Assembly: GCF_039522665.1 (NCBI RefSeq)
Contig: NZ_BAAADV010000005.1
Span: 1-61,690, forward strand
DNA: 61,690 bases
Source: Natronoarchaeum mannanilyticum
GTDB taxonomy: Archaea; Halobacteriota; Halobacteria; Halobacteriales; Natronoarchaeaceae
Direction of reading: 5' to 3'
The notes under the pieces are model-generated. The model saw only the letters and a program-made list of their open reading frames with translations, was not told the origin of the DNA and did no database searches. Positions 1 to 61,690 of this stretch are shown piece after piece. Both the position numbers and the translations under genes were made by a program. Numbering within the stretch: the stretch's first letter is position 1; the number at the start of each line of letters is the position of its first letter.

Positions 1-11
1 TTTCTCCCGAA

Positions 12-1499
12 TCAGTTCTCGCCGTCCGCGTCACCTGCGTCGCCGACGGAACTCCCGAGGACGCGAGCGGCGCCGCCGACGCCCGCGGCGGCGGCCAGGA
101 CGCCGAACCCGGGCGAGCCGTCGCTCGAGTTCCCGTCGGAGCTGTTACCGGAATCCTCGGTGGAACCGTCGCCGGAACCGCTCGCGGCCGTCTCCTCGTC
201 GGATCCGCCACCCGAATCGGCGTCGCCGTCCGCGTTCGGGTCGCCGCCGCTTTCCAGCTCGTCCCCGCCCTCGAGATCGTCCGGGCCCACCGGCTCGCGC
301 TCATCGTCTCCGCCGGAGTCGTCGCCGCCGAGCGCCGCCGGGCCGCCGTCCCACGCGTCGTTGTGTCCGAGCGTGCCTAGACGGACGCGGGAGCCGTCGC
401 TTCCAGCGTCGCCCTCGGCCTCGAACGCTTCGAGGTACCCCTCTTCGCCGCCGACGTAGACGACGCCGTCGGCGACCGTCGCGCCCGTCGGCGACTCGTT
501 GGCCGTTTCGACGGTCCACAGCCGGTCGCCGCTCTCGGCGTCGATCGCGTGCAGCCTTCCCGAGGTCGGGGTGGTGTACACGGTCCCCCCGGCGACCGTC
601 GGCGGGGCGCCGAAGTTGCCGTCGTGGTCGACCGCCCACCGCTGGTCGCCGCCCTCCACCGCGAAGGCGTGGAGCGTTCCCTCCCACGTCGTCGCGAAGG
701 CCGTCCCGTCCGCGACGGTCATCACGTCGAACACGCCGGCGCTCGCGTCGGCGCTCCACGACGTCCGCCCGCTCTCGGCGTCGATCCGGTAGACTCTGGC
801 CTCGCTGTCGCCGACGAACACCGAGCCGGCGGCGACCGTCGGCGCACTCTGGACGTAGCCCGACGTCGTCGTCTGCCACACCTCCTCGCCGGTTTCGGCG
901 TCGATCGCGAAGACGCCCCGATCGTCGCTGTCTAGCACGCTCGGATTGCTGCCGACGAACACGGTCCCGCCGGCGACCGTCGGCGAACTCGCGCCCATCT
1001 CGGCGGTTCGGAACTCCCAGCGCTGGTCGCCGGTCTCGGCGTCGAGCGCGACGACCGTGTTCGCGTTCCCCACGTAGACCGTTGCGCCCGCCTCCGAGTC
1101 CTCGCCGCCGGCGACGACCGTCGGCGACGTCTCGACGGCCCCGCCGAGCGGCTGCTCCCACATCGTATCGCCGGTTTCGGCGTCGAGCGCGCGGATTCCG
1201 GATCTATCGTCGACGTAGACCGTTCCGTCGACGACGGTCGGCGACGTGTCGATCGAACCCATGTCCGTCGTCCACTGCTCGTCGGCGGTCCGGGCGTCGA
1301 GCGCGTACAGCCGGCTACCGCCGCCCGCGTACACCGTCCCGTCGACGATCGTCGGCGGACCGCCGATCGACCCGTTCGTCTCGACCGACCACTCGCTATC
1401 GTCGGGAGCGATCGCGCCGCCGATGGCGCTCGTCGTCCCGAGGCCGGCGAGCCCGAGTCCGACGCCGCAACACCGCGTCAGAAAGGATCGACGTCTCAT
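12..1499 (-). CDS. Secreted PQQ-like beta-propeller repeat protein
   Basis: This 495-aa protein is made of repeated units of the form 'YALDAxTGDxxW...SPTVVDGTVYVG', about seven or eight between residues 30 and 390. That is the PQQ-binding-like (BamB/pyrrolo-quinoline quinone) beta-propeller signature. The N-terminus MRRRSFLTRCCGVGLGLAGL carries a twin-arginine export signal. After the propeller comes an acidic Gly/Ser/Asp-rich linker (about 390-465) and then 'SPGFGVLAAAAGVGGAA', which resembles a PGF-CTERM sorting segment. The segment is followed by a longer acidic tail than usual, so processing by archaeosortase is uncertain. The protein should act outside the cell membrane. Its substrate is unknown, since such propellers are often protein scaffolds and not quinone enzymes. 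It is transcribed away from the bio genes. Confidence 0.85.
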   Translation of the reverse strand: MRRRSFLTRCCGVGLGLAGLGTTSAIGGAIAPDDSEWSVETNGSIGGPPTIVDGTVYAGGGSRLYALDARTADEQWTTDMGSIDTSPTVVDGTVYVDDRSGIRALDAETGDTMWEQPLGGAVETSPTVVAGGEDSEAGATVYVGNANTVVALDAETGDQRWEFRTAEMGASSPTVAGGTVFVGSNPSVLDSDDRGVFAIDAETGEEVWQTTTSGYVQSAPTVAAGSVFVGDSEARVYRIDAESGRTSWSADASAGVFDVMTVADGTAFATTWEGTLHAFAVEGGDQRWAVDHDGNFGAPPTVAGGTVYTTPTSGRLHAIDAESGDRLWTVETANESPTGATVADGVVYVGGEEGYLEAFEAEGDAGSDGSRVRLGTLGHNDAWDGGPAALGGDDSGGDDEREPVGPDDLEGGDELESGGDPNADGDADSGGGSDEETAASGSGDGSTEDSGNSSDGNSSDGSPGFGVLAAAAGVGGAARVLGSSVGDAGDADGEN

Positions 1500-1782
1500 A
1501 TTTCACCGAACAGACAGTAATCTGATAAGCCTTTGGAGTCCCGCACGTTTGACCGCGGTCGACGGGATCGTCCGGCGACGTGACTGCGGGTCAGCGGTCA
1601 GTTGTCGTCGACAGGCGCAGCCGGATGCCGGCAACCGGAAGTGAGAAAGGCTTTATCACAGGAGCCGCAGGAGCCACTCATCGAAGGATAGCGCCGGGAT
1701 CCAGTGTTCCGGCGCGTCGCAACTGAGCTATGACGGGCGAACACGAGTCGATCGGTCGAGACGAGCCACGGGGGACCGAGCG
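1500..1782. promoter_or_regulatory. Divergent intergenic region with a bioF-side TATA-like box
   Basis: This spacer separates the divergent PQQ-repeat gene and bioF. A TATA-like CTTTATC occurs at 1651-1657 on the plus strand, which would put a start site near 1680. The bio transcript would then carry a leader of about 100 nt. That is unusual for haloarchaea, where leaderless starts dominate. No clear biotin-repressor palindrome was recognised. Confidence 0.35.
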
Positions 1783-1786
1783 GTGA
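1730..1786 (+). CDS. Possible 18-aa leader peptide overlapping the bioF start
   Basis: An ATG at 1730 opens an 18-codon frame (MTGEHESIGRDEPRGTER) that ends TGA at 1784-1786. The stop overlaps the bioF GTG in the arrangement GTGA. A stop-start overlap of this kind is how translationally coupled genes look, so the peptide could be a leader ORF feeding ribosomes to bioF. It is short and may be chance. Nothing about its sequence suggests a function. Confidence 0.25.
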   Translation: MTGEHESIGRDEPRGTER

Positions 1787-3039
1787 GCGACGAGTACGAA
1801 TCCGGCGGCGCTCGTCCGCCCGGCCCGCTCGACGGCGACCGCGGGTTCGATCTCGCGGGACGCCTCGCGGACCGCGAACGCCGCGATCTCCGTCGTGAAC
1901 TCTCGCCCGCGGACCGCGTCGCCGAGCGCGCGCAGTTCGCGCCGGCCTCGGGCGGCGACCTCCCGGTGCTCGACGGCGAGGAGCGCCTCGTGTTCGCGTC
2001 GAACAACTACCTCGGGCTGACGAACGACGACCGGGTCGTCGAGGCGGCCGCCGACGCCGCCGAGGTCGTCGGCACCGGCGCGGGCGCGAGCCGACTCCTC
2101 ACCGGCGACACGCTGGTCCATCGCGACCTGGAGGATCGCCTCGCCGAGAGCAAACAGACCGACCGGGCGCTGGCGTTCTCGTCGGGCTACGCCGCCAACG
2201 TCGGCACGATCGCGGCGCTGGACCCGGACGTGATCTTCTCGGACGAGTACAACCACGCCAGCATCGTCGACGCCTGCAGGCTCTCGGGCGCCGAGGTGAT
2301 CGTCTACGACCACTGCGACGCCGAGGATCTGGCGGCGAAGCTCGGCGACGCGGCGCGAGATCCGGGGACGACCGACGGCTCGTGGCTGATCGTCACCGAT
2401 TCGGTGTTCAGCATGGACGGCGACGTGGCGCCGCTGTCGGACGTCTGCGACCTGGCCGAGCAGGCCGGCGCGTGGGTGATGGTCGACGAGGCCCACGCCA
2501 CCGGCCTCTACGAGGGCGGCGGCGGCATCGTCCAGCGCGAGGGCCTCTCCGATCGCGTCGACGTCCAGCTGGGGACGCTCTCGAAGGCGCTGGCGAGCCA
2601 GGGCGGGTTCGTCGCCGGCGACGACGATCTGATCGAGTACCTCGTCAACGCGGCCCGCTCGTTCGTCTTCTCGACCGGACTGACCCCGCCGGCCGCCGCC
2701 GCGGCCTCGGAGGCGCTCCACCTCGCCCGAACGACGGACCGGCGCGACCGGCTCTGGCGGAGCGTCGAGTTCCTGCGCGAGGGGCTGACCGACTTGGGCT
2801 ACGAGGTGCCCGGCGAGACGCAGATCCTCCCCGTCCTCGTCGGCGACCGAGGTGACGCGCTGGCCCTGGCCGACGCGCTGTACGACCGCGGCGTCGTCGC
2901 GCCGGCGATCCGCCCGCCGACGGTGCCCGAGGGCACCAGCCGGATCCGCGTCGCGCCGATGGCGACCCACGCGGCGCACGATCTGGAACGCTGTCTCGAC
3001 GCGTTCCGCGAAGCCGGCCGGGAGGTGGGCGTGCTGTGA
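1783..3039 (+). CDS. bioF: 8-amino-7-oxononanoate synthase
   Basis: The 418-aa product is a fold-type I PLP enzyme of the alpha-oxoamine synthase family. BioF condenses pimeloyl thioester with alanine to give 8-amino-7-oxononanoate, the first committed step of biotin ring assembly. Visible motifs are the 'FASNNYLGLTND' N-terminal signature, the 'TGAGASRLLTG' loop, 'SDEYNHASIVDACRLSGAE', 'DSVFSMDGD', the cofactor-binding 'VDEAHATG' and 'GTLSKALASQGGF' with the PLP lysine. The first in-frame start is GTG at 1783, which gives a N-terminus somewhat longer than the family core. bioD follows after 31 nt on the same strand, so the two probably form an operon. Neither bioA nor bioB is in the window. 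Confidence 0.93.
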   Translation: MSDEYESGGARPPGPLDGDRGFDLAGRLADRERRDLRRELSPADRVAERAQFAPASGGDLPVLDGEERLVFASNNYLGLTNDDRVVEAAADAAEVVGTGAGASRLLTGDTLVHRDLEDRLAESKQTDRALAFSSGYAANVGTIAALDPDVIFSDEYNHASIVDACRLSGAEVIVYDHCDAEDLAAKLGDAARDPGTTDGSWLIVTDSVFSMDGDVAPLSDVCDLAEQAGAWVMVDEAHATGLYEGGGGIVQREGLSDRVDVQLGTLSKALASQGGFVAGDDDLIEYLVNAARSFVFSTGLTPPAAAAASEALHLARTTDRRDRLWRSVEFLREGLTDLGYEVPGETQILPVLVGDRGDALALADALYDRGVVAPAIRPPTVPEGTSRIRVAPMATHAAHDLERCLDAFREAGREVGVL

Positions 3040-3070
3040 GCGACGCCGTGCCCGTCCCCCGAAGCGATCC

Positions 3071-3754
3071 ATGACTCGCGGCCTGTTCGTCGCCGGCACC
3101 GACACCGGCGTCGGAAAGACCGTCGTCACCGCCGGGCTGACGGGCTGGCTGCGCGACGCCGGCGTCGAAGCGCACGCGGTCAAACCGGCCCAGACCGGCT
3201 ATCCGCCGGACGACGACGCGGCGTTCGTGGCCGACGCCTGCGGCGACGCCGACGCGGCGACCTGCCTCGAACGGCTCGAACCGCCGCTCGCGCCCCGGGT
3301 CGCCGCGGAGCGCGAAGATGTCGACCTCTCCTACGACGCCGTTCGCGAGGGCTGCGAGCGCGTGCTCTCGGATCCGGCGGTCGACGCCGGCATCGTCGAG
3401 GGGATCGGCGGCCTCCGGGTCCCGCTTGCGGGCGAGCGCGAGGTGATCGACCTCGTCGCCGACCTCGGCCTTCCGACCGTGGTCGTCGCGCGCTCGGGGC
3501 TCGGAACGCTGAATCACACCGCGCTGACCGTCGAAGCGCTGGAGCGTCGCGGCGTCGACGTGGCGGCGATCTTCCTCAACGAGTACGAGGGTGCGAGCGT
3601 CGCCGAGCGGACGAATCCCGCCGAGATCGAGCGCATGACCGGCGTCCGCGTCGAGACGGTGCCGCCGCTGGATCTGTCGGATCCGTCCGGGGCGATCGAC
3701 GGGCTCCGGGACGCCGCCGGCGAGTGGTCGCCGGTCGACGCTATCGAGGATTGA
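3071..3754 (+). CDS. bioD: ATP-dependent dethiobiotin synthetase
   Basis: The 227-aa product starts MTRGLFVAGTDTGVGKTVV. 'GTDTGVGKT' is the P-loop of BioD, which closes the ureido ring of dethiobiotin from 7,8-diaminopelargonate, CO2 and ATP. 'VKPAQTGY' and 'IVEGIGGLRVPL' match the conserved substrate and Mg-binding loops. The open frame extends upstream into bioF, but the family N-terminus and the spacing select ATG 3071. It is cotranscribed with bioF. It ends 6 nt before the convergent histidine kinase gene. Confidence 0.92.
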   Translation: MTRGLFVAGTDTGVGKTVVTAGLTGWLRDAGVEAHAVKPAQTGYPPDDDAAFVADACGDADAATCLERLEPPLAPRVAAEREDVDLSYDAVREGCERVLSDPAVDAGIVEGIGGLRVPLAGEREVIDLVADLGLPTVVVARSGLGTLNHTALTVEALERRGVDVAAIFLNEYEGASVAERTNPAEIERMTGVRVETVPPLDLSDPSGAIDGLRDAAGEWSPVDAIED

Positions 3755-3760
3755 GCGGAG

Positions 3761-5554
3761 CTACTCCGCCGTGAACGCCACGCCGGTAACCTCGAAACTG
3801 GCACCCCCCGATTCGCTCTCGGCGGCCTCGATCCGCCAGCCGTGGGCTTCGATCGCGTTCTGTACGATCGCCAGCCCGAGCCCCGTGCCGTCGTCGCCGG
3901 TCGTGTATCCCGACTCGAAGATCTTCTCGCGGGCGTCCGGCGGAATCCCCGGCCCGTCGTCGGCGACGTAGAAGCCGTTCCGCCCCGCGGCGGCGTCGTC
4001 AAGTCGACCGACCGTGATCGTCACTGCCGGCTCGTCGACATCGTCCGCATCGCGTCCGCCGACACCGCCGTCCGACGCCGACTCGTCCGCCCCGCCGGCG
4101 CCGTCGGCGGGGGCTGCTGCAGGAGCGTCGCGCGTCGCCGGCGATTCGACGCCGTGCTCCACCGCGTTCCGAAAGAGGTTCTCGAACGCCTGCAACAGCC
4201 GGTTCTCGTCGGCCTCGACGACGCCGAGGTCGTCGTCGACACGCACCGCGGCGTCGCGGGTGTCGACGTTCGACGCCGCCGCACGGGCCACCGCCGCGAG
4301 ATCGAGGCGTTCGGTCTCCGTGACCGTCTGGCCCTGGGTGACCAGCGTCCGGACGTCCTCGATCAGGTCGTTCATTCGTTCGTGAGCCGAGCGGATTCGC
4401 CCGACGTGTTCCAGGTCGCCCGTCTCCGCGACGACGTCGAGATAGCCGTCGGCGACGTTCAGGGGATTTCGGAGGTCGTGCGCGAGCACTTCCGCAAATC
4501 TGTCGAGCTGCTCGTTTTTCCGTTCCAGCTCGCGTTCCCGGCGGCGCTGCTCGGTGACGTCGTGGACGAGCGCTATTCGGCCGATTCGCCGATCGAGATC
4601 GTCGATCAGCGGTTCGATCTCGACGTCGAAGTGGCGCGGCTCGCCGTCGGCGGCGAACGTGATCTGGCTGGTCCCGTTCCCGTCTCCGATCGCCGACGCG
4701 AGCGGGGGATGGTCGGCGAACGCCTCGTCGACGGTGGCGCCGACGAGCCGATCGTACTCCGCGCCGACGAGCCGCTCCAGTTCCGCGTTCGCGTCGAGGA
4801 CTCGATCGTTGCGGTCGACCACGGCGACGCCGCTGGGGATCCGATCGAGCACCGTGTTCCGGGCGACCGGCGTGACGTCGACGAGATCCCGCGTCCGCAT
4901 CGCCCAGAACAGCGCGACACAGCTCACGACGAAGCCGATGGGTGCCCAGTCCGCCGCCGTCGACTGGGAGAGGAACAGAGCGTTCCCGACCCACGGCGCC
5001 AGCGCGCTCAGAAACATCGCGAACGCCTGTCCGCGGTAGATCGACCGGCTGCGGTAGAGCTGTCCGAGGACGAGCAGCGACCCGGCGGCGAGCAACGCGT
5101 ACGAGTAGCTGGCGTGCGCCCAGAACGCAGGGCCGTACGTGACTTCGTATCCGTAGAGCGACGCCACCGGTTCGACGCTCGCCCACACCAGGTGGTGAGC
5201 CCCGTTCGTCCAGACGAGCGCGTTGATCGCCACCGGTTCGATCGCCAGCAGGCCGACGGTCGGCAGCTTGAGATACCGTTCCCGCCCCGAGTACTCCAGC
5301 GTCAGGACGAACCAGAAGGTCCCGCCGACCACGATGCCGAGGTAGGCCAACTTACCCCAGAACACGGAGGCGTCGTACCCTTCCACCAGAACCTGTGCCA
5401 GCGTCGCGAACGCCCAGATCCCGGCCCCGAGCGACAGGCCGACCAGCGGCGTCGCTCCGGGGCTGGGTCGGTGGCGCCAGGCCAGCGCGGCTATCGCGAG
5501 GCACAGCGCGACGCCGATTCCGAGGAGCGACGTGTAGAGCGGTGGTCCGATCAT
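3761..5554 (-). CDS. Membrane-bound sensor histidine kinase (7TM-PAS-HisKA-HATPase)
   Basis: The 597-aa protein has seven predicted membrane segments in residues 1-220, resembling the histidine-kinase N-terminal 7TM sensor region. A PAS domain follows at about 230-335. The HisKA box '[11 protein letters not shown]' places the phosphorylated His near residue 359. An HATPase_c domain shows an N box '[10 protein letters not shown]' and G boxes 'DDGPGIPP' and 'GTGLGLAIV'. An acidic, low-complexity insert of roughly 45 residues lies between the N box and the next strand of the ATPase domain. No response regulator is adjacent, as is common for haloarchaeal kinases. The sensed signal is unknown. The gene is convergent with bioFD. 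Confidence 0.9.
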
Positions 5555-5717
5555 TGCGAGGCGTCCCCGGACGGAAGGGATATATCTATCGACTCCCTGT
5601 TACTAGCGAGTCCTATTAAAAAGAGTGGCCGCCAGGGGTATCGCTTCCGCCCCGAGGCGCGGCGTGATCCCTCGTAGCGGCGCCGCGACGCAGACGATCC
5701 GCTCGCCGCACCGTCTC

Positions 5718-6101
5718 TCAGGCGATCTGATCCTCGTACTCCTCGGCCGACAGCAGGTCGTCGAGGTCGCTCTCGTCCTCCAACTCGACCTCCAGCATCC
5801 ACCCCTCGCCGTAGGGGTCGTCGTTGACGAGTTCCGGCGTGTCGAACAGCTCCTCGTTGATCGCGGTGACCTCGCCGCCGACCGGGGCGTACAGGTCCGA
5901 GACGGCCTTGATGCTCTCGACCACGCCGAACTCCTCGCCCGCCGTGATCTCGTCGCCCTCATCGGGCAGTTCGACGAACACCACGTCGCCGAGTTCGTCC
6001 TGCGCGAAGTCCGAGATGCCTACGCGGACGGCGTCTCCGTCGCGGTGCGCCCACTCGTGTGATTCCAGATACCGGCGGTCGTCGGGGATCTCGAAGCTCA
6101 T
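5718..6101 (-). CDS. gcvH: Glycine cleavage system H protein
   Basis: This 127-aa carrier protein shuttles the aminomethyl group on a lipoyl-lysine between GcvP, GcvT and the dihydrolipoyl dehydrogenase. The lipoylation site is seen in '[14 protein letters not shown]' (the Lys of ESIKAVS). 'YLESHEWA' at the N-terminus and '[13 protein letters not shown]' are family hallmarks, and the length is normal. Its ATG overlaps the gcvT stop by 4 nt (ATGA), so gcvT-gcvH is a translationally coupled operon. The P-protein genes lie about 24 kb away at 29.9-32.8 kb. Confidence 0.96.
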
Positions 6102-7204
6102 CTATCGAGGAAGTTCGGGGACTCGACCCTTGCCTTTTTCGCCTGGCCGCGGACCTCGACGCGGACGTCCGTGCCGGCGTCGGCGCGCTCGACGTCGACG
6201 TAGCCCAGCCCGATCGGTTCCGAGAGCGTCGGGCTCATCGTCCCGCTGGTGACCTCGCCGATCCGCTCGCCGTCGGCGGTCGTCACCGGGTAGCCGTGGC
6301 GCGGGACGCCCCGATCGAGCAGCCGGATGCCGACGAAGCGCTGGGCGGGCCCCGCCTCCTTCGCGCTCGCCAGGGCGTCGCGCCCGACGAACTCGGTGTC
6401 GAGGTCGACGGCGAAGCCGACGCCGGCCTCGTAGGGATTGCGCGGGTTCTCTTCCGGATCGAAGTCCTGACCCGCCAGCAGGAACCCGGCCTCGATCCGG
6501 AGGGTGTCGCGCGCGCCGAGCCCGCAGGGCTGGCAGTCGAAGGCGTCCCAGACCGTTTCGGCGTCCTCCCACGGCGCGAGCACCTCGAAGCCGTCCTCGC
6601 CCGTGTAGCCGGTGTTCGAGAGCAGGCACTCGACGCCCGCGATCGACCGGTAGTCGGCCTCGAATCGCCCGAGATCGTCGACCGCCTCGTCGTCGGCGTC
6701 CGCAGCGTCGACGGCGTCGGCGACGAGCCCCGGCGCGTCGGGGCCCTGCACGGCGAACATCGCGTACGTCTCGGTGCGGTTCTCGACGGTGGCGTCGAGC
6801 CCCCACTCGTCGCGGCGGCGCGTCCACCGATCTAGCATCTGTTGATCGTGGCCCGCGTTCGGGACGAACAGGTACTCGGGCGTCTCGCTCGGCAGCCGGT
6901 AGACGACCGTGTCGTCGAGGATGATCCCCTCGTCGTCGGTGATCATCGAGTACTGGACGTCGCCCGGGTCGAGCGCGGCGACGTCGTTCGAGGTGAGCCG
7001 CTGCATCAACGCTTCGGCGTCGGGCCCGCCGACCTCGATCTCGCTCATGTGCGAGACGTCGAAGATCCCCGCCGCCTCGCGGACCGCCCGGTGCTCGGTC
7101 GTGATCGACTCGAACTCGACCGGCATCTCCCACCCGCCGAACTCGGTGGCGTCGGCGCCGGCCGCCTCGTGGACCGCCGCGAGCGGCGGCTGTCGTAGCG
7201 ACAT
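6098..7204 (-). CDS. gcvT: Aminomethyltransferase (glycine cleavage T protein)
   Basis: The 368-aa product transfers the methylene group from aminomethyl-lipoyl-GcvH to tetrahydrofolate and releases ammonia. The family signatures are '[12 protein letters not shown]', '[13 protein letters not shown]', '[18 protein letters not shown]' and the C-terminal '[12 protein letters not shown]'. Length and architecture (GCV_T followed by GCV_T_C) are normal for archaea. It is the first gene of the gcvT-gcvH pair and is divergent from the NYN-domain gene. A role in one-carbon supply is known for the family. Confidence 0.95.
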
Positions 7205-7343
7205 ACTCGACCGGTCGCGCGCCCGTGAGTAATGCTTTGCGCGTCGCCGCGCTGCGTCTCTCGCTCGGCCGCTCCGCGCCGCTCCGCCGCGGCGTCCCGC
7301 CGCCGACCGTCACACCTATCCAGCGACGCCGGAAACGGAGACC

Positions 7344-7904
7344 ATGATCGAGCAACTGCTGGCCCTCCGCGATCGGCTGGGCGGCGGGGGCGGCGACGCC
7401 GCGTCGGCGACCCGCGCCGAGAACGGGGCTGGCGACGACGAAGACGGTGCAGGCGATGCTGACGCTGCGGCCGCGACCGACGCCGACGAGCGCCCGCGCG
7501 TCGGCCTGTTCGTCGACGGCCCGAACGTCCTCCGCGACGAGTTCGACGTCGACCTCGACGACGTGCGCGACTCCGCGGAGGAGTTCGGCCAGCTCGGCAT
7601 CGCGCGGCTCTACCTCGACGAGCACGCCACGCCGGGGCTGATCCAGGCCGCCGAGGCCCGCGGCTACGAGGTCGTGATCACGAGCGGCGACGTCGACGTC
7701 AAGCTCGCCATCGACGCCAGCGAGTCCGCGGTACGGGACGAGATCGACGTGCTGGCGATCGCCTCGCGCGACACGGACTTCAAGCCCGTCATCGAGACCG
7801 CGGGCCGCAACGGCGTCCGGACCGTCGCCATCGCGCCGGGCACCCACGGTCGCTCGGACGCGCTGCGCAACGCGGCGAACGACGACGTGCTGCTCGGGGA
7901 GTGA
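7344..7904 (+). CDS. NYN domain (LabA/DUF88-like) putative ribonuclease
   Basis: This 186-aa protein has a variable acidic N-terminus (about 50 residues). A NYN/PIN-like domain follows, beginning 'VGLFVDGPNVLRDEF'. The acidic residues of that strand, of 'SGDVDVKLAIDA' and of 'IASRDTDFKPVIE' form the expected metal-binding cluster of the PIN-like nuclease fold. It matches the archaeal TIGR00288-type group as I remember it. The activity is presumed RNA cleavage or RNA binding, but no substrate is known. It is divergent from gcvT and convergent with the DsrE gene. Confidence 0.8.
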   Translation: MIEQLLALRDRLGGGGGDAASATRAENGAGDDEDGAGDADAAAATDADERPRVGLFVDGPNVLRDEFDVDLDDVRDSAEEFGQLGIARLYLDEHATPGLIQAAEARGYEVVITSGDVDVKLAIDASESAVRDEIDVLAIASRDTDFKPVIETAGRNGVRTVAIAPGTHGRSDALRNAANDDVLLGE

Positions 7905-7959
7905 GACCGGCTTTTCGGGGCTGCGCTCGGATCCGCGTCGCGACGCCGCCCCGAGAATT

Positions 7960-8298
7960 CTACGGCCGAATGTAGGAGTAGCCCTCGTCCTGCAGTCGAG
8001 TGAGTTCGCCCGCGCCCGACGGTACCGCCTCGACGCCGTCGACGAGATCAGTTTCGTCGAGATCCTCCATGTCGAGCGTGTTGCCGCAGGCCTTGAACGC
8101 GACGCCGTCGTCGAGCAGCGATCGGACGTGGTCGCTCCCCTCGCCGTCGGATTTGAGGGGCTCGATGCCGTCGGCCTGCGCGATGACCTCGATCGCGTCC
8201 ATGTCGACCGAGTCGTCCTCCGTGAGGTTCTCGGCGATCGTGAGCGCTGTTTTCCGGTTCTCTGGGTCGCTCTGGATGAGGTGGAACACTGTCTGCAT
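7960..8298 (-). CDS. DsrE/DsrF-like family protein
   Basis: The 112-aa product starts MQTVFHLIQSDPENRKTAL, chosen because the DsrE fold begins with this first strand. The frame is open much further upstream but is non-homologous there. 'VIAQADGIEPLKSD', 'VAFKACGNTLDMEDL' and 'VPSGAGELTRLQDEGYSYIRP' match small DsrE-like proteins. One conserved Cys lies in 'ACGNT', where sulfur-relay members carry their active cysteine. Function as a sulfur-transfer or peroxiredoxin-like protein is an inference from the family. Confidence 0.82.
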   Translation of the reverse strand: MQTVFHLIQSDPENRKTALTIAENLTEDDSVDMDAIEVIAQADGIEPLKSDGEGSDHVRSLLDDGVAFKACGNTLDMEDLDETDLVDGVEAVPSGAGELTRLQDEGYSYIRP

Positions 8299-8448
8299 GC
8301 ACTGCAGGTTCCACGGGTCGGTCAATAGTCGTGGTGCGTACGCGAGCGGGAACTTTCGGAACGGCCGATACGGTTTCGGAGCGATCGCGACGCCCGTCGA
8401 CGCCCCGAAGCGAAGCGCTTTCCCGCCCGTACGGCCCACCTCTCGCCC

Positions 8449-9324
8449 ATGGAGGATCTGGACACGCCGGTGCTGGACGACCACATGCACCTCGACCCCG
8501 ACCACGGGCGGGGGATCGACGCCGTCGAGGACTTCGCGCGCCTCGGCGGGACGCACCTGCTGGTGGTCAACAAGCCGTCCTGGCACCTCGGCGTCGAGCC
8601 CGGCGATCCCGACGCGGTCGACCCCGAAGCGGCGGGCGAGGAGTTCCGCGAAGTGTTCGAGCGCACGATCGAGGTCGTCGAGCGCGCGAGCGACGTCCTC
8701 GACGGCCGGGCGTGGCCGGTGCTCGGCGTCCACCCCGGGCTGATCAGCCGGCTCGTCGACGAGCGCGGGTTCGCGCCCGAGGACGCGCGGGACGTGATGC
8801 GGGCCGGGATCGACGTCGCGGCCGAGTACGTCGCCGACGGGTCGGCGCTCGCGCTCAAGTCCGGTCGGCCCCACTACGAGGTGTCGGACGCCGTCTGGGA
8901 CGCCTCGAACGCCGTGATGCGCCGGGCGTTCGAGTGCGGCGCCGAACTCGGGTGTGCCGTTCAGCTCCACGCCGAGGCGAGCGAGGACATGACCGAGGTT
9001 GCCGAGTGGGCCGAGGACGCCGGTCTCCCGGCGGACCGAGTGGTCAAGCACTACGCGGGCGGGCGCCTCGCCGGGCCGATCCCGAGCGTGATGAGCGAGA
9101 AGGATCGGCTGCGCGTCGCGGCCGAGTCCGGCGAGCCGTTCCTGATGGAGACCGACTTCGTCGACGATCCCGACCGCCCGGGCGCGGTGCTGGGCCCCAA
9201 AACCGTCCCCCGGCGCGTCCGCTGGCTGCTCGACGAGGGCCACGAGGACGCCGTCCGGCGGGCACACGTCGAGACGCCGCGCGCGGTGTACGGCATCGAC
9301 ACGGTCGGGACGCTCGGGGAGTGA
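8449..9324 (+). CDS. TatD-like metal-dependent hydrolase
   Basis: The 291-aa protein has the amidohydrolase/TatD metal-site order: 'LDDHMHLDPDHG' (HxH), 'VLGVHPGLI', 'AVQLHAEASED', 'VVKHYAGG' and 'METDFVDDP' (the final Asp). It belongs with archaeal TatD-related hydrolases, which act on nucleic acid or small substrates. The exact substrate cannot be told. The C-terminus 'ETPRAVYGID' is conserved in the haloarchaeal group. It is divergent from the DsrE gene across a 150-nt gap. Confidence 0.85.
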   Translation: MEDLDTPVLDDHMHLDPDHGRGIDAVEDFARLGGTHLLVVNKPSWHLGVEPGDPDAVDPEAAGEEFREVFERTIEVVERASDVLDGRAWPVLGVHPGLISRLVDERGFAPEDARDVMRAGIDVAAEYVADGSALALKSGRPHYEVSDAVWDASNAVMRRAFECGAELGCAVQLHAEASEDMTEVAEWAEDAGLPADRVVKHYAGGRLAGPIPSVMSEKDRLRVAAESGEPFLMETDFVDDPDRPGAVLGPKTVPRRVRWLLDEGHEDAVRRAHVETPRAVYGIDTVGTLGE

Positions 9325-9487
9325 CCTGCCGCTCGCCGCCGCTGATCGGCGCGGGGTTCAAGCTTGTCGCCGCGCTCTAAAACGCCCCGAATTCGTTCGA
9401 TTTCGGCGCCCGTGGGCGATCTATAGCCGAAACCGCCCCGGCTGGCGGAGAGAAAGGGTTTTCAGGGCGCCAGCGTACGGTAAAAGT

Positions 9488-10084
9488 ATGAGCGCGCCGC
9501 CGAACGAGTTCTACTCGGAAGAACGCTGGCAGAACTGGCTCGATCGGATATCGGACGAGGATCTCGACCCCGAAGACGAGGACTCCGCCCGACTACTCCT
9601 GAACCTGCAGGACGACGCCGCGATCGCGGTCGCGAAGGTCGTCCGCGCCCACGACGACGGCGAGATCGACGCCGATCAGGCCGTCGAGGAGGTCGACGAC
9701 ATCCGCGAGATCGTCCTCGGCGAGGTCGAGTTCGACGACGAAGAGAAGGAGCTGCTCGTCGACGACGTCCAGACCAGCCTCGTCTGCGTGTTCTACGCCG
9801 CCGAGGAGTACGTCACCGGCGGCCCGGCCGAGGAGGCGGGCGTCGAGGAGTACGTCCGCGCCGCGGCCGACGCCGAGGCCGAGGAGGACCTCGACGCCGC
9901 GCTGGGCTACGTCGTTCAGGCGGGGACGCTGATCATCGACGGCGAGGAACTCGATCTGACCGTCGCCGAGGAACTGGAGTACGGCCTCGTCTCGACGTGG
10001 GTCAACGGGCTCGACAGCCTCCAGAGCGCGATGAGCGATCCGGAGGTCGTCGAGGAAGACGAAGACGCCGACGACGAGGAGTAA
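9488..10084 (+). CDS. DUF2150 family protein
   Basis: This 198-aa acidic protein begins 'MSAPPNEFYSEERWQNWLDRI' and continues 'SARLLLNLQDDAAIAVAKVV'. I recognise this as the haloarchaeal DUF2150 family. It is predicted to be soluble, helical and very Glu/Asp-rich, especially in the last 20 residues. No catalytic motif is evident and the function is unknown. It is a single gene, followed by an untranslated stretch before the CARDB surface protein. Confidence 0.8.
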   Translation: MSAPPNEFYSEERWQNWLDRISDEDLDPEDEDSARLLLNLQDDAAIAVAKVVRAHDDGEIDADQAVEEVDDIREIVLGEVEFDDEEKELLVDDVQTSLVCVFYAAEEYVTGGPAEEAGVEEYVRAAADAEAEEDLDAALGYVVQAGTLIIDGEELDLTVAEELEYGLVSTWVNGLDSLQSAMSDPEVVEEDEDADDEE

Positions 10085-10223
10085 CTCCGGACGGTTCGCC
10101 GTCGCCCGTTCGGCGACGCCGAGCGAGATTCTTTGCGTCTGCCGTTTGTCCTTCGCTACGTTCGTTTGCCCGGTAGTTACGCCAACACCCTTTTTGTTGC
10201 CCGTACCCTGTAACTGGGCAAGC

Positions 10224-13200
10224 ATGGAGTTTCGGGGCGACGAGCGCGCGGTGGTCATCCAGATCGGAGCGGTGCTGTTGCTGGCCGCGCTGGTCATCGC
10301 GATGTCGGGCTACCAGGCCACCGTCGTCCCGGACCAGAACAACGAGATCGAGTTCAACCACAATCAGGACGTCCAGGGCCAGATGCAGGAGCTCCGGAAC
10401 GGCATCGTGTCGGCGCCGGGCGGCGGCTCCGGCGCGTCGGTACGAGTCGATCTCGGCGTTCGATACCCCTCGCGAACCTTCTTCGTCAACCCGAGTCCCG
10501 CGACCGGAACGTTGCGGACCGTCGGTACGACCGACGGAAACGTGAACATCACCGTCGACAACGCCGCCGCGTCCGGTGAGACCGGCCAGTTCTGGGACGG
10601 CGACGCACGCTCGTTCAACACCGGCGCGCTCGCCTACGAACCGAAGTACAGCGAGTACGACGACGCGCCGACGACGATCTACGAGCAGTCCCTCCTGTAC
10701 AACCGGTTCGACGACGCCAACATCACGATCTCCGAGCAGTCGATGGTCGACGGCCGACAGATCAACCTCGTCGCCTTGAACGGGAGCCTCTCGGAGTCGG
10801 GCACCGACAGCACGTCGGTTTCGGTTCGGCCGGTCAGCACCTCGCGCAACGCCGTCGCCGTCGAGGGTGACGGGAGCGATCCGATCAACGTCACGGTGCC
10901 GACGCGGCTTGATAACGCGACCTGGAGCGACGCGCTCGAAGCGGAGTACGCGAGCAACGGTGGCAACATCGTCGGGCAGTACTACGAGGACATCCCCGGC
11001 GAGTCGTACGCGCTCCTGACGATCGAACTCGACGGGTCGAAGACGTACGAGCTTCGGATGGCGAAGGTCGGTGTCGGGTCGGACGTCTCGGAGGGGGCCG
11101 AGGACCTGTATCTCACAGACGTCGAGGGCGGCGGCAGCGTCGACACCGACGGCACCAAGCGGGTCACCGTCGAGGTGCGCGACAGGTACAACAACCCGGT
11201 CAGCGGCGAGCAGGTGAACCTCACGGTCGACGGCGACGGCGAACTCGACAACGGGACGACGACCGCGCAGTTCGTCACCGGGACGAGCGACAGCGCCGGC
11301 CGCGTGACGGTCACCTACGAGGCCCCCGGTAGCGAGACGACCGACACGGTCACCGCGGACATCGATGCGACGCCGACCGCGAGCGAGGAAGTGGAGTTCA
11401 CGATGGACGTCGCGGCAGGCGGCGGTGGCGGCGGTGGCGGGTCCTCGGCCCCCGCCGATCTTGAAGTCACGGCGATGTCGCCCGTGAGCGACCCGATAAA
11501 GCGGGGCGAGACGCTCAAGATCGACGCGAAGATCACCAACAACGGCGGATCGTCGGACGGCCAGACCGTCAAGCTCGACTTCGCGGGCGCGACCGACCTC
11601 GACAGGGAGAGCGTATCGCTCGCCCCGAACGAGTCACAGACCGTCCGACTCCGGACCTCGGAGACCGAAAAGAGCGCCGGCGAGTACGGATACACGGTCC
11701 GGACGGAGGACGACGACTGGACCAAGGACGTGACGATCGAGGAGACGAGCGGCCCGTACTTCGACGTCGGCATCACCGGCACCAACGACCCCGTGACCGA
11801 AGGCGACCAGTTGGAGGTCGACGTCGCCGTGGAGAACGTCGGCGACGCCGCCGACACGCAGACGATCAGCTGGGACGTCGGCGGCGACACTACCGCCGGC
11901 TCCCGGTCGGTCACGCTCGATCCCGGAGAGAGCCAGCGGTTCACGGTGGCCTACGACACCGAGTTCGGCGACGCGGGCGAGGTCGACGTGGTCGTCGAGG
12001 GAGAGGACACGTCCGACAGCCAGACCGTCACGATCGAAAAGCCGGATCGGTACTTCGACGTGACTATCCGGGACACCAACAGCCCGATCGGCGCGGGCCA
12101 AACGCTCAACGTCACGACGCGCGTGAAAAACCGCGGCTCGACCGCGAGCACCGAGGACGTCACGCTGGACTTCGATGGGATCGAGGAGGACGTCCGGTCG
12201 GTTACGCTCGACGCCGGCGAAACCAAGACGATTCACCTCGAGTACGAGACCCAAAGCGACGACCAGGCCACCGACGTCCCGATCGAGGTTGCGAGTCCCG
12301 ACAGCAGCGACAGCGGGACCGTCGACGTTGAGGACCCGCCGTACTTCGACGTGAAATCGGTCGACGTCCCGACCGAGGTCGTCGAGGGCGAGACGGTGGA
12401 GGCGACCGCAACGGTCGAGAACACGGGCGGCCCCGGGACGAAGGCCGTCGATCTCGATATCCCCACCGTCGGGAGCTCGTCGACCGACCTGACGCTCGAC
12501 GCGGGCGAGTCGAAGACGGTCACGCTGACCTACGACACCCAGGACGGCGACGCCGGGAGTGGCTACGACCTCTACGTCCGGACCGAAGACAAAGAGCAGC
12601 GCAAGTCCCTCGACATTCTGGACGCGCCGTACTACGACGTCACGATCACCGAGACCAACCGGCCGACCGAGACTGAAACGCTGGAGGTGACCGCGGAGAT
12701 CTACAACACCGGACAAGTCGAGGGGACCAAGGACGTGTTCCTCGACTTCGACGGGCGGAGCGGCGTCGACTCCCGACAGCTCACGATCCCCGCCGACAGC
12801 ACCAAAACGGTGACGCTCACTCACGACACCCAGGACGGCGACGCCGGCGACGCGGTCCCGATCGCGGTTCGCAGCGAGGACGCGGTCGACAACAGCACGG
12901 TCGAAATACTCGAATTGGCCCGCGTCAGCGGGACGGTGACGGACCGCGAGAGCGCGAACGACGACCCGATCCGGGGCGTCGACGTCGAACTCGTCGACGG
13001 CGACGGCGCGGTGGTCGAGAGCGACACGACGGATTCGACCGGCGCCTACGCGTTCCAGACCCCGCGGGGCGACTACACGGTCCGCTTCGACGGCGTCCCG
13101 GTCGGCTACGACCAGCAGCAGACGGACGTCTCTCTGACGGCCGGCGAGGACGCGCAGGTCGACGCTCAACTGGACGCCTACTCGGTGTTCGCCTACGGCG

Positions 13201-13547
13201 CCAACGACCTCGGCAACAAGGACACTTACAACGCCGAAATCGGCGTCACGCGCACCGACGGGTCGACGCTGGAACTCGACGTCTACATCGAGGATACTTC
13301 GGGGAACAACAACGGCTACAACGCGAAAACCGTCACCATCGACGGCCAGACCTACACGCTCACGACCGACGCCGCGGACAGGATGGCCAACAGCGAGAAG
13401 GTCGACCTGATCGACGAGTCGAACTACGAGAACCTGCTCAACGGCGATCTCGACCAGTACAACGGCGCCGTGCCGCAGGGCGCCTCCTACACAGTCAACA
13501 ACCACGGCGACGTCGAGCTCAGCGTCTCGATCGAACAGAAGCGTTGA
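10224..13547 (+). CDS. Large membrane-anchored surface protein with five CARDB repeats
   Basis: The 1107-aa product (start MEFRGDERAVV) has one hydrophobic N-terminal segment, 'AVVIQIGAVLLLAALVIAM', and an external-looking remainder. An Ig-like domain lies at about 312-392, followed by a glycine linker. Five repeats of about 95 residues (409-897) have the CARDB pattern '(Y)FDVxITxTNxPV...VENxGxxxxTxxV...LxxGESxTVTLxYDT'. A carboxypeptidase-regulatory-like beta-sandwich follows at about 899-985, then a unique C-terminal domain. These folds support adhesion or cell-surface assembly. The in-frame region upstream of ATG 10224 lacks homology-like features, so it was excluded. No C-terminal anchor was seen. 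Confidence 0.8.
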   Translation: MEFRGDERAVVIQIGAVLLLAALVIAMSGYQATVVPDQNNEIEFNHNQDVQGQMQELRNGIVSAPGGGSGASVRVDLGVRYPSRTFFVNPSPATGTLRTVGTTDGNVNITVDNAAASGETGQFWDGDARSFNTGALAYEPKYSEYDDAPTTIYEQSLLYNRFDDANITISEQSMVDGRQINLVALNGSLSESGTDSTSVSVRPVSTSRNAVAVEGDGSDPINVTVPTRLDNATWSDALEAEYASNGGNIVGQYYEDIPGESYALLTIELDGSKTYELRMAKVGVGSDVSEGAEDLYLTDVEGGGSVDTDGTKRVTVEVRDRYNNPVSGEQVNLTVDGDGELDNGTTTAQFVTGTSDSAGRVTVTYEAPGSETTDTVTADIDATPTASEEVEFTMDVAAGGGGGGGGSSAPADLEVTAMSPVSDPIKRGETLKIDAKITNNGGSSDGQTVKLDFAGATDLDRESVSLAPNESQTVRLRTSETEKSAGEYGYTVRTEDDDWTKDVTIEETSGPYFDVGITGTNDPVTEGDQLEVDVAVENVGDAADTQTISWDVGGDTTAGSRSVTLDPGESQRFTVAYDTEFGDAGEVDVVVEGEDTSDSQTVTIEKPDRYFDVTIRDTNSPIGAGQTLNVTTRVKNRGSTASTEDVTLDFDGIEEDVRSVTLDAGETKTIHLEYETQSDDQATDVPIEVASPDSSDSGTVDVEDPPYFDVKSVDVPTEVVEGETVEATATVENTGGPGTKAVDLDIPTVGSSSTDLTLDAGESKTVTLTYDTQDGDAGSGYDLYVRTEDKEQRKSLDILDAPYYDVTITETNRPTETETLEVTAEIYNTGQVEGTKDVFLDFDGRSGVDSRQLTIPADSTKTVTLTHDTQDGDAGDAVPIAVRSEDAVDNSTVEILELARVSGTVTDRESANDDPIRGVDVELVDGDGAVVESDTTDSTGAYAFQTPRGDYTVRFDGVPVGYDQQQTDVSLTAGEDAQVDAQLDAYSVFAYGANDLGNKDTYNAEIGVTRTDGSTLELDVYIEDTSGNNNGYNAKTVTIDGQTYTLTTDAADRMANSEKVDLIDESNYENLLNGDLDQYNGAVPQGASYTVNNHGDVELSVSIEQKR

Positions 13548-13582
13548 TTGTCGACGATCGTCGAACTCCCCATCGACAGGCC

Positions 13583-13589
13583 CATATAT
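13583..13589 (+). promoter_or_regulatory. TATA box of HMG-CoA synthase gene
   Basis: ATATATC in a GC-rich context lies about 25 nt before ATG 13611. This is the spacing expected for a leaderless archaeal transcript and supports that start codon over upstream alternatives. Confidence 0.6.
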
Positions 13590-13610
13590 CGCCTGCACCC
13601 ATACACGGCT

Positions 13611-14948
13611 ATGACAGCCGTCGGCATCGACGCCATCGAGATCAGGACCGGTCGGCTCAAACTCGACCTCCCGGGAACGTTCGCGCCCGCGCAGGGCGAG
13701 GATCCCGAGAAGTACACGAAGGGGCTGGGACTGAACGCCAGTTCGTTCCCCGACAGCTACGAGGACATCGTGACGATGGGCGCCAACGCCGCCCATCGGC
13801 TGATGGAGCGCAAGGGCCTGACACCCGAGGACGTCGGCCGGATCGACGTCGCGACCGAGAGCGCGTTCGACAACTCCAAGCCCGTCTCGACGTACGTCGC
13901 GGGCTGCCTGGAGCAGGTGTTCGACGGCGACTTCCACCACGCCAACAAGGGCGAGCGCAAGTTCGCCTGCGTCGCGGCGACCCAGGCCGTCGACGACGCG
14001 TACAACTGGATCCGCGCGGGCCGTAGTCGCGGCAAGGCGGCGATCGTGATCGCGACCGACACCGCGCTGTACGCCCGCGACGACCCCGGCGAGGCCACGC
14101 AGGGCGCCGGCGCCGTCGCCATGCTGATCACCGAGGACCCCAACCTCGTCGAGATCAGCGCCGAGCAGGGGTACGGCAGCGCCGACGAGACGGACTTCCT
14201 CAAGCCACAACAGCAGTTCCCCAGCGTCGACGGGAAGCGCTCGATGCAGGTGTACCTCGCGCGGATGCGCGAGGCCGTCGAGGACTTCGAGAGCGTCGCG
14301 GGCGCGACCCACCCCGACGACTACGCGTACATCCCCTACCACACGCCGTTCCCGGGGATGGTCCGCAAGGCGGGCCTGCTGGGCTACCGGCACATGATCC
14401 GCGACACGTCGGTCGAGGACGACCTGGCCGACGAGATCGGTCGCCAGCCCCGCCGCGAGGCGTTCGACGACGACGAGGCCTACGAGGAGGCGATTCGCGA
14501 GTACGTCGACGCGCTCGCCGAGACCGAACACTACCAGGAGTGGTACGCGGCGACCGTCGAGCCGACGCTCGAAATCTCCCGCGAGGTCGGCAACTGGTAC
14601 ACCGGCTCGGTCCACATCGCGCGGGCCAGCGCGCTCCGGGACGCCTACGAGAAGGACGTCGATCTGGAGGGCCAGCGCATGCTGGTCGGCTCCTACGGCT
14701 CGGGCGCGCAGGCCGAGGTGCACGCCGAGACGGTCCGCGAGGGCTGGCGCGAGGAGGTCGAGGCGATGAACGTCGACGAGCAGCTCGACCGGCGCTACGA
14801 GCTATCCTTCGAGGAGTACGAGGAGATCCACGACGCGCACAACCACGACGTCGATTCGGACGTCGAGGAACTGACGACGCCCGACAGCGAGTTCGTCTTC
14901 GACGGCTGGGGCCGCATGGGCGAGCGCCAGTACCGATACGTAGAGTAA
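13611..14948 (+). CDS. hmgB: Hydroxymethylglutaryl-CoA synthase
   Basis: The 445-aa enzyme condenses acetyl-CoA and acetoacetyl-CoA to HMG-CoA, which feeds the mevalonate pathway for archaeal isoprenoid lipids. Key regions are 'RIDVATESAFDNSKP' (general base Glu), 'KFACVAATQAV' (the acylated Cys) and 'YIPYHTPFPGM' (the catalytic His). The length is that of the haloarchaeal form, longer than many archaeal MvaS proteins. The start is fixed by a TATA box at 13583-13589. A HMG-CoA reductase gene is not in the window. The symbol hmgB/mvaS is used variably in haloarchaea. Confidence 0.92.
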   Translation: MTAVGIDAIEIRTGRLKLDLPGTFAPAQGEDPEKYTKGLGLNASSFPDSYEDIVTMGANAAHRLMERKGLTPEDVGRIDVATESAFDNSKPVSTYVAGCLEQVFDGDFHHANKGERKFACVAATQAVDDAYNWIRAGRSRGKAAIVIATDTALYARDDPGEATQGAGAVAMLITEDPNLVEISAEQGYGSADETDFLKPQQQFPSVDGKRSMQVYLARMREAVEDFESVAGATHPDDYAYIPYHTPFPGMVRKAGLLGYRHMIRDTSVEDDLADEIGRQPRREAFDDDEAYEEAIREYVDALAETEHYQEWYAATVEPTLEISREVGNWYTGSVHIARASALRDAYEKDVDLEGQRMLVGSYGSGAQAEVHAETVREGWREEVEAMNVDEQLDRRYELSFEEYEEIHDAHNHDVDSDVEELTTPDSEFVFDGWGRMGERQYRYVE

Positions 14949-15036
14949 CGTCGTCTTCGACCGTTCTTCCTCTCGTTTTCGCGCCGGTCTGTTTCGACAG
15001 TAGCTTTATCGCCGTTCGGGCTCGTTTCACGGACGA

Positions 15037-15747
15037 ATGGTAGAGTCGCTCGGCGTGTTCGTCGGCGCGAGCGTGCTCGGGTTGGTCCACGGCGTCCTGC
15101 CGGACCACGGCTGGCCGGTCGCGGCGATGTGGGCGCTCGATCAGCGCAACAAGTGGCTGTACGGGGCGCTCTCCGGGGGAATCCTCGGCATCGGGCATCT
15201 CGTGAGCTCCATCGCGGTCGTCGTCGCGTTCTTCTGGGCCCAGTCGGCGCTCGGGCTCACCGACCTGGGCTGGCTGGACTACGTCGCCGGGGGGCTCCTG
15301 ATCGCGCTGGGCGTCCGCGAGTACGTTCACGGGCACTCGCACGATCACGGCGCCGATGCTCACTCGCACGACCACGACGCCGATGCTCACTCGCACGACC
15401 ACGGGGACGATAACGACCACACCGGGGAACACGACCACGACCGCGGGGCCGACGGCGTCGACGAGCGCGGGCTCTGGGGCATCGTGGCGTTCTCGTTCGC
15501 CCTCGGGTTCGCGCACAACGAGGAGATCGAGATTCTCGCGCTCTGTACGGGCTCGACGGCCTGCCTCGAACTGATGACGGTGTACGCGCTGTCGGTGCTG
15601 GCCGCCGTCGTGGCGATGACGCTGCTGCTGGTCGCGGGGTTCGAGCGCTACGAGTCCCGACTGCAGGACCACGAGGACACCATCTCGGCGATCACCGCGA
15701 CGGTGCTCGTGGCGATGGGGCTGGGCTTCGTGCTCGGCGTGCTGTGA
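15037..15747 (+). CDS. Nickel/cobalt transporter-like membrane protein (UreH/RcnA type)
   Basis: The 236-aa protein has about six membrane segments in two halves. 'HGVLPDHGWPVAA' near the N-terminus fits the HX4DH metal signature of NiCoT-like transporters. A related 'LGFAHNEEIEIL' occurs in the second half. Between the halves is a His/Asp-rich loop (about 90-140) with repeated 'HSHDHDADA' units, typical of nickel or cobalt-handling proteins. Direction of transport is not evident, since UreH-like members may import and RcnA exports. A NikR regulator is encoded elsewhere in the window (32872). An operator-like palindrome lies just downstream. Confidence 0.75.
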   Translation: MVESLGVFVGASVLGLVHGVLPDHGWPVAAMWALDQRNKWLYGALSGGILGIGHLVSSIAVVVAFFWAQSALGLTDLGWLDYVAGGLLIALGVREYVHGHSHDHGADAHSHDHDADAHSHDHGDDNDHTGEHDHDRGADGVDERGLWGIVAFSFALGFAHNEEIEILALCTGSTACLELMTVYALSVLAAVVAMTLLLVAGFERYESRLQDHEDTISAITATVLVAMGLGFVLGVL

Positions 15748-15791
15748 GGCTTTTCAGGCGATTGCACTCCCCGGCCAAGCTGTTCTACTAT

Positions 15792-15821
15792 ACTTTGAAA
15801 ATCAAAGTAACGTTACTTTGA
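15792..15821. promoter_or_regulatory. Operator-like palindrome with three ACTTTGA half-sites
   Basis: TCAAAGTAACGTTACTTTGA at 15802-15821 is a perfect 20-bp palindrome. A further ACTTTGA half-site at 15792-15798 forms a second inverted pair with the left arm. The element is an AT-rich island between two convergent genes. A protein-binding site is likely from its form, but the regulated gene and the binding protein are not evident. Confidence 0.5.
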
Positions 15822-15863
15822 ATACTGAACCATTGGTAGAGATGCGTATTGAACGCCCTGTCG

Positions 15864-16577
15864 TCAGGGGAGCTCGCGCATCGACTCGAGCATCTCGTCG
15901 AGGTCGGCGTTCGAGACCGCCAGCGAGTAGTCGTCGATCGTCGCCAGCTTCGGGGCGTGCTCCCAGAGTTCGTCGGGTTCGAGTCCGTGGAGCACGACGG
16001 CGTTGGGCGTCGGGTTGACCACGCGCAGCGCGACCAGCGGAGACTCCCCGCGCGTGACGCCCGTGAAGACGAGCGCGCGGTTCGTGCTCTGACCGTACAT
16101 CCGGTAGAACTCCTCGCTGGAGAGCCGGGTGATCGCCCGGATGCTGTCGATCACGGTGTGGCCGGTGATCGAGTCCTGGCTCCCCTCGGTGATCTCGGTC
16201 GCGTCGATGGCGTCGTAGAACCGGGAGAGGGGGATCGTCGCGGAGTACTCCCGCAGGTCGAGCACGACGTCGCTCTCGAAGCCCGCCGACACGACGCGGG
16301 CGTACTGGCGGATGCGGTCGCCGCCGCGGCGCTCGTCGATGTCGAGCAGGCCGTCGACGATCCGCCCGACGACGCCGATGCCGGGGCTCGATCGGCGCCC
16401 GCTCTCGTAGTCGCTGACGACCGACGAGGAGACGTCGAGGTGCTCGGCGAGTTCGGTCTGGGAGACGTCGAAATCGGTCCGCCACTTGCGCAGCGTCGCC
16501 CCGGGGTCGTCGCTGAGCGTGATCTCGCCCGCGATCTTCTCGGCGAGGTCCCGCCGGGGGTCCTGACGCTCGGTCAT
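15864..16577 (-). CDS. XRE-type helix-turn-helix transcriptional regulator
   Basis: The 237-aa protein has an N-terminal HTH at about residues 28-75: 'WRTDFDVSQTELAEHLDVSSSVVSDYESGRR'. The remaining 160 residues form a conserved archaeal ligand-like domain including 'GHTVIDSIRAITRLSSEEFYRMYGQSTNRALVFTG'. This arrangement is found in archaeal XRE-like regulators of unknown ligand. The start ATG 16577 is followed by family sequence. It is convergent with the Ni/Co transporter-like gene, and a short hairpin (15856-15869) at its end may be a terminator. The targets are unknown. Confidence 0.8.
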   Translation of the reverse strand: MTERQDPRRDLAEKIAGEITLSDDPGATLRKWRTDFDVSQTELAEHLDVSSSVVSDYESGRRSSPGIGVVGRIVDGLLDIDERRGGDRIRQYARVVSAGFESDVVLDLREYSATIPLSRFYDAIDATEITEGSQDSITGHTVIDSIRAITRLSSEEFYRMYGQSTNRALVFTGVTRGESPLVALRVVNPTPNAVVLHGLEPDELWEHAPKLATIDDYSLAVSNADLDEMLESMRELP

Positions 16578-17314
16578 GGCTTACCGTGTGTCGGAGTGTT
16601 CCAAAAGCGCATCGAAAGGACAATTCGACGCCCGTCGAACTAGCAGGAGGTTGGCGATCCGGGTGCGTTGCCTGCATTGAGTTCCTGGGAACACCAGCAA
16701 CGATTACCAACGCCCTGAAAGCCCCCGCCGCGCTCGACCGGTTGCGACTCGCTGAGCTCCTCGGCCTTCGGCCTGCGGTGCTTGCGTCGTCTCACCGGAC
16801 CGAGCGCGGCGGCCCCTTTCATTCCTCCCACGGTATCCCCGTCCTCCCCAACCGACTCGCTCAGTCGCGTTGCTTCTTCGCTCGTCCCTCGCACGCTGCT
16901 GTCTCGCCATGGAAGGCTCGACAGCGCGCGCCACCGCAACCGCGTGGCCGGGCGCGCCGTCTATGGCGCGCCCATGGGGGAGGGTCGGGATGCGCGCGGT
17001 CGCCGTTAGGCGACCCGCGCAAGCGGTTGCGGTTTCCCTGGTGGACTGAAAGGGCGAGGCTCGGTCGACGATGCTCCTCCGGCACTATCCGAACGCAGTG
17101 AGGATATCCGGAAGAGCATCGTCGAGCGGGCCGAGGGCTTTCGCGGTAGTTCCATCGGCTGTAGTCACAGGTGCTGCTAGGAGCGGACCGAGGGCTTTCG
17201 GGGTAGTCACACCGACTGCTCTACGAGACGAACGTACGGCCCGTCCCGCTCGCCGAACCGTAACGAGTCCAGCCCGCGAAACCCCTAAGCGCGCCGAGAA
17301 CTCAACCGTGTGGT
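16578..17314. repeat. Structured noncoding intergenic region with nested inverted repeats
   Basis: No convincing gene occupies this 737-bp gap. It contains an 11-bp exact inverted repeat (ACCGCAACCGC 16933-16943 with its complement 17023-17033) that encloses two hairpins, 16950-16973 (9-bp stem) and 16998-17015 (7-bp stem plus bulged extension). An 18-bp imperfect inverted repeat follows (17065-17082 with 17108-17125, one mismatch). A 26-bp direct repeat with two mismatches lies at 17125-17150 and 17182-17207. The pattern suits a MITE-like or structured RNA element. Small frames across it look like shadows. Confidence 0.45.
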
Positions 17315-17965
17315 ATGCCATCGACGCTCGTCCACGTCGCGCTCGCGGGCCTGATCGGGACGGCGATGCTCGCCGACCGGTTCGACGCGCGAGTGATCCT
17401 CTTCGTGATGGGCGCCTCGGCGCTGGTCGACCTCGACACGTTCCTCGATCTCTGGCTGATCGGCACCCACCGCGCGGTGCTGCACAACCTCGTCTGGCCG
17501 ACGCTGGCGGGGCTGGCGCTGTGGTGGGACCTGCGCCGCGAGGAGTCGTACGTGCTGGAGCGCTGGGGTGCCCGCGGCGCCCGTGTGGCGTCGGTCGCGC
17601 TCGTCGCGGTCGTGTTCTCCCACGTCCTGCTCGACGCCTTCTTCAACGGCGTCAACCTGTTCTGGCCGCTCCACGACCGGTTCTACGACCTCTCGGGGCA
17701 GATGCTGTACTCCGACGAGCGGGGGTTCGTCCAGACGTTCGTCGAGTTCGACCGGGCGGCCGACGGCTCTCGAACCATCTCGAACGCCACCGCCGAGGGG
17801 TCGGTCGGCGAGACGCACTACCGGACCGGCGTGAAACCGACCGCCGACGGGAGCGACGCCGAGCGGATCTTCCCGGTTGCGATGACCGGCGAGCGGTTCG
17901 TCCTCCTGCTGTCGGGCTACGGCGTCGTCGGCTGGCGACTGTTCGAGGACCGGCGACAGAGCTGA
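17315..17965 (+). CDS. YdjM-like (DUF457) membrane-bound metal-dependent hydrolase family protein
   Basis: The 216-aa protein begins 'MPSTLVHVALAGLIG' and has 'LVDLDTFLDLWLIGTHRAVLHNL' and 'VFSHVLLDAFFNGVNLFWPL'. These His/Asp motifs in membrane segments define the DUF457/YdjM family of putative membrane metal-dependent hydrolases. There are about four to five membrane segments, with a soluble stretch at about 135-195. The physiological substrate of the family is not known. It is convergent with the ACR3-like transporter gene. Confidence 0.75.
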   Translation: MPSTLVHVALAGLIGTAMLADRFDARVILFVMGASALVDLDTFLDLWLIGTHRAVLHNLVWPTLAGLALWWDLRREESYVLERWGARGARVASVALVAVVFSHVLLDAFFNGVNLFWPLHDRFYDLSGQMLYSDERGFVQTFVEFDRAADGSRTISNATAEGSVGETHYRTGVKPTADGSDAERIFPVAMTGERFVLLLSGYGVVGWRLFEDRRQS

Positions 17966-18002
17966 TCCGCCGTAAACGGCTCAACCGTCCCGACGCCCTG
18001 GC

Positions 18003-19004
18003 TCAGTCGCCTTGAACCAGTTCTGGAAGCGAGAGCCGCCCCGGAGCCTCCGGAACGAGCCGCGACGGCACCAGCCGTGTGAGTGCGACCATCCCCGTCA
18101 GTTCGACGAGCGTCTGGGTCACGACGACCGCGGGCACCAGCTCGTAGCCCGCCGGCAGCGCCAGCGCGAGCGGCAGGACGACCAGCGAGTTCCGCGTCAC
18201 CGAGGTGAACACGAGCGCGCGGGCCTCGCCGACGCCCATGCCGAGATAGCCCGCGGCCAGCCGGGCGAGCAGCGGCATCGCGACGAGAAAGGCGACGTAC
18301 ACCGGGACCGCCGCGGCGACCCGCCCGATCGAGTCGTACACGCGGGGGAGCTGCGAGCCGATGACGACGAACAGCGTCGCGCCCATCATCGGCACCGGCA
18401 GCCAGCCCAGTCGCGCCTGCCAGCGCTCGCCGGTCGGCGAGCGCTCGGCCCAGAGCTCGGTGAGCCACGCCAGCGCCAGCGGGAGCGCGATGATGATCAG
18501 GAACGCCTCGACGAACGGGCCGGGCTCGATCGCCGCGGCGACCCGCCGGCCCATGAACAGCCACAGGTACAGCGGCAACAGGAGCAGCTGGACGAGCATC
18601 AACACCGGCGTCACCGCCGTAACTTGCTCGGCGTCGCCGCCGGCCAGCTTCGTGAACGGGACGACGTAGTCGATACACGGCGTCAGCAACACCATGAAGG
18701 CGCCGACGAGCACGACCGCGTTCCCCGCGAGCGGGCGCGTGAGCGCCCAGGCGATCGCCGGCACGACGAGAAAGTTCATCCCGAGCGCGGCCGCCACGAA
18801 CCGGCCGTTCGCGAACGCTCGCCGGATCCGGACGAACGGGATTTCGAGAAAGGTGACGTACAGCAGGACCGCCAGAACCGGGTTGACGAGCCGTTCGAGC
18901 GTCGGCGCCGCTGCCGGCCGGCCCAGGCCGAGCCCGACCGCCGCCAGCACGGCGATCGCGTACACGCTGACCTGCCGGCGCTGGAGGCGGTCTTTCGAGA
19001 TCAC
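18003..19004 (-). CDS. ACR3/bile acid:sodium symporter-type membrane transporter
   Basis: This 333-aa protein has about ten hydrophobic segments. The family-specific stretches are 'LLTPCIDYVVPFTKLAGGDA' (a Cys in the fourth segment, as in arsenite exporters) and 'FTSVTRNSLVVLPLALALP'. These resemble COG0798 arsenic resistance transporters. No arsR, arsA or arsC lies nearby, so arsenite may not be the substrate. A related anion or organic solute is possible. Confidence 0.75.
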   Translation of the reverse strand: MISKDRLQRRQVSVYAIAVLAAVGLGLGRPAAAPTLERLVNPVLAVLLYVTFLEIPFVRIRRAFANGRFVAAALGMNFLVVPAIAWALTRPLAGNAVVLVGAFMVLLTPCIDYVVPFTKLAGGDAEQVTAVTPVLMLVQLLLLPLYLWLFMGRRVAAAIEPGPFVEAFLIIIALPLALAWLTELWAERSPTGERWQARLGWLPVPMMGATLFVVIGSQLPRVYDSIGRVAAAVPVYVAFLVAMPLLARLAAGYLGMGVGEARALVFTSVTRNSLVVLPLALALPAGYELVPAVVVTQTLVELTGMVALTRLVPSRLVPEAPGRLSLPELVQGD

Positions 19005-19158
19005 GACGGAGTTACCCGCGGTCGCAGTCCGTTCATCGGTCTTCGTGCGGCACGCTCGGGGCGCCAGCAGGAAACCGTCGTCGAATCAGTCGCCGGGCCG
19101 GAGCGACGGCGCTGGCCCGTGGCGGGGGATGAAGCCGGTCGAGCGCGTACCCCCGCGC

Positions 19159-19620
19159 ATGTACGACACCGTCCTGCTGGCGACCGACGGCAGCGACGCC
19201 GCCGATCGGGCGGCCGAGCGCGCGATCGATCTGGCGGCGACCTACGGCGCCGCGCTGCACGCGATCTACGTGATCGAGACCCGGACCGCCTACGACAACG
19301 CGATCGTCGACCCGGAGGAAGTCGAGGCGAATCTGCGTTCGGAGGGGAGCGAGATCCTCGACGCCGTCGCCGAGCGGGCCGCGGCGGCCGGCGTCGACGC
19401 CGAAACCGCCATCGAGGAGGGCGTCCCGGACGAGGTGATCGAGACGTACGCGGACGAGCGCGGCGCCGACGTGATCGTCCTCGGGCGACGCGGCCGCTCC
19501 GGCCTCAGGCGCGCACTGCTGGGAAGCACGACCGACGCGCTCGTGCGGACGAGCCCCGTGCCGGTGCTGGTGGTCGGCGACGACGAGGACGTCGCAGGCG
19601 CCGGGAGCAGAAAGGCTTAG
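19159..19620 (+). CDS. Universal stress protein, UspA family
   Basis: The 153-aa protein is a single Usp domain: 'MYDTVLLATDGSDAADRAAE' at the start, and 'VLGRRGRSGLRRALLGSTTDALVRTSPVPVLVV' at the end with the GX2GX9GS/T nucleotide-binding motif. ATP binding is therefore likely. The start ATG 19159 was chosen over the longer open frame because it coincides with the first strand of the fold. The neighbouring methyltransferase gene follows 25 nt later on the same strand. Confidence 0.92.
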   Translation: MYDTVLLATDGSDAADRAAERAIDLAATYGAALHAIYVIETRTAYDNAIVDPEEVEANLRSEGSEILDAVAERAAAAGVDAETAIEEGVPDEVIETYADERGADVIVLGRRGRSGLRRALLGSTTDALVRTSPVPVLVVGDDEDVAGAGSRKA

Positions 19621-19645
19621 TCGCAGCATCGCGCTGTACGTTACC

Positions 19646-20323
19646 ATGACCGACCAGCGCGAGCGCGTCCGCGAAGCGTACGACGACCTCGCGGAGACGC
19701 ACTTCGCGGAGCGATCCGAGGAGCCGGCGGAGGCGTCGCTGCTCGACGAGGTCCGCGATCGAATCGCCGCCGGCGCGCGGGTGCTCGACGCGGGTTGCGG
19801 GCAGGGGACGCCCGTCGCCAGCGGGTTGACGCCGATCCACGACGTGATCGGGCTGGACTTTTCGATCGAGCAGCTCGGTCTGGCGGCCGACGTCGTCCCG
19901 CGGGCCGACCTCGTACGGGGCGACATGACCGATCTCGGGTTCGACGACGACGCGTTCGAGGCCGTCTGCGCGTACCACTCGATCATCCACGTTCCCGTCC
20001 CGGACCACGCCGCGGTGATCGGGGAGTTCGCCCGCGTGCTCCGGCCCGGCGGCGTCCTGTTGCTCTCCTCGGGCGGCACCGACTGGGCGGGCTCGCACCC
20101 CGACTGGCTCGACAGCGGCGTCGAGATGGCGTGGAGCTTCCCCGATCCCGAGGAGACCCGCGAGATGATCGTCGACGCCGGATTCGACGTGCTGGACTGG
20201 TGGATCGTCACGGATCGGCTCGGACACGACGAGGATGGCGAGGTGCTCGATCCGGACGATCCGGATGCCTACGAGGGCGGCGATCCTGTGGGGAAGCCGT
20301 TTTTCCTCGCGGAGCGTCGGTAA
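19646..20323 (+). CDS. Class I SAM-dependent methyltransferase
   Basis: The 225-aa product has the SAM-binding motif I 'VLDAGCGQGTPVASG', an acidic motif II 'VIGLDFSIEQL', motif III 'DLGFDDDAFEAVCAYHSIIHV' and 'LRPGGVLLLSSGG'. It belongs to the Methyltransf_11/25 group, whose substrates range widely, so no substrate can be named. It may be cotranscribed with the upstream uspA gene, since the gap is 25 nt. Confidence 0.85.
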   Translation: MTDQRERVREAYDDLAETHFAERSEEPAEASLLDEVRDRIAAGARVLDAGCGQGTPVASGLTPIHDVIGLDFSIEQLGLAADVVPRADLVRGDMTDLGFDDDAFEAVCAYHSIIHVPVPDHAAVIGEFARVLRPGGVLLLSSGGTDWAGSHPDWLDSGVEMAWSFPDPEETREMIVDAGFDVLDWWIVTDRLGHDEDGEVLDPDDPDAYEGGDPVGKPFFLAERR

Positions 20324-20425
20324 CGGCGGCGCCGACGAGCGCCCGCGACGTCGCTCCGCGTCGCGAGCGTCGGAACGACCCCGTTCGGCACCGTTTTGTG
20401 TCGGCCAGGGGTAGTACCAGAAACT

Positions 20426-21844
20426 ATGGTCGATTTCGTCTTTTCCGCCGCCAGACTGCTGCTGGCGCTGGCCCTCGTCGCACTGAACGGCTTCTTCGTG
20501 GCCTCCGAGTTCGCGTTCGTCAAGGTCCGGGCGACGCGCGTCGACGCGATGGTCGAGGAGGGCGGGAAGGCCGCCCTGCGGGTCCAGGAGGCGATGGACA
20601 ACCTCGACGACTACCTGGCGGTCACCCAGCTGGGCATCACGCTGTCCTCGCTGGGGCTGGGGTGGGCCGGCGAGCCCGCCGTCGCCGCCGTGATCGAACC
20701 GGTGCTCGGCGCCGTGCTTCCCGAGGGTGTTGTCCACATCGTCGCGGTCGCGATCGGCTTCTCGATCATCACGTTCCTGCACGTCGTGTTCGGCGAACTG
20801 GCGCCGAAGACGCTGGCGATCCAGGAGGCCGAGCGGATCGCCCTGCTGGTCTCGGCGCCGATGAAGGTGTTCTACTACCTGTTCATCCCCGGCCTCGTCG
20901 TCTTTAATGGCACGGCGAACTACTTCACCGGTCTCATCGGCGTCTCGCCGGCTTCCGAGTCCGAGGAGACCCACAGCGAGGAGGAGCTCCTGACGATCGT
21001 CGGCCGGTCGGGCGAGCACGGCGCGATCGACGTCGAGGAAGTCGAGATGATCGAGTCAGTGTTCGACTTGGGCGACACGATCGCCCGCGAGGTGATGACG
21101 CCCCGGCCCGACGTCGCGACCGTCGCCGCGCGAACGCCGCTGTCGGAGCTGCGGTCGATCGCCGCCACCGGGCCCTACACCCGGTACGTCGTCGTCGACG
21201 AGGAGACCGACGAGCCCGTCGAGGGGTTCGTCCACGCCAAAGACGTGCTGCGCGCGATCGAGGAGATGAGCGCCGCGGCGGACGACGGCGAGAGCGAACC
21301 GCTCGCCCGCGACCTGGTGCGCGAGGTGCTGGTCGTCCCCGAGACGCGCCGGATCGACGACATCCTTTCGGAGTTTCAGGCGCGCAACGTCCAGATGGCG
21401 GTCGTGATCGACGAGTGGGGCGCCCTCGAGGGGATCCTCACGATCGAGGACGTTCTCGAGGAGCTGGTCGGCGAGATCACCGACGAGTTCGACCTCGACG
21501 ATCACGAGCCCTCGATGGTACAACTCGAAGATGGCGCCTGGGAGCTCGACGGCGGCGTCCCGATCGACCGGGTCAACGAGCGCCTCGGGGCCGCGTTCGC
21601 GAACGACGAGTACGACACGATCGGCGGCGTCGTGCTGGGCGCGCTCGGCAGCGATCCCGCGACGGGCGATCGCGTCGAACTCGACGGCTACGCCGCGACG
21701 GTCGAGGCCGTCGACGGGACCCGGATCTCGACGGTCGTCCTTAGAGAAACCGACGCCGGCGACGGATCCGACGACGTGCTCGACGATTCCGCCGGCGCGG
21801 ACGCCGGAGACGGCACCGACGCGACCGGATCCGGCGGGGAGTGA
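20426..21844 (+). CDS. CNNM/CBS-domain membrane protein (hemolysin C-like, putative cation transport)
   Basis: The 472-aa protein has an N-terminal CNNM (DUF21) membrane domain with four segments (residues 1-190, 'ALNGFFVASEFAFVKVRATR'). A CBS pair follows (about 215-370: 'EVMTPRPDVATV...YVVVDEETDEPVEGFVHAKDVL' and 'LVVPETRRIDDILSEF...VVIDEWGALEGILTIEDVLEEL'). A CorC_HlyC domain (about 380-450) comes last, then an acidic tail. The family is linked to Mg2+/Co2+ extrusion or homeostasis. ATG 20426 is used because the membrane domain begins right after it. Confidence 0.88.
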   Translation: MVDFVFSAARLLLALALVALNGFFVASEFAFVKVRATRVDAMVEEGGKAALRVQEAMDNLDDYLAVTQLGITLSSLGLGWAGEPAVAAVIEPVLGAVLPEGVVHIVAVAIGFSIITFLHVVFGELAPKTLAIQEAERIALLVSAPMKVFYYLFIPGLVVFNGTANYFTGLIGVSPASESEETHSEEELLTIVGRSGEHGAIDVEEVEMIESVFDLGDTIAREVMTPRPDVATVAARTPLSELRSIAATGPYTRYVVVDEETDEPVEGFVHAKDVLRAIEEMSAAADDGESEPLARDLVREVLVVPETRRIDDILSEFQARNVQMAVVIDEWGALEGILTIEDVLEELVGEITDEFDLDDHEPSMVQLEDGAWELDGGVPIDRVNERLGAAFANDEYDTIGGVVLGALGSDPATGDRVELDGYAATVEAVDGTRISTVVLRETDAGDGSDDVLDDSAGADAGDGTDATGSGGE

Positions 21845-21865
21845 CGCCGCTCACGGCAGCGGCGA

Positions 21866-22987
21866 TCAGTCGTCGGCCGGCCGCCCGTCGCCCGAGTGCG
21901 TGTGGTCGTCCGAGGGCACGCGGTCGTCCGACGGTACGCGATCGAGCGACTCGCCGTCCGACTCCCACTGGAGCGTGACCGTCCACGTTTCCTCGTCGCC
22001 CTCCGGTTCCGAATGCTCGATCACCCGAACGTCGCCGTCCGGACGCGGGTGCTCGTCCTCGTCGGCGGGCCGCGTCTCGCCGTAGTAGCCGGTCAGATCC
22101 TCCCGCAGCGTCCAGAGGTACGCGGCGACCTGGCTGCGGTCGAGCGTGCGTTCGCTCCCCTCCTCTGCGTTGCTCGCCGCCCCCCGGCCGACGCCGCCCG
22201 GCTTCCCGGTGGAGTGGTCGCCGACCACCGCGTTGATCACCGCGCCCAGCAGGAGCACCAGCCCCGAGAAGTACAGGTACGTCACGAGCACGATGACGCC
22301 GCCGAAGAAGCTCCCCGCGCCTGGATCGGAAAACGCGAGATACACCTGAAAGAGCCCCTGCAGCGCCGCCCAGCCGACCGCCGCGAACGCGACGCCCGGT
22401 AACACCTCGCGCGGTTCGAGGTCGGCGTCGGGGAACACGTAGTACATCGGGAAGAAGGCGATCGCGAGCCCCGCCAACAACACGAGCGGTGTCAACAGCC
22501 CGATAAAGGGGATCGTGTCCGAGAGCACGGCGAAGGCGGCGCTGACGCCGACCGTCGCCACGATGGCGACGACGAGCGCCCCGAGCACGACGACGCCGTC
22601 TTTCAGCTTGTCGCTAAAGGAGTTCTCGTCGACGGTTTCGTAGATCTCCGAGAACGCCGTGTCGAGCCCGCGGAAGATCTTGAGCGTCCCCCAGATCAGC
22701 ACGATCAGGCCGATTGCGGAGGCGCCGCCGGACGACCCGTCGCCCTGGAACAGCTGGGCGACGACGTCGGCGATCGGGCCGGGCAGCCAGGTGCCCGCCG
22801 AGTCGACGACGCGCTGTTCGAGGCCGCCGCCGAGCGTCGAGACGACCAGAAACAGCAAGATCAGTAGCGGCGCCAGCGAGATGAAGGCGTTGTACGCGAT
22901 CCCGCCGGCCATGAACGAGACGTTCTTTTCGGAGAACTCGCCGAACACGCGCTTCGCGAGGTCGGTCGCTTCTGAGAGGCTGGGCAT
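21866..22987 (-). CDS. YihY/BrkB family membrane protein
   Basis: The 373-aa protein has six membrane segments and the family motifs 'FMAGGIAYNAFISLAPLLILL', 'WGTLKIFRGLDTAFSEIY' and 'FPMYYVFPDADLEPREVLPGVAFAAVGWA'. The C-terminal 110 residues are soluble, acidic and low-complexity, with a tandem 'RVPSDD' repeat near the end. YihY proteins are of unknown molecular function and are often misnamed ribonuclease BN. It is convergent with the CNNM/CBS gene. Confidence 0.88.
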   Translation of the reverse strand: MPSLSEATDLAKRVFGEFSEKNVSFMAGGIAYNAFISLAPLLILLFLVVSTLGGGLEQRVVDSAGTWLPGPIADVVAQLFQGDGSSGGASAIGLIVLIWGTLKIFRGLDTAFSEIYETVDENSFSDKLKDGVVVLGALVVAIVATVGVSAAFAVLSDTIPFIGLLTPLVLLAGLAIAFFPMYYVFPDADLEPREVLPGVAFAAVGWAALQGLFQVYLAFSDPGAGSFFGGVIVLVTYLYFSGLVLLLGAVINAVVGDHSTGKPGGVGRGAASNAEEGSERTLDRSQVAAYLWTLREDLTGYYGETRPADEDEHPRPDGDVRVIEHSEPEGDEETWTVTLQWESDGESLDRVPSDDRVPSDDHTHSGDGRPADD

Positions 22988-23153
22988 ACGTGAGATGCCA
23001 CCTAGCGGGCCAAAACCGAGGGGGTGAAAGAGATTGGTCGCGGCGTCAACGTCCGCGGGAGGAACTGCGATGCAGGCCGAGACGTCTCCGACCTCGTGGT
23101 GACGGCGCGCCGCTCCGCAACCACTAAACGCGGTTCGTCCCTACCACCGTGCA

Positions 23154-24713
23154 ATGACCGACTGGACGGAGAAGTACCGCCCCGACACCCTCGCCGAGGT
23201 CCGGGGGAACGACAAGGCCCGCGACGCGCTCAAGGAGTGGGCCGAGTCCTGGGAGGACCACCGGAAGGCGGCGATCGTCCACGGGAGCCCGGGGATCGGC
23301 AAGACCTCCGCGGCCCACGCGCTGGCCAACGACATGGGCTGGCCGGTGATGGAACTCAACGCCAGCGACCAGCGCCAGGGCGACGTGATCGACCGGATCG
23401 CGGGCGAAGCCTCCAAGAGCGGGACGCTGACCGCCGGGGGCGCCGGGCGACGACTCGTCATCATGGACGAGGCGGACAACTTCCACGGCAACGCCGACTA
23501 CGGCGGCTCGCGAGCGGTCACCGGCGTCGTCAAGGACGCGAATCAGCCGATCGTGCTGATCGCCAACGAGTTCTACGACATGTCCCAGAGCCTGCGCAAC
23601 GCCTGCGAGGAGATCGAGTTCCGCGACGTCTCGACGCGCTCGATCGTTCCCGTGCTGCGGGATATCTGTCGGCAGGAGGGCGTGGAGTTCGAGGACGATG
23701 CGCTGCAGAAGATCGCCGAGCAGACCAGCGGCGACCTGCGGTCGGCGATCAACGACCTGCAGGCCGTCGCCGAGCAGACCGAGACGCTGACCGTCGACGA
23801 CGTGATGACCGGCGAGCGCGACACGACGGAGGGCATCTTCGACTACCTTGACGACGTGATCAAGAAGTTAGACGCCGAGGAGGCGCTGAAGGCGTCCTAC
23901 GACGTCGACGAGACGCCCGACGACATGATCAACTGGATCGAGGACAACATGCCCAAGGACTACGAGGGCCGCGAACTCGCCGACGCCTACGGCTACCTGG
24001 CGAACGCCGACCGCTGGCTCGGCCGCGTGCGGGCGACCCAGAACTACTCCTACTGGCGCTACGCCGGCGACAACATGACCGCCGGCGTCGCCGCGGCCCG
24101 CCAGGGTTCGAAGGGCGGCTGGACCCGCTACGGCCCGCCGAGCTACTGGTCGAAGCTCGGGCGCTCGAAGGGGACCCGCCAGACGCGGGACGGCATCGCG
24201 CGGCGGATCGCCGAGACCAGCGGGACCAGCATCGGGACGGCCCGACGCCGGGTGCTTCCCTTCCTCTCGGTGATGACCCACCACTGCAAGAACCGCGAGC
24301 TCACCGTGCGGATGGCCGCCGCCTACGACCTCGACGCGAAGGAACTGTCGTTCGTCACCGGCAGCGGCGAGGACACCAACAAGATCCAGTCGATCGTCGA
24401 GGACGCCGAGGAACTGCGGGAGGACGCCGCCGTCGAGCACTCCGGCGGCGCGTTCGAGGGCGCGACGCGCTCGACGGACGACGCGCCCGAGAACGCAGAC
24501 GGTGACGAGGACCGTGACGGAGAGGAGGGTGACGATGGCGACGCCGACGGCCAGGCGACGCTCGCGGCCAGCGCGGGTGACGTCGATTCGAAGGACGGCG
24601 ATGCGAGCGCTGCCGAGGGGGGCGACGCGGACGCCGCGTCGTCCGACGGCAACGCGGACGCCGAAGCCGCCGAGGAAGACGACGACCAGTCCGGCCTCGA
24701 CGACTTCTTTTAG
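23154..24713 (+). CDS. rfcL: Replication factor C large subunit
   Basis: The 519-aa clamp-loader subunit loads PCNA during replication. 'IVHGSPGIGKTSAAHALAND' is Walker A, 'LVIMDEADNF' is Walker B, and a long acidic tail (about 430-510) ends in 'QSGLDDFF', a canonical PCNA-interacting peptide. No intein interrupts the ATPase motifs. The N-terminus 'MTDWTEKYRPDTLAEVRGND' is diagnostic. The small subunit is not in the window. Confidence 0.96.
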   Translation: MTDWTEKYRPDTLAEVRGNDKARDALKEWAESWEDHRKAAIVHGSPGIGKTSAAHALANDMGWPVMELNASDQRQGDVIDRIAGEASKSGTLTAGGAGRRLVIMDEADNFHGNADYGGSRAVTGVVKDANQPIVLIANEFYDMSQSLRNACEEIEFRDVSTRSIVPVLRDICRQEGVEFEDDALQKIAEQTSGDLRSAINDLQAVAEQTETLTVDDVMTGERDTTEGIFDYLDDVIKKLDAEEALKASYDVDETPDDMINWIEDNMPKDYEGRELADAYGYLANADRWLGRVRATQNYSYWRYAGDNMTAGVAAARQGSKGGWTRYGPPSYWSKLGRSKGTRQTRDGIARRIAETSGTSIGTARRRVLPFLSVMTHHCKNRELTVRMAAAYDLDAKELSFVTGSGEDTNKIQSIVEDAEELREDAAVEHSGGAFEGATRSTDDAPENADGDEDRDGEEGDDGDADGQATLAASAGDVDSKDGDASAAEGGDADAASSDGNADAEAAEEDDDQSGLDDFF

Positions 24714-24813
24714 GCGGTCACGGCGTTCGCGCGGCGACCACCCCGCATCGAAACGACGCCGCGCCCCGGCGAACGGGGAAATGTGCTTATGCCGAACGGT
24801 CGAACGTGTTCTC

Positions 24814-25032
24814 GTGAGCGACAACCGTCCATCGGAATGGGAGTACCGTAGCCTCAGACCGCCCCGGGAGCCGACCCAGAAGGAAGCCCGGGATCCGATC
24901 GAGGAGCTCAACGAGCTCGGCGCGGAGGGCTGGGAACTCGTCGAGACGATCGAGTACACCGGCGGCGGGACGAAGTACCTGCTGCTCAAGCGCCCGGCCG
25001 ACGCCGGCGAGCGGCCGCGGGACGACGGATGA
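24814..25032 (+). CDS. Small DUF4177-like protein
   Basis: This 72-aa frame begins at GTG 24814 (VSDNRPSEWEYRSLRPP). 'WEYRSL...ELNELGAEGWELVETIEY...KYLLLKRP' is the compact DUF4177 pattern, in which a Trp-rich strand and helix recur in small soluble proteins of unknown role. A TATA-like TGCTTATGC lies about 27 nt upstream, which fits a leaderless GTG start. The stop overlaps the next ATG by 4 nt, so it is coupled to the membrane protein gene. Confidence 0.75.
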   Translation: MSDNRPSEWEYRSLRPPREPTQKEARDPIEELNELGAEGWELVETIEYTGGGTKYLLLKRPADAGERPRDDG

Positions 25033-26054
25033 GCGCGGGCGACAGCAACGGCGACATCGGCACCGCGGACACGATGCGCGGTCGGGCCGACGAGAGTCGG
25101 GTCAAGATCTGGCTGCTGTTCCGGACGAATCGGTTCGTCCTGACGGGCGGATTTGCCGCGCTCGTGTTCCTGTCGTTTCTGGGACTGAGCGTACTCCTGG
25201 AGCCGCCCCTGTCCGCTCAGCTCACCACCGACGACACCATCGAGACGACGTTCTCGACGATGGTCAGCGCGATCATCACGGGGACCACGCTGGTCGTCAC
25301 GATCAGCCAGCTCGTGCTTTCCCAGGAGAACGGCCCGCTGGGCGACCAGCGAAAGCGGATGAGCGACGCGATGGACTTCCGGACCTACACGAAGGACCTG
25401 TTCGGCACCGTCGTCCCGGCCGACCCCTCGGCGTTCCTCGGGTACCTCGCCGAGGAGACCGAACGACGCGCGGAGGTGGTCGATCGCGTCGTCAGCGGAA
25501 GCGACAACGAGGAGCTGAAAAGCCAGACCGGCGAGTTCGTCGACAGCCTTCACGGCAACGCCGAGGAGGTTCAGGACGAGCTCGACGGCGCCCAGTTCGG
25601 CACGTTCGACGTGCTGTTCGCCGCGCTGAACTTCAACTACGGCTGGAAGATCTACCAGGTCGAGCGCATCGTCGACGAGTTCGGCGACGAGCTCGACGAG
25701 GACCAGCGGGAGGCGTTCGACGAACTCCAGTCGGCCCTGGCGATGTTCGGTCCGGCCCGCGAGCACATCAAGACGCTGTACTTCCAGTGGGCGCTCGTCG
25801 ACCTCTCGGTGTACATCCTCTACGCGGCGATCCCCGCGCTGGTCGTCGCCGGCGGCATGCTCACGTTCGTCGGCTCGGCGACGTTCACGGGCGCCTTCCT
25901 GTCGATCCCGACCGTCACCTGGGTGTTCGCGGCGGCCTTCACGATCTCGCTGATCCCGTTCCTCCTCTTTGTCGCCTACATCCTCCGGATCGCGCCGGTC
26001 GCCAAGCGGACGCTGGCGATCGGCCCGCTGATCCTCCGGGAGTCACAGCGGTAG
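25029..26054 (+). CDS. Haloarchaeal four-TM membrane protein of unknown function
   Basis: The 341-aa protein has membrane segments at about 36-60 and 78-98, then an extended soluble region (about 100-250), then segments at about 258-285 and 295-325. The conserved-looking pieces are 'STMVSAIITGTTLVVTISQLVLSQENGPLGDQR' and 'LFAALNFNYGWKIYQVERI'. I do not recognise a named function, though similar proteins seem common in haloarchaea. It is coupled to the DUF4177-like gene by an ATGA overlap. Confidence 0.75.
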   Translation: MSAGDSNGDIGTADTMRGRADESRVKIWLLFRTNRFVLTGGFAALVFLSFLGLSVLLEPPLSAQLTTDDTIETTFSTMVSAIITGTTLVVTISQLVLSQENGPLGDQRKRMSDAMDFRTYTKDLFGTVVPADPSAFLGYLAEETERRAEVVDRVVSGSDNEELKSQTGEFVDSLHGNAEEVQDELDGAQFGTFDVLFAALNFNYGWKIYQVERIVDEFGDELDEDQREAFDELQSALAMFGPAREHIKTLYFQWALVDLSVYILYAAIPALVVAGGMLTFVGSATFTGAFLSIPTVTWVFAAAFTISLIPFLLFVAYILRIAPVAKRTLAIGPLILRESQR

Positions 26055-26099
26055 ACGGACGCCGAGTTTCGGCGTCGCGCCCGTCGTTCCCCGCTCCCG

Positions 26100-28538
26100 T
26101 TACTGGTCTCCCGCCACCGCATCGCCCTCGAACCGGTCGGGCGTCACGCGCGAGAGCCGCATCGCGTTGCCCGTCACGCCGAGGCTCATCCCCATGTCGC
26201 CGACGACCACCGCCAGCGCGACCGAGACGTAGCCCAGCGGGACGCCGAACGCCAGCAGCGCCTTGACGCCGAGGCTCGACCAGATGTTCTGCCGGATGAC
26301 GGCGTTGCCCCGGTGGGACAGGTCGTACAGGTACGGCAGCTTCCCGACGTCGTCACCCATCAGCGCGATGTCGGCCGTCTCCAGGGCCGTGTCGGTGCCC
26401 GCCGCGCCCATCGCGACGCCGACGTTCGCGGTCGCCAGCGCCGGCGCGTCGTTGACGCCGTCGCCGACCATCGCGACGCTCCCGTACTCCGATTGCAGCG
26501 CCTCGATCGCGTCGACCTTCTCGTCGGGCAGCAGCTCGGCACGGTACTCGTCGACGCCGACCTCCTCGGCGATCGCCCGCGCGGTCCCCTCGTTGTCGCC
26601 GGTGAGCATCACGACTCGGCCGACGCCGAGGTCGCGCAGGCGCTCGACGGCGCGTTTCGAGGCGGGTCGGACCTCGTCGGCGACCGCGACGACGCCGAGC
26701 AGTTCGGACTCGGTCCCGACGAGCACGACCGTTTTGCCCTCGCGTTCGAGCGCCCGGATTCGGTCGGCGACCGACCCGACGTCGGCGTCCGGCTCGTCTT
26801 CGGCGCCTGCGTCGGGCTCTCTATCGGCGTCGGACGCCGTCGCGACCGACCCGCCGTCGGTCCGCCGGCTCCCCGCGGCTCCGACGCCCGCGTTCGAGAG
26901 GTCGACGCCGAGTTCCTCGAACAGCGCGGGCTTGCCCGCGTAGAACGTCCGACCGTCGAGGTCGGCGCGGACGCCCTTCCCCGTCAGGCTCTCGAACTCC
27001 GAGGGCTCGGGCAGGTCGTCGACGCCCGTCTCGTCGGCCCGGTCGAGGATCGCCCGCGCGATCGGGTGCTCGCTCCGGCGCTCCAGCGCGGCGGCGCGCC
27101 GCAGCAGGTCGTCGGCGTCGCCGCCGTCCGTCGGGACGACGTCGGTGACCGCCAACTCCCCCTTCGTGAGCGTCCCCGTCTTGTCGAGGGCGACGGTGTC
27201 CACCTCGCCCATCGCTTCGAGGTAGTTGCCGCCCTTGATGAGGACGCCGTTCTTCGCGGCGCTGGTGATCCCCGAGACGACCGAGACGGGCGTCGAGATC
27301 ACGAACGCGCAGGGGCAGGCGATCACCAGCAGGGTGAGCCCGCGGACGAACCAGGTGCCCCAGTCGCCCGGGAGCGAGAGCGCGAACCCGGCCGCCCCGA
27401 CCGTCGTCGAGCCGTCGATCAGCAGCGGCGGCACGGCGGCGGTGAGAATCGCCAGCGCGACGATAACCGGCGTGTAGTAGCCCGCGAACCGGTCGACGAA
27501 CTGCTCGGTTTCGGTCTGCTCGGCCTGGGCGCCCTGAACCATCTCGATGATCCGCGAGAGCGTCGAGTCGCCCGCGGTCGACGTGACCTCGATTTCGAGG
27601 TATCCCTCGGCGGCGATCGACCCCGCGAACGCCTCGTCGCCCGGCGTCTTGTCGACCGGGACGCTCTCGCCGGTGATCGGCGACTCGTCGACCGCGCTCT
27701 CGCCCTCCCGCACGACGCCGTCGAGGGGGATCTTCTCGCCCGGCCGAACGACGACCGTCTCGCCCACTTCGACCTCTTCAGCCGGAACCGTGATCTCCTC
27801 TCCACCGCGCCGGACCGTCGCCTCGTCGGGCGACAGCTCCATCAGCTCGCGCAGCGAGTCCCGGGCCCGGTCCATCGCGAAGTCCTCCAGCAGCTCGGCG
27901 ACGCTAAACAGCACCGCGAGCGTCGCCGCCTCGACGAAGTAGCCGATCCCCGTCGCCGCGACGATCGCGGTCCCCATCAGCAGGTCGATGTCCAGGCTGC
28001 GCTGGCGCGCCGAGTAGTAGCCGCCACGGATCACGGGGAGTCCGCTTGCGACGACGGCGCCGACGAACAGCACGTCCGCGAGCGAGAGCGGGTAGTCGAG
28101 CACGCTCGCGACCTCCGGATTGAGCCCCGTCAGGACGAACTCGAACAGGAGCCCGAACGCCACGAGGACGGCCCCGATCCAGGTCTTGATCGCGCGCGTG
28201 CTCGTCCAGATCTCGGCGGGCGGCGCGACGTCGACGCCGCCGGCGCTGGCGTCCTCGCCGTCCGTCTCTTCGCCGTCGCCACCGACGACCTCGTAACCCG
28301 CGCCCTCGATCGCCGCGACGAGAGCGGACCGATCGGTCCGATCGGGGTCGTAGGTCACCGTCGCCGTTCCCGTCGTCGGCTGCTCGGTGGCGTCGACGAC
28401 GCCGTCGACCCGCTTGAGGCTCTTGTCGACTTTCCCGGCACAGGACGGGCAGTCCATCTCGGGGACGGAGAAGCGAGCGGTCAGCTCGCGCCGCTCTCCG
28501 CCCCCCGCCTCCGCACCCTGGTCCGACTTCTCTGTCAT
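26100..28538 (-). CDS. Heavy-metal translocating P-type ATPase, Zn/Cd (P1B-2) type
   Basis: The 812-aa pump has one HMA domain ('MDCPSCAGKVDKSLKRVDG'), the metal-binding 'CPCAFVISTPVS' in TM6, the actuator loop 'ITGESVPVDK', the phosphorylation site 'DKTGTLTKG' and 'GDGVNDAPAL'. A Lys in TM7 ('LGVKALLAF') and an Asp in TM8 ('VVGDMGMSLGVTGNA') match P1B-2 pumps for Zn/Cd/Pb and differ from copper pumps. A variable acidic insert lies in the nucleotide-binding domain. An 18-bp palindrome and a TATA box directly upstream suggest metal-responsive control. The HTH_10 gene 90 nt upstream on the same strand is a candidate regulator. Confidence 0.92.
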   Translation of the reverse strand: MTEKSDQGAEAGGGERRELTARFSVPEMDCPSCAGKVDKSLKRVDGVVDATEQPTTGTATVTYDPDRTDRSALVAAIEGAGYEVVGGDGEETDGEDASAGGVDVAPPAEIWTSTRAIKTWIGAVLVAFGLLFEFVLTGLNPEVASVLDYPLSLADVLFVGAVVASGLPVIRGGYYSARQRSLDIDLLMGTAIVAATGIGYFVEAATLAVLFSVAELLEDFAMDRARDSLRELMELSPDEATVRRGGEEITVPAEEVEVGETVVVRPGEKIPLDGVVREGESAVDESPITGESVPVDKTPGDEAFAGSIAAEGYLEIEVTSTAGDSTLSRIIEMVQGAQAEQTETEQFVDRFAGYYTPVIVALAILTAAVPPLLIDGSTTVGAAGFALSLPGDWGTWFVRGLTLLVIACPCAFVISTPVSVVSGITSAAKNGVLIKGGNYLEAMGEVDTVALDKTGTLTKGELAVTDVVPTDGGDADDLLRRAAALERRSEHPIARAILDRADETGVDDLPEPSEFESLTGKGVRADLDGRTFYAGKPALFEELGVDLSNAGVGAAGSRRTDGGSVATASDADREPDAGAEDEPDADVGSVADRIRALEREGKTVVLVGTESELLGVVAVADEVRPASKRAVERLRDLGVGRVVMLTGDNEGTARAIAEEVGVDEYRAELLPDEKVDAIEALQSEYGSVAMVGDGVNDAPALATANVGVAMGAAGTDTALETADIALMGDDVGKLPYLYDLSHRGNAVIRQNIWSSLGVKALLAFGVPLGYVSVALAVVVGDMGMSLGVTGNAMRLSRVTPDRFEGDAVAGDQ

Positions 28539-28562
28539 CAGATCAGGGTTGGGGCGGTACGT

Positions 28563-28591
28563 CGATAAGCCTTAGTTGGAATATTCCAACT
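28563..28591 (-). promoter_or_regulatory. Promoter and 18-bp operator of the metal ATPase
   Basis: AGTTGGAATATTCCAACT at 28574-28591 is a perfect palindrome. Directly downstream on the minus strand is a TATA-like GCTTATC (28570-28564), about 27 nt before ATG 28538, which implies a leaderless transcript. The palindrome therefore covers the BRE position, where a bound repressor or activator would control recruitment of TFB. Confidence 0.6.
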
Positions 28592-28627
28592 CGGATTCGA
28601 GCCGCGTCACCCACCCGGAGCCACCGA

Positions 28628-29380
28628 TCAGAGCGACGCCGATGGGCCCTCGACGCCCGGTTCCTCGGCGACGTGTCGCTTCGCCAGTTGCTCCTCGGCC
28701 CGCCGGAGCCTGTAGGTCAGCGTCGACCGGGGAACGTCTAGGTGGTCGGCGAGTTCGCCGACGTCGACCGCCCGCGGCGATTCGTAGTAGCCGTGCTCGA
28801 CCGCAGCCCTGAGCGCGGCCTCCTGCTGCGGCGTCAGCTCGTTCGCCTCGCGACTGCCGGCCTCGCCCGGCGACGCCGCGCTCTCGCCGGTCCGGAGCAT
28901 CTCCGTGCGCGCGCAGTCGCCGACCGCCTCCTTCAGGTCGTCGAAGAACTCGCCCACGTCGCCCTCGCCGGAGTGGACCAGCCGCCAGGTGTAGTGGCGC
29001 CCCTCGTGGCGCGTCTCGAACAGCACGCCGTCGCCGAGATGGTCGCGAGCGATGTGGGGCACCGAGTCGCAGTTGGGAGTGCGCTCCCAGTACGAGTACA
29101 GCACGAGCGCGTCGTCGGTGTGTTCGAGCACTTCCGTCGACTGGGTTGCCCCGCAGTGCTCGGTCGCCAGGCAGTCGGCGTAGTAATCGGCCGTCAGAAA
29201 GGCGTCCTCGATCGCGTCGAGCGCGTCGGGCGACCCCGTCGCGTGGTCGACTCGCCAGAGCTTCTCGTCGGTCGCGTGCAAGGAGAGCGACCGGATCCGG
29301 GCGTCCGGGTGCTCCGCGAGCGTGTCGGCAACCCTGTTGCAGCCCGGCTCGTACTCTAGGGCGAAGGCGAGTTCGCGCAT
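28628..29380 (-). CDS. HTH_10 (bacterio-opsin activator-type) regulator, probable metal-pump regulator
   Basis: The 250-aa protein has a C-terminal HTH_10 domain at about residues 180-240: 'LTPQQEAALRAAVEHGYYESPR' then 'VGELADHLDVPRSTLTYRLRRAEEQL'. The N-terminal 170 residues form an unrecognised sensor-like domain with several cysteines (in 'CLATEHCGA', 'NCDSVPH', 'DCARTE'). Clustered Cys and His residues fit metal sensing. It lies upstream of the P-type ATPase on the same strand, so a regulatory link is inferred from position and cysteine content. Confidence 0.8.
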   Translation of the reverse strand: MRELAFALEYEPGCNRVADTLAEHPDARIRSLSLHATDEKLWRVDHATGSPDALDAIEDAFLTADYYADCLATEHCGATQSTEVLEHTDDALVLYSYWERTPNCDSVPHIARDHLGDGVLFETRHEGRHYTWRLVHSGEGDVGEFFDDLKEAVGDCARTEMLRTGESAASPGEAGSREANELTPQQEAALRAAVEHGYYESPRAVDVGELADHLDVPRSTLTYRLRRAEEQLAKRHVAEEPGVEGPSASL

Positions 29381-29464
29381 AGCTGGGGGTACGGGTCGGC
29401 GGCCTAAAACCGTGCTGCGAGCGCGGTTGCGGTGCCGCCCCCGGCAAGCTCGCGCCGCTCCGCC

Positions 29465-29749
29465 TCAGATCACGTCGTCGGGCTCGTGAACCTCCGCCAT
29501 TCGCTGGGCTTCGGCGGCGTACTGCTCCCGAAGATCGGCGTCGTCGACGGCCCCGAGATTTCCCGGCTCGGCGTCGACCGCCGCCGTCGTGTCGCGGACG
29601 TCGGTAAAGGAGGTCAGCGCCCGCTCCTTCCGGAAGTACCGCTCGCCGTCGGGAGTCGCGTACGTGAGAATGATCAGGTTCTGCTCGTCGTCCGAATACG
29701 TCCGCTCGACGAGCCAGACGCGGACGCCACCGTCGGTATCGCCTTCCAT
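29465..29749 (-). CDS. Small acidic haloarchaeal protein of unknown function
   Basis: The 94-aa product has an N-terminal beta-rich half, 'VRVWLVERTYSDDEQNLIILTYATPDGERYFRKERAL'. Its C-terminal half is acidic and helical. The composition is typical haloarchaeal and the frame is well formed, so it is likely a real gene. I recognise no motif. It stands alone between the HTH_10 gene and gcvPA. Confidence 0.65.
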   Translation of the reverse strand: MEGDTDGGVRVWLVERTYSDDEQNLIILTYATPDGERYFRKERALTSFTDVRDTTAAVDAEPGNLGAVDDADLREQYAAEAQRMAEVHEPDDVI

Positions 29750-29935
29750 ACCTATTCGTTCGAGGACCGGACGGAAGTCGGTGGCGCCGATCGGCGCTGA
29801 AGTGGATTTGCTATCGCACTATGGGATTTATCGCGTACGAAGTGCCGGAAAAACCGGGGTCCTGATATGCCCCTGGCGGCAACGAACGGACGTGATAGAC
29901 GCAGTCAGCAAGCGGCGGGCGACGAGGGGGCGCCC

Positions 29936-31273
29936 GTGACGCGCGAATCGGCAGGCGGGAGCCCGTACGCTCCCCACGGCGAGTCCGAGACCGCGGCGAT
30001 GCTGTCGGCGGTCGGCGTCGACTCGGCCGAGGAGCTGTTCGACGTGCCCGAATCGGTGCGCTTCGACGGCGAGTTCGGCATCGACGCGCGCGGCGAGCGC
30101 GAGATTCGTGAGGAGCTCCGGTCGATGCTCGGCCGGAACGACGATCTCGTCGAACTGCTCGGCCGGGGGCACTACGACCACTACGTGCCGTCGCTGGTCG
30201 ACCATATCTCGCAGCGCTCGGAGTTTCTGACCTCCTACACGCAGTACCAGCCCGAGATCGCACAGGGGTTCCTGCAGGTTCTGTTCGAGTACCAGTCGCT
30301 GTTCGTCGAGCTCACGGGGTTAGAGATCGTGAACTGCTCGATGTACGACGCCGCGACGGCGCTGGGCGAGGCGGCGACGCTGGCCGATCGGGTTCGCAGC
30401 GCGAGCGGCCACAGGGTGCTCGTTCCCGAACACCTGCGCGCCGAGCGCCGGGACGTGCTGGCGAACTACGTCTCGGGAACGGACCTGACCGTCGAAAGCT
30501 ACTCGATGGCCGACGGAAACGTCGATCTGGCGGCTCTCGACGACCTGCTCGACGACGACGCCGTCATGGTGTACGCCGAGACGCCGACGGTTCGCGGCGC
30601 GATCGAGGAAGGTCTCGGTGACGTCGCCGATCTGACCCACGACAACGACGCGCTGTTCTGTCTCGGCTCGGACCCGATCGCGCTCTCGCTGCTCGAAGAA
30701 CCGGCGAGCGTCGGCGCCGACGTCGTGGTCGGCGACGCGAGCGTACTCGGGCTCCCCGCGAGCTACGGGATGGGTCTGGGACTGTTCGCGACGCGCGAGG
30801 ACTACGTCCGACAGGTCCCCGGTCGACTCGTGGGCGCCAGCGACGACGCCGGCGGACGCCGCGCCTACACGCTCACCTTACAGACCCGCGAGCAGCACAT
30901 CCGCAAGGAGCGAGCGACGAGCAACATCTGCACGAATCAGGCGTGGGTCGCTCTCCGGACCGCGATCCACGCCGCCTGGCTCGGGCCTTCGGGGCTGGTC
31001 GAGGAAGCCGAGCGCGCAGTCGAACAGGCCCAGGAGCTCGCAGCCCGTCTCGACGCCGTTCCGGGCGTCGAGGCGCCGGTCCACGACCGGCACCACTTCC
31101 GCGAGTTCGTCGCGCGCACCGACTCGTCGGCTGACGAAATCGCCGCCGACCTGGCCGACCGCGGGTTCGCGGTCCACGCCCTTGACGACGATCTGGTGCA
31201 GATCTGTGCGACCGACCACGACGATGCGACGCTCGACGAGTTCGTCGCCGCGTTCGAGGAGGTGACGGCATGA
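29936..31273 (+). CDS. gcvPA: Glycine dehydrogenase (decarboxylating) subunit 1
   Basis: This is the N-terminal half of the two-subunit P protein, which decarboxylates glycine with PLP. The family signatures are 'GSPYAPH', '[18 protein letters not shown]', '[26 protein letters not shown]' and '[22 protein letters not shown]'. The start GTG 29936 (445 aa) puts 'GSPYAPH' near the N-terminus as in relatives. An ATG at 29867 in the same frame, preceded by a TATA-like TTATCGCG near 29827, is the alternative. Its last codons overlap gcvPB by 4 nt. Confidence 0.93.
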
Positions 31274-32757
31274 AGTACAATCAAGCACGCTGGTCCCGCG
31301 ACGACGAGGACGTCTACGAGCCGCTGCTCTCCGAGAAGGACGAGACGACCGTCGAGATCGGCGGCGGAGGGAGCGACGACGGTGGGACCGGCGGCGCCGA
31401 TGCGGCGTCGAGCGAGGCCGACTCCGGCTCCCCGCTCCCCGACGACCTCACGCGAGACGAACTGACGCTCCCCGAGCTCTCCGAGCCTGAGCTCGCGCGC
31501 CACTACACGCGGCTCTCGCAGATGACCTACGGCGTCGACAGCGGGCCCTACCCCCTGGGGAGCTGCACGATGAAGTACAACCCCAAGTTCACCGAGGACG
31601 TCGCCGCGCTGGCCGACGCCGCGGTCCACCCCGACCGTCCCGAGCGCCGGCAGCAGGGCACGCTGGAGCTGCTCTACCGGCTGCAGGACTATCTCGGCCG
31701 GATCGGCGGAATGGACGCCGTCTCGCTGCAGCCGCCCGCCGGCGCCGCCGGCGAGTTCGCCGGCATCCTCGTCGCGCGCGCCTACCACGAGCACAACGAC
31801 GAGGGCCATCGCGACGAGGTGATCGTCCCCGAGAGCGCCCACGGGACCAACTTCGCCAGCGCGGCGCTGGCGGGCTACGACGTCGTCGAGCTGCCGGGCG
31901 GCGAGGACGGCCGCGTCGACCTCGACGCCCTGGAGGGGGCGCTGTCCGAAAACACGGCGGCGCTGATGCTCACGAACCCCAACACGCTCGGGCTGTTCGA
32001 GCGCGACATCGAGGCGATCGCCGAGGCGGTCCACGACGTCGGCGGGCTGCTGTACTACGACGGCGCGAACCTCAACGCCCTGCTCGGACGCGCTCGCCCC
32101 GGCGACATGGGCTTCGACATCATGCACTACAACGTCCACAAGACGTTCGCGACGCCACACGGCGGCGGCGGGCCGGGCGCGGGCCCCATCGGCGTCGCCG
32201 AGAAGCTCGCGCCGTTTCTCCCCGCGCCCCGAATCCGGCCGGACGAGATGGGGTACGAGCGCTTCGAGCCCGACCACTCGGTCGGCAAGGTCCACGGGTT
32301 CGACGGCAACTGGCTCGTGCTCGTCAAGGCCTACGCCTACATCGCCCGCCTCGGCGACGACGGGCTCGCCGACGCCAGCGCGAAGGCCGTGCTCAACGCG
32401 AACTACCTCGCCGAGCAGATCGACCTGGATGTTCCGTACGGGCCGTTCCACCACGAGTTCGTCGCCAGTGCGGGCGACCGCGACGCGGCCGAAGTGGCGA
32501 AGCGGATGCTCGATTTCGGCGTCCACCCGCCGACGACGAAGTGGCCCGAGATCGTCCCCGAGGCGCTGATGACCGAGCCCACCGAGGTCGAGAGCAAGGA
32601 CTCGCTCGACCAGCTCGCGGCCGCGTTCGACGCCGTGATGAGCGAGGATGCGGACGCCGCGGCCGACGCCCCGCAGCGGACCGCAGCCCGGCGGATCGAC
32701 CAGACTTCCGCCGCCCGGAATCTGCGGCTCTCCTGGCAGTCGCTGGACGGGGAGTGA
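31270..32757 (+). CDS. gcvPB: Glycine dehydrogenase (decarboxylating) subunit 2
   Basis: The 495-aa subunit carries the PLP-binding lysine in '[23 protein letters not shown]'. Other hallmarks are 'MKYNQARW' at the N-terminus, '[17 protein letters not shown]' and '[14 protein letters not shown]'. Together with GcvPA it forms the active P protein and works with GcvH, GcvT (6-7 kb) and a lipoamide dehydrogenase. The start overlaps the gcvPA stop (ATGA), indicating coupled translation. A low-complexity insert at about residues 35-58 is typical of haloarchaea. Confidence 0.95.
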
Positions 32758-32871
32758 CGGCGTTCCGCAGCGGCGTCGTCACGCTGCAGCGGTGTCGTCA
32801 CACCGCCGCTTCGTCGCGCCGTCGCGCGTCGGTTAGCAATCCTTAATAGATCTAGCGCAGTCAGTTAATAC

Positions 32872-33303
32872 ATGACCGTCGTGAGCGTCTCGATGCCGGA
32901 GGAGCTGCTGGAGCGGATCGACGAGTTCTCCGAGGACCACGGGTACACCGGCCGCAGCGAGGTGATCCGGGAGGCCTCGCGGAACCTGCTCGGCGAGTTC
33001 GAGGACAGGCGCCTGGAGGACAAGGAGCTGATGGGCGTCGTCACCGTCGTCTTCGACTACGAGACCACAAGCGTCGAGGAGCGGATGATGCACCTGCGCC
33101 ACGAGCACGAGGACCTCGTGGCCTCGAACTTCCACAGCCACGTCGGCGATCACTACTGCATGGAGCTGTTCATCCTGGAGGGCGGGCTGGAGGATATCTC
33201 GTCGTTCGTCGGCAAGATCCGCGCGACCCAGGACACGCTGTCGGTCGATTACTCGGTGCTGCCCGTCGACGAGTTCTCGCAGGCGCTCTCCGACGCGAGC
33301 TGA
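32872..33303 (+). CDS. nikR: Nickel-responsive regulator NikR
   Basis: The 143-aa protein has a ribbon-helix-helix domain ('[20 protein letters not shown]...RSEVIREA', residues 1-45) and a C-terminal ACT-like nickel-binding domain. The four nickel ligands of the family, equivalent to E. coli His76, His87, His89 and Cys95, are present as His77, His88, His90 and Cys96 ('[15 protein letters not shown]'). It should bind DNA when loaded with nickel. A nickel/cobalt transporter-like gene is at 15037, but no shared operator was found. It lies just after gcvPB, with a TATA-like tract upstream. Confidence 0.92.
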
Positions 33304-33346
33304 CGACCGCAGCGCCGTCCGAACTCCACGACCGGCTGTCGATTTC

Positions 33347-34684
33347 TCACCAGGGAACGATCTCGTCGTAGTCGGCCGGCGGTATCGGGCCGCTCAGCAG
33401 CGGATCCTCGGTTCTGCGCATCCACGCGACGAGCCGCCGTTCGAGTTCGTCCCGGACGTGCCGGTACTGGTCGTCCTCGGCGAGATTGTCACGCTCGTAC
33501 GGATCCGCCTCCAGATCGTACAGCTCGGCGTACGGACGCGGATTCGACTGGAACTCCTCGCGGACCGCTCGTCCCGCCTCGCTCATCAGGATGTCGTCGG
33601 TCATGTACACGTCCGGGAGGTGCCAGAAGCTCCGGATGTACTTGTACCGCTCCGTCCGGACGGCTCGTATCGGATTGTACCGGTCGTGCCAGGTCATCTC
33701 GGCGAACACGAGCTCTCTCTGGTAGTGTTCCTGATCGGTGAACAGCGGGAGGAAGCTCTGGCCGGACACCTCGTCGAGCACCGTCCCGTCGGCCATCTCG
33801 AGGATCGTCGGGAACAGGTCGACGTTGCTCACCAGTTCGTCGTAGCGCTCGCCGCCGTCGATCTCGCCGGGATATCGCAACAGCAGCGCCGCCTCGATGC
33901 CGGGATCGTAGCAACAGCCCTTGGCGCGGGGGAACGCGATGCCGTGCTCCGTCGTGAACACAACGAGCGTGTCGTCCGCGAGGTCGGCGGCGTCGAGGGC
34001 GTCGAGGACGGCGTCGACGGCCTCGTCGATCGCCTCGATCATCCCCTCCATCTCGGCGAGATCCCGGCGGATCCTCTCCCGGTCGGGGAGGTACGGTAGC
34101 GCCTCGACGCCGGCGGGGTCGGCCATCTCGTAGTTGTCGTCGTCGAACCCGTACCGGTCGTCCAGTCGGACGCGATGGGCCTCGAAGAAGCCGAGCGAGG
34201 CGAAAAATGGCTCCGTGGGCGGATCGTTGTCGAGGAACGACCGGAACGCCCGCGCGACGTCCCGGGCGCGGTTGACCGCGTGATCCGTCGGCGAAACCGG
34301 CGACGTGCGGGCGCCGCCGGGAAAGACGTGTTCGAAGCCGAGCGACTGGGGATCCGTCGCGGCGTGCTGGAGCCCGAACAGGTACGTTTCGTACTCGCGT
34401 TCCGCGAGGGCCGCGGGCAGTGTCGCGAACCGATCGTCGATCTCCCAGCGGCCGTGGGCCAGCCCCATCAGCCCGTTGACGTGGGGAAACTCGCCGGTGT
34501 GGATGCTGCTGCGGCTCGGCGAGCACTGCGGGGCGGTCACGAAGTGGTTCTCGAACACGGCACCGTCGTCCGCGAGCGACTCCAGCGCCGGCGTGTCGAC
34601 GTCGCGGTCGTAACAGCCGATTCGCCTACCCAGATCGTGGCAGTGGATCAGGACGACGTTCGGCTCCGAACCGACCAGTGGCAC
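33347..34684 (-). CDS. Sulfatase family hydrolase
   Basis: The 445-aa protein belongs to the arylsulfatase/alkaline phosphatase superfamily. The modified residue lies in 'QCSPSRSSIHTGEFPH' (C-x-P-x-R), where the cysteine becomes formylglycine. Metal-site residues occur in 'VLIHCHDLG' and 'VVFTTEHGIAFPRAK'. There is no signal peptide, so it would act in the cytoplasm, or on sulfated compounds taken up. No formylglycine-generating enzyme is in the window. The substrate is unknown. Confidence 0.88.
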   Translation of the reverse strand: MPLVGSEPNVVLIHCHDLGRRIGCYDRDVDTPALESLADDGAVFENHFVTAPQCSPSRSSIHTGEFPHVNGLMGLAHGRWEIDDRFATLPAALAEREYETYLFGLQHAATDPQSLGFEHVFPGGARTSPVSPTDHAVNRARDVARAFRSFLDNDPPTEPFFASLGFFEAHRVRLDDRYGFDDDNYEMADPAGVEALPYLPDRERIRRDLAEMEGMIEAIDEAVDAVLDALDAADLADDTLVVFTTEHGIAFPRAKGCCYDPGIEAALLLRYPGEIDGGERYDELVSNVDLFPTILEMADGTVLDEVSGQSFLPLFTDQEHYQRELVFAEMTWHDRYNPIRAVRTERYKYIRSFWHLPDVYMTDDILMSEAGRAVREEFQSNPRPYAELYDLEADPYERDNLAEDDQYRHVRDELERRLVAWMRRTEDPLLSGPIPPADYDEIVPW

Positions 34685-34746
34685 ACGGTACTATCGTCGG
34701 GACGGAGGATAAACGCTTCAGCGAAACGGGAAAGCGGTCGGCTGTC

Positions 34747-34911
34747 TCAGGCCGTCGCGCCCGTGTCGACGGTGTCGTCGATCTTCACGAAGCCGTAGTT
34801 GCACTCGGGGCAGCGCCACTTCGTCTTCGTCCCGAGGTGGAGTTCCGTGCTGGCCGCGAGCCAGAACGTGTGTTCGGCCTCACACTGCGGACAGTACTGA
34901 TCCAGTTCCAT
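34747..34911 (-). CDS. Small zinc-ribbon protein
   Basis: The 54-aa product (start MELDQYCPQCEAEHTFWLAA) has two CxxC knuckles, 'CPQCEAEH' and 'WRCPECNYGFVKID', separated by about 33 residues. This is a classic zinc ribbon with a beta-strand wrapping. A longer in-frame start at 34944 exists but adds a segment without homology-like features. Such tiny proteins are common in haloarchaea and largely uncharacterised. Confidence 0.75.
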   Translation of the reverse strand: MELDQYCPQCEAEHTFWLAASTELHLGTKTKWRCPECNYGFVKIDDTVDTGATA

Positions 34912-35120
34912 GCTTGCACGTACCCGGTCCTCGGGATTTAACACTACTGTTTCCCGCAGCCGATCGAACGGCTCGCGTCGATCGCCGAGGGACGCTCTGG
35001 CGGGCTAGCGGACCGGAGTAAATGGCATATCGATATACGAAAAGGGGGTCGGCATCCGACCGTTCGACCGCCGAAGCGACACCGATCTGTCGCGTCCCGG
35101 GGTCGTGACGAGACGGAAGT

Positions 35121-35150
35121 CTTTTACTCGTTTTAGGCCTGCCTAAAGGC
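35121..35150 (+). promoter_or_regulatory. Iron-box promoter of the substrate-binding protein
   Basis: TTAGGCCTGCCTAA at 35133-35146 (longer arms TTTAGGC/GCCTAAA at 35132-35147) is a DtxR-like inverted repeat. It sits between the TATA-like TTTTACT (35122-35128) and ATG 35151. The spacing indicates a leaderless transcript starting at the ATG, with the operator spanning positions about -18 to -5. Repression by an iron-bound DtxR-family (Idr/SirR) protein is the expected control. Confidence 0.65.
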
Positions 35151-36335
35151 ATGCACGACGAGACGACGCCAAAACGAACGCGACGGAACTACCTCGGGTC
35201 GGTCGGCGCTCTGGCCGGCGGCGCCGCGTTGGCGGGCTGTATCGGCGAAAATCCGGGATCCGATTCGGACGGAGGATCCTACTCGGTGTCGATGGCGCCG
35301 GTGGGGGAGGTCGAGTTCGACGGGCCGCCCGAGAGCGCGTTCACGATCTATCCGCAGTACGCCGACATGGCCGTCGCGCTCGGCCACAGCGAGGCGATCG
35401 AGTCGATGTTCGCCACCAATATGGCCGAGACGACGATGAGCCACTACTACGCCCACCTGGAGGGCGTCGACTACGAGTGGGGCGATCTCGTGAACCCGCT
35501 GGACGGGGACTTCAGCCGGGAGACGGTGTACTCGACGGACGCCGACGTCCACCTCGCGGACCCGGCCTGGGTGAGCACCCAGAGCAACTGGGGCGAGTCC
35601 GAGATCGACGAGGTTCGCAACCAACAGGGCCCGTGGTTCGGCAACTTCTACAGCGGCACGCACGCCGAGCCGCCCGAGGCGTACCGCGACAGCTACGAGT
35701 ACTACGGGCTCTGGGAGCTGTTCGGCAAGGTCGCCGCGGTGTTCGACGAGGTCGAGCGCTACGAGGCGATCAAGGCGATCCGCGACGACGCCGTCGCGAC
35801 GATCGAGGAGAACCTGCCGCCCGAGGACGACCGCCCGACCGCGGTGCGGGTCACGTACAACGCCCAGAACGACCAGTTCTTCACCTACCACCTGAACAAG
35901 CCCGGCTACTGGCTGGCCGACACGCGCCCGCTCGGCGCGACCGACGCGTTCGCCGACCGGGACTGGGAGCAGCTTTGGGGTACGGTCGACTACGAGACGA
36001 TGCTCGAAGCCGATCCGGACGTCATCCTGCACCTCTGGGGGCTGACCCCCTGGCACGACATGAACGACGTCCGCGATACCCTGGAAAGCGAGCCGTCGGG
36101 CCAGAAACTCTCTGCGGTCCAGGACGACCGCGTGTACGCCGCCGGGATGCGCTACCAGGGCCCGATCATGAACCTGTTCCAGCTGGAGATGACCGCCAAA
36201 CAGCTCTACCCGGAGCAGTTCGGCGAGTGGCCCGGCACGCCCGACGGCGGTGCCTCCTATCCCGAAATTCCCGAGGACAAGCAGTTGTTCGACCGTCAGG
36301 AGCTGGCGAACGTGATCACCGGATCGAACGAGTAG
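35151..36335 (+). CDS. Tat-exported lipoprotein, ABC transporter substrate-binding protein (iron/siderophore type)
   Basis: The 394-aa protein has a twin-arginine signal 'RTRRNYLGSVGALAGG' ending in the lipobox 'LAGC', so it should be a membrane-tethered binding protein. The body fits the class III (FepB/BtuF) periplasmic-binding fold ('FTIYPQYADMAVALGHSEAIESMF', 'DTLESEPSGQKLSAVQDDRVYA'). The iron-box promoter suggests an iron or siderophore ligand. The following cobalamin adenosyltransferase makes a corrinoid possible. No permease or ATPase genes lie nearby, so it is an orphan component. Confidence 0.8.
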   Translation: MHDETTPKRTRRNYLGSVGALAGGAALAGCIGENPGSDSDGGSYSVSMAPVGEVEFDGPPESAFTIYPQYADMAVALGHSEAIESMFATNMAETTMSHYYAHLEGVDYEWGDLVNPLDGDFSRETVYSTDADVHLADPAWVSTQSNWGESEIDEVRNQQGPWFGNFYSGTHAEPPEAYRDSYEYYGLWELFGKVAAVFDEVERYEAIKAIRDDAVATIEENLPPEDDRPTAVRVTYNAQNDQFFTYHLNKPGYWLADTRPLGATDAFADRDWEQLWGTVDYETMLEADPDVILHLWGLTPWHDMNDVRDTLESEPSGQKLSAVQDDRVYAAGMRYQGPIMNLFQLEMTAKQLYPEQFGEWPGTPDGGASYPEIPEDKQLFDRQELANVITGSNE

Positions 36336-36401
36336 GCGTCCGAGTGCGTAGCGAACATCGTCCCGGGGAGAACTAAGGTCGTCCGCCGCGTGGGTCCGGA
36401 C

Positions 36402-36935
36402 ATGAAGATCTACACCGGCCGCGGCGACGAGGGGATGACCGATCTTCGGGACATGTCCCGCGTCTCGAAGACCAGCGCGCGGATCGAAGCGTACGGCACG
36501 GTCGACGAACTGAACGCCCTGCTCGGGACCGTTCGGCCGACCGGTCACGACGACGTCGACGAGCACCTCGCCGCGATCCAGAACCACCTCCACGTCGCGC
36601 AGGCCGACCTCGCGAACCCCGATCCCGACGAGGACGATCCCGTCGTGCGCGACGAGCACACCGAGGAACTCGAGGCGATGATCGACTCCTTCGACGACGA
36701 ACTCGACCCCCTGGAGCAGTTCATCCTGCCGACGGGCAGCGAGAAGGGGTCGCGGCTTCACCACGCCAGAACGGTGTGTCGGCGCGCCGAGCGCCGGACC
36801 GTCGCGCTCGCGGCCGACCAGACGATCAACGGCGAGGCCGTCCAGTACCTGAATCGGCTCTCGGACGCGCTGTTCGTGCTCGCGCGCGTCGTCAACAAGC
36901 GCGACGGCGTCCGCGAGGAGAATCCGGAATACTAG
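36402..36935 (+). CDS. Cob(I)alamin adenosyltransferase, PduO type
   Basis: The 177-aa protein shows 'MKIYTGRGDEGMTDLRD' (ATP-binding N-terminus), 'RIEAYGTVDELNALLG', 'LPTGSEKGSRLHHARTVCRRAERR' and 'YLNRLSDALFVLARVVNKR'. This is the PduO-type corrinoid adenosyltransferase family, which makes adenosylcobalamin. ATG 36402 places the 'TGRGDEG' motif at the expected position. Its stop overlaps the convergent adenine deaminase stop by 4 nt. Confidence 0.92.
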   Translation: MKIYTGRGDEGMTDLRDMSRVSKTSARIEAYGTVDELNALLGTVRPTGHDDVDEHLAAIQNHLHVAQADLANPDPDEDDPVVRDEHTEELEAMIDSFDDELDPLEQFILPTGSEKGSRLHHARTVCRRAERRTVALAADQTINGEAVQYLNRLSDALFVLARVVNKRDGVREENPEY

Positions 36936-38665
36936 TCGGGATCGAGCCCGACCAGCTCCCGGCGCACGACGTCGGCGTACCCCGAGGTCGTCAGCTTCAT
37001 CGTCGGGACGCCGACGAACGGCAGCGACGCCAGCGAGACGAGCGGGCGCTCGACGCCGACGCCCAGCGAGCGCACCGCGTTCTCGGCGGCGTCGAGCAGC
37101 TTCGCGGTCTCTTCGACCTCGAGATCCGCGGCGCAGCCGCCGACCCGGTAGGGGAGTTCCGCGATCACGTCGCCGTCGCGGACGACCGCCCAGCCGCCAC
37201 CGAGTTCGTTGACGTGCCTGGCCGCCGCGCGGAGATCGGCGTCGTCAGCGCCGACGGCGAGCACGCCCGTCGCCTCCATCGTCATGCTCGTCGCGACGCC
37301 GCCGCGCTCGATGCCGTATCCGGTCAGAAAGCCGGCGAAGCCGGAGCCGTCGGAATCGGGGTGGCGATCGAGCAGCGCGACCTTGGCGACGTCGCGCTCG
37401 GGCGCCGCGCGGAGCTCGCCGTCCTCCTGTGCGGGCTCGACCGTCGCCTCGTGGGAGAGCAACCCCTCGCCGAGCTGGATTGCGCGTACGCGACCGTCGG
37501 CGCCGGCGGCGTCGGCGGGCACGCGGACGGCGTCGGGATCGGTGCGCACGTCGACGGCGTCGTAGAAGCGCTCGGGGTACTCGTGGCTGCGGGGCGCCAC
37601 GCGGACCTCGTTGTTGTGGACGACGACCTCGCCGCCGCTGATCACGGTGGTGACGTTGACCGATTGGAGGTCGTCGACGATCAGGACGTCCGCGGCGTTG
37701 CCCGGCGCGAGGCTACCCCGGTCGTCGAGCCCGAAGTGGCGCGCGGGGTTCAGCGTCGCCATCCGGATCGCGTCCGCGGGGTCGACGCCTTCCTCGATCG
37801 TCCGCCGGACGACGGCGTCCATCAGCCCCTCGTCGAGCAGTTTTCTGGGCCACATCCCGTCGGTCGAGAGCGAGAGTTCGGCGGCGCCGACGCGGTCGAC
37901 CGCGCCCGCAATCGCCTCGATATCGTCCCGGATCGAGCCGTACCGGCCGATCGCGTGGACGCCGCGCTCGACGCGCTCGACGACGCCGTCGGCGGTGATC
38001 GCCTCGTGGTCGTTGTCGACGACGCCCGCGAACGCCGACAGTTTGGCGCCGTCGCAGCCCGCGCCGTGGCCGCAGCTGCGTTTGCCTTCCCGCTCGGCGC
38101 GCTCGTAGAGACGTTCGATCGGCGAGTCGCGCCCGACCGCGTGGATCCAGTCGGTCTCGCCGACGCCGACGATCCGGTCGTCCGCGAGCAGGTCCGCGAG
38201 CGCCTCGGCCTCGTCCTCGTCGGCGCGGGGCTCCTCGAACGTGTCCGCGAGGGGCTGGGGTGGGACGGTCGCCTTGACCGTGATCGGCAGGTACGAGGTG
38301 GCCGCGAGCAGCGCCTCGACGCCCTCGGCGCCGAACGCGCCGCCCAGCCCGGATGTCTCGGTGACGACGGTCGTCGTCCCGCCCTCCAGCGCGTAGTGGT
38401 AGGCGTTTTCGAGCGTCTGGACCGTGTCGACGTGCGTGTGGGCGTCGATGAACCCCGGCAGGACGGCCCGGCCGTCAGCGTCGACGACGCGGGTGTCCTC
38501 GCCGATCACGTCCTCGGCGCTCTCGGGCAGCGCGGCGATCTCGTTGTCGCAGACCGCGACGTCGAGCGCGCGGAACTCGCCGGTCTCGGGGAGGAACACG
38601 CGCCCGCCGGCGATCACGAGATCCGCGGGCGCCTCGCCGAGCGCGACAGCTTGCGTGCGCTTCAT
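36932..38665 (-). CDS. ade: Adenine deaminase
   Basis: The 577-aa amidohydrolase converts adenine to hypoxanthine in purine salvage. It has the metal site 'LPGFIDAHTHVDT', 'TVVTETSGLGG', the catalytic-region 'CGHGAGCDGAKLSAFAG', 'ELSLSTDGMWP' and 'MATLNPARHFGLDDRGSLAPGNAADV'. The length matches the family. Its ATG overlaps the stop of the upstream MBL-fold gene (ATGA), so the two form an operon. The link between the two activities is not obvious. Confidence 0.92.
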   Translation of the reverse strand: MKRTQAVALGEAPADLVIAGGRVFLPETGEFRALDVAVCDNEIAALPESAEDVIGEDTRVVDADGRAVLPGFIDAHTHVDTVQTLENAYHYALEGGTTTVVTETSGLGGAFGAEGVEALLAATSYLPITVKATVPPQPLADTFEEPRADEDEAEALADLLADDRIVGVGETDWIHAVGRDSPIERLYERAEREGKRSCGHGAGCDGAKLSAFAGVVDNDHEAITADGVVERVERGVHAIGRYGSIRDDIEAIAGAVDRVGAAELSLSTDGMWPRKLLDEGLMDAVVRRTIEEGVDPADAIRMATLNPARHFGLDDRGSLAPGNAADVLIVDDLQSVNVTTVISGGEVVVHNNEVRVAPRSHEYPERFYDAVDVRTDPDAVRVPADAAGADGRVRAIQLGEGLLSHEATVEPAQEDGELRAAPERDVAKVALLDRHPDSDGSGFAGFLTGYGIERGGVATSMTMEATGVLAVGADDADLRAAARHVNELGGGWAVVRDGDVIAELPYRVGGCAADLEVEETAKLLDAAENAVRSLGVGVERPLVSLASLPFVGVPTMKLTTSGYADVVRRELVGLDPD

Positions 38666-39618
38666 GCTCCTGTCGCCTCGTAGCGGACGAGCCCGTCGTC
38701 GCTCTCGGTCGGCGTCACTTCGCCCCGCGCTTCGAGCACGTCGAGGTGGCCGATCGCCTCGCTCATCGCCGGGAAGTACTCGGTCGCGGGCAGGTCGTCG
38801 AACAGCCCCTCCATCACGTCCATCGCGGTGGTCGGCTCGTCGACGAGCGCTCGGACGTTGTCGGTGCGGTCCTCGTGGGCGGCCAGCGTCTCGTCGATTC
38901 TCCCGTCGGGGTCCTCGATCCGCTCGCCGTGGCCGGGCAGGATCTCGTCGAGGCCGCGCTCGCGGAGCGCCGTGAGGGAGTCGTTGTACGCCGGCAGCAT
39001 CCGCGGTCGCTCGCCCTCGGGCTTGGCGGGCGGCTGCAACAGCGGGTTCGGCGTCACGTCGCCGAGGACGTGATCGCCGACGATCGCCCGGTCCTGACCG
39101 GCCGACTCGTAAGTGAATATCAGTTCGCCCGGTGCGTGTCCCTCGACGGCTTCGACCGTCACGTCCAGCTCGCCCACTTCCAGCGCGTCGCCGTCCGCGA
39201 GCGTCGCGTCGACCTCGCAGTCCGGCGCGTAGGGAAGGTACGCCTCGGGCAGTTCGACGACGGTGCTCGCGGTCGAGCGGGACATCCCGTGGGCGACGAA
39301 GAAGTCCTCGAAAAAGGACTGCTCGTAGTCGAGGCGGTCGCCGAACGCCCTGATGATCTCGGCGGTCGCGGGCGACGCGAGGACGTCGACGCCGGCCTCG
39401 CGGAGCCGGTGCGCGGCCCCGAAGTGGTCGGGGTGGGGATGGGTGATCAGCGCGCGGTCGAGGTCGTCCGGTTCCAGGCCGCGGTCGGCGAGCCCTTCGA
39501 CGAGAGCCTCCCAGGACTCCTCGCTGTCGGGGCCCGGATCGACAATCGTGCGCCCCGCGAGGTAGGCGTTGACCGGGCCGACCTGGAACGGCGTCGGGAT
39601 CGAGAGCCGGCTGAACAT
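38662..39618 (-). CDS. MBL-fold metallo-hydrolase (glyoxalase II-like)
   Basis: The 318-aa product starts MFSRLSIPTPFQVGPVNAYL. The binuclear zinc motif is 'ITHPHPDHFGAAH', followed by 'VEGHAPGELIF', 'IVGDHVLGD' and 'ILPGHGERI'. A winged-helix-like C-terminus (about 260-318) is typical of the LACTB2-like branch. A TATA-like TTTTACTG at 39650-39643 (minus strand) is 27 nt before ATG 39618, indicating a leaderless start. The longer open frame upstream is therefore not used. It is coupled to adenine deaminase. Confidence 0.88.
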   Translation of the reverse strand: MFSRLSIPTPFQVGPVNAYLAGRTIVDPGPDSEESWEALVEGLADRGLEPDDLDRALITHPHPDHFGAAHRLREAGVDVLASPATAEIIRAFGDRLDYEQSFFEDFFVAHGMSRSTASTVVELPEAYLPYAPDCEVDATLADGDALEVGELDVTVEAVEGHAPGELIFTYESAGQDRAIVGDHVLGDVTPNPLLQPPAKPEGERPRMLPAYNDSLTALRERGLDEILPGHGERIEDPDGRIDETLAAHEDRTDNVRALVDEPTTAMDVMEGLFDDLPATEYFPAMSEAIGHLDVLEARGEVTPTESDDGLVRYEATGA

Positions 39619-40041
39619 TCGTGGTCCGTTTGGACGGCCGAACAGTAAAACCGTTTGTGAACCGGTGACTCGCCGTCGATCGTTGTCGCGAAAGAGAGAG
39701 ATGCTACGGGACGTGTCGGGTCCGATGCCCACGGAGCCTCGACCGTCTGTCGGGACCGTCGCCGGTCCCCGAAGTCTGCTGGCACACCACGGGACGGAGG
39801 GCAGGAGCGTCATCCACCGGGTTGCCTCCGACGCCGCGATTTTAGGTATGCCTAACAATTTGTTAAACCCACCGGTTTCGGCTGGCCTAAAAGCAAGTGT
39901 TGCGAGGCGGGGATGTCGGCGTCCGCCGCCGCGACACGAACTCACAGCGCGCCCCGAACATCGATGATCGCCCAGCGGCGTGCGACACGTCAGCGCGGTG
40001 ACGCCACAACTGTTATATCTGTTGCCTACCTACGGTCAGAT
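39619..40041. promoter_or_regulatory. Intergenic region with two orphan iron-box-like sites
   Basis: TTAGGTATGCCTAA at 39842-39855 matches the iron-box framework TTAGGNNNNCCTAA also found before the substrate-binding protein gene. A degenerate copy TTCGGCTGGCCTAA lies at 39877-39890, 35 bp away. Neither neighbouring gene is close: the MBL gene starts 224 bp to the left and the DUF7553-like gene 152 bp to the right. The rest of the gap shows a TATA-like GTTATATC (40012-40019) that serves the rightward gene. Confidence 0.5.
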
Positions 40042-40296
40042 ATGAACCGGCACTTCAGCGATGCGCGGTACTACCTGACCCGAGCGGGAGCACACGCGAA
40101 GAAGGGCGTCGTGGAGACGCTCGAACCGGTCGTGGCGAAGGGCCGCGAACTCGCCGGGCGAGAGGCGGAACCGGAACCGGGCCGCGTCGAGCGGCTTCGC
40201 GCGAAGCTGGACGACGCCAGCGATCGGGCCGAGAACGAGGCGGCCGACTTCGCCGCCGACGCCCGCCGTCGCGTCCGGCGATACCGCGGGACGTGA
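40042..40296 (+). CDS. Small haloarchaeal helical protein (DUF7553-like)
   Basis: The 84-aa product begins 'MNRHFSDARYYLTRAGAHAKKG' and is predicted to be all helical. It resembles a short haloarchaeal family of unknown function. A TATA-like GTTATATC about 27 nt upstream supports ATG 40042 over longer in-frame starts. It is the last chromosomal gene before the tRNA and integrated elements. Confidence 0.65.
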   Translation: MNRHFSDARYYLTRAGAHAKKGVVETLEPVVAKGRELAGREAEPEPGRVERLRAKLDDASDRAENEAADFAADARRRVRRYRGT

Positions 40297-40349
40297 TCGC
40301 TCCGAGAAGCAAGTCTTAAGTCTCGGCTCCGAGTACCGATTTTTGTACC

Positions 40350-40424
40350 GGGTTGGTGGTCTAGCCTGGTTATGACGGCTCCTTCACACGGAGCAGGTCG
40401 GCGGTTCGACTCCGCCCCAACCCA
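40350..40424 (+). tRNA. tRNA-Val (anticodon CAC), integration target
   Basis: A 75-nt cloverleaf is visible. The acceptor stem is GGGTTGG with CCAACCC and discriminator A. The anticodon arm GCTCC-TTCACAC-GGAGC gives anticodon CAC (codon GUG). The T arm is GGCGG-TTCGACT-CCGCC. No intron is seen. Partial copies of its 3' part at 58263-58372 and 61410-61439 show that its 3' end is the attachment site of two integrated elements. The gene itself stays intact. Confidence 0.97.
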
Positions 40425-41006
40425 TAAAATTTCTAACACTAACCGAAGGACACCAGACAGCCACAGCAGTCCTTATAACGTCAGATATGTCCTTGTGTGG
40501 TCCAGAAACTGACCATTCAGTCCAACAGGAACCCTGTTGGGCACGACGCCGTGGCACGATCTCACGTAAAGGAATCGGTGATCAGACAGAAAAGTCTGGC
40601 GCCGGTTGCTCGGATCATGAGCTTGACGAGAGTTGCCTGAATTGGATAGTAGATTGACCATCGGGTTCACTTAAAGCGAGGCCTCCCTTGCAACTACTCG
40701 TACAGAATTCAATATCGGTTGCTATTGAGAAGATGATTTCCACGGTGGGGGGAACGAGGACCATTCTTCCCGTTCAAGTTCACCTATAAACTGGCGTCGT
40801 GATCGGCTCATGCGGAGACACCTCAAGCACCAGAAATGGGTCTCTGGTAAGAGTCTCTCCCTCCTACGAAATTGACATGGTAACCGAAACGTGTTTTCGG
40901 TAACACTATATGAGAACTGTCTGTCAATAGTCTCTAATGATGGGAGGGCCAGAGTGAAAGTAAAACTCGATGCTTTGAGCTACTCCTTAGAAGGCTGGAT
41001 TAACTA
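40425..41006. other. Non-coding left end of element 1
   Basis: No supported gene was seen in this 582-bp stretch. It is noticeably AT-richer than the chromosome. An imperfect inverted repeat around 40880-40905 (arms GTAACCGAAA and TTTTCGGTAAC) may be a terminator or protein-binding site. A 65-codon minus-strand frame has no recognisable features. Confidence 0.4.
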
Positions 41007-44000
41007 CTATCTCTCCTCTAACTTGTCGTATTTCTCCAACACCAGATCGAAGTAGTCGTCAGTCATCCGTCGCGGGTTCTGGACTTGGTAGAAATCGTCC
41101 AGCACAAACGCAGTTTGCTCTCGATCGAGGCCGTAAGCGTGGAAGGCACCAGCATCGAGCTCGGCCTGTATCTCCTCACGCTCGTCTGGATCAGTTGCTG
41201 CGTTGATCCCTAACCGTTCCCGCATCTTCTTGAACACCTCCCCATAGCAATTGAGCTTGGCAGCTCGAGTCCAGATGTGCTCGAACCACTCGTCGCTCTC
41301 TGTGAGACGAGGAACTTGTGATTCCTTAAATTTGTACATCACCACGCTGGTGTCAATCTTTGTCCGCATTAGATAGTCAAATGGGATACTGTTGAGGAGG
41401 CCCAGCGCGACAAAGAGTTCTCGATCGGAGAAGATACTCTCGTAGACTCCGTGTAGTGGTGACTCCGTGAGATCGTCGTTCTCAGGTATAATCTCGTAAG
41501 GACGGATCGTGTGCAGCTTATTATGGCAGACAATCCCATCTGGAATCACAGCTGCGATAAGCGTCCGTTCATTCGTGAACTTCGTGACATCCCGGAAGAC
41601 GATTCGTGGTGAGGTGCAATCCAATCGCACGTCTTGCTCAGAAAGCTTCTCCCCTCGGTTCTTCTCAAGAAGATCATCGACGAAGCTCACTTGTGAGCCA
41701 GTCCCGTCAAATGCATCGTAGATTGCTCGCTTGAGTTTCCGAACATTCTTTTCCCGAATTCGTTGCTTTGCGCTTATGTCCGGATCAACGTCCTCATCGA
41801 CGCTCCAGAACTCCGGCGGGTTGATATCGACGAACTCGGGATCATGGCTGAACTGATAGATGTTGCTACCTCCATAGACTGGGTAGTCACCCTCGGACGG
41901 ATCTTCGAGGAATCGATCTGCGTCGTTGGTTCGATCCAACTCTCGATAGGGTGTCGCGTACCATTCTTCGCCTGTATCGTCTCCAATTGGTGGATGTTGG
42001 ATAATCGTCTCAAGCACTGCCACCTCTGGTTGCTTCTTGAGTTGCGGGAAGATTCGAGCCTCCGGTGAATATTTAAGAAGTACTTCGCCGGGGATCGTCA
42101 GGGCCCTCTCATCAAACTCTTGGATGACATCTAACCCGTGTTGCTGGAAAATCCCCTTGAGTTCATCAGTAGAACCGGAGTTTTTCGAGACGACGACGCC
42201 GAAGTTGTACCGGCCGTCGACGGCCTCGAAGATATCTCGGTTCTCGAATGTGATAATCGATTGAATCTCCGTCTCCTCGATCAGGTGCGTCCGGAGATCC
42301 TTCGTCGATCCTCCGTTGAAGATTGTCCCCGGGAGTACCTGAGCGATATACCCCCCGTCTTTCGAGAGGCTGAAGACTCGTTCCAGAAAGAGCGATGAGA
42401 GATCGTTTTCAGTACTCTGGCTCGTTCCGTCGATGAGAGGCTGTTGTAGCCTATATGCGCCCGAGTCGTGGAAGTACTGAGTGATGATCTCAATTTCTCG
42501 CTTGTAGTCCTCCCACCCCTGCTCAATATCTGGATCATCAAGCAGTTCCTCTTGACGAGCATCTTTGGCCTCGGGTGGGAGCGAGTGGAAGTCCCCATCA
42601 TGTCGCATGAAGTAATCGTCACGAGTGGGGCGCAACCGATCCCACGGCGGATTACCTATGATGGCGTCGAACCCACCGTCTGCATATACCTCCGCAAACT
42701 CGAGCATCCAGTGGAACGGGGTATACTCTTCCAGATCGTCTTCTGTGACGTCGTCGACAACGTCGCGGAAGTCGTCAAGGATTTGCTCGTCGAGCTCACT
42801 ACGGTACTCTCTGAGCAGTTCTTGTGCATTCTGACGGTGCTTTTCTGCTTTCTCTGGAAACGCGTTGTACTTCTCGTGGAGTTCAATTTCTTCGATGACA
42901 TCCTCATACCTCGATCGGACGCTGTTCTCATTCCACCGCTCAAAGGTAGCGAGCCCGTCTTCCGTTTCCTCAGGGAACGCGACGTAGCCGATGAGAGAAT
43001 TGCCCTGTCGGACGTTGAACGTGATGTTCGGAAGGGCAAGTTCCTCAGTATCCAACTCCTCGACATCTTCTTCGCGGAGTTCGGCGACGATCGACAACCA
43101 GAGCCGGAGCTTTCCAATCTCTACGGCGGGCCCCATGATGTCGACGCCGTAGATGTTGTTCTGGACTGTCGTCTTCTTCATCCGGTGGCGAGGGGGGCGA
43201 GTCTCTTTCCGATCCCAAAGGGCCTGTCGAACATTGACAATTTCCTCGACGGCTGACGTGAGGAAGTGCCCGCTTCCCATCCCCGGATCGATGACGTAGA
43301 AATCGTCAGTTTCGGCCAAGAGTCGGGTGATCAGATCACTCGATCCCGGCAGTCCGTCAATCAGTTCGTAAAGTGTCTCGTACTGCTCAACCTCTGGCTC
43401 AGGCCAATCACGTTCCTCTACGAGGATCTTGGCGAACCTGTCTCGAAGTGCTGGACGGACTGTCTCTTCTGCACTGAAACGGGTAATCTCCTTTGGTGTG
43501 TAGTATGCTCCAAGATCGGCGTTCTGATCGCCTGCACCAGTAGTAAGGTAATTAATAGTCTTCTCAAATACGCTCCCGAGCACACTCGGATCGATATCCG
43601 TGGGGCCCCCATCAGCAGAGAACCGGTATCGTTCAAGAAGGTCTACAATCGACTCCAAGACGCTATCCCGAACATCGAATCCACGCTCGTCGACGTCGGA
43701 CGAGCTGTCCAATTCGGGGCGGAACAGCCCACCGTTTAGATACGGAATCTCCGAATAGAGATCGATCGGCGACTCTCGCTCTTCTGGTTTGACGTTGAGG
43801 ATGTCATAGAAGAGCGGATCGAAGAACGACTTGTAGAGGGACTGAGGGTAGATACCATCGTCGTACGTGTCGATGATTGTGGTGAGGAGATCAGGCCGGA
43901 CGATCTGCTTGTCCTCAAGGAACTTGATGAAGATCAGCCGATTCATCAAGTCCACCGAAAACAGACGAACATCATCCCCATCAGCTTCATCCGGTGGGAT

Positions 44001-44840
44001 AATCCCGTCACCTACCAAACTTCGAGCACGACGTTCTGAATCTGCCTCATCGGTGACACCGAATACTGTTTGGATGTAGTCATCGTAGAACTCATCGGTG
44101 ATCTCTTCCTGCTTTCGCTTGATGACTTCGCGAGCGTCGTCAATGATAGACAGGAAGTTGTCGTAGTCGAACGTCCGGATCAATCGCGCAACGAGTTCTC
44201 GTTCCTCTTCGGTAACTGCTTCCGTTGGCGGGACTTGACTCGTGGTTTGATTTTCAAACAGCGAAAGGAAGACAGGGCGGAGATCGAGTTCCTCGATGAT
44301 GTTGTGAGAGTAGGTATCGGGCTCATAGCGAACGAAAATCCACCTGATGCCATCGGTAGCGTAGCCGTAGTCTGAATCGAACTCGCGCTGACTCAGCCAA
44401 CTCTTGACTTGATCTAATCCGTGTCCCCGATCCTGCAACTCCTTGTTGAGGGGTTCAGCCTCGATCAGTAGTCGGCTCGAGTCGACGCCGTCGACGTCTC
44501 TCAGCGACACAGAGTAGTCTGCTTGCTCCCCACGCTCGGATGAAAAGTCACCCGCCTCGTAGCCATAGTCATCGTAACCAAGCACCTCAAGCAGTGGCTC
44601 GATTACTCGATTCTTCGTCGTCGGCTCGGGATCAAGCTGATCCTGAGTATATTCCGACTTGAGGGTATAGCTTCCTGGATCGCGACGAAACGTCGTATCA
44701 AGGAGGTCATCATCAATCTGATCGCGGAGTTGGCGGATGGACTCCGCAATAGCTTCGATCACCCTGTTCTCATCTTCCGTAGAAACCTCAGTATCGAATT
44801 CTGCGAAATTGAACTCAGTCTGGGTGTCGCCCACCGACAT
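41007..44840 (-). CDS. Type IIG-like restriction-modification protein (Eco57I-type methylase with nuclease region)
   Basis: The 1277-aa protein combines several parts. An N-terminal region at about residues 95-130 has 'QADYSVSL...LLIEAEPLNKEL', a D...ExE arrangement that could be a PD-(D/E)xK-like nuclease site. A helical region follows. An N6-adenine methyltransferase has SAM motif 'DPGMGSGHFLTSAV' (about 517) and catalytic 'GNPPWDRLRP' (about 732). The C-terminal part is target-recognition-like. This matches Eco57I/PglX-type enzymes that both modify and cut. BREX or DISARM partner genes are absent, so it probably acts alone. Start ATG 44840 is preferred; an upstream ATG at 44855 adds five residues. 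Confidence 0.8.
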   Translation of the reverse strand: MSVGDTQTEFNFAEFDTEVSTEDENRVIEAIAESIRQLRDQIDDDLLDTTFRRDPGSYTLKSEYTQDQLDPEPTTKNRVIEPLLEVLGYDDYGYEAGDFSSERGEQADYSVSLRDVDGVDSSRLLIEAEPLNKELQDRGHGLDQVKSWLSQREFDSDYGYATDGIRWIFVRYEPDTYSHNIIEELDLRPVFLSLFENQTTSQVPPTEAVTEEERELVARLIRTFDYDNFLSIIDDAREVIKRKQEEITDEFYDDYIQTVFGVTDEADSERRARSLVGDGIIPPDEADGDDVRLFSVDLMNRLIFIKFLEDKQIVRPDLLTTIIDTYDDGIYPQSLYKSFFDPLFYDILNVKPEERESPIDLYSEIPYLNGGLFRPELDSSSDVDERGFDVRDSVLESIVDLLERYRFSADGGPTDIDPSVLGSVFEKTINYLTTGAGDQNADLGAYYTPKEITRFSAEETVRPALRDRFAKILVEERDWPEPEVEQYETLYELIDGLPGSSDLITRLLAETDDFYVIDPGMGSGHFLTSAVEEIVNVRQALWDRKETRPPRHRMKKTTVQNNIYGVDIMGPAVEIGKLRLWLSIVAELREEDVEELDTEELALPNITFNVRQGNSLIGYVAFPEETEDGLATFERWNENSVRSRYEDVIEEIELHEKYNAFPEKAEKHRQNAQELLREYRSELDEQILDDFRDVVDDVTEDDLEEYTPFHWMLEFAEVYADGGFDAIIGNPPWDRLRPTRDDYFMRHDGDFHSLPPEAKDARQEELLDDPDIEQGWEDYKREIEIITQYFHDSGAYRLQQPLIDGTSQSTENDLSSLFLERVFSLSKDGGYIAQVLPGTIFNGGSTKDLRTHLIEETEIQSIITFENRDIFEAVDGRYNFGVVVSKNSGSTDELKGIFQQHGLDVIQEFDERALTIPGEVLLKYSPEARIFPQLKKQPEVAVLETIIQHPPIGDDTGEEWYATPYRELDRTNDADRFLEDPSEGDYPVYGGSNIYQFSHDPEFVDINPPEFWSVDEDVDPDISAKQRIREKNVRKLKRAIYDAFDGTGSQVSFVDDLLEKNRGEKLSEQDVRLDCTSPRIVFRDVTKFTNERTLIAAVIPDGIVCHNKLHTIRPYEIIPENDDLTESPLHGVYESIFSDRELFVALGLLNSIPFDYLMRTKIDTSVVMYKFKESQVPRLTESDEWFEHIWTRAAKLNCYGEVFKKMRERLGINAATDPDEREEIQAELDAGAFHAYGLDREQTAFVLDDFYQVQNPRRMTDDYFDLVLEKYDKLEER

Positions 44841-45014
44841 AGTAGTGATGCGCAACCCTTCTCAACACGGCATTAAGAAAGTACACGTTACGATAGACTG
44901 ATTAATATAATCTGATAAGAAATAGAGAATAGAAACAGGAGATAGAAGAAGCAGGCAGAATCGAGACTGACAGGAGCCCTCTCCCACCCGCCCATGAGCA
45001 GCGTCATCGGACCA

Positions 45015-45060
45015 GTGTAACCAACAAGTGATGACGATCATGGCTGTCTGTTGGTTACAC
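45015..45060. repeat. Perfect 12-bp inverted repeat around the R-M upstream region
   Basis: GTGTAACCAACA at 45015-45026 is exactly complementary to TGTTGGTTACAC at 45049-45060, with 22 nt between that themselves contain ATGACGATCAT. The hairpin lies at the 3' end of a gene remnant. It could be a terminator, an operator or a recombination scar. Confidence 0.5.
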
Positions 45061-45208
45061 GTAAGTCGAGACCGTCGCGCTCAAAGTCGATCGAGTCGTC
45101 GTAATGGAGTGCTTCGACGATTTGTTCGAACTCGTTCCGAAGTTCGTCGGGAAGTTTGGATTTCCACGGGGGGTGGTCCCGAATTGTAGATGAGCCGTCG
45201 CCGTTGTT
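45038..45208 (-). pseudogene. Truncated remnant of an acidic haloarchaeal protein
   Basis: A frame of 56 codons ending at 45038 reads 'PPWKSKLPDELRNEFEQIVEAL' followed by 'HYDDSIDFERDGLDLRVTNR'. The composition is clearly protein-like and unlike a shadow, but an in-frame TGA at 45209-45211 and the lack of a start codon leave it unexpressed. The frame continues without a start upstream of that stop ('LLDRSFGIIEAD'). The parent family is unidentified. Confidence 0.35.
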
Positions 45209-45339
45209 TCAATCGGCTTCGATAATCCCGAAGGAACGATCAAGAAGGGACGGACTCTCTTATCGTATAATTAGAGTATATGATATAGAACCAATAATTC
45301 TGGCGTTCTGAGTTGGCGTGTCGATAGCTTACGATTCAA

Positions 45340-45924
45340 CTATCGAATGAGTTGCTCGAGCTGCTCAAGGGCACGATCGGCAGTTGTCCAGAACTTATTC
45401 CGAATTTGTTTGCTCTGACTAATAGGGCTGATCCCGGCAAAGAAGAGTATCGCTCCAGCTATCATCGAAACATATACTCCACTTCCAGCAGACACCAGCG
45501 TGCTCTCCGCCAGACGGGGATTATTGCTTATAAACCCGAGCGCAATTAGACATGTGAATCCGCCAGCAGCAGCTGTGAGACTGCTTACTCTCCAGTCCCA
45601 CGAAGCAAACATGAGAAGTGCTAACAAAATCACTGCAGTGATGAGGACAACAATCCCGTCCGTCCGGGCTCCAGAAACTGAGACGATACCTGCATCTACC
45701 CATGGCAGGAACGAACCGATCAGTAAGAGTATTGCTCCAAGTAGCGCAGTTCCTCGTGATGGGCTCAAATCTAACCCCTGAATCAAGGCTGAGTTCCCAC
45801 CAGACGCCTTTCCAGTCGAACCGGTTGTAGCTTCAGTAGAGAGATCTGCACCACAATCCGAGCAATATGCAGAGTTTGGTGGAACTCGTTCTCCGCATTT
45901 ACTACAATATTTATTTGATTTCAT
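45340..45924 (-). CDS. Zinc-ribbon membrane protein
   Basis: The 194-aa protein begins with a zinc ribbon ('YCSKCGERVPPNSAYCSDCGADL', residues 6-28). After a Ser/Gly/Thr linker it has four to five hydrophobic segments (about 55-170), and it ends in a short helical tail ending 'LEQLEQLIR'. Zinc-ribbon plus TM proteins of this build are common in archaea and have no fixed function. It sits between the remnant and a non-coding gap in element 1. Confidence 0.7.
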   Translation of the reverse strand: MKSNKYCSKCGERVPPNSAYCSDCGADLSTEATTGSTGKASGGNSALIQGLDLSPSRGTALLGAILLLIGSFLPWVDAGIVSVSGARTDGIVVLITAVILLALLMFASWDWRVSSLTAAAGGFTCLIALGFISNNPRLAESTLVSAGSGVYVSMIAGAILFFAGISPISQSKQIRNKFWTTADRALEQLEQLIR

Positions 45925-46414
45925 ACCGCTATGATAGCTCGGATTATACTTAAGGATATTGCCAATTTACCCTTCGAGATCCACTTAACGAAAGAGTGGA
46001 TCGTGAAATCAGGCCTCAGAGTGGAGCAGAGGATTGTAGCGACTGAGAGCGTACCAAGTTTTCCGTACTTTCCAATTTCTGGGGAGGTGCTGGCCCCAGG
46101 GGGAACTTTTCGACGTTGAGCAGGGAACAGTCGACTTGGACTCGAGTTTATACGCGTGCTCCAAGACGCCGGCGACAGTGATCGCTCGAGCTTAACAGTC
46201 ACGACATCGTCGACGAGAGCGCATAGTTCATGGGAAGCTATCATTCGTAGGATATTGCGATATCAGCAGAACATCGAGAGGAAATTGTGGTCAGGATCTC
46301 AGGCAGTTGGCGTCGATTGAGAACTTGTCTGGCCGACGAACGATGTTAGATATTGTTCCAGAATGGAATGTAATCCTCCCAAGCATTTATCTTGTTAGAT
46401 GATATCATACATCT
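45925..46414. other. Intergenic gap with a possible gene fragment
   Basis: No full gene is supported here. On the plus strand a frame from 46109 to 46195 reads 'FDVEQGTVDLDSSLYACSKT' and ends in a stop. It has protein-like composition and no start codon, so it may be a decayed gene end. Just before 46415 a TATA-like GATATCAT fits the promoter of the next gene. Confidence 0.3.
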
Positions 46415-46684
46415 ATGGCTAACCAGAAATCCAATAAGGGCAGTAGCGGACGGAAGTCCGGAGACGTTACCGACTCCGAGCTCCTCTCGTCTGAAGATAT
46501 CAAGGATCTGGTTGACGGGATGGCCAATCACTCGTCAGATGGTGGAGCAAACCCTGGAGGAACATCTCGGGAAAAATCCTCTTGCAAGTGTTGTGGTACC
46601 AGGGTTGACCCTGGAGTACACAAATGCAGTCGGTGCGTCGAGGCGGGATGTGCTTACGGTGAGACGAAATGCAAATTCCATTAG
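46415..46684 (+). CDS. Small cysteine-rich zinc-finger-like protein
   Basis: The 89-aa product has a Ser/Gly-rich acidic N-terminal half and a Cys/His-rich C-terminus: 'SCKCCGTRVDPGVHKCSRCV' then 'EAGCAYGETKCKFH'. The spacing of Cys residues suggests one or two zinc sites. TATA-like GATATCAT (about 27 nt upstream of the ATG) supports a leaderless start. A regulatory or protein-binding role in the element is possible. No family was recognised. Confidence 0.5.
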   Translation: MANQKSNKGSSGRKSGDVTDSELLSSEDIKDLVDGMANHSSDGGANPGGTSREKSSCKCCGTRVDPGVHKCSRCVEAGCAYGETKCKFH

Positions 46685-47222
46685 ATGAGGGCAAGCGTCG
46701 TTAGGTAACGCATGGAATTCAATTTCACTTGTGGACTCAATATTCAGTTATATTTTTCAGTACTCCACGGTTTTTAAAACAGAGAAAATCTTCCAGATAG
46801 AATGACTCCGCACCCCCATTTCAAAAAATACAGCGTTATTTCATCCAGATTTCAGCATTCAACTCCATGAAGGGATGTAATTGGTGTCCTCGAAGTCACT
46901 GAGTGATCATTGGTCCGATCCATACCCTGATAAGACTCTGAAGGAGATCATGTCATTATCGCTAATTGCAGCAAACGAATAATGATAAAGCACGGACGAA
47001 GAATGCTATCTCCACAACTGATCTCACCAAAAGCATTAAACTGGTCAGTACCTAACTGGGAATAGAGACGACGTGAAGAGGTTGCGTGGATAGAGTCGCT
47101 CTGTGGATGTCGCATGTACCGCCTGCCAACTGCGAGAGGAAAGCTACGACCCGATAGAATGGGATCAACCATTCTTCGGGAAGATCCTCCCCAGAGGCAG
47201 GTGGATCATGCGATGATCCACT
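46685..47222. other. Non-coding gap of about 540 bp
   Basis: The stretch is AT-rich. No frame with protein-like composition was found on either strand; the 74-codon minus-strand frame around 46948-47172 has no recognisable features. The region may hold the promoter for the following gene. Confidence 0.35.
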
Positions 47223-48023
47223 ATGTACGACGAGATACCGTTTCGTGACTGGGAAGGGCAGCAGCTAACCAAACATACTAAGACGGTCAAGAGAGAGACG
47301 ACAGGGCCGACTCTCAAGAGAGATCCCCAAGCTGCTGGGTTTCATGAGAAGGAAGTTGATAACGAAGAACAGCACTATCGGTATTCTACTATCACTTCCC
47401 CTGGTGGGGGAGACCTTCCGTTGTCAACTCCCCTCGAGAACCGTTCGTCAAACGGTCCAGATGGTGCTCCAGCGGTTCTTCGTTCGGATGCGATGGTAAC
47501 GTCTTCTGAGACAACAATTATGGCTGACAAGGTAGATAGGGCGGTTTCGAGCCAACGGCAACGACTGTACCGACGTATGTGGTACCTCCATCATGATCTG
47601 GATATCCGTCCTGGCAAATGGGATCTCGGTCGTGAGTCCTGCTATTATGCAGAGGACCACAGAGTTGGCGAGTACGATAATGATCAGGGACGGGATTACC
47701 TCTGCCTCACAGAAGCAGTTCTACAAGCCATGGAGCTCCCGGGTCCTGTTCGCGCTCGGGTGCGATCTATGATCGTGACGGAGAATCTCAATAGTCTCGG
47801 AGGAAACCGAGGACTCTATGATGGGATAATTGGATTCAGCGTTCTTTCCTTAACTGAGTTTCTTGGCCTCTCTGAGTTCGCGGAGCTCAAAGAGAGGGAG
47901 TGGTGGCCTCTAATAACAGAGATTGCTGATGACCTGGACGTTATCGGAGCAACCGGGCGCAACTTCCGTCTGCTACTCGACTATGTCGAAGAGGAGTACG
48001 GAGGTGAACGTCATGCGAACTAA
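47223..48023 (+). CDS. Hypothetical element protein upstream of the primase
   Basis: The 266-aa product has a variable, polar N-terminal region (about 1-100). Its C-terminal region is helical and more protein-like: 'VDRAVSSQRQRLYRRMWYLH', 'YLCLTEAVLQAMELPGPVRARV' and 'LYDGIIGFSVLSLTEFLGLS'. The basic 'RQRLYRRMW' stretch could contact nucleic acid. I do not recognise the family. The gene precedes the primase gene by 48 nt on the same strand, so a replication or regulatory role in the element is plausible. Confidence 0.6.
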   Translation: MYDEIPFRDWEGQQLTKHTKTVKRETTGPTLKRDPQAAGFHEKEVDNEEQHYRYSTITSPGGGDLPLSTPLENRSSNGPDGAPAVLRSDAMVTSSETTIMADKVDRAVSSQRQRLYRRMWYLHHDLDIRPGKWDLGRESCYYAEDHRVGEYDNDQGRDYLCLTEAVLQAMELPGPVRARVRSMIVTENLNSLGGNRGLYDGIIGFSVLSLTEFLGLSEFAELKEREWWPLITEIADDLDVIGATGRNFRLLLDYVEEEYGGERHAN

Positions 48024-48071
48024 CTGGAATAATTCCCACGAGGGGGGGGAGAGCACATCTTTCCGACGTCA

Positions 48072-49190
48072 GTGGAACTTCTCCCCCCGGAGCTCCGAAC
48101 TCGTGACCAGTGGCTGATAGCGAAGATTCTCCCTGGAGAGAAGCCTCCGTTGAAGCCAAGCGATCCTACGGCAACTGACGACGGTTTGGAGTTTGAGGAA
48201 GCCCTACAGCTGCTTAAAGAACCGGGTCGTGATGCGGAACTCAGAGCACGAGCCAACCCAGACGATCCCTTGGTATTAGGGTTCATGCTATCTACCGATG
48301 ACTCCTTGATGATGATCGACTGGGACGACGTTTGCGACCCGGCAGTCGGCGATGGGAGCGTCCCAGAAGCGGTCCAAGAGTGGGTGCAGAGATTGGGGAC
48401 ATATACGGAGGTGTCGCCGTCAGGAACTGGTTTAAAGCAGCTCCTCGAGGTAGGCGACGGAATTCCAGACCTGCTTGATGATTACAACCACAAGAACAAG
48501 CTGGGACTGGATCCAGTCGGCAATCTCGATGAAGATCCCCACCTTGAGGTGTACACAGAGAACCATTACACCACGGTAACAGGGGACCTCTTCGCACCTC
48601 CAACCGCCGATCAGCGGTTTAGTTCCCTCGATCAGGCTGATCAGACCGTATCAGACCTCCTTGAGGAGTATCTATCTCCGTCCACAGCTGGGAACCAGAA
48701 GACGGCACCTCCAAGCACAGAACAGAACTCGGCTCAAACAGCTTCTTCTTCTGGAATCACCAGTATTGGGAAGAAGTCGGCAGAACAGTGGTGCGGAGGG
48801 ACGAACAAGGAGGAAATCCCAGGAGTATGGGTTAGCGTAGAAGGGACACCTACGGTCGACCAAGTTTGGGCGACTGGATGCGCGCTTAGTGATGACTTCC
48901 GCTCTCTTTGGAATGGGGAGGTAGCAGGCTATGATACCGTTAGTGAGGCTGATAACGCATTGGTCTCGAGGCTCTGGTACTATTGTGACAATAGAGAGTT
49001 GGTCATTAAGACGTTCGAGGAGTCCGGACTCTATGGGATTCGGACTCGCCGGCCAGATCTCTCCGATTGGTCTAAATCCTATCCCAAATGGGACAAGGAC
49101 TCCTATCGACGGAATACGTTGAGCTCAACTGAGGACAATCGGTGGCCTTCCCATGACGGGCATTATCTCGATCCAAGCCAAACAAAGTAA
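48072..49190 (+). CDS. AEP-type primase-polymerase, NrS-1-like replication protein
   Basis: The 372-aa protein starts at GTG 48072 ('ELLPPELRTRDQWLIAKIL'). 'GFMLSTDDSLMMIDWDDVCD' carries an acidic DxD metal pair, 'YTEVSPSGTGLKQLLEV' and 'HLEVYTENHYTTVTGDL' are the other core motifs of archaeo-eukaryotic primases in plasmids and phages. A C-terminal segment, 'DNALVSRLWYYCDNRELVIK' with 'ESGLYGIRTRRPDLSDW', resembles the helicase-binding part of the phage NrS-1 polymerase group. A fused helicase is missing. The likely role is replication initiation of element 1 when excised. Confidence 0.7.
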   Translation: MELLPPELRTRDQWLIAKILPGEKPPLKPSDPTATDDGLEFEEALQLLKEPGRDAELRARANPDDPLVLGFMLSTDDSLMMIDWDDVCDPAVGDGSVPEAVQEWVQRLGTYTEVSPSGTGLKQLLEVGDGIPDLLDDYNHKNKLGLDPVGNLDEDPHLEVYTENHYTTVTGDLFAPPTADQRFSSLDQADQTVSDLLEEYLSPSTAGNQKTAPPSTEQNSAQTASSSGITSIGKKSAEQWCGGTNKEEIPGVWVSVEGTPTVDQVWATGCALSDDFRSLWNGEVAGYDTVSEADNALVSRLWYYCDNRELVIKTFEESGLYGIRTRRPDLSDWSKSYPKWDKDSYRRNTLSSTEDNRWPSHDGHYLDPSQTK

Positions 49191-49228
49191 TTGGGGTTTC
49201 TGGAAAAGGGCGACAGATGCCCTCTAAC

Positions 49229-49448
49229 CACTATTTGCGAATAGGGTATATTATAGTGAAACGGATGGCCAGAAGAGGAATAGTTCTTTCCAGAATTGAA
49301 CCCGCGTTTCGTCCGAAGAGTTCTAATGGAGTTTGAACTCTCAAGAGATGTCTTGCTGCAGGATCTGCAGCTCGGGGATAAGGATACTACCCATACCTCG
49401 TCTACTACTGATGGAGCGATCTACCCCCCCCACCCCCGTGGGAATCAA
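49229..49448. repeat. Direct repeat copy R1 flanking the five-paralogue operon
   Basis: This segment shares several blocks with 53895-54128 in the same orientation: CTATTTGC(G/T)AATAGGGTATA, GCGTTTCGTC, CGTCTACTACTGAT(G/A)GAGCGATC and CACCCCCGTGGGAATCAA. The first block contains short inverted repeats (CTATT/AATAG and, in this copy, CACTAT/ATAGTG). R1 begins about 40 bp after the primase stop, so it may contain an origin or a recombination site. Confidence 0.7.
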
Positions 49449-49496
49449 TAATCGGGGAAACTAATTAGACTCTTGGTAATCCAGAACCCCTGAAGA

Positions 49497-50342
49497 TCAA
49501 AAATTGGTCAGGTCAGAATCAGCAGAGGGGTTCTTCTCAGTCCCTGTTTGCTCTTCGTCTAACTCAACATCATTATCAGGTCCATACTCCTGCCAGACGT
49601 ATTCCCCTATGAACGACAATGTGTAACCGCCATCCACCTTAGAATATGGGTGATATTGCTTATCTCTCATCTTCCCGATTGCATCTCCGATATGTCTCCG
49701 ATCTCGATCCTCATCTTGAATCGCCTTAGCAATATCACTCGGTCCTAACGCCTCAGTCGAATCCGACAATACCTCTACAATAGGATACTGGCGGGTCCCT
49801 TCGATACTTTCCCAGAGATTAGAAATTCGATCATCTCTACCGAGCTTATCTCCAGCAACGGCCCGAATATTCTTTGAAATACTGAATAGTATCTTATTGT
49901 CTAACTCATCTGTTGGAACCTGATGTTCATCGACTAAAATCTCCTCTCGAACCTCTCCAAGAAGTTCACAAGTGACTGCCTTTATAACTGGGGGTTCAAT
50001 CCATTCCTCTCTTGCCACGAAGTCAGAGGCAATCCGTTCGATAAGCTGGCGTCGAACTTGTTCTCGACGCTTTTCTTTCTGATCGTGTTCATCAATCCGT
50101 TGCTCAAGACTGTTTCTCTCTTCGATCGCGATTGAGTAGAGCTCATCTTCCTCTTTGAGGTCATCTAACTCGTCTTCCCAATATTCAAGTTCGTCTCTCA
50201 GGTCCTCAATCTCCTCTTCCGCTGATCCAGAACTGCTGTCCGCTTGGATGACTAAGTCAACGTACTCATTTGATAATTCAGTTATAACTTCTGGGAGATC
50301 CGTAATCTCTTCTTGGCTGGTGTCGGATCTTTCCTCACTCAT
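49497..50342 (-). CDS. Five-paralogue operon, gene 5: coiled-coil plus winged-helix protein
   Basis: The 281-aa product (start MSEERSDTSQEEITD) is the last of five related genes. Residues about 40-90 form an acidic coiled coil ('EEEIEDLRDELEYWEDELDD'). The middle domain carries 'EEWIEPPVIKAVTCELLG', and 'YHPYSKVDGGYTLSFIGEYVWQEYG' is a winged-helix wing. The C-terminus is acidic and low-complexity. The start overlaps the previous stop by 8 nt, with GGGGTGAT upstream as Shine-Dalgarno. Its function is unknown; relation to its neighbours is seen in the shared motifs. Confidence 0.75.
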   Translation of the reverse strand: MSEERSDTSQEEITDLPEVITELSNEYVDLVIQADSSSGSAEEEIEDLRDELEYWEDELDDLKEEDELYSIAIEERNSLEQRIDEHDQKEKRREQVRRQLIERIASDFVAREEWIEPPVIKAVTCELLGEVREEILVDEHQVPTDELDNKILFSISKNIRAVAGDKLGRDDRISNLWESIEGTRQYPIVEVLSDSTEALGPSDIAKAIQDEDRDRRHIGDAIGKMRDKQYHPYSKVDGGYTLSFIGEYVWQEYGPDNDVELDEEQTGTEKNPSADSDLTNF

Positions 50343-51195
50343 CCGAATCACCCCTACTCTCCCCATTTAAGTCATCTAAACTGGTTTGTCCACCATCGTC
50401 ACTATCTGTCTCGTTTTGCCTCTCTTTATTAGCACCCGTGAGATCATCAAGATCCTCAGCATAGTGGCGATATAGATACTTTCCGGTAGTTGAAAGAGCG
50501 AATTCTCCGTCACCAGCGCGGTAATAGGGAATGAGGTCTTCCCAGTCGTAAATTGGACTCTCTAACCAATTTTTCGCATCTTTCCGATCTGCATCACCAC
50601 CTAGTTCTGGGACTACATCCTCTGGTGATGCGCTACCGTCCCGAGCGACAACCAGGAAGGGAATGTGGTATTTTGAATCAGCAAATCGCTCCCAACGGGA
50701 ACTCACAGTATCCGTCTGCCCGAGACGATCTTCGATGAGAACTAGAAGCGTATGCTCCATGTCAAGTTTGGTGATTTCATCGAGTTCTACCAGATCGTCT
50801 GGACTTTCAATACGGTTTTGCTGAAGAACTAGATATGCGTCTGAGCCCCCATATAGTGCGTGTGCAAGTCCTTCCAGCGTATTCGTGGAAAGCCATTCAC
50901 TATTGAACTCAAAACTGTCAACGGCAGCTTCTAGGAACTGTCTCCGGTATTCATCGGTCTGCTGAGCGGACTCGTCGAGTTCATCAAGTTCGAGCTCAAT
51001 ATCTTCGACTTTCTGATCTACGCGTTGGACGAATCTACTATCTTCACCATGCTGGTCAACGTACTGCTTTCGGCGATCCTGTAGTGCCTCCAGCTTATTA
51101 TCCAGTTCTCGCCGACGTTCTTCATCAATTTCTGATTGTACGGCGTCTAAATACTCTTGGGCAAGGGTTCCGGGGTCGTGTCGTGTTCTACTCAT
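50335..51195 (-). CDS. Five-paralogue operon, gene 4: coiled-coil plus winged-helix protein
   Basis: The 286-aa product (start MSRTRHDPGTLAQEYLDAV) has a long N-terminal coiled coil (about 15-85: 'IDEERRRELDNKLEALQDRR'). The middle domain carries 'FEFNSEWLSTNTLEGLAHALYG'. The winged-helix wing is 'IPYYRAGDGEFALSTTGKYL'. The tail ends 'DGGQTSLDDLNGESRGDSDE', with a PIP-box-like 'QTSLDDL'. The 8-nt overlap with gene 3 carries GGAGGTG, a perfect haloarchaeal Shine-Dalgarno, in the end of gene 3. This is the most divergent of the four long paralogues. Confidence 0.75.
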   Translation of the reverse strand: MSRTRHDPGTLAQEYLDAVQSEIDEERRRELDNKLEALQDRRKQYVDQHGEDSRFVQRVDQKVEDIELELDELDESAQQTDEYRRQFLEAAVDSFEFNSEWLSTNTLEGLAHALYGGSDAYLVLQQNRIESPDDLVELDEITKLDMEHTLLVLIEDRLGQTDTVSSRWERFADSKYHIPFLVVARDGSASPEDVVPELGGDADRKDAKNWLESPIYDWEDLIPYYRAGDGEFALSTTGKYLYRHYAEDLDDLTGANKERQNETDSDDGGQTSLDDLNGESRGDSDE

Positions 51196-52006
51196 TGGAA
51201 GCACCTCCGGTAGAATTCTTTAGACTATCTAAGCTAGCTTGTTTATCACTCTCCCCGGATTCAGCGTTTTCATCGTTTTCCTCTTCAGAGACGTCTCCAT
51301 ACTTCTGCCAAACGTATTCGCCAACGAGAGAAAGAGTCCAAGCGCCCGCTTCTCTGTAATAGGGGTAGTATTCAGACGAGTTCAGCACGTAGCGGAGATT
51401 AGCGCCAGGATTGTCCGTCGCATCCTTATCAAGTTGATCACTGATATCACCAGAACTTATCAACGAACCCTCCTGAGCAAGAATTTCTGTTATAGGAGCC
51501 CGTTCATTTGTACTCATCTTTTCCCATAGTTCTTCAATGATATCACTTGAATCTATTGCGTGTTTGGAGACAGCGTGAATATTCTTCGCGATAGCTACCA
51601 TCTCTTTCTTAGACAGCGTATCAGCGTCGTCTGGTAAAGAGTGATCTCCGATCAGTATCTTCTCACTCTTCTTTCCAGTAAGTGCAAGCGACAATGCAGA
51701 TATCACTGACTCATGGAGCCAGTCGTTTTGAGGGGCAAATTCTGTACTACTGCGGGTTAGTAATTCAGTACGGAATTGCTCATGGCGCTCTTCCTGAGTG
51801 GACAATTCTTCAAAGCGTTCTTTGAGTTTGTCCCGTTCACCAACTGCCATCTCATACATGGGAGTTCCCTCTTCAAACTCGTTGACTTGTTCTTGCCAAT
51901 ATTCCAGATCCTCTTCTACCTCTACCTCATCAACATCACTACCACCGAAGAGATCCAGATACGTTTCAGATAGTTCGATCAAATCGCCAGGAACCTCATC
52001 AGTCAT
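51188..52006 (-). CDS. Five-paralogue operon, gene 3: coiled-coil plus winged-helix protein
   Basis: The 272-aa product (start MTDEVPGDLIELSETYLDLF) has an N-terminal coiled coil ('VEEDLEYWQEQVNEFEEG'). The middle domain carries 'NDWLHESVISALSLALTG'. The winged-helix wing 'YYPYYREAGAWTLSLVGEYV' is very like that of gene 5. The tail 'ESDKQASLDSLKNSTGGASNE' contains the PIP-box-like 'QASLDSL'. The start overlaps gene 2 by 8 nt (ATGACTGA), with GAGGTGG upstream. A GTG three codons earlier is possible but breaks the 8-nt pattern seen at the other junctions. Confidence 0.75.
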   Translation of the reverse strand: MTDEVPGDLIELSETYLDLFGGSDVDEVEVEEDLEYWQEQVNEFEEGTPMYEMAVGERDKLKERFEELSTQEERHEQFRTELLTRSSTEFAPQNDWLHESVISALSLALTGKKSEKILIGDHSLPDDADTLSKKEMVAIAKNIHAVSKHAIDSSDIIEELWEKMSTNERAPITEILAQEGSLISSGDISDQLDKDATDNPGANLRYVLNSSEYYPYYREAGAWTLSLVGEYVWQKYGDVSEEENDENAESGESDKQASLDSLKNSTGGASNE

Positions 52007-52850
52007 CGGAACCACCTCTTTTAGTCACCGATTTTTGCCCAAGCGTTGTTTGACCATCCCCTTTCCCTCCAGTAGATTCAGACGTCTCACAATCGGTTTC
52101 GTCGGAAGTCTCTGCGTATTCCTCTGTAATGTATCTCCCAACAGTTGATAGCCCATATACTCCATTCTCACGGAAGTAGGGGTTAATCTCCATTCGAGAA
52201 GCGGTATTTTTCAACCGACCGCGAATGGTTTCACGCTTAACGTCATCATCCTCAATTCTTTCAAGCACTTCATCCGGCGTTGCACTCCCGAGACTAGCAA
52301 CGATTTTAAACGGTTCCTCTTTAGTTGTATCAGCAATTGAATCCCAGATCTCCTTCACGTCGTCTGTCTCACCTAATTTATCCATCGCGAGCTTCCGGAC
52401 GACGTCAATGAAATCGAACCGAGTGAGCTCATCAAGTTCACTTACGTCATCTTGATCAGAGACCTCTGTCTCCTCAATCAGCAGCGCTGAATCTCGCTCT
52501 CCAATGAGCGCCTGATTTAACGCTTCGATCACACGGGGATTCAACCACTCTTCAGTAAGCATGAACCGTGTGGCCCGTTCCAAGATTTGCTCTTCGAACT
52601 CCTCTGGGATCTGTTGGGCCTTCTCAAGGTCATTAACTCTCTTTTTTGCTTCACTCACCCGCTCTTCCAGTTCTTGAGTTGCTGGATCCGACTCTCCGTA
52701 TTCTTGCTTGAATCGATCATGTCTATCTTGAAGTTCCGTCAAGTGACTTTTAGCGTCTGCCAGTTCTTCTTGATCTACTTTTGTCTCTACTGCAGACAGA
52801 TATTCTTCAGACAGTTCCTTGATCGATTTCTCACTATTTTCCCCATTCAT
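51999..52850 (-). CDS. Five-paralogue operon, gene 2: coiled-coil plus winged-helix protein
   Basis: The 283-aa product (start MNGENSEKSIKELSEEYLSA) shows a coiled coil (about 10-80: 'QEELADAKSHLTELQDRHDR'). The middle domain carries 'EEWLNPRVIEALNQALIG' and 'FDFIDVVRKLAMDKLGETDD'. The wing is 'NPYFRENGVYGLSTVGRYI'. An acidic tail has 'DGQTTLGQKS', a PIP-box-like arrangement. It starts in an ATGA overlap with gene 1, preceded by GAGGTGA. N-terminal 'KELSEEYLSAVETK' is shared with gene 4 ('LAQEYLDAVQSE'). Confidence 0.75.
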   Translation of the reverse strand: MNGENSEKSIKELSEEYLSAVETKVDQEELADAKSHLTELQDRHDRFKQEYGESDPATQELEERVSEAKKRVNDLEKAQQIPEEFEEQILERATRFMLTEEWLNPRVIEALNQALIGERDSALLIEETEVSDQDDVSELDELTRFDFIDVVRKLAMDKLGETDDVKEIWDSIADTTKEEPFKIVASLGSATPDEVLERIEDDDVKRETIRGRLKNTASRMEINPYFRENGVYGLSTVGRYITEEYAETSDETDCETSESTGGKGDGQTTLGQKSVTKRGGSDD

Positions 52851-53656
52851 GCTTTCACCTCGTCTGGGAGACCCTCAGGGCGTCCATGTCGGTCAATATA
52901 CGCTTCTGTAACCCGTTCACCGGTGTCGCTTAACGAGAACTTCTGGTCAGATTTTTTCAAATAGGGGTCGTTCTCAAGAACATAATAGAGCTGACCGCGT
53001 AACTCGCCGGTCTCAACACCAATACGCTTCTCAAGTTCTTTCTTCGTGAGCGCGTTCTCAGTCTGATAGAGAACGTACAGCGTCTTTGCTAACTTCTCAT
53101 CACGGCCATTGATTTCATTTACATATTGTTCGACATCAACCATCGTGTTCGCTTTCGATCGGAGCTCATCAATTCGATTCATAGCTTGATCCATTGCTTC
53201 GTCAACGTCCGTTGTTTTGACCCGGATTGCATCGGTATCAATTACAACCCCGTCCTCGCTGAGATCTACTTGTAACACGGCTTCTATTGCGTCAATGACT
53301 GACTGAGGAATTTCAGCAGAATAAGGAAATTCAACCACGTCATCGCTCACATTCACCGTTTCGTTCAGTGGGAATTGGACCTCAACTAGGAGTTCCTGGA
53401 GTTCCTCACGCGTAGTTTCTAACGCATCTTTGAGCTCCTCCAATTCATCTCTCAGTTCGTCGATCTCCTGAGTTTTGCTAGACTTCTGTTCCAAACCGCC
53501 CACATCTGAGAAAAACTCTCGAGCCTTCTCTTCAGTTTCTTCAGAATCTGCTCCGAACACGTCGGTCTGGAGCTCGCTCAGATTCTCCTGCTTTTCTCGC
53601 AGCTTCTCCTGCTGTGTGATGAACTTGTTTGCCTTTTCCTCAAGCTTAGATCTCAT
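52847..53656 (-). CDS. Five-paralogue operon, gene 1: divergent coiled-coil plus winged-helix protein
   Basis: The 269-aa product opens the operon. It has two coiled-coil stretches (about 1-30 and 65-95, 'TQEIDELRDELEELKDALE'). A beta-rich middle resembles the other members only in outline ('AEIPQSVIDAIEAVLQVD'). A C-terminal winged helix reads 'KTLYVLYQTENALTKKELEK' and 'DPYLKKSDQKFSLSDTGERV'. It lacks the acidic PIP-like tail. A strong TATA box (TATATAAAATT, about 26 nt upstream) shows a leaderless start at ATG 53656. It may be the core subunit or a regulator of the other four. Confidence 0.72.
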   Translation of the reverse strand: MRSKLEEKANKFITQQEKLREKQENLSELQTDVFGADSEETEEKAREFFSDVGGLEQKSSKTQEIDELRDELEELKDALETTREELQELLVEVQFPLNETVNVSDDVVEFPYSAEIPQSVIDAIEAVLQVDLSEDGVVIDTDAIRVKTTDVDEAMDQAMNRIDELRSKANTMVDVEQYVNEINGRDEKLAKTLYVLYQTENALTKKELEKRIGVETGELRGQLYYVLENDPYLKKSDQKFSLSDTGERVTEAYIDRHGRPEGLPDEVKA

Positions 53657-53676
53657 ACAACCGTGTACTGTGCCAC

Positions 53677-53710
53677 TCTATATAAAATTATGCTATTAGA
53701 GTTAGCTCTA
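53677..53710 (-). promoter_or_regulatory. Promoter of the five-paralogue operon with an inverted repeat
   Basis: A TATA box (TATATAAAATT read on the plus strand, centre about 53682) lies 26 nt before ATG 53656. Directly upstream is the inverted repeat TAGAG-TTAG-CTCTA at 53697-53710, overlapping the BRE region. This could be an operator for autogenous or element-encoded control. Confidence 0.55.
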
Positions 53711-53894
53711 TGCGGTGGTGGTGCATGTTATGAGGGCATTTGATTATGCGTGCCCAGGGTGCCTCGTGAAAAGTAAGGCGGAGATCTGTCTGACCCTCCA
53801 GTGACACGGCTCTAATTACTGTAATCGGCGCTAATTCGGCCGGTTGAGACTAGGACGATATTCGTTTCGAGGATGGCGATACAGGTCCTGTACC

Positions 53895-54128
53895 CTCTAT
53901 TTGCTAATAGGGTATACTATAGTGCAGAGGAATGCCACAAAGGCATCGTTCATGCTAGAACTAAACCAGCGTTTCGTCTGAGGAGTTCTGATTGAGATTG
54001 AACTTTGCTGATCTTCTCATTCCTATTAATGAGTTACTGAGGAATCACCAGATGGCGATCAGTATGCTGACTCCCCTTCGTCTACTACTGATAGAGCGAT
54101 CGAATTCCCCCACCCCCGTGGGAATCAA
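53895..54128. repeat. Direct repeat copy R2 flanking the five-paralogue operon
   Basis: The second copy of the repeat at 49229-49448, displaced by 4.67-4.68 kb and about 14 bp longer. The best-conserved pieces are the AT-rich CTATTTGC(T)AATAGGGTATA block and the CACCCCCGTGGGAATCAA block. Between R1 and R2 lies only the five-gene operon, so recombination between them would remove exactly that cassette. The right flank (54129-54328) holds the promoter region of the next gene. Confidence 0.7.
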
Positions 54129-54328
54129 CGGATTCGGGAACCCCAGTTGACTCATCATTGATCTAAAACTAAAATATAATTATCTAAACCGTGGTTCACA
54201 CACGTAATAGATCTACTTTGGAGAGTTACCTCATTTGGAAATATGCACCTGATTAACGAAAATCTTTTTGAATCGTATTTTAGCGAATTTTAACAGTAGA
54301 GAACCCGTAGTGTTCATGGGGGATTCAA

Positions 54329-55087
54329 ATGCCACATCTGACAGGGATAGAAAACCCGTCATATGACTTTGTGGTTTATGCACTCCAATGTGACTTTGTA
54401 GATACTCGCCCAAAGATTGACCAGAAATATTTAACCACAAAGTCATCGGACGATCTCACGTGTTTGTATCCAGTATCGGACCAGTTCCTGGTTCCTAAAG
54501 GAGATAAGGAGCATCCAGGAACCCAGCATTGGAAGGTAGTTGACGAAAATGGGCAACGATCATACCCCTTGTATATTGAGCTTGCTGCTGAAGCTAAAGA
54601 GGTATATTATGTAGGAAGTACAACGTCTGGACTCAAACAAAGGATAAAACAGCACTTCCAGCCATCGCGAAAAACCGTCTTTCTGGAGGAAACTGATGGT
54701 GCTCACCTATCGAAGATCCGTTGGTACAGTATTGATGTAGATGCTGAAACCCTACTAGAAGGACTTGAGTCAGAGCTACATACAGAATTAAAAAGTACAA
54801 CGCATGATCGGCGGAATCTTATTGAAGAATATAGAGAGATGGCGAGCAAGATACAAAATTCCAATACAGTCACATACAGTGATGTGAACAGATGGAAAAG
54901 GGAAGTAAACCGTTCCACATCTAATAGATATTCTTTCGCAGCTATCAATAGCTATCTTTCACAAGTTAATAGAAAAACTAGCGAGAAAGAGGATGAGATG
55001 GCTTCAAAAATCACCAAGTTCCATAAGGAAAGATATGAAGATGGAATTCTTCCAGAAAACATTGAGAGGTACGCCTACTGGAATTAG
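54329..55087 (+). CDS. GIY-YIG-like nuclease domain protein
   Basis: The 252-aa product has 'DFVVYALQC' (residues 13-21) and 'KEVYYVGSTTSGLKQRIKQHF' split as 'EVYYVGSTTS' plus 'GLKQRIKQHF' (91-110). These correspond to the two strands and the Arg-bearing helix of GIY-YIG nucleases. An acidic 'LLEGLESELHTEL' (142-154) could supply the catalytic Glu. The roughly 70-residue gap between the first and second motif is unusually long. The rest is helical and basic. The gene is AT-rich compared with its surroundings. A homing or defence nuclease role is possible but unproven. Confidence 0.6.
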   Translation: MPHLTGIENPSYDFVVYALQCDFVDTRPKIDQKYLTTKSSDDLTCLYPVSDQFLVPKGDKEHPGTQHWKVVDENGQRSYPLYIELAAEAKEVYYVGSTTSGLKQRIKQHFQPSRKTVFLEETDGAHLSKIRWYSIDVDAETLLEGLESELHTELKSTTHDRRNLIEEYREMASKIQNSNTVTYSDVNRWKREVNRSTSNRYSFAAINSYLSQVNRKTSEKEDEMASKITKFHKERYEDGILPENIERYAYWN

Positions 55088-55274
55088 TCATAATTCCTCC
55101 CCTCTGGACAAATAGAGGCGGTTCAACCGAATCTCCTGAAATTACCCGTAAATAATGTTTTTGTTCTCTGACATAGTTCTTGAGAGATGTTTCTACCGAA
55201 GCGCCAAGCTCAGTTTCAGCTCTTAGCTTCAGTTAGCTGTTCAACTCACAAGATGATAAGGTGACCTCCCTGAT

Positions 55275-56246
55275 TTACAAACGTTGGCCACTATCAATTT
55301 CCCACTGTGTTCCCATGATATTGTCCTCAGCATACTTCCCGCTCAATAATTTCAACAACTTCCAAGTATGGACATACTCAGCAACATCCAGTTCAATTTC
55401 ACCGTTCTGGCGAACATAGCTTAGCGAGAAACGCTCGTTGAGCTCGTAGTTTTTAATCATCGTTTCAATTTGAGAGGGCGTAGCTTGCTGGTGGATCTCG
55501 GCGTCATAAATCTCGTACATCCCCCGTAACATATTGATGTGACCTAATAGCCAATTTGTGGTCTTTTCTTTATCTGCAAATCGAATTCCGGCATCTTCGA
55601 AACCGTCGATTGCTTCTTTTGCCCGCTTCTCATACTCCTCCCGCATATTGAACATGCTCTCGAAGCTCTTTGGGCTGATAACGAATAGCCAGCCGTCATA
55701 ATAAACAGCGTTGACACCGGGTTTGATCACGAGCATATCTCCTTTGAACCGCTCGTATTCTTTTCCGCTGTATTGAAGTGATAGCTTTTTTGTAGTGTCA
55801 ACTAATTCGACTCCGCTATATGACTGAACCCCAGCTAGGATTTTCCCATCCGGTTCGCTGATACGGATAAGTTGGAAATCTGGCTTCGGATCTTCGGTAT
55901 ATGTTGTGGAACCATGGTGGTCTCTCGAAACCAAAATCTGGAACAATTCAGAGTTCGGGAGATCACTTACTGGTGCACATTGAATGATTGATTCTTCTGA
56001 AATGGTATTCGCCACATCAAGAGGACGAGTTCGAGTGTCGCCTTCTCTAAGATTGTCGATGTGGGTCGTCAGATCCTGAGCGAAGTTATCCGCAATTTCT
56101 TGTTGGACTGTTTTTCCAATTGGAAGTTTCCCGACTTGTGGGGAACCATTTCTTTCACGGACAAGGAGGAACTCAGCTTCTGTATTCCCTTCGGCGTATT
56201 CGCGGGCCTCTTTGAGTTTCTCGATCGGATTCAGGTTGAGCGACAT
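55275..56246 (-). CDS. kwaB: Kiwa defence protein KwaB-like (DUF4868)
   Basis: The 323-aa soluble protein resembles DUF4868/KwaB. Features are 'VNAVYYDGWLFVISPKSFES' (residues 178-197), an 'EEYEKRAKEAIDGFED' helix and a helical C-terminus. KwaB is the cytoplasmic effector-like partner in the Kiwa anti-phage system and works with the membrane protein KwaA. The kwaA-like gene ends 1 nt upstream, so the two are an operon. Assignment rests on my recollection of the family pattern and on the gene pair. A profile search would settle it. Confidence 0.65.
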   Translation of the reverse strand: MSLNLNPIEKLKEAREYAEGNTEAEFLLVRERNGSPQVGKLPIGKTVQQEIADNFAQDLTTHIDNLREGDTRTRPLDVANTISEESIIQCAPVSDLPNSELFQILVSRDHHGSTTYTEDPKPDFQLIRISEPDGKILAGVQSYSGVELVDTTKKLSLQYSGKEYERFKGDMLVIKPGVNAVYYDGWLFVISPKSFESMFNMREEYEKRAKEAIDGFEDAGIRFADKEKTTNWLLGHINMLRGMYEIYDAEIHQQATPSQIETMIKNYELNERFSLSYVRQNGEIELDVAEYVHTWKLLKLLSGKYAEDNIMGTQWEIDSGQRL

Positions 56247-56247
56247 G

Positions 56248-56850
56248 TTATGGTGCTAACGCTGTCGTAGTGTCGAGTGGAACAACTTCGAGTTTGTCTC
56301 TGGCGTCTGTACTGTCTTTTGACTCAGGTGTCATTACTTTTTCCTCTATTGACCCATCAGAGATTACTAAGATAACCCTCTCATCGCTGGTGAGCTCATA
56401 TACTTGGTACCCCCGAAGACCAAGCATTGGATTAACATGGAGGTGTCCAGAGTTGATTTGGAGGACCCCTAGAATGCAGAAAAACACGAGGAATATTCCG
56501 ATATCAAGTGGTTGGGTGAAGTCAAGCCCCGCAAATACGAAGACATACACCAGTAGGTAAGTTGACAACAATTCGTTTCGTTTTTGGTATTTATCAACCG
56601 AACGTTGAGTCGTTGCTCGGTCGGAATGGACGCCGATGATACGATATACTAGGCTCGTCAATACAATACAAAGAATGAGAACGACTGCAGTCAGGTAGGA
56701 GAGTCCAAGGTGAATTTCTAAGCGATATAGATAATAGGGATCAATTAGCATGGGTCCCATATCCCAGAATTTCAATCCCATAATGATGAACAAGGGAACA
56801 TAGGAACTGAGGAAGAGGATGAGTTTGATTGGTCGTCGAAACTCTCGCAT
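56248..56850 (-). CDS. kwaA: Kiwa defence membrane protein KwaA-like
   Basis: The 200-aa protein has four membrane segments (about 8-27, 46-69, 94-110, 114-131). A cytoplasmic C-terminal domain begins 'LGLRGYQVYELTSDERVILV'. The four-TM layout with a short soluble tail, and its position one nucleotide before the DUF4868-like gene, fit KwaA. KwaA is described as the membrane sensor of phage infection in the bacterial system; how it works in archaea is unknown. The gene lies next to the integrase end of element 1. Confidence 0.62.
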   Translation of the reverse strand: MREFRRPIKLILFLSSYVPLFIIMGLKFWDMGPMLIDPYYLYRLEIHLGLSYLTAVVLILCIVLTSLVYRIIGVHSDRATTQRSVDKYQKRNELLSTYLLVYVFVFAGLDFTQPLDIGIFLVFFCILGVLQINSGHLHVNPMLGLRGYQVYELTSDERVILVISDGSIEEKVMTPESKDSTDARDKLEVVPLDTTTALAP

Positions 56851-56911
56851 GGCTACGTACTCGTGTATGGTTGTTCCCGTGTAGTCAAATAACTGTATGG
56901 AATACTGTACG

Positions 56912-57124
56912 TCAGGCTTGTACCGACTCGAGCGAGAATCTTTGAGCAGGAGTAGTGGGCTGAGACTCTGGGTTATGATTCAGGGAGTTGAACAGGATCT
57001 CGCGATAATAGGCATATGAAAATAGAAGTTCAACAGAACTGGTCAACCGATGTTTCTGGCGATGATTGAGTTCAACCTTGCTCTCACCGAGACTCTGTAT
57101 TGCAAATATCTGAGTGGAGGCCAT
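56912..57124 (-). pseudogene. Short frame, possibly a decayed gene end
   Basis: A 70-codon frame reads 'VELNHRQKHRLTSSVELLF' and 'AYYREILFNSLNHNPESQPT'. The composition is protein-like and the piece could be the end of a transposase or other gene. No motif identifies it. It sits between kwaA and the integrase gene. Confidence 0.3.
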
Positions 57125-57143
57125 CTTTAAATGATCTCGTTAA

Positions 57144-58166
57144 TTAGAATCTGAGATCGTCAATATATTCCTGGCGAGTAGTACGTGCCATCTCTTTAGA
57201 ACGTACGTCGTAGTGCTCAGTGAGTGTATCCACAGATACTGAGGCTCTCTCACTGACGATCTCCTTCGGGATACCCTGATCAAGATGCGCAGTTATAGCT
57301 GAGCGTCGAATAGCGTGTGGAGAAACGGCTGATGGACATCCACCAGCCTTGTTGTGAGAGAGGAATTCACAGGTCTTGGGATCCTTCCCATGTGGACAGT
57401 CATCCATCAGACAGGGCTGTGTAGTCCTATAAACAGACACACGAATCTTCGTCTTCGAGGCACGTCCGTTTCTCGTCGTAAGTAGTGGAGTCCGCTCATA
57501 CTCATCTACTACGTCCGGACGTTGGTGCTGAACGTAATCATCAACAGCTGAGGCGAGCTCCGGGTCAGACACACTCACATTTCGCTCGCCCTCTGAGCCA
57601 AGTTTGAGGGGAGTATCTGTCTCTGGTCTATGGCGTACGGCGAGATACATCGTCCCGTCGTCGGCGTACTCGATGTCGTCGACATCCAGCGCACGAGCAC
57701 TCCCCATTCGCATTGCCGTGTGCCAGAAAATACCAAATAAAATGTGTTGAAACGAGCCGTACTCGAACTTCTGGAGGTATGATTTGATCCGCTTCGCGCG
57801 CTTGAACGAGAGTGCATCGTCTCGACGTCGGTCGTCCTTGTTCACGTCGGGAATCCGTATGAGCTCGTGTAGCGCTTCCTCGGTGTAGCCAACGATACCA
57901 CACCATCGTATGAACTGGCGGAAGCTTCTCATGTGCATCTGGATAGTGATCGGTGCTAACCCTGCGTTCACACGGGCCAACTTCCACCGTTCGCAGTCAT
58001 GGCCATCCAATTCTCTCATATCCTCAATCCCTGCATCCTCGGCCCACAATCGGAACTGCTTCAAACGATATCGTAGGTTCTGGAGCGTTGATTCGGATAT
58101 TTCATGGGTGCGCGATTCCAGATACTCTTCTATCGCTGTCTCGGGCGTAACTTGTTCGTCATGCAT
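57144..58166 (-). CDS. Tyrosine recombinase/integrase of element 1
   Basis: The 340-aa integrase begins MHDEQVTPETAIEEYLES. A SAM-like N-terminal core-binding domain (residues 1-105) is followed by the catalytic domain with Arg153 ('TAMRMGSARAL'), His284-x-x-Arg287 ('SPHAIRRSAIT') and the nucleophile Tyr319 ('LTEHYDVRS'). Between Arg I and the HxxR box is a Cys-rich insert ('CLMDDCPHG...CEF...GGCP'), typical of haloarchaeal integrases. ATG 58166 is preferred because longer frames run into the tRNA-like att sequence. The gene starts about 100 bp from the att copy it is expected to use. Confidence 0.9.
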   Translation of the reverse strand: MHDEQVTPETAIEEYLESRTHEISESTLQNLRYRLKQFRLWAEDAGIEDMRELDGHDCERWKLARVNAGLAPITIQMHMRSFRQFIRWCGIVGYTEEALHELIRIPDVNKDDRRRDDALSFKRAKRIKSYLQKFEYGSFQHILFGIFWHTAMRMGSARALDVDDIEYADDGTMYLAVRHRPETDTPLKLGSEGERNVSVSDPELASAVDDYVQHQRPDVVDEYERTPLLTTRNGRASKTKIRVSVYRTTQPCLMDDCPHGKDPKTCEFLSHNKAGGCPSAVSPHAIRRSAITAHLDQGIPKEIVSERASVSVDTLTEHYDVRSKEMARTTRQEYIDDLRF

Positions 58167-58262
58167 AGTTGTGGCCGAGATCGTGCCATCAAGCGGAGGC
58201 CCAATAGGAATCTGCTCAGATAGTGATGTTTCTGGTGGTACGCCTTTCTTGTCTGACGGCAC

Positions 58263-58372
58263 CTCCTTCACACGGAGCAGTCGGCGTTCTCGCGAGCGGA
58301 GCGAGCGAGAGGCAGAGAGTCGCGCGCAGCAACGCGAGCACGTCTCTCGCGCGTCGACTCCGCCCCAACCCA
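58263..58372. repeat. Disrupted attachment-site copy of tRNA-Val
   Basis: CTCCTTCACACGGAGCAG at 58263-58280 repeats the anticodon arm of tRNA-Val. 'TCGGCG' follows, and the 19-bp tRNA 3' end TCGACTCCGCCCCAACCCA is at 58354-58372. Between them lie about 67 bp of GC-rich sequence (58287-58353) beginning with TCGCGAG and ending in CTCTCGCGCG. This copy is the right boundary of element 1 and the left boundary of element 2, later interrupted. Confidence 0.8.
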
Positions 58373-58677
58373 CTCGCTCTCCTGCTATTGATGAAGTACC
58401 AAACCGCCAGAGGGCGGTATATTGGTCCTGTACCATCGAACAATCCAGTGGGTGAACCGATGGTTGTGTCTTTTCGCCGGAAGACATCAGGGTATCTTTA
58501 GGGATCTGTGATGGAGTAATACAGCTTATTCACACAGCATCACCAGCACTCAATGCACTTGAACAGCCTGTTGAAATCTCATCGTCAATATAGTAGTAAA
58601 GCAATTGGCAATCGTGGATGCAAGATGTGATTCTTAGCTGGATTATTTATGCCTACCACTACAAGAGACTCGACAGA

Positions 58678-59520
58678 ATGTCTAAAGCAAATCAGAATAC
58701 AGGTGGGAACTTTTCATTCTCTCCATATGTTTCTGAAGTGAAGGGTGAACTACAGGAAACGGACCCACAAGAGCGATGTAAGGTGATTGAAAACAAATTA
58801 CCTGACTTATCCGACATCAATGCAAACGAACCTGGAGAAGGATATCGGAACTTCGAGTTATTATCAGACTCATATTCTGAGGGTCAATTGACGAGATATC
58901 TATTGAACTCTGCATCGAAAGTAGTTCACTTCGAATATATATACGAAAAATCTGAGAATGTTAAGAGTATCCATAAGGGAGAATTAGTCGATGTTGAGAC
59001 GTTGACTGCTCGATTAGTTGACGTGTATTGGTTTGATAATATAATGCTGTTCTCTGGCCGGTCTGAGGACATCTCAAAAGCAAGAAATAAACTCCAATCT
59101 GAATTGGTGGGGGAGTTGCGAATTGAGAAAGTTTCGTTTCCCACCGAAATTCTGAACGAGGTCTTAGATAACAGGCATAGTGATAGACACCTAAATGAAA
59201 AGACACCGAGGATAATCGACATAAGAAGCTTGACGGCGAAAGGAAATGAGGATGTTTCTCAGATCAGTATCCATGGCGGGAAAGGTATTCAAACATATAC
59301 GAAATATTTAGAGGATGCCAGTAAAGTCACCCAGATGATTGCGACATTTGAATATCTCAACTATACACTATTAGCGAATATATCAGAATCTACTATCCAT
59401 ATCTACACTATCAATCCAAGTGATTCATTGAATAATAAAGAAAAGCTCCTTGTTAGTATACTATTCTCCTCATCATTCATCCGGAATTTCAACAACTCAA
59501 AACCGGGGGCATTGAAATGA
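58678..59520 (+). CDS. Mini-element cargo gene 1, unknown soluble protein
   Basis: The 280-aa product starts MSKANQNTGGNFSFSPYVSE. A TATA-like TTATTTATG at 58644-58651, about 27 nt upstream, supports this ATG. No transmembrane segment or recognisable motif was found. It is mixed alpha/beta: 'LVDVYWFDNIMLFSGRSEDI' and 'VTQMIATFEYLNYTLLANIS' look like alternating strands and helices. The stop overlaps the next ATG by 4 nt (ATGA), so the two genes are coupled. The gene is clearly AT-rich. Function is unknown. Confidence 0.7.
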   Translation: MSKANQNTGGNFSFSPYVSEVKGELQETDPQERCKVIENKLPDLSDINANEPGEGYRNFELLSDSYSEGQLTRYLLNSASKVVHFEYIYEKSENVKSIHKGELVDVETLTARLVDVYWFDNIMLFSGRSEDISKARNKLQSELVGELRIEKVSFPTEILNEVLDNRHSDRHLNEKTPRIIDIRSLTAKGNEDVSQISIHGGKGIQTYTKYLEDASKVTQMIATFEYLNYTLLANISESTIHIYTINPSDSLNNKEKLLVSILFSSSFIRNFNNSKPGALK

Positions 59521-60176
59521 GAGGATCTCGGGTTATTTCGTTTCTCATCTCTAATTTAAGAAAGCCAACTTGGGGAGGACTAACGTTTATTCTAACTATG
59601 GTTGGTGCAGCTGGTTCCTTCTTATTCACCTCTGGAGCGGGTCGAATTCTCACCGTATCACTAGGGATCGCTATTCTGATTAGCATAGTGTTCGTGAATA
59701 TGTATCTTAAAGATATTACAATGGGGTTCGTTCAGACTCAACCGACTACGTCCGCTGACGCTCACTATAACGAAAGGTACCCCGTATCAGACGGATTCGC
59801 AGAGTTCGACATATTTCTTAATATATCAAGCTGGGTAGAAGATTTCCGAATAAAGGTAAACGCAAATGGTCCTTTTAATGTGAATATTTGGGAAGGGCCT
59901 GCTCCAATAAAGTTAGACGAGGAAATCATATATTGTAATGACAACATAGATGAAATATCTTTCACACTCCAATTTGCAGCAGACTCCGGTGACCTAGGAG
60001 AGGGTAGTTACCTTATCAGCCTTGAAAACCATGATAATCATAGGACTCTCTATTCATTCAGACTGGATGCCAACCCAAAGTTGAATACAGATCATGAATT
60101 GGATGATTTACCATCTGAGGCGCTAGACGAATTAGATTTAGAACTCAGCGAAGGAACTGGTGAGCCTACAAGATAA
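59517..60176 (+). CDS. Mini-element cargo gene 2, unknown two-TM membrane protein
   Basis: The 219-aa product has two hydrophobic segments near the N-terminus (about 18-38 and 44-62, 'GGLTFILTMVGAAGSFLF' and 'ILTVSLGIAILISIVFVNM'). A soluble beta-rich domain follows (about 80-190: 'GFAEFDIFLNISSWVEDFRI'), and the tail is acidic. It is coupled to gene 1 by ATGA. A soluble protein plus a membrane protein with an extracytoplasmic-like domain is a common pattern for two-gene defence systems, but no homology is recognised. Confidence 0.68.
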   Translation: MRGSRVISFLISNLRKPTWGGLTFILTMVGAAGSFLFTSGAGRILTVSLGIAILISIVFVNMYLKDITMGFVQTQPTTSADAHYNERYPVSDGFAEFDIFLNISSWVEDFRIKVNANGPFNVNIWEGPAPIKLDEEIIYCNDNIDEISFTLQFAADSGDLGEGSYLISLENHDNHRTLYSFRLDANPKLNTDHELDDLPSEALDELDLELSEGTGEPTR

Positions 60177-60282
60177 GCCGAATACATAGAATTTCAACAG
60201 GGCTTCATCTCCTTTTCCAATCGTAGAGCGTATGATATCTGTCTTGAGTAGGATATCTCTCCAATGATCTTAACATAGTTTC

Positions 60283-61284
60283 CTACTTTTTCAGTTCAAA
60301 TTGCTCACGTCGTAGCTCGCGCTTTTCGCCCTTTGTACGTGCATCGTAGTGCTTGTCCAGTGTTTTCGGACTCACATTCATCCGATCCCCAATCAGCTCT
60401 TTCCGATGGCCCTCGTTCAGCCAATTAGTGATCGCAGCTCGTCGAAGCGAGTGGGGTGACACAGACGACGGACACCGTTGAGCGTATTTATAGGAGTTCG
60501 CCTCACAGTCGGGAATCGTCCGTCCATGCGGACAGTCGCCTGTATAGTGACATGGACGAGTTAACCCAGCAATTTGCTGCCGGAGCGTCGAACGAGCTGG
60601 GCGTCCCTGAGAAGTAGTTAACAGAGGCTTGCGTCCGTGGTCATCGGTCACATTGTGCCGATGCATCTCAAAGTAGTCGTCCAAGATTTCACAGACCCAA
60701 GTGTGGAGATTCACTTCTCGATTTGCCTCGACCTTGTTCTTGAGCGGTGTACCTGATTCTGGGCGATGCACGACCTCAATGTAGTGATCCTCTGGATAGT
60801 AATCGTCAAGATCGAGTGATCGGACGGTTCCGATTCGGAAGCCCGTCGTCCACAGAACGGCAAAGAGCGCATGACTGCGCGTTCCGTACTCGAACTTGTC
60901 TAAGTAATTCAGAATCTTCTCCGCAGTCTCCTCGGTGATCATTTCATCGCGCGCATCGTCGTCGGGATCGGGGATCATCATCCCCTCGGCAAGTCCCTCA
61001 TCAACGAGTTCCATCGACTGTAACCACCGGACGAACACGCGGATGGTACAGAGGTTTCCGTATAGCGTAACCTCATTGATGCCCTGCTCTCGACGATATA
61101 GCTTGAACTCGTGGAGGTACATTCCATCGAGTTCCGACACAGCCTCAATGTCTACTTCTTCTGTCCACTCTACGAACGCATTGAGCGTGTATTTGTGATT
61201 GTGATAGGTCGATTCAGCGATCTCGGGCTTCCGTTCTTTCAGGTAGCGATCTGCCGCGCCTTGAGGTGAGATATTCCGCGTCAT
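60283..61284 (-). CDS. Tyrosine recombinase/integrase of element 2
   Basis: The 333-aa product starts MTRNISPQGAADRYLKERKP. The catalytic residues are Arg150 ('TTGFRIGTVRSLDL'), His278-x-x-Arg281 ('SPHSLRRAAIT') and Tyr313 ('LDKHYDARTK'). The Cys-rich 'CHYTGDCPHG...CEANSYKYAQRCP' insert parallels that of the first integrase, so the two are related but distinct. The gene starts about 125 bp from the att copy at 61410-61439, the same layout as element 1. Confidence 0.9.
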   Translation of the reverse strand: MTRNISPQGAADRYLKERKPEIAESTYHNHKYTLNAFVEWTEEVDIEAVSELDGMYLHEFKLYRREQGINEVTLYGNLCTIRVFVRWLQSMELVDEGLAEGMMIPDPDDDARDEMITEETAEKILNYLDKFEYGTRSHALFAVLWTTGFRIGTVRSLDLDDYYPEDHYIEVVHRPESGTPLKNKVEANREVNLHTWVCEILDDYFEMHRHNVTDDHGRKPLLTTSQGRPARSTLRQQIAGLTRPCHYTGDCPHGRTIPDCEANSYKYAQRCPSSVSPHSLRRAAITNWLNEGHRKELIGDRMNVSPKTLDKHYDARTKGEKRELRREQFELKK

Positions 61285-61409
61285 GGTATAGCGACCCCCC
61301 GATCCGTGTGTACGATCTAGGTTCCAACATGACGGTTCACCGAGTGGAGCTTACTGCGGCACCGGCGAAACGCCCGTATTGCGGCAGCACGGGCTTTGTT
61401 TCGTCGGTT

Positions 61410-61439
61410 GGTCGGCGCGTTCGACTCCGCCCCAACCCA
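61410..61439. repeat. Third attachment-site copy (right end of element 2)
   Basis: GGTCGGCG, then an extra C, then GTTCGACTCCGCCCCAACCCA repeats the variable-loop-to-3'-end part of tRNA-Val, with one inserted base. The last 19 bp (61421-61439) are identical to the tRNA end. This marks the right boundary of element 2. Confidence 0.8.
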
Positions 61440-61530
61440 TTTCTGACGACACCTCCACTGCAAGCGATAGCGAGCGGTCCGTGTTAACCTGACAAAATTT
61501 ATTTGTATATTGTGTCCATTTCTAGTAGCA

Positions 61531-61635
61531 ATGAGTGAACTCGTAACTGAGTCTGATAAGCAGTCTTCTCCAACTGATATGGAGCAATTCCTACAACGAT
61601 ATCATGAGGATGCAGGCTCGGTAGTGTTCAGATAA
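61531..61635 (+). pseudogene. Truncated gene start next to an IS end
   Basis: A 34-aa frame, 'MSELVTESDKQSSPTDMEQF' followed by 'LQRYHEDAGSVVFR', begins with an ATG that has a TATA-like TTTATTTGTAT 27 nt upstream. That is good evidence for a real gene start. The frame ends inside the end of an IS-like sequence, so the gene was probably cut by insertion. The original product cannot be named. Confidence 0.45.
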
Positions 61636-61690
61636 GCTGATTCCATGCGAAGGCGAACGCCTGGAGCCAATTTTCGGCGGTGTTTGCTTC
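61628..61690 (-). mobile_element. C-terminal end of an IS6-type transposase gene (cut by window edge)
   Basis: The last 20 codons before TGA at 61630-61628 read EANTAENWLQAFAFAWNQLI on the minus strand. I recognise this ending from haloarchaeal IS6-family transposases ('...W(L)...FAWNQLI'). The rest of the gene lies beyond the window. The IS end near 61619-61645 interrupts the plus-strand gene. Confidence 0.6.

Follow-up and report, generated by a model that had tools for sequence, protein, structure and literature searches.

Rok and TrmBL2 are examples of DNA-binding proteins in which a coiled-coil or otherwise oligomerising part is joined to a winged helix. Rok and the silencers of the H-NS type, as well as TrmBL2, are often found on foreign DNA or act on it, and they are encoded by single genes whose products form homo-oligomers. 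At plasmid partition loci, oligomeric DNA-binding proteins occur together with iterons that overlap the promoter of the operon. RdfS, a single wHTH protein that controls excision and transfer of a mobile element, oligomerises on DNA (PMC11963761). The PbeABCD and CxC ABC-ATPase systems include an ABC-ATPase, PbeC (PMC10853773), and DndE-like (PbeD) proteins (PMC6459918, PMC10853773).

The operon compared here with these systems occupies positions 49497-53656 of the window (the whole stretch of Natronoarchaeum mannanilyticum DNA that was analysed, 61,690 nucleotides). A sequence-only reading had described five tightly coupled minus-strand genes, with genes 2-5 as paralogues and gene 1 divergent, and these points were borne out. 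From the ORF list, the genes are gene 1 (B, 52847..53656, 269 aa), gene 2 (A2, type I, 51999..52850, 283 aa), gene 3 (A3, type II, 51188..52006, 272 aa, with a hairpin tip four residues shorter), gene 4 (A4, type I, 50335..51195, 286 aa) and gene 5 (A5, type II, 49497..50342, 281 aa), all on the minus strand, neighbouring frames overlapping by 4-8 bp. A2-A5 match one another in phmmer at E 1e-13 to 1e-44, whereas B shows no pairwise match to any of them; B and A can be aligned end to end only at the profile-profile level, where the alignment is colinear across coil, middle domain and wHTH (97.8 %, E 7e-13). Because five other genomes carry orthologous operons, and because each of genes 1-4 has its own positional orthologue in one of these, G073 (E 1e-95 or better), the arrangement in the window is more than chance. 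With net charges of -32 to -56 the proteins are strongly acidic, as is usual in haloarchaea, so that surface charge is uninformative in this case.

The architecture proposed earlier for all five proteins also stood, and it can now be specified: a coiled-coil hairpin is followed by a small alpha-beta domain and, at the C-terminus, by a winged helix, with the same order of parts in the AlphaFold model of B. The models of A and B, calculated from alignments of the window proteins with those of related loci, are confident (mean pLDDT 83 and 82, respectively) and place the hairpin before a small domain (helix, two strands, helix) and one winged helix. In B, the hairpin covers residues 2-90, the alpha-beta middle domain 102-146, a long helix 151-185 and the winged helix 187-257, with an additional strand pair ahead of the middle helix; in A2, the hairpin (27-93), the middle domain (94-172) and the winged helix (176-247) are followed by an acidic tail with the sequence QTTL, which is disordered in the A model. 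A Q-x-[ST]-[LF] motif (QTTL, QASL, QATL) recurs in most of the otherwise variable acidic tails of the A family at all loci, although the Q is missing in the last gene; it resembles the start of a PCNA-binding box without the aromatic pair.

The operon had been called undescribed, and indeed neither A nor B is represented by any family in Pfam, NCBIfam, PHROG, PADLOC or PDB. Sequence searches of these libraries returned similarity at the coiled-coil level only, apart from a sub-threshold match of DUF7347 across the winged helix of B. No enzymatic domain was found in A or B in any library searched, and no nuclease, NADase, membrane or NTPase domain in the operon proteins; an Rfam search returned tRNA only. 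Searches with the models against PDB and viral structures gave no match at E <= 0.001 (nothing better than E 0.68 for A against PDB with Foldseek); the top matches are partial and mostly to winged-helix proteins, the best supported in PDB being winged-helix DNA-binding proteins, and AspA is among the weak wHTH matches. We thus define two protein families, A and B, both absent from the libraries searched. Two other identities were considered and rejected: a PHROG 'integrase', whose matches (E 1.6e-4 at best, model positions 420-603 of 651) lie mostly in the A/B coil, and a gas-vesicle protein, an assignment that the earlier reading had named as one that would count against it and for which the best hit, a GvpC repeat at E 0.19, lies below the cut-off.

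Among the genomes searched, related operons were found in Halobacteriales only. A scan of about 85,000 genomes for B, which depends on seed matches and thus gives lower bounds, found three loci, in Halobacterium sp. TGN-42-S1 and two Halobacteriales MAGs. Within the order, 392 genomes searched with profiles added G259 and G265, while G132 and G297 yielded fragments or relatives of B; profile searches of 345 genomes of the phylum yielded no further convincing case. No relatives of A or B were found in plasmids, phages and viral contigs, in searches that were single-query or seed-pattern and may therefore miss distant relatives; a scan of genome contigs with gene 2 alone as query gave no matches. 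The operon is rare, its distribution is patchy, and it has spread horizontally. The number of subunits varies from 2 to 5 per operon, the gene order being B-I-II-I-II in the window, G259 and G265, B-I-II-I in G073, B-I-II in G008 and B-I in G386. Types I and II, which differ by four extra residues at the hairpin tip in type I, alternate in gene order, and the tree groups the type II members together at 0.99 support; gene 2 of G008 is called type I by the tip indel, as its support in the tree is low. The operon appears to grow by whole I-II pairs.

When orthologue and paralogue identity were compared in 17-column windows, the largest gap was found at the recognition helix (0.77 vs 0.11; about residues 204-222 of A2) and a second such gap at the hairpin tip (0.78 vs 0.17; A2 residues 46-66). 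Since these two candidate specificity regions have diverged among paralogues and are conserved among orthologues, each A/B subunit appears to have a separate DNA site and a separate partner, which fits the earlier suggestion of a position or DNA preference peculiar to each copy.

The promoter of the operon carries an array of GCA boxes (53671..53713, minus strand) located at -57, -37 and -17 from the start codon of gene 1, with a pitch of 20 bp, and overlapping a TATA-like stretch. The array was first noticed by reading six promoters and tested afterwards: GCA occurs at -17, -37 and -57 (+-1) from the B start codon in all six loci, and near -77 as well in several; the B start codon of G008 had been picked from an alignment before the pattern was noticed. 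When all 3-mers and periods of 8-40 were compared, GCA at 19-20 bp proved to be the best repeat, present in 5/5 loci (G265 was left out as a near-duplicate of G259) compared with at most 3/5 in 200 dinucleotide shuffles, a test that counts the loci as independent, while the promoters of the window, G073 and G259 share some ancestry (identity of 0.40-0.48 between boxes). For distant pairs of loci the identity of the spacers between boxes is near chance (0.10-0.36). Among 560 ORFs of the fetched loci, the triple precedes three B genes and none of 557 control ORFs, the remaining B starts falling inside longer ORFs and hence going uncounted. A seventh locus, that of G132, was looked at later and has boxes at -58, -38 and -17; as its B resembles that of G386, it is a partly independent check. 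The search gave no other array with an evident target gene; the window holds one further strict triple with a pitch of about 20 bp (46671-46713, plus strand), upstream of 47223-48023, which may be due to chance. The array could be the site of some other regulator. It makes the DNA target directly testable.

In the window, the operon lies in a 21-kb island (40404-61440) with a GC content of 0.40-0.56, compared with about 0.70 in the adjoining host DNA. The island is bounded by the 22-bp 3' end of tRNA-Val (40404..40425, plus strand) on the left and an exact copy of it (61419..61440, plus strand) on the right, and the earlier description of a defence-rich integrated element is upheld by the presence of Kiwa (KwaA and KwaB), a type IIG R-M enzyme and two integrases between these repeats. 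The Kiwa pair is complete (KwaB, 55275-56246; KwaA, 56248-56850). The integrase genes are at 57144-58487 and 60283-61284, the first containing a 19/22 copy of the tRNA-Val repeat (58352-58373), as in SSV-type integrases. Adjoining the operon, 48072-49190 encodes a 372-aa protein weakly similar to the helix-bundle domain of NrS-1 polymerase, of which a fuller relative is encoded near the operon in G259 (L047 8975-10459). The operon itself is flanked by a direct repeat (49209..49448 downstream and 53875..54128 upstream, 71 % between copies with gaps), which contains no long open frame and has no copy in six other genomes searched.

A clean insertion of the operon is seen in G386, where it entered a chromosomal YkgJ-like gene together with a foreign 3' end of such a gene. 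Nine relatives of the genus have this site uninterrupted, and their DNA matches the 5' part of the gene, its displaced 3' end and the sequence downstream; in 8/9 of the comparisons the upstream 3' copy is less similar than the displaced one. The window operon also has a direct repeat on either side, as described above, and the distance from repeat to gene 1 is 216 bp in G386 and 218 bp in the window. A 7.2-kb block common to G259 and G265 holds, besides the operon, a helicase gene and a piece of the TFB-like gene that lies downstream; the helicase, HTH-XPB-like, is divergent from the operon (L047 12891-14678 and L049 13313-15100, respectively). In G073 (L014 1148-17788), an Hma-like set has its DUF499 and DUF1156 genes on either side of the operon and a SoFic gene, and a GmrSD enzyme (HEC-05) is found beyond. 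The GC content of the operon (0.46-0.53) is below that of the surrounding DNA in 4/5 loci and equal to it in G073. Neighbours differ between unrelated loci, and no constant partner gene was found.

The N-terminal half of the proteins is also found elsewhere. The coil and middle domain of A, without the winged helix, form single proteins encoded upstream of PilB3-type ATPases in G042, G243 and G339 (L054 2833-3915, L053 8996-9907 and L028 1381-1956), another small gene preceding them in G243 and G339. The same half is located at the C-terminus of HalX response regulators in G031, G042 and G353 and stands alone in G061, as does the B half in G297. Matches in G031 and G042 (C69) could be taken for chance coiled-coil similarity; this was rejected, as each proved to be an N-half domain in fusion with a HalX regulator. 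Since these halves occur alone, the operon proteins can be regarded as haloarchaeal halves joined to a DNA-binding head.

The reading that we favour, to which we give an even chance, is that the product of the A/B operon, itself a mobile cassette, is a hetero-oligomeric DNA-binding complex that regulates its own expression and that coats or bridges selected DNA and represses it. The coiled-coil hairpins would join B to A subunits of types I and II in alternation, the hairpin tips setting which subunits pair, and the C-terminal winged helices would lie side by side on one face of the DNA, at GCA-centred sites 20 bp, or two helical turns, apart. As the array extends across the TATA region of the operon's own promoter, the complex should limit its own expression. 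Coating or bridging would, most likely, repress transcription or replication from the bound DNA, in the manner of oligomeric wHTH silencers and regulators (Rok, TrmBL2, RdfS) and not of an enzyme. If the complex does silence or block foreign DNA, this would be an enzyme-free form of mutual control between haloarchaea and their elements, and a rare case in which the paralogues of a predicted hetero-oligomer would reveal both its partner specificity and its DNA specificity. A wider proposal, which we regard as unlikely, is that of a new kind of haloarchaeal mobile cassette, a modular nucleoprotein assembled from one B and a series of I-II pairs. Every subunit would have a DNA site of its own and a fixed neighbour, and the whole would recognise foreign DNA and shut it down with no enzyme involved.

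Of the other explanations, a new antiviral defence, in which the predicted hetero-oligomer would stop the virus by recognising or trapping the invading DNA or by controlling an effector encoded nearby, is possible if doubtful. The neighbourhoods make it plausible, with Kiwa and the type IIG R-M enzyme beside the operon in the window, the XPB-like helicase in G259 and G265, and the Hma-like set of G073 (DUF499, DUF1156 methylase, SNF2 helicase) with SoFic and GmrSD, and the patchy horizontal spread agrees with it; it is ranked second, as no constant partner or effector accompanies the operon. Moreover, defence islands gather any cargo, G386 has only B and one A in an ordinary chromosome, nuclease, NADase, membrane and NTPase domains are lacking, and the PADLOC matches amount to coiled-coil or generic helicase similarity, no PADLOC system being matched.

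The promoter-overlapping repeats could also be understood as centromere-like iterons bound by the winged-helix proteins, the operon then serving partition or maintenance of the element. The candidate oligomeric DNA-binding proteins and AspA among the weak wHTH matches would suit this, yet the operon encodes no ParA-, ParM- or TubZ-like motor, only 3-4 boxes are present and the G386 operon lies in a chromosome without a replicon, which makes partition distinctly improbable. A role as signalling or surface-structure regulator, suggested by the A halves near PilB3-type ATPases and on HalX regulators in three genomes each, is very improbable, given that those proteins are chromosomal and lack the winged helix and that the operon itself was not seen beside pilus or receiver genes. 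Hardly probable at all is a toxin-antitoxin-like addiction module with one subunit harmful alone: overlapping genes, promoter array, mobility and small size would be expected of a tightly coupled autoregulated module of this kind, but all subunits share one architecture with no catalytic domain, and they number 2 to 5, unlike toxin-antitoxin pairs.

Among described systems, the proposed DNA-binding complex would work most like oligomeric winged-helix silencers or regulators. Gene 1 matches PbeC weakly in PADLOC (24 bits, PbeC positions 202-401 of 644), in the central part, where PbeC is expected to have its coiled coil, and the SF2 helicase beside the operon in G259 and G265 has similarity to PbeA; unlike the PbeABCD and CxC systems, the A/B operon has no ABC-ATPase, DndE or HKD nuclease. 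A PbeC/PbeA identity was rejected, PbeC being an ABC-ATPase with a coiled coil and the A/B proteins (269-286 aa) having no ATPase domain. The sequence-only reading had likened the proteins to kleisin/Kite-like parts of SMC complexes while noting that no ATPase subunit is present. The latter holds, as there is none in or beside the operon in the window and only the unrelated SF2 helicase at two other loci. The former is not supported: Kite and kleisin subunits (ScpB, MukE, Nse1/Nse3) share winged helices with A/B, and the best fold match, though not a significant one (E 0.68), is to an Nse1-Nse3-Nse4 chain, but these subunits have tandem winged helices, an SMC ATPase and a kleisin, whereas each A/B model has a single winged helix, the SMC-related matches are sub-significant and local (Nse1 complexes, E 0.68-1.7), and the A/B loci have neither kleisin nor nearby SMC ATPase. 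The HalX regulators and PilB3-adjacent small proteins share with A a homologous coil and 'WL..VL.ALN..LF' domain and differ in being single chromosomal genes without a winged helix. RdfS is, like the A/B proteins, a wHTH protein of a mobile element; it oligomerises on DNA, as A/B are predicted to do, and is a single controller of excision and transfer (PMC11963761), while the A/B operon encodes several subunits. A and B have no significant Pfam, NCBIfam or PDB sequence match that would indicate homology to Rok or TrmBL2. Like these two, they are predicted to combine a winged helix with a coiled coil (a hairpin in the models), and TrmBL2 is a weak fold match (5bpi); unlike them, they come as 2-5 paralogues per operon and possess a separate alpha-beta middle domain.
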